DNA from: Ectocarpus siliculosus
Taxonomy: Eukaryota; Sar; Phaeophyceae; Ectocarpales; Ectocarpaceae
Direction: 5' to 3'
Assembly: GCA_000310025.1 (NCBI GenBank)
Contig: FN649742.1
Span: 4,774,333-4,802,690 of the forward strand
Length of the DNA stretch: 28,358 nucleotides
Shown: positions 1 through 28,358 of the stretch, piece by piece
Layout: the number at the start of each line of letters is the position of its first letter
Position numbering within the stretch: position 1 is the stretch's first letter
Made by a program: the position numbers and the translations under genes
Notes under the pieces: model-generated
What the model was told of the DNA's origin: nothing
The model's input: the letters and a program-made list of their open reading frames with translations, nothing else
Database searches by the model: none

Positions 1-306
1 TATCACCCAGGACGGCGAACATGAATCCTCATCGAACCGCACGGGTCAGCGAGGGCAACGTCAAGCAAGCACCGCGGCGACATGACTGCAGTATTTCTGT
101 TCTGGATCTTTCAAGGAGATCAGCCGAGACATACGTAACTAACACGAGCTCTATCACATGATACCGTCCGCGAGCAAGACAACCTCACACGGATCTGGCC
201 TAGGCTACACACCCCTTACTCACCGCCGTCCCGCCACGGTGCTTGACGTTGCCCTCGCCGACCTGTGCGGTTCGATGAGGATTCATGTTCGCCGTCCTGG
301 GTGATA
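1..306. repeat. Foldback inverted repeat, left arm cut by window edge
   Basis: Positions 1-70 are almost exactly the reverse complement of positions 237-306. I count two mismatches over 70 bases, after which the left arm carries a small insertion and similarity fades. The spacer is about 166 bases and shows no convincing protein. The left arm starts at the first base of the window, so the repeat may continue outside it. Long, near-identical inverted arms around a short spacer fit a foldback or MITE-type non-autonomous transposon, or a recent inverted duplication. I saw no target-site duplication, partly because the left end is missing. Confidence 0.8.
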
Positions 307-3300
307 TATTGGCTGGCCGCCGCTGCACCTTGATCCCTGGCGGCGGCGAACGTGTTGAGCTCGTGAGGGCTCTCACCCGACATGACTGTATTCTATCTGT
401 CTTCGTCAGATACATCGTACATGGGCGCTGGGTACTTGATGGGATGTGTCCTGCTTTACCGAAAATTTCACTGTGCTTTGGCGGTCCTTAGCAGCTCTTC
501 TGCTGTTGCCGCTGTTTCTTTTTGAGCTTGTGAGCTTGTGAATGTGTGTGGGGCGGGGGGAGCGGAGGGAGGGGCGGATGGGCGGATGGGAGAAGGGGGA
601 AAAAAAAAGAGAGAAAAAAGAGGAACCGAAAATGCGCTGATCTGATTGGATGGCTGATCGAAATTCCGCCGCCTACTCAACAGAAAATGGAAATTGGCTT
701 TTTCTCGAGAACGCCGATTTGACAGTCCCGCCGACAGCGCACGGTCCAGCGACAGGAGAAACGGACCTCTCTCCGGTTCGCGTTCACAGCTCTCAGCTCA
801 AAGAAGAGCTGGTCAGTTCTGCCCCGGCGGCTTCGCTAGCTTCGAGGCGGCGGCAAGGGTAGAAAGGAGGTGTCAAACGACAGTAGAACCAGTGGAGAGG
901 TTCATGGGGCGACTCCAAGGATGGAACCGGTGAGACATGCAGGGGAGCCAGGAAGAGACGAGTCGTCAGTCGACGGTGTCGCGATTGACGCTGTTACGGC
1001 CGACGGTTGCTGGAGTCTGGATGTATATATATTTCGGGATGAAGAAGGGGGGGGGGGGGGCAATGGGGACGTGGGTTCAATGGGCCGACTTAACTTGTAT
1101 GCTCTCGAGGGGACGTCGGACAAGGCCTTGCCCGGGCGAGCCCCGTCGCATGGCACTGCCGCAACGGCTGCCTCGGGCGTGAGCAGGAGCATATGGGTAC
1201 TGGTGCCCGCGCCACGGCCGTCGTAGTAACGAAAGCAGCGCCAAAGGCCGCATCAAAATCAACACCTAGCCGCGGCAGCTGAAGTCCAAGTAATTCCTCT
1301 CCTTCCAGTCCACGCCCGCCTCTATGCAGCCGGACAAAAAAACAAAGAAGGCAGCCGTGCTTGCTGGAGCGGCTCCCTGCTTGTTTCCCTTTACCCCCCG
1401 CCTTCGTTACCACAGGCGTCGACCTTGGGAAATTTGTCGTAGATCCGAGCCGGGAAGGACGAGGCGAGCCCCTCCCACCCGGGACAGCGTGCCAAAAAGT
1501 GACATTGACGACCGTGCGGCGTTGGTCTTGATTGTCCCCGAAGAGCGGGGGGTGGGGTGGGGGGCTGTTATGCTGCTGGGAGGACTTACTTGCTTGATCA
1601 AGGGCGAGCGAGCAGAGACTAAGACGAGTGGTACTCGCAGCACAACGTATCTATACCCTGACAACGTTCAACAATAGTTTTATGTCAACAACGCTACAGT
1701 ACAGCAGTGGAGGCTGACCAACCAGGACTATCGAGAGGGGCGATTGTCGTCTGGGTGTAGGTTGGTAGGAGTTGCCCGAAAACCATAATAGCATCAGTTT
1801 TTTTACAGTTTCTTCGGAATTATCTTTGTTTGCTTTGGTTGCTGCTCTTATTTGTGCCAGGACGATGGCGACTCGCGGTCCCTCTCTTCCACATACCTTA
1901 CAGTATCTGGTGAAGGCTAGCGTCGTCGGCGCTGGGGCACGAGACTACATGTGGGAGAGCGTGTGAAGCCATATGCCGCGAAGGGCATCACGTATGGAGC
2001 TCTTTCGTGAGGTGCGCGCCTTAGTGGCTGCCCCAAACCGAGTACCTCTTATAGTATCGGCCAGGCGTCTGCCGCTTGTGTTGCCAAGGTCATGTTGTTT
2101 TCTCACCAACAAAATGACTACCCCATGTACGACAACGTTCATAGTGTTTTTTGGGGGGCAAATGAATCCGTTCTTTAGTTTTTGCACCGCAAGCTCACGG
2201 CAGAGTTTCCCCCTATCCTGAGATCTTGGAACACGACAGGACTCTTTGTATCAAAACCAAAGAGCTTCTGCGATCATTCTTTGGTACTAGATAGGGTGGG
2301 GTAGCGACTCAATACCTCCCAGTAGTCTTATCTGCGACGCTGATGGTGCACGAATGATGTTTGTGGTGCAGCTGCGCCGTGCACCAGAGGGACGGGTGCG
2401 ACAGGTGCGACGATGGTTGTATGTGCGGCCCATTCAGAATTTTGCAGAAATTTTGCACTTTTATGTGGTAGTTTCTTTTCCGTTGATGCACATGCATACA
2501 TATGCATACACCCACGAAGAACCAAAATATGAAGTCTTCCCGCCGTGCGGAGGCAAACATGCACATCTGGAAGAGGCATGCATGCGGCATGTACCTGGCG
2601 GCGAGTGTATCACACATCACACCGCCGAGGAGCACGAGCACCAGCAGCGTAGACAGACATGGGATGATGACAGACAGCGTGACAGACAGATGCCCGCCAC
2701 ATTCGTCTCGAGGATCGAGCCTCCGAATCTCCTCAAGTGAAAGCAAGCAGTTGCATTAATCACGGGGTATCACGACAACAAAAACAACACATCCACCAAA
2801 AACAATAAAAAAGTGGATGTCCATGACGTTGATGGGAGAGCCCCAGCAGCAGCAACAGCATCCTGCTTTGTAAAGACAGCCAGTAGCGCGGCGCAAGTAC
2901 GCAGCAACCTGACTGAACTGATCCCGGGTAACCGTCCTGATAGCGCACCGCAGCAGTGGACCATCGCCCCCTCGACGGTTTCTCTCGATGGTAAGTGTGA
3001 TCTGAACTTGGGAAGGTGTGTCACCAACTTTGGCTTGTGATCATCCGTCGGTCCAGTTGATCGGTCTGCTGTTCTATTGGCAGTCGGTTGGACCCACTCA
3101 ACATCAACAAACACCGCGGCTGGGTTACACACTGCACATGACTATCCACGGTGCGCAGGTCGTATAGCCTCGGCCCTTCCTTGTGTTCAAAGCTGGTCTC
3201 GGATGAGCGTCCTACCGGTGATGATGCGTTTTTTGTTCGTGTTGTTGCGTCCCTGTCTCTGTTTCTTCTCCTGTGGTTTCAATTGCGCGCGCGCGCGATC

Positions 3301-4380
3301 TCCGTTTTTGGGTACGCCTTTTCGCGTAGAAACCCCGGGGTTGGGGAGCAAGATCTCTCCTATGAATTTTTGGCACATACGCCTGTGAAGCACAGCCATC
3401 TGTTGCCGAAGCACGACCAAACCGGGGTGACAAAGAGCGCACTATTTTTCTTCTTTCTCATAAGCGAACAGATCGTCAATCGGTGCCCTAGAGATTTCGT
3501 TCTGGTTCCAAAGGTGGGCTATATCGGCTTCCCGGAAATCAAGTTTCGGGGCCCCTGTATCGCGCGGCGCAACTTTGGCCGATATTTGGAGCCTGTTTTT
3601 TCCCTCCTGGGACGGAGGCGAAAGAACGATCGCGCTTCGCGCTCCGCGGCTCATTACAATGTTTATGTACGTTAGTGAGGCTGCAAAGAAAGGTATTCAA
3701 AACCTACAATTATTTCTTGATCCACAAGGGTGACTTTGGACGCAGCAAGTGTTATGCCGGTTTTGCAAACTCTCTACTGCATGGTAGCTCCATCTACATC
3801 TACTACCTCTTTGTCCAGCCGTGTTCCGACTCAAGCATAGTCCACGAGCCTACCTACCAGCCTTCACTGCTCTTCCAACGGTAGCTTCATGCAGTCTGGA
3901 CCAGAAAAAGGGAAGGTTCAATCCAGCATTCACGAGGGGCTCCCCGATGGGGGGTTGAGGGATCATCCCCCAACTCCCACCCCCCTCCCACCAGCCACGT
4001 TCTTTTCTTGCAGTCGAACTGTTTTGGCTCTTCCTTCCTATCGATACCCGCCCTGGTGCATCATGTTTGCGAGTTTGGGGGCACGTAGGAGTTATTGGTA
4101 CTTTTGTTCTGATGGGCAGGTTCTTGTACCTTGAACTTGTGAACCCTCAAGTTCTTGATAGAAAGATCCTGGCTGCTATGTACCGTATCTTGTACCATGG
4201 TACTGCAAAACATGGGCGAGCCCGATGCTGAACCTTTGCCTCGACGAAGGAAGAGAAGACATGCACACAAAACAAAAGCAGATCGACCTCGATATTCGCG
4301 AATTCTGATTAACGGGACGATACTTCGTATCAGCGCTTCATGTTGCTCCGATTTGTACATTGTCGGGTTGCATTTTGCAG
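307..4380. other. Long non-coding stretch, no supported gene
   Basis: I find no reading frame here with family resemblance or paired splice sites. Visible features are low-complexity runs: a purine run near 590-620, a G run at about 1048-1058, an alternating GC run near 3286-3297, and scattered GT/CA-rich tracts. The longest open frame (3151-3675, +) begins at a GTG and resembles nothing I recognise. A short frame at 4200-4326 (+) carries an arginine/lysine-rich, nuclear-signal-like stretch and could be an upstream exon of the following locus, but no splice pair with matching phase was found. Confidence 0.5.
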
Positions 4381-5590
4381 GTGGTGGGACTTCGCCACGG
4401 GTCTTTCGCTTTTCGGTGGACCTTTGTTTTGGGCAAGGAACCACCTGCCGCGACACAGCATGAGGAGCTGGTCGCGTACACCAACGTTTTTCGTGCCGTG
4501 GACAAGAACGCGCCCGCCGAGAACATGAGGGTGTGTACATGGATACCGCCGCTTCCGGGCACAACAACAACGTCGGTGGGACCTCGAACGGAGGGGGTAG
4601 CGCGGGAAATGCGCACTGTGCACGTGGGAGAGGTAGCGGACGCCAAGCCTCCGGAGGTGGAGTAATGGGCCAGGATACCGGCCGAAACCATCGTGGCAGA
4701 TGCAGGTACATACTACCACAACTCCACCGAGCACGGGTGGCACGATTGCCCGCTCCGCATTTCGCATGAGGCAGAGGATGCCAAGGAAGATGCCAAGGAA
4801 CAGGCACATTCCACGCAGGAATCGACCACGCAGGCGTGGTTCACACGAGTCCAAGGAGACAGCAGTGAGCTGCTGGACTTCGACATCGTCATCGGAGATG
4901 ACGCGCAGGTGCAAAAGGAGCCTATTGCGTCGCTGCCAGAGGAGCGCGCTGCTGAAGAAGTGCAGGTGCCGGAGGTGCCTGCTGCGGCGAAGCCAGCGGA
5001 GCGCGTCGCCGGTGATGAGCAGGTGCTGACGGCACCTGCAGCAGATACGAACGAGGATATCGCTGCTATCAACAAGAAGGTGCCGATTGTGCCTGCAGTA
5101 GCGATACTAAACAGATGAGCTCGCTGCCGATCACATTCAGGTGCAGGATACACCGAGACCCACGATTCACAGCAGCAGTGGGTTCGTCACTAGCAGCAAC
5201 CAGTCTCCAGGCATCCCTGAAGGAGAAGAAGCAGCACAGATTGGGCTCGCTGGAATTTCATTACGTAAAGGAGTAAGAGTTTCCTGACCGATGACGAGAT
5301 ACCGTTCGGAGAAGAACGTCCTAGGTCGGCTATGGCCCTGGAGACCAAGCCTTTCACGGGAGCGGAAACAGTGTTCGATTCAGCGGCAGCTCGAATAACG
5401 TGAGGGCGGATCCGTACCGGCCATGCGAGCCCGGACGCTGCAACGAGGAGGCTATAGAAAGCGCCACGGGTATCGCTTGAGGGCAGCAAGACTGCCAAGG
5501 GAATTTCTGCAGCTGATCTTACGCTGACTGTTGGTCTAGCGGTCATCGTGCTTCTTGACACCCGAGTCCGTCAAGCTCTCTTTCAAGCCA
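4381..5590 (+). pseudogene. Decayed or unresolved acidic repeat-protein locus
   Basis: After a good acceptor (TTTTGCAG at 4380) an open frame runs to a TAA at 4663-4665. The same frame then resumes and stays open to a TGA at 5116-5118. Its later part is acidic and holds about four imperfect repeats of 18-19 residues rich in Ala, Pro, Val and Glu (roughly 4890-5115). Past the TGA, another frame continues in the same style (about 5110-5285, beginning TDELAADHIQVQ), then another (5283-5400), and finally a stretch with a hydrophobic segment of about 15 residues (about 5481-5590). One stop plus several frame changes suggest a pseudogene. Alternatively these are exons: GTGTGT after 4527 could be a donor. 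I do not recognise the family. Confidence 0.35.
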
Positions 5591-7779
5591 CGCACACGTC
5601 CCCCCGGGGTTGCCATCCCTCCCTCCTCCTGTGATCAGCGGTGTCTTGACCACTTGGTACACAAGAGATTCATCGGCAATTTTGCGAAGTCGAAGACTTT
5701 TCGCACATAACATCTTCGAAGGAAAAAGAAACGCGAAAGGGGAGATTCGAACCCCGGACACGCTTTTTTTTTTTCCGGCAACCATCCTCCGTGGTCGATT
5801 GGTAGTCGGGAATGTCATCCATATGCAGCGTACAAAATGAACCACGCGCGCGCTTGCCGAGAGGTTGGGGGAGGGGGGCGACACAGGGGCAGTACCGTTT
5901 GGAAAAACGAGCGCAAACCATGGTCCGTTCGTGTCCGCACTACTACTGACTAACGACCTCCTCCCCCGGCGGGTAGAGCAGCAGCAAACGGTGCGGGAGA
6001 TCGTTTGGATGGACGGTCTGAAAACAGAGGAAACGACCTGATCGCCCCCCCCCCCAAAAGCACGTATACAGCATGTATAGATCACACGGCACCCCAATTA
6101 TTTAGTTCTTGGGGAGATGAAAGAAGAACAACGCGAATCCGTTTTATCGATCCACGGCGGAAGAAAGAGGAGTAGCTCAAGCTGATCATTGCTTGCTCCG
6201 TTTTTTCTCCTTCATGTCCCCTCGCCACACGTACGTGTCTTAGAGCATTTCGGAGTACTTCGTGTTGCAAGACGAACGTTTGCGAACGTTCCACGAACAA
6301 CCAACCAAAGCTCTCGACATGCATGAATCGATCGGCATTGCATACATAATAGTTTCCGGCTATGGACAGGCACGAAGCAGAGGAGCTTGGGGCCAGCCAG
6401 TATTATTGAAGTTTCGCCGCATCCTGTCCGGACGGTCGATTTCTGCGTCCTCCACGAAACCGCATGACAAAGAGTCTGGTTTGAATTGACGGCATCAGGT
6501 GTAGCACAGCGATGGATATTTCGGGGCCCGCTCTTTACACAACTCCAGAACGCGTGCCCAAAAACAACTACACAGGGTAACCTCTGACCTCCAGATCGAG
6601 GAACGAAACTCCGGTGTGGGGTGCCCAAGTAAAACTGAACTTCATCCAGTGTCAAAGCAGGTGTCCCTCGACCCTCACTGTTGCTGCAAGACTTCAACGA
6701 ATTCGCAGACAATCACCTCGAACGGGAAAAGCCTCTCGTGATGATGTGATGCTAAAATGTACACACAGTGGCTCCATTGCCACCGTTCATTTGTCACGAA
6801 GGCAGCCAGGCGTCCACAGCCAGCCTCGTCGCGCAGAGGGTTTTCGCACCCGGCAACCATTTTCTTCGGTCTTCATCGTCACTTTTTTCTTATTATTCTC
6901 CGAATCTAGCTCGTCTCTGCAGGACAGCAACGTGACGCAGGAATAACTTAAGACCAGGATTTTCCCTTTCGAGACAGAAACCAAGTCAAGAACCCGCCGG
7001 CAGACAGCGCCAGCGAGAAGCAAAACAAGAAACGAGGAGACAAGCTCCGGCCAAGCCAGGCATTAACCAACCACAAACGAGTTCAAGGGTTGGAGGGGGG
7101 GGGGAGGGGGGGGGTCAACGCCAGACAACTGCAGCCCTAGCCTCTAAAAACGCCTCTATGTATAACTTGACGTACGCTCGATGTTCTCCACAAAACTCGC
7201 CCCGACTCCCGCCCCTTGCCTCTAAAAGCCCGTTCATCGCTCTCCAAACGACTACTAGAAGTAATGGATAAATGAACGAGAGCTCGGCAACAACACCGGT
7301 CGAGAGAATTCCACGGCGGTAGTCCGGTGAGTCAGCCGTACTTCATAAATAACCCTTGGTACCTACCGCCTCTCGCGTGGCCAGAAGGGACCAAGGGGGG
7401 CACAGACTTCTTCGCTCGCGTAACCTCCGTTCTTCGCCCGAAGGTGCTAAATCGGTCATCAAAGTGACTGGCTGCCGAGACACATAGGCCTCCCGGCAAT
7501 CACACTCCAAACACGCCACGACAAGCGTTCTCCTCACCCGCACCTCCTCATGTCTATTTCTTTTCCTGCAACATCAACAACCAGCAGAGCATTAGCAGCA
7601 GCCGCCGCCGCCATCGCTAAAATATTAGTTTCCTTCGCCGGCCACCGCCCCGCCCCCTGCAAGCCGCGCGATAAATGCTACCAGGTATTTGTCAAAGACC
7701 AAGAACAAGAAGAAAAAAAAACGTGAAAAAATTCGAGTTTTTTTGTTTCAAATCAGCCCAAAAAACAAAACAAAATCGT
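5591..7779. other. Intergenic spacer, including likely 3' UTR of the light-harvesting gene
   Basis: No gene is supported here. Notable items are a tRNA T-arm-like fragment near 5742-5764, a C run at 6045-6054, and a near-uninterrupted G tract at 7095-7114. The A-rich segment just below 7780 (about 7700-7775) is probably the 3' untranslated region of the minus-strand light-harvesting gene. I saw no clear polyadenylation signal, although such signals are poorly conserved in these algae. Confidence 0.45.
7095..7114 (+). repeat. Poly-G tract
   Basis: Ten G residues, one A, then nine G residues. It is intergenic, about 670 bases beyond the 3' end of the light-harvesting gene. It could form a G-quadruplex and is also a likely place for assembly error. 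Confidence 0.9.
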
Positions 7780-10700
7780 TTACATGAGGAGTCCGCCGAG
7801 GCCCGCGTTAACGACCTCGAGGAAAGACTGCCCGGTGGTGAGCGCGGTGGTCGCCGTCACCACGAGGCCCATCATCGCCATGCGGCCGTTGAAGATCTCG
7901 GCCTCCGGGGTAAGGCCGGGCACGAACGACGGGATGAGTCCCGGTGCAGGGGCGTCCTTCTCGCCGGCGTCCACGTCAAGGAAGAGCTTGTCCTGGAAGG
8001 ACAGCGGTGCCACCGTCGCGCACACGGACACGGCCAGCGCGTGAACGTGCCCCATCATGATGATGGCCCTCTCGTTGGTGATGGTCTCGGTGCCCGTGGT
8101 GTAGGCAAGGGTTCCCCACACCTGCCATGCGTCATATGCAGCGGGGGTCCAGCATCCAATGCAAGGGATGGGCGTGAGGGTTTGTCCAGCGAAGGTCGGT
8201 GTGGCTCGCCCCGAGATCATGACTACGACATCACTAAGAGCTAAGGGATCAAGTCTGGGGTCAGGGCTAGGCACTACATCTGAAAAACACGTTCTGTTGT
8301 TCTTTTTTAACCACACGAGAATTTCGAGATGTGGCCAACTAACACCCAAACCTGTGCGGGAGTGGACACAGACACATCCAGGCACGGTTAGCCCTAGCCC
8401 TCCCCCCCGGCCGCCCCCGACAATTCAAGCAACGGCTCAAGGGACAGTTCTAGCTCCGCCTACCGCGCCATCAACCAACCACATACCGCAGTACATTCAG
8501 CTTGCCCAACACGCCTCCCGCCCTCTCCCCCCCCCCCTCGCAGAGCTCGGCAATGACACCCAGGCCGGGGGGGGGAGGGGCAACCTTAACCTTGTGCACA
8601 TCCGCAGCGCCAAGAAAACATAACCGCCGGCAACAACCAGCCAAAACACGGCGGGTGCCCACCTTGGGGTCCAGCGCCACATCCGCGTCGGGGATGAGGT
8701 TGTGCGCCTGGCAGTAGCCGGTCGCGATGATCGCCGCCCACCCGAACATGGCGTGGCGCCCGTTCCACCGCTCGGCCTTAGCGGTGGGGCCCCAGCCGTA
8801 CTTGGAGTACTCCGGGAACTCCGCCGCGAACTCCGCCTGCGCGTTGTCGAACACGCTGAAGCTACCCGCGGCCATGCGAGGGGTGGTGGTGGCGGCGGAC
8901 GCGGAGGCGGGCGAGGCCACGCGGGCTCCGCTGAAGGCGGTCGTGGTGGGCACGAACGCCTGTTTCGAGACGGGGGCGCGCGCGGTGGATGGGTAAGCTT
9001 ACGCAGTTTTCAAGACACATGAGTGGAGGAATAGGGGCCACACAATCAGACATGATGGGCATGCGGACTGTGAGGATCATGTCGAGGTTGATTGCAAATC
9101 GTGCTTCCAGGTTCGTGCGCACAAAATACGCGCATTCTTCCAAAGCACAAGTCCACATTGAGAATGAACAAGTTGTTACCGCTGGCGGGCCAAACCCCAA
9201 CCATACAAACAAGACGGAACGGAACGGCTGGGTCTTTCCCGCGATAACACCGAGGCAAGCACTACTGTTGTGAAAGGAACGACAAGATTTTCATTTTTGT
9301 GAAGCTGGGTCAGAAAACTGGAACTGCACAACCAGACTCGGGCTCCCAGGCATGGAACGAGCCGGGTAATAACTCTCGGTGCGATCGAGCGAAATGATGA
9401 CAGTAGCCTCATTGCACTTGCTGAACTCTCGGTCTGGATTCGTAGGCTAAGGTTCAGAAGTGAAGGAGAACAACAAGAAATAGCAAGGAGGAGAGGTTCA
9501 CCCGCGTCTGAAGCAAAAGAGGTGTTTGGGTCCAAGTCGCAAGGCTACCATACATGCACAATGAGATCGAGAGCGTGCGTGCACACTGTCTGGAACACCA
9601 CGCAACGGAACGGGCATCATGGCTAATCCGCCAGGACAAGAACGTCTTCACGGAATGCTGACCAACAGCAGCAGCTGCATCGAACACCGCAAGGACTTCG
9701 ACGTGCGCCGCTTGCGAGTTTTCGTTTGCCACAAAACGATAAAACGATCGCCAAGTGGCGCGCGGCTGCGAAAAGAGGCCGTGGCATGTCTCACTGTATC
9801 TCGCGAGCCAGGGTCGTTCGTGAGCACACCACCTACGGGCCACAAGACGTCGGGCTGGATTAACTGGCGTCATTGTTACGCTAATCGAAGGTGACCTCGA
9901 TAGGTATGGTTTTGAAAAGAAGCTGTAGTTACAAGACAAGACCACACCTTTTTCTGGTTGTCTCCTTACAAGAACACAACCGAGGTGTTCTCTCTTTCTC
10001 CGAGAGCTCTGTGGATCTTTCCGGAATAATCAAGTCTTTGCTCTGGGAGCCGAGCGTGGTCGTGCGAATTCGGGAGCAAGACAGGGCCAGACTGCGGCTG
10101 GTGCATCCACAACAACCCATGGTAAACCAAACGGTTTCCAGGCTGACGCCCAGAACAAACTGGACGACAAACGACACAGAAAAAATTCGACCTCTGGCAG
10201 TGTTGCATTCTTGTTCTTTTCTCATCGAACAAATTTATGAGGTGGCTCCAGAGGGACTTCAAGGTAGCCAGTGGTGCTGTTGAGTGAAGATCAAGTACCG
10301 GACGTTTCGTGCACAAGACAGAGCAGTCACTCCCGCAAAATATATTTGGCCGAAAGGTAGCGCGGGTGACATGTGCGTAAGACACCTCAAGCAAACACCA
10401 ACGAACAGGCCTCACACGGGGGGAAAAGGGGGCAGCTAGTCCGCAGATAGCGCAGGGCAGCAAATCCAATGAGCGGTGGACAACCGCCGTGTGATGTCCG
10501 GGGGCGGATGCCGCCCATACAACGCGAAACTGCTTTGGAGGTGCTATCAGCGCTCGTGGGGAACTCCCAATTTTCTTGTGTTGAGCAGTACAAATTTCAA
10601 AACTGCTGCTGCCAGCTCGTAATTTGACGGCAGCGGTACAGCAGTGTGCACAATCTCTGTGTTTTATAGAAAATCTTGATCAACATCGCAACATTATCTC

Positions 10701-12778
10701 CAAATACATAACGTTGGTGAGTGTGCGAGCCCTGATGAAACTCTCCATCAAGGAGACCGAAGTCAAGTTTTATCGTTTGTTTCTCCCGAACCCCGTGCAG
10801 GCACATTATGTTCTTTCCGAAAATGCACAACGCCCCCGCCCCCTACAAGCTGTTGAGCATCAGAGGACGGAGACATGGGACGGACCGCCTCCAACCAACT
10901 CTAGAACCACTTACAAAAACGTACATGCCATTTGTAACGCTTCAATAAAAGTGTAAATTGATCCTTCCGGAGTGGGCTGGTGAGAACAGTGTGATGAGCG
11001 GTGATGCAAGATGACAAAAAAGCAGGCAGCAGGACCATCCCACAGCTAGCTAGCTGCCAGCTGCAGTGTGACGTTTCCCAAGCTCACGCAAAATGACGTG
11101 TTTTTGACTCCAACAGCCCAGCAAACCTCAACGACCCAAACAGAAGGAAAAGAAAAAAAATTACTAGACTTCTTTCTGTAGATACAGATGGATTTATTGT
11201 GTCATGTTAAGGAATAAACAAAAAAGAACATGCAGTCTTTTTGAATACAAACAACGGCATGCATACTGTCTACAGTAATGGGATTTCTGCCTTATCACAC
11301 CGCCTGTGGCTTTTCTCCAGTGAGAGGAGCTATGATACGATCTGGGGCCACGAAGAATAGTTGTCTGTTCGATGCATGTCGTCAGCCGTCAATCATCGGA
11401 TGAGCAAACGCTTTCCCGCTGTCAACAACCAAATCGGGTTTCGCATGCGTTCACACGCAAGCACATGCTTCACGCGCACGCCCACTACTGCGCGGTGGAC
11501 GCTTCAAAGGTTTGGAGGCAACAGCTGATACTTCGAAGTACTGGCCAAAAGGGGTGAATCTGAACAGCTCTCAGCGAACATTCAAAGGCAAATCACACAC
11601 AACACAGAGATGGGTAAGACTACCCGTTCGAGATAATACCCAATCGAAGGCATGTCTTGGAAGTCTTTACAGCAGCGAGTGGCGAGAAAACCCTCCTGGG
11701 TACTAGACACTCTTTGAGCCTGAAAGAAAGCCTGTACACCAGGATCAGCGATGCCAGCCGGCACACATATTGGGCATCGAATTGCCGTATGCAGTATGTA
11801 CCCATAAGCTGTGAAACGCCGCCCGTGGGCCGGCAGTATGGGTGCATGTAGGCAAGTGTTGCCTTGCTTTTTCAGGGAACGAACATGACATCGGCGGTTC
11901 GGATAATTCATGCGTCGTTGATTCAGGCCCCCGCCGATCCCATGTCCAGTTACCTACCATGAGTGGCTGGGCACGTTGAACAACATACTTACATAGGAAT
12001 TTACCGTAAAAAAGGTGTTTGGTTGTGTAGCATGTCACGCAACACGCCAAACAGGAATTCACCGCTGTGTAATTCGGGCTATCGCTGAGCAATTGGAATA
12101 TGAAACCTTCTGGGCAGGGTTCAAATGATACCCCAGCGAACGTACTCATGTACCGAGGACGGAGTCACTGGGTAGGCTCCCACGATGACAGCAACAGCAG
12201 ATGCATGCGGACACATCAAGCAAGGCACTTTGGCATGGGACCGCAGCTTTGCTGTGTGGTTTTTGCATGCATCGTTTTCATGTCGTAGGGGCAGCCGTGG
12301 GTCTGGAGCTGCACCGAAGTTGAAGGTGTACGATGGTGTCTGCTGAGACGGCGAAACACCCCAGCGGCCCTCTCCTTCGCCTCAACACACATCAAACCGT
12401 TCGAGTCCGTGCTTGGACCCTTGTTGCCTTCTTTTTCCAAGACAAAAGGAGAGGGGTCAAAAACTCAACGAAATGTGCCGAGCTGCCAACTCGCTCCGTT
12501 TCGGACGCGATCCCAAACGCAACACTCGACACGAAAGAGAGGCACAGGAGAATATCGCACACGCGGCTGTCCGGTGAGCCCCAGCATGCCAACCCTGGTT
12601 GGGTGTCAGCCCGGCGGGCAGCCGAGACACACACGTAGCTCTCCACACGTACTCATCATGAAAACAAACTTCACCCCACACGCACGCACATGACATACGG
12701 AGTATAGAAAATCGAAAGCTTACAACGCACCTGGGCGCCCGCCACCATCGCCGCGCACAGAGCAAAGACAGCCTTCAT
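7780..12778 (-). CDS. Light-harvesting chlorophyll-binding protein, RedCAP-like, three exons
   Basis: This is a plastid antenna protein of the chlorophyll a/b-binding superfamily, acting in the thylakoid membrane. The model has exons at 12778-12731, 8959-8663 and 8121-7780, all phase 0, giving 228 residues. Residues 1-16 (MKAVFALCAAMVAGAQ) form a signal peptide. Residues 17-20 (AFVP) match the phenylalanine motif at the start of stramenopile transit peptides, and a Ser/Ala/Thr-rich transit peptide follows to about residue 45. Helix 1 carries ERWNGRHAM (79-87). Helix 3 carries EIFNGRMAM (190-198). These are the two chlorophyll-binding motifs. The middle segment (TNERAIIMMGHVH) and the C-terminal end (VNAGLGGLL) fit my memory of the RedCAP family better than ordinary fucoxanthin-chlorophyll proteins; that subfamily call is less certain. 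Donors are GTGCGT and GTGGGC; acceptors are ACAG and GCAG. Intron 1 is about 3.77 kb and intron 2 is 541 bp. Confidence 0.88.
8960..12730 (-). other. Large first intron of the light-harvesting gene
   Basis: This interval of about 3.8 kb separates the signal-peptide exon from the transit-peptide exon. I find no second gene inside it on either strand. Open frames such as 9454-9945 (-) and 9966-10469 (-) are cysteine/serine/arginine-rich and resemble nothing. A nested palindromic stretch of CTAG/CAGCTG type lies near 11044-11066, and a diverged dispersed repeat lies near 11612-11672. Confidence 0.6.
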
Positions 12779-13147
12779 TTTGATGTGGAGGGTAGTTTTC
12801 GAGACGAAGCTAAACCGTTGAGAGAGGGCTATTTACACGGCTCACGATGCTTTTTCAGGGCGAGGGCTTGAACGCAAATCCACTCACGTACGTCCAGGGG
12901 CTCTGTTTTCCACAAATGAGGCGTTATCATACAGAGGCGAGCGAAAATGCGGGGGGTTACCTCCCGTTTCGGTAAAACAGCGGACTGCGGAGCCCGTCAT
13001 CCTGTCCGCTGTCCGGCTGTCTGGGTGCTAGCTGACACTGCTGTTACATTGCTGGACTTCGTACGTCACGACAACACAAAGTGAGCGCACTGCTGCACGT
13101 CCTGCTGTGTGTCAATGCTTGTCTGCTAGGCTGAGTAGGAGCCGGAG
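12779..13147. promoter_or_regulatory. Divergent intergenic region between antenna gene and unknown gene
   Basis: About 370 bases separate the start codon of the minus-strand light-harvesting gene from the proposed ATG of the plus-strand gene at 13148. If both starts are right, the promoters of both genes, and any light-responsive elements, must lie in or near this interval. I cannot identify a TATA box or named motif with confidence. Confidence 0.35.
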
Positions 13148-13640
13148 ATGAGGCAGCTATCGAGACTTCGAACCCTTGCCGTCTCAAGGGATGACGTCCA
13201 AGAGAGTGCTCCTCCTGCTACCGCAACGGCGGAAACAAGCTTCACCACGAAAAAGAATGCACGCACGGCGAAGCCGGGCGGTGATACCAGTTGTAACCGG
13301 GATGGTGACACCAAGTTTAACCCGGGCCCGCTGAAAAAAGAGGGCTCTTCCATGCAACGTTCCCTTTTTCTGGAACATGAAGAAAACGACCAGGATGAAC
13401 GTGGATGTATGGAAGCTGTCTCGGCATTCCTCGCTGCAGTTGTCCACGATGCCGACAAACAGGACTCTAAGCGAGAAACAGCTGAAGGGGCTTCGCCGGC
13501 ACTGCTACAGACGAGCAAAGGGGCCGGAACGATCGAGTGCCTGGATTCTGCTCGTGAATTGCTACGCTTCTTCGGCCACTCGCCTCTGCTCCACCTGGAG
13601 GGGGTCATTTGGGTCAAAACATCGGGGGAGCGAGGTACCA
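13148..13640 (+). CDS. Putative first exon of unknown divergent gene
   Basis: An ATG at 13148 opens a frame to a TAG at 13649-13651. It encodes a mostly hydrophilic segment with an acidic patch (EHEENDQDERG) followed by a helix-like part (ECLDSARELLRFF). A possible donor (GAG|GTACCA) lies near 13634, so the coding part may end there and join the exons that begin near 14290. The opposite strand is also open over 13126-13770, but it is serine/arginine-rich and looks like a shadow. Membership in the same gene as the downstream exons is inferred only from strand and spacing. Confidence 0.35.
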
Positions 13641-13651
13641 ACGTACCGTAG

Positions 13652-14289
13652 GTCGCAGTAGACACCACACCTCCTGGATCGACTCTCAAAGTCCATTTAC
13701 TCTGCAGCATAAACAGCAGTGATAACACCCCTAATGGTGGTGTGGGGACCGTCTCGTTGAGAGCCGACAATGTATATCATTTGACTTTGAATCCTCTACG
13801 TCGCGTCGGGAGTACTCGAGCTTTGAAACTCGGCCCAGGGGGTGTGGTATCTTATGCGACTTACTGTACGCTATCTACATAGGTATGCTGCAAGTCTGCT
13901 GTAAGTGTCGTAGAGTGATAAATGCCGTTCTTGTTTTTGTCATGCTCTCACTTGCCCTTCATCAACATATCTGCATGCGCACATCGTATTCGAGGGACAG
14001 AGCGGCGACAAGGCGTCGTCACCCTCTGCATAGCTTAAACGAAGGAATTTGTAGATAGATAGCTCTCCTCCACTTTTGCCCATGCACCCCCCCGATGTAA
14101 CAAAATTTTCGTCAGCTGTAGATGGAAGAAGTGCCCTACTTGTAGTGTAATTAGCTCAGCATTGACCACGTTTCTCTGTCGGAAAATTACAAAGCAAATT
14201 TCGTCTTCTCCCGCATGCATTACCTGTCATACGGTACACCCGTAATGCCGTGAACATATGAACAGCCCATTGCCTCGCGGCGCTCTCCA
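13652..14289 (+). other. Probable intron or spacer between proposed exons
   Basis: No open frame with coding character is visible on either strand. If the exon at 13148 belongs to the gene ending at 16882, this is an intron of about 650 bases; otherwise it contains the promoter and first exon of that gene. Confidence 0.3.
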
Positions 14290-16882
14290 ACTGGAGCCTT
14301 TTCCTCCTGCCCTTGCGCGATCCGTCGTTCATCGGTGGGGTCCTCCATGGTTTCAAGAAGGGGAAGAAAAACATCTCGGACCGAATAGTGGAGGTTCCTC
14401 TCGGCTCGATCGTTGACGTTGCCCCTGTCGGCGGGCGGGAGCACCTCAAGACATTCCGAACCGTTCAAGCCAACATGGTGTCCAGACCTTTCCGCATCAC
14501 CGCCGCCAAGAAGCTTGCCCATTGCGAATCGGCGGTTGGATCTGCTGCTGACAAGGGGCCTGAGACGAGTGCTTCCGGAGCAGACGAACATCGCCATATT
14601 CTGCTCGTAGGCTTCGAGGACATTTGTCGCCTCCGACACTTTTTGGTGGTCGCATGCGAGAGCTGGGCCATCAGGAACGGCGTTGGAACCCGTGCGAAGG
14701 AGCTGCTGTCGTGCGCCCCCGTGGCCGCGCAACGCTACCTCGCGGGTGTTCTGGAGGTGATGACGGGACCTCTTCGTGATCAGGTGCTGCAAACCGAAGG
14801 GACCGTGAGTGCGGCTGTGGTCCAGCCTGGGGTACAAGCACTGGCCGGCCATGGGGTGGCGGGATGGCCCTTGTCTTAACAGTGACCGATTGTTCAAAGC
14901 GTGTGTAGAATCGGACGCAGCCGTATCATCCGACGGATTCAAGTGCAATGACAAAAAAAAAAAATTGTAGATCTCATCGGCTTTGTGTTGACTCTGTTAA
15001 GCGCTTTCGGGACGTGGGGTCCGGTGTGTTATTTACCCACACGGGCGTGAAAGAGTTGCCTCGTCAGCAATGCCACCTCGCTTGGGTGTGTTCCCCGCAC
15101 CGATACGCCGTCAACACCGTTGAAGGAGATGACACTGTGTTCCTGATAGACCTACCTACTTTCAACTATGATGAAGACCAAAACAGCGTTGTTTTGTTCC
15201 TTGCTTTTGAACTCCTGATGTCCGCACAATGGCACCCAGGTCGACGCCCAGGTAGAACTCATGCAAGACCTCGCAGACGAGATGATACTGGATGCTGTGG
15301 TCAAGGAGGCGTTTTTTTCTACGGGTGACATCTTCTTCGAAATTTCTAGAAGACTAGAGGCGGCAGCAGCTACCGTTGCCGCGGGCTCGGCGGTCAATAC
15401 CGCAGCAGGGGAAATTGCGTTCCGTCACGATGGCTTTGATGGCAGGCGAGCGGTGGTTTCGGACGCTCGCTTGATCTCCGCCACCGCCGCCGTCCTTGAC
15501 GCAGCATTTTTTCACAGCATTCAGATTCCACAAAGGATCGATCTCGTCGGACGGCCGAAGCCGATGTCTCTTCCAGCCGTAGCCGAGCACCTCGTCTTCG
15601 TCTATTGTGCCTTGTGCCGTCGAATAGTGACGAATTGTGAGGATGGGGCCGACAACAGTGACATCGACACTGGAGGCAGAAACGACCTCAAAGGTTTCTC
15701 ACCGGCGGGGGTTGAGCGTTTGGCGGAAGACGCGATGTCGCCGTTGGACGCCTTGTCCACGGGCGTCCTGGACCGTGTTGTTCGGGCACTCAACGGAATA
15801 AGCGACGTGAGTATTCCAAACTTCTGTTTGTTGTCTCCCTCCGCTCACTCACGTTTGTGCCTTTATTGAGAGCGAGCCATGAGTTCCCAACGGCGACAGC
15901 CTTGCTTGAACCCGGTCAACTGATGCGCTGTCTCAGCTCCTGCACTCCGAAATCACGGACCTCATCCTTCTTTGACGCGTCCCTCACGTCCCAGGTTGTC
16001 AGCCTGTTCAACATAGAGCACGAACACTTGGGTATTGTTCGGAACCTAGTGGGCGTTGGGCTCGGCGTCAAGGTGCGCGTGGGAATCCAACCCGCCGCCT
16101 CGGATGCGCTAGCCTTCGTCGTCAGGGTCAACGACCGAGCCGTCGACCTTATCGAGGACCTCGATCGGCGGGAGCAAGAACGGCGACAGCTGGAGGAAGC
16201 AAGGTTGCTAGCACTGGGACCTGTCAGCGTCTCGCCCACTTCCGAGAAGAACAAGGGCAAGAAGAGGAGCGTTTTCGCTAGGCTTGGTTCTCTCTCCCCA
16301 CGCCCCCGTAGGTCGGTAACCCCGCCCTTGTCTCCGCCATCGCCAGCCGTCGAGCCACCAGTAGGACTTCCACCGATCAACGATAACAGCGACGTCAGGA
16401 CAAACTATATTTTGGAAGGCGGCAGCGGGAGTGCCAGCAAGACCACAGCTCGAGCGGGCGTACCCAAACAAGAGAAGAGTGATGTAGACAACGCCAGCGG
16501 TGGCTTATTAGGTGGCTTAGTAGGTTTGGAAGGGCGGCGGGGAGGTGGAAATAGCGTTGGGTCTCCTCCACCACCCTCGGCGACGCAGTGTTTTGAATCT
16601 CAAGTTTCTTCGCCTCGAGGATTTCTGTCGAGTGCACCAGTGCTTTTGCACTCATACGCAAAGCTGTTGAACGCGTTGGTGTGTGGGAGTTACAACTTGA
16701 GGGAGGCCTTCTTCTCTTCCTGCGAAGTAGACATCCGCAACATAGGTCGAGAGGGCGGCTACCTCGACGTTTTATCTAGGCTGGACGGAGGGGCCCCGCG
16801 ATTGGTATTCAGGCAAACCGCCCTGTTCTTGCACGAGATAGCCAACTTGTTTTATTCGTTCAATTCGGCCGTGAGAAAATGA
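14290..16882 (+). CDS. Unknown protein, three well-supported 3' exons
   Basis: Three plus-strand segments join in phase 0. The first is about 14290-14804, with donor GTGAGT and an uncertain 5' edge. The second is 15240-15806, with acceptor ACCCAG and donor GTGAGT. The third is 15884-16882, ending in TGA after a 77-base intron whose acceptor is CATGAG. Together they give roughly 690 residues without cysteine-rich or catalytic signatures. The last exon has a short charged helix (DLIEDLDRREQERRQLEE), then a basic Ser/Pro-rich linker, a Gly-rich linker, and a conserved-looking helical C-terminus (about 16645-16880). I do not recognise the family. The helical blocks separated by disordered linkers could suit a scaffold or tethering protein, but that is only an impression. 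The minus strand is open over 14220-14954; I prefer plus because of the paired splice sites and phase agreement. Confidence 0.6.
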
Positions 16883-18999
16883 ATGCACACATTGATGCTT
16901 TCCACGACGGTACAACACGTACTCCTGTGCTAGTTTGGAAAAAATCCCCGGGGCAGGCGCAATCAACCACCTTGGAGAGCACGAAGATGGAATCACTGCT
17001 CCATACTTGTAGTTCAATTTGTGGGAGGAAAAAGCCAGCACAATCCTCATCTTGTACAGTGTCGGTACCGCGCATACTTGTGGCAGATCATGTTCACGCG
17101 TGAGGCGCCAAGAGTAACGGGATTGTTGTGCTTCCCCCTAAGCTAAACGTGTGGATCGTAGTGCCAGAACGTAAATTACACCCCGCTGTCCTGTGACGCG
17201 CTTGTCGGCTGTCACGTTGATTCTTCCGAAAGAAAGACCACAATCTTTGCCAAAAGTAACGCGCATGTGCGCGATCCACTCAACCAAGCAACGAGACCTT
17301 GCACCACCTGCACCGTCCCGCAAACAGATACAGGCGCTACGCTAGTTACCATTTTTTTTGTGGTCGGCTCGCCACGCCTGCGACTATCCCTATCCCGTAC
17401 GCGCTAATGACAGAACAACACTGCTGAGACAATAAATTACATCCGTGCCGTCCGCCATATCAGATGATGACGACAACCGCCAATCACTTGTCTTGGCGTC
17501 CTTGACGCCACCAGAAGTTTCAAGCAGCTGGGTGACGGCGGGCACTACAACACGTCAACTTGGCCCTATACTATCAACTGACAGAAGGCGAAACAATACT
17601 CTCTATCTGCCTATGCCTGTGGGGGGCAACGAGGGCACACAAGGGCCTAAACGGAATCACTTCACATGATGAAGAGATCGAAGACATGCCCTTGTCCACT
17701 CGCAACGCAACCTGCCGCGCCCCTGCACAAACAAATTTAATAAACAAAGCTACGCTCTAACAATCACAATCAATCATAGTAGCAATACAAACGGGAGGGA
17801 GTGTCACACACAGATCAAAGCGCGCGAAAAAAATGCGACACGCCGTGCAAGCCGAACAATCTCCACGACATAACGCCTTTCAAACAAATGTGCGCAACAC
17901 CGAATGGAACAGCTGTACACACATGGACGCGCCGCGGCGCGAATACACCGCACATAGGACCGAGACGATACACTGCACGGGCTTTCGGAACAAAAAACAG
18001 TCGTACACCACGACAAACACGAAAAAGGAGGTGGTGCTGTAGGCGGAGATCATCAAACACAATACATGTCCCCACCCGAACGTGCCGAAATAGCCAACTA
18101 AACATGATAATCCAGAACAGAAACAAGCTCATTTATTTAAACAAATTTCCGCAGTACAACACAGTGTTCCATACGAACAAGTCCTGGCGACCAATCTAAG
18201 TGTCAAGGGTTGTAAACGCCCTGCAATGAATACATGATAATCTGCTTTTTTCCCTTCAAATCATACCAAACATGTCCAGACAATCCTCTTCAAGAAAAAC
18301 AACTCCAACACCAAAATTCAATGCCATGTCCAGAAAAAGTACACCGTCAAACTAATGATGATGGAAAACCGACAGAGGAGGTGAAAGCAATGTTGGGAAA
18401 GCCTCAATAACAAAATGCTGCTGTCATGGTTCCAATGCTTTCTGGTAACAGCCTCCCTGTTCCAACAACTATGCTCGATTCTCATCAGAATCCGCCCCCT
18501 GAGGCTCCGTTGATCATACCGACCGTCGGGTATCCTAAATAGTACACGTACAGCGACCCCGTAGTTGTTTTGATGCTAACACACTTGCAATGTAGCAAAT
18601 CACCCTTGGTTAATCTCACAAAAACATGTCCGCAATATTCTACAACCCGAACCAAGCTGGCTGTTCTCAGCGAAAGCAAGGGCGCACAGTCCCGTCCGCA
18701 AATCAAACTAAAACATATCTTAACTTACTTGAAACTGCTCAGAAGACAACAATGACAGTATCCGCCCGAGAGCCTTGAAACCAACAAAGCCATTTTCGCC
18801 GAGGCCGTCGGAAATCTCTCAATAATGTAACAAGTCATCGCAGAAGAAAACATACCGGTATCGCCGCTGCCGTTTTTCCGGAGCCCCCACCGTCCTCCTT
18901 TGTCGCAGCGATTCGACGTTTCGATTATGCCCGTCGCAGAACCCGAGCGCTTGCCGGTCGGCACGCACAGCCCACCGATCTTTAGGGGTCCCATCTCCG
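16883..18999. other. Convergent spacer between two gene 3' ends
   Basis: The plus-strand unknown gene and the minus-strand glycosyltransferase fusion gene end toward each other here, so both 3' untranslated regions lie in this interval. The part from about 17735 to 18400 is A-rich. Open frames such as 17801-18199 (+) and 18485-18706 (-) have no recognisable content. Nothing else is supported. Confidence 0.5.
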
Positions 19000-21900
19000 T
19001 TAGCCGTGGCTAGGTGCGCTCCCTTCGGCGGCATATATCGCCGCCGTTATGTTGCTGAGGGCGTTCTTGCTGGCGCCCTCCCTCCCCGCCCCCTCCTCGC
19101 CGACGGCGGCGATCGCCTTGGTCGAAGGGGTCTCGTCCGCCCCGCCGAGGACGCTGCCATTCCCGACGGTTTCATTCGTGACCGCGCTCGCTGCCGCCGC
19201 CGCCGCTGCCGCCGCCTCCTCGCGCGGCAACAGGACCCAAATCTGAAAGAAGTCGATCGAAAATGACGCGCACAACACGGCCACTCCGACCGCGCACAGC
19301 AAAGGGGAAGAACCCTCCGCCCCGCCCCGCACCCACCAACCCCTCCCTCCGGTTCGCTCAAACACCGCCGTGTCGGCATCCCCGCCACCGCCGCCGTTCC
19401 TTAAGGCGCCGTTTCCGACGGAGGCCGCAAGAGCAGCAACGCTAGCAAGAGCGGCGATTTTGGCGACCCACCGCCCGGCGGGGCCAATGGGCGAGGGCGG
19501 GAGCTCGCGAGCGTCGGTAGCCAACACAAAGAGGTACCGGAGGACGCCTGCGATAAACCCCCCACGCCACGCCTGCACAAGAGGGACGGAGCGGGGGGGG
19601 GGGACACGAAACGGTTCTTAGCTACACGTTTTGTTTTTTGGCACCATGGCGATTAAAAAAAAAAGGGGGTAGATGTCGTGATGAGCGGGTGGGTGGGCGC
19701 GGTGGGGGGTGGTGGCAGGCTTGATTGGTGTTGGGATCATCCCGCTTAGCGACGAAGAGCTTTCCCTTGAAACCGCAAATACGGGTCGGGATGAATCTAC
19801 GAAAGTGCTGCGGTGCGGGAATACTCGACGCCGCCAACCGCAGGGCCGCATATTCATGGACACTGGTGGAAGGAAGCCATTCTCTTGCCCACCAACAAGA
19901 CTTACACATACCGGCTGTGGGTTTCGACTGCTGAAAGATCATGATGCTGTTCGAATGATGACATTCTCCTTCGAAAATAGCCAATGAGAACACTCCAACC
20001 AACCTTCTGGCTAGCCGCAAGGCTCAGGAACAGCACGGCGATGGAATCGCTCTCGACATCAAGAGCCGCTCCGACGCGCGTGGGCCCAGACTTCGATCGC
20101 CGCGCCAGGATACCGTCCGCCACGTCGAGCAGCACGAAAAGCACTCCGAAGACAGTCACGTCAGCCATCGACACCTGCTCCACAGCAGCAGGCAAGCGCG
20201 CGTTGGGAACGAAACGCAGCGGGGTTTCATGCACATTTGGTCGCCATGTCCACGAAAAATATGGAGGTGAGCGGGGGGCGTTTCTAGTGGCGCACGCTGT
20301 TCCGATCAACACCGACGACACGCTGTGCATACTGGTGCCTGCATGAAGAACGGTGATGCTTGGGGTCACATGCGAGGGTAGGCGAATGAATCAGTATGCA
20401 AGGGTGTGAGGGTGGTAAAACCACGTTGATGCCATGTACGGGGGCTGGGTCATCTAGCCACCATTTTGATTGTTTACAACATCGTGGTCCCCTCTCTCTG
20501 CGGGATAAAAAAACAAAAACAACGCTGCAGGAGCCTCACTCACATCCGGTCCTGATACAAAAGCAAGAGTGAAAGGAGAGATCCCTCCAGGAGAGAAAAG
20601 GAAAAGCACGATGAAAAAGTGCCATTTTCAAAGTCCGCTAGTACCGTTGATAGCTCACAGCACGCCCTGTAGGCTTCACGCCTCGAACGTGCACACGCGG
20701 AGCTACTCTGGTGTTTTCTCTCCTTCGCCCTCTCTCTCTCTCTGTCTGTCTCTCTCCCGCGTCTCTCGTTCTCTCACCTGGCCGAAATCCGACCCAGCCA
20801 TGAACCACACCACCGCCGGCGGAATGAAGCTCCGAAAAACGGTGACGAGGTTTGCCGGCGAGCAAGGCGGGGCCAGCCCGACAAGCAGTAGGCACTGCGC
20901 AGCGACCAGGGCCGCGAGGCCTACCGCCGCGCCGCCGGCGCCGCTGATCGAGACGCAGGTCGCGCACACGCAAGCGAGCGCGTTGTTCACTGTGGCCCTT
21001 CTCACCCGCTCTTGATCTGTGACGGCTGGAATGGTGGTGGTCGAAGGATCAGTAGGTCCGTTCGACAGCTCAAATCCCCCTAGGAGATTAGAACGGCCGC
21101 AAGAAGCACGGGTGCATCTTGTCCCCGTCGTTGTTTCCATGAGAGTCCGGACGGCTTGGCCTCGCGTGTCCGCCGCCACCGCTCGGCAGAACCGCTCAGC
21201 GAGGCCCGGCACCGCACGCTCCGCCTCGATTCTCAACCGCTGCCGGGCGTGCGCAAACCGGAGAAGCGCTTGTCCCCACTCGGTCGCCGACGCAAGCCCG
21301 ACCCCGTCGCCACCGGCGACGATACCCCCGCCGCCGTCGGAATCAGGTCCTCGCCCCTCCCGGCCCGAACCAACCCATATAGTCGACTCGGCGGGTAAAG
21401 ACTGAGCCAACCAACCGACCCGCGTGGAGAGCACCGGCACCCCGCGCAGGGCCGCTTCTACCGGGGCCACGGCCCAGCTCTCGGAACAGGAGTTCAACAA
21501 GAAGGCGTCGCTCGCGCCCACGTGCTCGAGGGTCTCCTCCCGCGGCAAGGGCCCTAGCAGCCGCACCTCCAACCGTCCCGGTCCTTCTACTTTGGCGCCT
21601 CCTCTACTCTCATCGCCGGCCCCGGCGGTTGCCGCCGCCGCCCTGACGGCCTCGGCGTAGGAGGGATCGGCCCCCTCGCCGCCGATGAGCGTGAGCACGG
21701 AGCCGCCTAGTTTTATCGGCTGTGAGGCGCAGGCGGCCCTGAGGGCGGCGATAAGACCGAGCTGGCCCTTCCGAGGGCACAGGGTGCCGACTGACACGAA
21801 CCTTGGAGGACGCTCGTTCGAGACGTCAACCGAAGCGGCTGGAGGCACGACACCCGCTTCGATGGCAGCAGCGGCGGCGGCTGCGGCGGGAGCAGAAGCG

Positions 21901-23027
21901 GCCACAGCGACGTTCGGTGCCACAGCGGTAAACGTGGGCTCGACGACGACGATAGCTTCTTCCCGCACGCCGTAGTCGGCCGTCAAGAGGGTGCGGCAGG
22001 GCGCTCCTACGGCGATGACCTTGTCCAACAGGCCGAAGAGTCGACGCTCCTCCGCGCGGATACCCGCGCCGCTCTCGTCCTGGAGCATGCGCTCGGGAAG
22101 CGCGACTCTAAGCCAAGGTTCCTCGCGGTAGAAAGGCTCGCTACCGGCACGTCATGATAGCAACAATCCGGCATCGCAACGAGGGGGGGTCGGAGGCAAG
22201 CGTCCATTTGCCACAAACCATGAGCATTTCCGTGTTTTTGATTGAAAAGTAACAAGGGAAGATATTATTGGGGGTCGCCGACAACAACAGAACAAACGGT
22301 CGAGAAAAAGACATCGCAACGAGAGCGTATTTTCCCACATTGCGACAGCTACCGGAACGCGCGTCCGCGGCACGTATTGCGCGGATTGCTTGTGCTGTAA
22401 AGAGAAGGAGTATGAAATCCGTTCCATTTGGCTCGTGAGAAAACCCGGCCTGACACGGACATGCCATCATCTCGAGAAACAAAATGAAAATCCATTCGTA
22501 TAACTTCCAACCTCCACCCCCCTTGCCTCCCCCCTTGTTCTGCTTCACTGCTAGCTGAAGCATCGTGAGCGGAAAAAACTGCTGACAGCAACTTATTGCG
22601 GCCCCGCTACGGCGAAATGACGGCGAAAAAAAAATGTAAATCACCTGAAAGGGCAGTGGATAAACCCGGCCACAATATTCCACGGCCCCCCACGCCCCCC
22701 CACCAGCTCGTGCAGCCGATCCCGCAAGAAGAGGAGAGCAATGCCGTCGATGATAAGGACTCGCGAGGGCGACCCGACACCCCTCTCCTCCAGTTCTCCT
22801 TGCCGCCTTAGCAGCTCGAATACGCGTTTCGCGGACGCCGGGTCCGAGGCAACGTGCACGTTTACCGAAGCGACGCCGGGACCAGCGCGGAGATCGTCCT
22901 CGAACGACCTCTGGACAACACAGCCGCCGGTCGCGCTACCGGGAGGGAGGCCGTAGACGAAGTCGACCTCATTCGCTGCTTCCGGCGAGCACGTGGTGGT
23001 CGCTCCGAGGAAGGAATTCCCCGTAGC
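19000..23027 (-). CDS. GT4-type glycosyltransferase fused to CDP-alcohol phosphatidyltransferase (5' incomplete)
   Basis: Four exons join cleanly: 23027-22645, 22140-20778, 20174-20004 and 19572-19000, giving 829 residues without the first exon. The first junction is phase 2 and recreates HCPFSEPFYREEPWL; the others are phase 0. Donors are GTGATT, GTGAGA and GTTGGT. Residues about 30-440 look like a GT4/GT-B glycosyltransferase: a degenerate TGG loop in the N-terminal half, an IIDGIALLFL strand, GTLCPRKGQ, NSCSESWAV, and an E-x7-E pair (E348, E356) typical of donor-sugar binding. After a hydrophobic helix, NLVTVFR (from 558) opens a CDP-alcohol phosphatidyltransferase domain. Its metal-binding motif is at 599-625 (DVADGILAR, then G-x3-D-x3-D), with later membrane helices in the last exon. 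The spacing between AR and G is nine residues, not the usual eight. The expected activity is head-group transfer from a CDP-lipid plus glycosylation in a membrane; substrates are unknown. A bacterial origin is possible but not shown. Confidence 0.8.
20726..20777 (-). repeat. CT/GA microsatellite abutting a splice donor
   Basis: On the plus strand this is a CT/GTCT-rich run. On the gene strand it is a purine run (GA/GACA repeats) beginning directly at the donor GTGAGAG of the large glycosyltransferase exon. It is intronic, and it keeps the reading frame open for about 25 extra codons rich in Arg and Glu, which could mislead gene prediction. Confidence 0.75.
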
Positions 23028-25734
23028 CTGGTCGAGGTAGATACAAGCGGGGAGCGGGAGTGCTCGTCACACCATGAGTGAACCGTAGAGCCTCCCCCAA
23101 TAGAGCCAATTTATTGTATGCGCAACGTGTGTCTCTGTCAGGGTCGCCTATGTATTAGGTGAGCAAGGCAAGAGGAGGCGCTACTTTCTAAGAAACACAA
23201 CGCGTCGGCGGGAGAGTTAGTTGTGATTGCGGCCGATGAACGATTCGTCCGTACCATCTGCACTACTGCACTACTAACGAAACGTGAACTTCGGCACTAA
23301 CGCTATCACTAACATCCATATTTGGCTATGGAAACGTTTCCACAACAACACCCTGCGCTGAGAACCCGAAAATCGAGAAAGAAACGGACGGATCAAGTAG
23401 CAGAGTACGACAGGAAAGTGTCTTTAGTCTTTAGTTAATAACATTTACTATTAATAATTACATTATTACTGCTGACCCTACTTAAACTTACTAATACTTC
23501 GTATGAAGGTCTCGATACCTACCTGCGGAGGGTTTTTCCTCGTATGTTTTCGTAAAGGTGGAAAATAATTAATTCGTGTGAGTAGAGACTGCAGATCTTC
23601 GATTTCACCTCGGTCGGCTGAACCCTTCGGAATTTGTATCCATACGTCTGACCTTCCTGCTATGTGGCCCCGGCTGATAAGTCACACACAACAATTATTG
23701 TGTGTAGAATGGGCGGCAAAATAGATGTGAGGACCACACAAACATACAGCAGTACAAGAGATACCTCTTCGTCGTCTGTTCCACACAAAGCGCAAGATGA
23801 GTCCCGACATGAGGTATTAGGAAAAATAAACACACAGAAAGACTACCCATTCGAGATACACGGGATGGATGTGTTGGAGTCTTTGTAGATGATGTGATAC
23901 GACCGCCAGCGGAGGCATACTGATACATACACAGTCCCCCCTGGCTAATGTGGCGAGTAATCGAATGAATGTGTTCAGACAGACAGAAGGGTGGGTTGGG
24001 GTTGGGAGCGGAGCGCGACTTCGCGGACGCGTCTTGCCACCGAACTCCCCAAAATACCGAACTCAACAAACAAAAAAGCTGTTCGCAGTTCCTGCGGGAA
24101 ATATCCCAGAATGTTCCCCTAGGTTTGTTCCTCCTATCTTCCTGTGGGGGCCCCATTCGTCCGTCCCCTCAAGAGGCGGGCGGTTCTCACAGCTTTTTTT
24201 CATTTTCGTAATATGACACCACGAATCCATCTCTATCTGCATTTATTTGTGTTGCTTGCATGTGCGCCTGTACGCCTGTCTGTACTGCTTTGGAATGCTG
24301 CGTCCTGGCCTCCTACATACATACCTGTTAGAGGAGAGAAGATTGTTTGCGGCGTGCTAGTTCAGTTTCGAGTTTCGAGTAAAATAAAAGACAACAATGC
24401 CAGGGACTTCGGGCAATCGCGCAATCGCACATAAAAGACTAGAGTGGGCGGAATAAAAAAAGAGGTTTTCGTCTCGCGCATGACTACAGCAGTGGGCCTC
24501 TCGGGCCGTCCGTACCACACACGACCCTCGGGTCGTGATGTATAGCTCAAACAAAATACAGAAACGCGTGAATGTATGCAGACCGATACCATGGGGATTC
24601 ACACTAGACGTATACGCGTATCAAGTGAGTGTCAAGTGGTGTTTCGGGAGCACGCTGAGACCGCGCCCCGAGCGTCCCGCAAACAGGTTCACAACCCGGC
24701 TCCGCGTTTCCTGATGTGGAAATAAGTTGCACTTTTTGTCGTCCTGGTCTACACTTACAGATGTAAGCATCTGGTCTATATGCAGAACCGAGAGGGGATT
24801 TTCTGGACATCACACTACAAACAACAGGGCGTGCTGCTTGTCGGCGAGTAAAACATGGCGCACGGTGCAGACATGAGGAGCACACACATGTGAGGAGCAT
24901 GAGATAGATTGATGTGGAAATATATTGAGCGGATTGTGGCATCAAAGTTACAGCAGTTAGTTGTTGTCGCCTTCGAGCCGCGGCACCATATCCATTGTAT
25001 GTAGCCTACAGCGTAAATTAGCAATGGTATTTATCATGATCGATCGTCCACCTTGTATCCCCGTCTCTCTTCTATCTCTTGTTCCATTGGGCCGGGATTG
25101 AAGGGTAGCCATGAAGGGTGTAGTGTGCCCTGGGTGCGGTGGCTCATCCTGCAATTCGCCGTATCTTCCCGTCCAAACAAATTCAAAGCAGGCGCTCTTG
25201 CAGTCAAGATCAACTCACCCTCTTGTCGGCTCCACCTCCCATGTTGCTGGAGACGAAAGCAGCGGTCGGTTGTACGCGTCCCCGAGGGTCACTCTATTCT
25301 CCTACAGCAGTAGTAACGCCGGAACCCGAAGCGGCGGCGGCGACTGCTCGAAGTGAGCGGGCTGTCAACTGCTGTCAATGTCCCTGGGTGAAAGAAGCAG
25401 ACCATCATTCCGTTCCGTTATTATTTCTTTTGAGTGAGTCATAAAATAATTGCCGAACCCACGTGTACCCCCCCCCCCCCTTCGTATATTCTTGGTTTTT
25501 TGGCTGTGAGACATACCCTGCATATGTTGCGAAGCAAATCGCGGGGAGCAGGGACAAGACACAGTGCGCAGGACAGGCACCACAGCAGACAAGCAGCAAA
25601 CTGCAGGAGAGGCAGGAAGGAGCAGGGAAAGAGCATTTCAACAGCTCAGACTTGCCCAAGAAGGGTGCGTGTCCGCACAATCGATCACGCCCTTTTGTCC
25701 TACGGTGGCTGAAGGACACGCGTAGGGCAAAAAA
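23028..25734. other. Spacer holding unfound first exon of the minus-strand fusion gene and promoters
   Basis: The fusion-gene frame meets an in-frame stop at about 23068-23070 without an ATG, so its start codon must lie upstream in this interval, but I could not place it. The interval also contains the 5' region of the plus-strand Bfr1-like gene. Visible features are an AT-rich patch (about 23415-23500), a dispersed-repeat relative near 23834-23885, and a C run at about 25470-25480. No other gene is supported. Confidence 0.5.
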
Positions 25735-28358
25735 ATGGCGCTCGAAGCTCGCTGCGGAGCGATGGAGTTGCAAGTGGACGAATTGGAAAAGGGCTGGGTC
25801 CTGATGAACGACAAGATCGAGGCAGTTATCAAGCGTCTGCCTAAGAGACCAGGCATCAACGGAGATCAGGTGGGCACAATAATTCTCGCGGCTGTGCGAT
25901 GCATGGTGATGGAACTTTTTGCGCTTGGAGGCAAGGCTGTATCGCGATCTCTCAGCGCGGTTGCCGGATCATCTCCGATCTTTTTCTCCCACAGCGTGGG
26001 TACACTTTGTCGAAACATGTTCACGCTGGATCCGCCGGACACGAAAGGGCGAGGTTCGGCTGCCCGGCTTGGTTGCTGTACTAGGGCGGCAGGCGCACAC
26101 ATTCTGCTCTCTGTAATGTCGGTTTATGCTCGACAAGCATTCATGGGTTTCATCTTGTCAGACTTACCTGGCCGTAATCTTGGCGCGCGCGTGCGCCGAG
26201 TCGCACCCGCCGCCATCGATATACCCAGCATAGACTACACCGCAACAGCGTGCGTAGTGCTGCAAACACGAAGCCTTGTGTGCATACTGTAGCACGGCTG
26301 TGAAGTGACGCCAACGCTGCCGTCGTTCGTCGCCCCCTGCCTGTCAGGTTTGCTGCGCGAGGACCCATGCCCTCGCATATCATTGATTTAGATATGATGT
26401 AATGGTGTGTACTTATTTGAAGGTGGCGACCAAGGCTGGCACTACAACTCTGTATCGAACTTGTTGTAGAGCGCACCCCGCCAATGGGCCAACCGTTACC
26501 TGCTGACTCCCACCGTTCGTGAGGATGACTGAAAAACTCTGAAACCACTCGTTCCGCCTGCTACTGCTGTCGCCGCTGCTGGTATTTCAATCTCGCGGTT
26601 TGGACCCGCCACTACAGCTTCGGGCGGAGGTAAGGTCCATCGACACCAAGCTGACCACCACGTCCATGAAGCTGGTGGATGAGAAGACCCTCCTCCGCAG
26701 GAAGGATAACATCAAGGCCCGCCTCAAAGACCTGGCCGCCTACGAATTGGCCCAGCAGGACGTGCAAGCACTAAAGGTCGGTTACTCGATTCCATAACTT
26801 TGTTTGCTTAACCCGGCTACAGACGAGTTGCCCCCGAAGCATTTGGAGGATCGATCGATTCCATACGTTTCTTGCGCGTCAGAATGTGTGTGCTTGGAAT
26901 ATATTTCGTCTGTGCTGCTTGCGTACCTTAGCCTGTTGGTTTCCGTTTTCGGGTGCACGGCTTGTTGGTCCTGGCTCTGCGTGCAGACTATGCTGCGTCG
27001 GTCTTAATCGGTCATGCGCTACCCCGTTGTGTGGGCCATCCTGCCGGCTGTAGCGAACGTTGCCATCGCACGGGACGGGGCGTGAGCCTCAAGGAGACGC
27101 GTGAGGGGTACACAGCTGCAGTGATTGTACAAATTCGAGGTGCCTCACGGAGGGGGACATTCGCTATTGCGGAGAGGCAATTCCAAGCGTTGTTGGGGGT
27201 GTTTGGGGCACGGAAGCACCACGGCTAACACAGCAGTGTACGAACCAACAAGAATACGAACTAGCGCCCATCCTCTTGCTCTCTCCTCGCAAAGGGCTGA
27301 TTCCTGACAATCTGCTGTCCACGCTGGACGATTCGTTGCCCCCATATTGTTGGTGTTGTGACCCGCCTCCGCAGGACCAACGCGCCGTGTTGTTCGCAGA
27401 AAAGCGCGACAAGACCGCACAGATGGCCGAAATGAGACAGGGGCTCCGCCGCTTGCGGCTGGCAGATCGCCTCGGCGTGGCCCCACGTGATCTAGCCCAG
27501 GAGAGCATCGAGGTTCCCCGCGAGGCTACCGGAAGAGTGAGTGCTGAATCGTTCTTGTCACACTCTTCACGTAAACACACACCCTTCGTTTTCCAGTTTC
27601 CCGGGTGAGCTGATGCGCGAATTTCTACCACGAACGGGTCGACGGGGGCGACGAGGCGTGCACGGGACGCTCAGCAGTAGGGGAGAGCACCTGCCCGACG
27701 CTGTGCTTCAGAAGGGCGAACGACTAAGAGCGTCCTTCTTACGTGCAGTGGGGATCAAGTGTCAGTAGCGCTTCTGAGCAGAGAGAGGTATTGCCGCGTG
27801 CTTCCAGCCGAACATAGTGTGAACCTGTCGAGGGAACCAAAGGTTCGTTCTGGGTGAGAACGCACCTTACTCCTGTCGACGAGCCTGGTGCTCGCACGGC
27901 GAAGAACGGCGTCGGAAACACCTAGCTGCCATCCTCAACAACACCTCGCAAGCCTACGTCTGATGGCCTGCTTGTTGTGCCCAGTGTGGGATAACTAGCA
28001 TCTTGCCCAACGCGCGATCAGCGACACCAGAGCTGCTTCGCTGTTGCTTCAACCTGTATGACGTTTGTACTCCAGCCAACAAATCTGGTTCCACAACTGC
28101 TGCTGGGACAAAAGACGGTGGCAACGCCATCTACCAGTAGGAGTTTTGTTGCCGCCGCCGCCGCCGCCGCCACTGCTGCTGCTGCTGCTGCTGCTTGTCT
28201 GGGCCCACCACCAGAATCTCACGCCGTCTTGGAAACCAAACCTGCTGCAGGTGATCGGGAAGAAGAGGGCGGCGCTTACGCAGCTGGAGGAAGAGTGCAG
28301 GGTCTCAATCGTCACGGAGAACGTCAGGCAAGCTGCCCCTTTTCCCCTCCCCCACCCC
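25735..28358 (+). CDS. Bfr1-like coiled-coil protein with KH-type motif (3' truncated by window)
   Basis: Four exons join in phase 0: 25735-25869, 26618-26776, 27375-27536 and 28251 onward. The ATG sits in an AAAAAAATGG context with an in-frame TAG just upstream. Residues 1 to about 135 are charged, heptad-like coiled coil. They include TTTSMKLVDEK and a Lys/Arg-rich helix resembling the Bfr1 nuclear-segregation family, which in yeast associates with polysomes and mRNPs. The last two exons then give IEVPREATGR|VIGKKRAALTQLEEE, which matches the start of a KH RNA-binding domain, with the junction inside the motif. The GxxG loop reads GKKR, so its final glycine is replaced by arginine. Introns are 748, 598 and 714 bases. 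The last exon may end at a GC donor (CAG|GCAAGC, 28328), or the frame may simply continue past the window. About 176 residues are visible. The role is inferred as translation- or mRNP-associated. Confidence 0.72.
28151..28194 (+). repeat. GCC and GCT trinucleotide repeats in intron 3
   Basis: Seven GCC units are followed, after ACT, by seven GCT units. They lie in the third intron of the Bfr1/KH-like gene, about 55 bases upstream of the acceptor of the KH-motif exon. If retained they would be translatable as Ala/Leu/Cys-type homopolymers. Confidence 0.9.

What the first reader, a model, noticed from the sequence alone, without database searches (positions are those of the whole stretch)
19000..23027. 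Glycosyltransferase and CDP-alcohol phosphatidyltransferase in one polypeptide
Splice phases and sequence continuity link a GT4-type catalytic half (with E-x7-E) to a full CDP-alcohol phosphatidyltransferase motif and later membrane helices. The junction lies inside one continuous open exon (the 22140-20778 exon holds both the GT4 domain and the NLVTVFR start of the second domain), so the fusion does not depend on an intron call. In actinobacteria, a phosphatidylinositol phosphate synthase gene and a GT4 mannosyltransferase gene (PimA) are neighbours, which offers an analogy for a combined lipid-glycosylation enzyme. I do not recall this fusion being described in algae. Substrates are unknown.
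Basis: partly seen in the sequence, partly recalled or inferred. Interest (0 to 1): 0.78.

Follow-up and report, generated by a model that had tools for sequence, protein, structure and literature searches.

The report
Fused sugar- and lipid-transfer enzyme gene
A large intron-bearing genome carries one gene that joins a sugar-transferring enzyme to a membrane enzyme that attaches lipid groups, and the nearest microbial relatives of both halves lie together in an apparently unstudied gene cluster, which ties the joined enzyme to a pathway still to be worked out.

Summary
On the minus strand, four GT-AG exons (23027-22645, 22140-20778, 20174-20004, 19572-19000) join in frame into 829 residues with no stop. 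Pfam finds a GT4 and a CDP-alcohol phosphatidyltransferase (CDP-OH) domain, each above its curated cut-off. The junction lies inside one open exon. No start codon was found.

The PimA/PIP-synthase analogy is not the nearest relation. Separate plasmid searches gave 2 hits for the GT4 half and 3 for the CDP-OH half, all weak (E 9e-4 to 8e-3). All five lie in one kind of cluster, with a 6-carboxytetrahydropterin-synthase-like gene (PTPS), a zinc-type dehydrogenase (ADH) and a methyltransferase. Trees place each half with the cluster family, on long branches. The same genome has a PTPS of the cluster's type and an ADH nearest haloarchaeal ones, as separate genes. None of the prokaryotic cluster-type CDP-OH genes checked (50, 5 and 8 in three surveys) is fused.

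Best reading: a bifunctional membrane enzyme of this uncharacterised pathway, one domain attaching the lipid, the other the sugar, of a phospho-glycolipid whose head group probably starts from GTP. The chemistry is inferred. There is no transcript proof, and no other eukaryote could be searched.

The parts
22645..23027 (-). exon A: GT4 N-terminal half (SATGG at residue 31, IDGIA, IHCPF at 123); acceptor ACCAG before 23027; upstream start exon not found
   Evidence: alignment with cluster GT4s
22141..22644 (-). intron 1 (GT-AG, 504 bases)
20778..22140 (-). exon B (residues 128-582): GT4 C-terminal half, linker and start of the CDP-OH domain in one open frame
   Evidence: 482-residue open frame 20703-22151
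21456..21482 (-). E-x7-E motif ESWAVAPVE (residues 348-356)
21003..21193 (-). linker between the domains (about residues 445-507, bounds my reading); lower GC3 and an in-frame ATG at 21140
20175..20777 (-). intron 2 (GT-AG, 603 bases)
20004..20174 (-). exon C (residues 583-639) with the CDP-alcohol phosphatidyltransferase motif
20046..20126 (-). motif DVADGILARRSKSGPTRVGAALDVESD (residues 599-625)
   Evidence: alignment with cluster CDP-OH proteins
19573..20003 (-). intron 3 (GT-AG, 431 bases)
19000..19572 (-). exon D (residues 640-829, stop): remaining CDP-OH helices (GVLRYLFV at 648; ASFSID at 741) and an alanine-rich tail

Best explanation
The gene encodes one bifunctional, membrane-anchored enzyme. 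The C-terminal CDP-OH domain moves a phosphatidyl group from a CDP-lipid to an alcohol. The N-terminal GT4 domain (GT-B fold, cytosolic face) moves a sugar from a nucleotide-sugar to the same small molecule or to the new lipid. Both halves descend from two genes that neighbour each other in one prokaryotic cluster (ADH, PTPS-like, GT4, methyltransferase, CDP-OH, often RibD and RibA, or GTP cyclohydrolase IIa in some haloarchaea) and act in the same pathway here. That pathway most likely makes a glycosylated phospholipid whose head group starts from GTP. Shown: the fused reading frame, the motifs, kinship of each half to the cluster family on trees, and a PTPS of the cluster's type plus a related ADH in the same genome. 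Inferred: translation as one chain, the order of the two transfers, the substrates, and the GTP origin.
For: Domains above cut-off; motifs present. Plasmid searches: GT4 half 2 records, CDP-OH half 3 records, all 5 in the cluster (L004 by HMM). Of 85 PTPS-anchored loci: ADH 84, methyltransferase 81, GT4 70, RibD 61, CDP-OH 50, RibA 37; GT4 and CDP-OH together 48. Trees: CDP-OH with the cluster 96/97, with the bacterial cluster rows 97/94 in a wider set; GT4 97/97 (bootstrap not settled), 100/99 in a wider set, beside actinobacterial cluster GT4s at 93/94. Same genome: its one PTPS match is of the cluster's type (123 bits against 39 for the QueD model), and a spliced ADH scores 206 bits against 53 for BchC. 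Three of the five haloarchaeal loci looked at carry GTP cyclohydrolase IIa.
Against: No transcript; no start codon. Linker with atypical GC3 and an in-frame ATG. The five plasmid hits are weak (E 9e-4 to 8e-3), and three come from related Rhizobiaceae. The window-protein rows are long branches (2.6-3.6); the branch dividing the cluster family plus this protein from other CDP-OH enzymes is only 80/61. Raw HMM scores do not separate the cluster families from generic relatives. In 37 chosen genomes the cluster GT4 was the best single-sequence match in 16 of the 31 with any match. PTPS of this type also stands outside the cluster: two Streptomyces loci without ADH, GT4 or CDP-OH score 178-186 bits, above this genome's 123. 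The ADH model also gives 149 bits to a Nonomuraea ADH with no cluster neighbours within 7 kb, and that row falls in the same clade as this genome's ADH. In two haloarchaeal clusters (L158, L169) the GT4 is not of the cluster family (32-33 bits). No convincing methyltransferase or PF03706 flippase was found in the genome. Fusion, PTPS and ADH lie on three contigs, and the PTPS starts with a signal-peptide-like stretch.
Confidence: 0.58

Rival explanations
1. Two genes that share an exon: a GT4 transcript and a CDP-OH transcript starting at the in-frame ATG at 21140, so that the domains work as separate proteins.
For: In-frame ATG in the linker; lower GC3 in residues 451-500. In the prokaryotes examined the two genes are separate.
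Against: No stop or frame change between the domains across a 482-residue frame, so the GT4 half has no in-frame stop before the CDP-OH domain.
Confidence: 0.17
2. A true fusion, but of unrelated GT4 and CDP-OH genes in a eukaryotic lipid-glycosylation enzyme (PI-mannoside or GPI-like); the cluster link is long-branch chance.
For: Long branches; identity only 26-36% to the plasmid hits, with weak E-values; PTPS of the cluster's type and ADHs of this kind also occur outside the cluster.
Against: Five of five hits in one cluster type (three of them from related Rhizobiaceae), starred tree support for both halves, and a PTPS and an ADH of the cluster's kinds in the same genome; PIP-synthase model 18 bits against a cut-off of 170.
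Confidence: 0.15
3. The fusion descends from the cluster, but one domain is catalytically lost and serves only as a membrane anchor or scaffold.
For: The GT4 half carries low-complexity insertions; the CDP-OH motif has one extra residue (AR-x9-G) relative to the cluster alignment.
Against: E-x7-E, PRKG, the loop His and the Asp, Gly and Arg of the CDP-OH motif are present.
Confidence: 0.1

Closest known systems
GT4 and CDP-alcohol phosphatidyltransferase genes of the PTPS/ADH/methyltransferase cluster (e.g. Agrobacterium pAt L003, Thiodictyon L005, Streptomyces L007)
   Same: Same two families; trees group each half with them; a PTPS and an ADH of related kinds also lie in the genome
   Different: Separate genes in the prokaryotes checked, one spliced gene here; I found no described product for the cluster
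PimA with phosphatidylinositol phosphate synthase (actinobacteria; recalled)
   Same: A GT4 and a CDP-OH enzyme working on one lipid pathway
   Different: PIP-synthase model 18 bits, cut-off 170; neither was in the trees
Other CDP-OH enzymes of the same bacterial genomes (PF01066 matches; PgsA- and PssA-like by recall, not annotated here)
   Same: Same superfamily and motif
   Different: Outside the clade of cluster family plus window protein (the dividing branch is only 80/61); TIGR00560 pgsA 14.9 bits against a cut-off of 109
Huimycin cluster of Kutzneria (PMC7439116; passages seen)
   Same: A GTP-derived molecule built with a 6-carboxytetrahydropterin synthase, a methyltransferase and a glycosyltransferase
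   Different: Starts with GTP cyclohydrolase I and makes a soluble nucleoside-like antibiotic; the cluster genes named in the passages include no CDP-OH enzyme

Membership tests
GT4 (PF00534/PF13692) | Pfam match above gathering score | tested here: met
   34.8 bits (26.4) and 27.1 bits (27)
GT4 (PF00534/PF13692) | N-terminal GT-B domain PF13439 above cut-off | tested here: not met
   13.7 bits against 28.5; the aligned motifs TGG, IDGIA and IHCPF are present
GT4 (PF00534/PF13692) | E-x7-E motif | tested here: met
   residues 348-356
CDP-alcohol phosphatidyltransferase (PF01066) | Pfam match above gathering score | tested here: met
   37.1 bits (22)
CDP-alcohol phosphatidyltransferase (PF01066) | D-x2-DG-x2-AR-x8/9-G-x3-D-x3-D (spacing recalled) | tested here: met
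   residues 599-625, spacing x9
CDP-alcohol phosphatidyltransferase (PF01066) | six transmembrane helices | tested here: inconclusive
   a simple hydropathy scan finds five hydrophobic stretches, two of them overlapping, between residues 523 and 748
CDP-OH family of the PTPS cluster | groups with the family to the exclusion of other CDP-OH enzymes | tested here: met
   96/97; 97/94 with the bacterial cluster rows, where the branch that also takes in haloarchaeal rows is only 80/61
CDP-OH family of the PTPS cluster | D-[MV]-E-x-D, RY-x-[FY] and C-terminal SF-x2-D signature | tested here: met
   alignment A2, 14 rows; the E is A in the two haloarchaeal rows printed
GT4 family of the PTPS cluster | groups with the family to the exclusion of other GT4s | tested here: met
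   97/97 (bootstrap not settled), 100/99; long branch
PTPS cluster | genes physically linked | tested here: not met
   fusion on contig C17, PTPS on C4, ADH on C2; no HMM of another cluster gene matched the window at E<=0.05
Phosphatidylinositol phosphate synthase (NF045883) | equivalog score at or above 170 bits | tested here: not met
   18 bits
enzyme activity of either domain | glycosyl and phosphatidyl transfer | not testable with these tools
   needs expression and assay

The most novel reading that the evidence does not exclude
Proteobacteria, actinobacteria, haloarchaea and at least one eukaryote share an undescribed pathway that turns GTP into a glycosylated, lipid-anchored pterin- or flavin-like molecule, perhaps a membrane redox or light-absorbing cofactor (a cytochrome b and a flippase-like gene lie in about half of the loci counted: 42 and 39 of 85). 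In the eukaryote the two steps that add the sugar and the lipid are fused into one polypeptide.
Probability: 0.24. Interest if true: 0.88.

Novelty: new variant of a known kind. Interest (0 to 1): 0.66.

Why it matters
A domain fusion is strong evidence that two enzymes act on one molecule. Here it links a glycosyltransferase and a phosphatidyltransferase whose relatives sit in a widespread microbial cluster. Of its ten Agrobacterium proteins only RibA passes an NCBIfam equivalog cut-off, and the papers listed in nine searches do not describe it. The fusion says that the product is a phospho-glycolipid, which makes the pathway testable by lipidomics, and it moves at least part of the pathway into a eukaryote.

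Tried and rejected
PimA/PIP-synthase analogy: rejected as the nearest relation. Raw cluster-HMM scores as proof of kinship: rejected, because generic GT4s score 36-125 bits and generic CDP-OH enzymes 19-44 bits with the same models, against 58 and 43.5 for the window protein. Single-sequence best hits: 16 of 31 genomes only; one more, in G002, is a cluster-type GT4 by HMM and tree. A methyltransferase-ADH fusion in the C2 gene: suggested by eye, not supported by profile; the lowest shuffle result is 1 of 300 for one of the 15 methyltransferases, and 11 of 1000 for one of three; not claimed; the sequence above it reads N. Viral origin: four viral scans gave one ADH relative only. The first GT4 count (76 loci) was cut to 70 at a 200-bit threshold, because six loci score 77-138 bits; L064's looks like a glycogen synthase. 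The 4q9n hit (residues 666-774) was set aside as a low-complexity match. The 3D tools were not used: they take proteins read letter for letter from the DNA, and this one is spliced.

Rows given to trees: CDP-OH, 17 of the 50 loci plus L152 or plus L161, L164 and three haloarchaeal rows; GT4, 24 of 70 plus L117, or 20 plus L117 and six further rows. Left out: six duplicates of cluster rows; four duplicates and five outgroup frames over 520 residues; L142 and all rows over 200 bits among the outgroup loci; L113, L115, frames over 520 residues, rows over 300 bits except L117, and the GT4s of L158 and L169, which are not of the cluster family. The ADH tree keeps one poor row, L084 (32% filled).

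Full report
WHAT WAS CHECKED. The window (28,358 bases) is G000:C17:4774333-4802690 of a 189-Mb, 492-contig genome. The minus strand holds four exons (23027-22645, 22140-20778, 20174-20004, 19572-19000) that join in frame to 829 residues and a stop. The three introns are GT-AG, of 504, 603 and 431 bases, with GC 0.50-0.54. No start codon was found: the frame above 23027 meets a TGA at 23069-23067, and the possible upstream exons listed are many and unsupported. A search of G000 with the protein, 8 candidates scored, matches only this locus, exon by exon.

DOMAINS. Pfam gives CDP-OH_P_transf at residues 557-684 (37.1 bits, cut-off 22) and two GT4 C-terminal models (34.8 bits, cut-off 26.4; 27.1 bits, cut-off 27). 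The GT4 N-terminal model is below its cut-off, but exon A aligns with prokaryotic GT4s at TGG, IDG-[LI]-A and the H-x-P loop. E-x7-E is at 348-356 and the CDP-OH motif at 599-625 with spacing x9. Exon B, in one 482-residue open frame, holds residues 128-582, so the GT4 half and the start of the CDP-OH domain (ANLVTVFR, 557) share an exon. Weak points are the linker's GC3 (0.54 for residues 451-500, against 0.62-0.88 in the other blocks) and an in-frame ATG at 21140. There is no transcript evidence.

WHERE THE HALVES COME FROM. I searched each half alone by tblastn against 72,556 plasmids at E<=0.01. The GT4 half matched 2 records (Thiodictyon E 9e-4, Streptomyces 2e-3). The CDP-OH half matched 3 (Agrobacterium 2e-3, Allorhizobium 5e-3, Peteryoungia 8e-3). 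Each match is weak, but all five lie in one kind of gene cluster. GT4, CDP-OH, a 6-carboxytetrahydropterin-synthase-like gene (PTPS), a zinc-binding alcohol dehydrogenase (ADH) and a SAM methyltransferase are in all five; RibD, cytochrome b and GTP cyclohydrolase II (RibA) are each in four (L004 is unannotated and was read by HMM).

HOW COMMON THE CLUSTER IS. With the five plasmid loci that makes 85. Score-filtered counts: PTPS 85, ADH 84, methyltransferase 81, GT4 70, RibD 61, CDP-OH 50, a gene annotated sulfatase in L003 45, cytochrome b 42, flippase-like 39, RibA 37. GT4 and CDP-OH occur together in 48 of 85. No frame matched both models. Among the 64 of the 80 scan loci at least 19 kb long, GT4 is in 54 and CDP-OH in 39. 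In 200 Pseudomonadota genomes the CDP-OH profile matched 13 at E<=1e-12: eight score above 180 bits, in frames of 240-279 residues; the other five score 51-56 bits in frames of 202-239. Of ten further plasmid loci (actinobacteria, haloarchaea, Methylosinus), five have a CDP-OH match and none a fused frame. The three surveys may share genes. I saw no prokaryotic fusion.

TREES. HMM scores could not settle kinship: generic GT4s score 36-125 bits and generic CDP-OH enzymes 19-44 bits with the cluster models, against 58 and 43.5 for this protein. I therefore built trees with outgroups from bacterial genomes that carry the cluster. CDP-OH: this protein joins 18 cluster rows with 96/97 support against 23 others. 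With actinobacterial and haloarchaeal rows it joins the bacterial cluster rows with 97/94, while the branch dividing the cluster family plus this protein from other CDP-OH enzymes is only 80/61, and the program warns of long branches meeting. GT4: 97/97 with 25 cluster rows against 20 others, the bootstrap not settled; 100/99 in the wider set, beside the actinobacterial cluster GT4s at 93/94. Its end branches are long (2.6-3.6). Against: in 37 chosen genomes, the single-sequence GT4 search had its best match in the cluster GT4 in 16 of the 31 genomes with any match.

PARTNERS IN THE SAME GENOME. Pfam PTPS matches G000 once (C4, 2 candidates scored). Its exons carry RDxIMIAHS, FGPAQ and HGAT, with 50% identity to the Agrobacterium protein over the part aligned. 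The spliced protein scores 123 bits with the cluster PTPS model and 39 bits with QueD (cut-off 89). From recalled PTPS chemistry, the second zinc His of HGH and the catalytic Cys are replaced in this group, so canonical activity is doubtful. It begins with a signal-peptide-like stretch. Its plasmid search matched 24 records; 9 of the 11 that I looked at have the cluster or part of it, but L162 and L165 have the PTPS (178 and 186 bits) without ADH, GT4 or CDP-OH, so this PTPS type alone does not prove the pathway.

A consensus cluster ADH found collinear exons on C2 (E-values 2.6e-4 to 1.1). My splice of them scores 206 bits with the cluster ADH model, against 53 for BchC. Its plasmid search matched 139 records, 55 of them Enterobacter; the best 12 are haloarchaeal, at 36-43% identity. 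The ADH tree joins it with five haloarchaeal rows and one long-branched Nonomuraea row (L166) at 100/100; that row has no cluster neighbours within 7 kb and scores 149 bits, so the ADH is probable, not certain, as a pathway partner. The methyltransferase and a PF03706 flippase were not found convincingly, but stretches of G000 read N, including all 9.7 kb above the ADH, so absence is not shown.

CHEMISTRY, INFERRED. Bacterial clusters often carry RibA (37 of 85). Of five haloarchaeal loci looked at, L158, L160 and L169 carry GTP cyclohydrolase IIa, a different enzyme that also opens GTP, and L159, like Streptomyces L007, a creatininase-family gene; L168 shows neither. The haloarchaeal sets are looser relatives: their PTPS scores are 29-36 bits, and the GT4s of L158 and L169 are not of the cluster family. 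From recalled riboflavin and F420 chemistry this suggests a GTP-derived pyrimidine or pterin. The huimycin cluster (PMC7439116, passages) shows that GTP, a 6-carboxytetrahydropterin synthase, a methyltransferase and a glycosyltransferase can together make a glycosylated GTP-derived molecule. A CDP-OH enzyme adds a phosphatidyl or similar lipid group. The fusion says that both transfers act on one molecule. The order of steps and the exact product are unknown.

LITERATURE. Nine searches of the held open-access library listed no paper that by title and abstract start describes the fusion or the cluster; one search showed 20 of 64 papers and 12 of 13. I saw passages of PMC13118837, PMC12419801 and PMC7439116, which do not describe it. 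Most subscription papers are not in that library. In NCBIfam, of the ten Agrobacterium cluster proteins only RibA passes an equivalog cut-off, and the flippase-like protein passes a general subfamily-domain model.

VERDICT. The fusion is real at the sequence level, and its meaning is better explained by a shared cluster pathway than by the PimA analogy. It awaits a transcript and a product.

Noticed in passing
L008 / L096 (G000 contig C4): The one PTPS match of the genome is of the cluster's type, with HGAT in place of HGH and a signal-peptide-like N-terminus.
   Followed up: yes
L094 (G000 contig C2): A spliced ADH gene nearest to haloarchaeal cluster proteins; its first exon also codes an upstream stretch faintly like the C-terminus of the cluster methyltransferase.
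   Followed up: partly
L158, L160, L169 (haloarchaeal plasmids): Related gene sets occur in haloarchaea with GTP cyclohydrolase IIa where many bacteria have RibA.
   Followed up: partly
L162, L165 (Streptomyces plasmids): A PTPS of the cluster's type stands without ADH, GT4 or CDP-OH, near MEKHLA-domain and cupin genes.
   Followed up: partly
window 21003-21193: Linker coding region with low third-codon GC and an in-frame ATG at 21140.
   Followed up: partly
L008 about 2130-3130: Repeated blocks similar to TTAAACAGGGACC near the PTPS gene, by eye a dispersed repeat.
   Followed up: no
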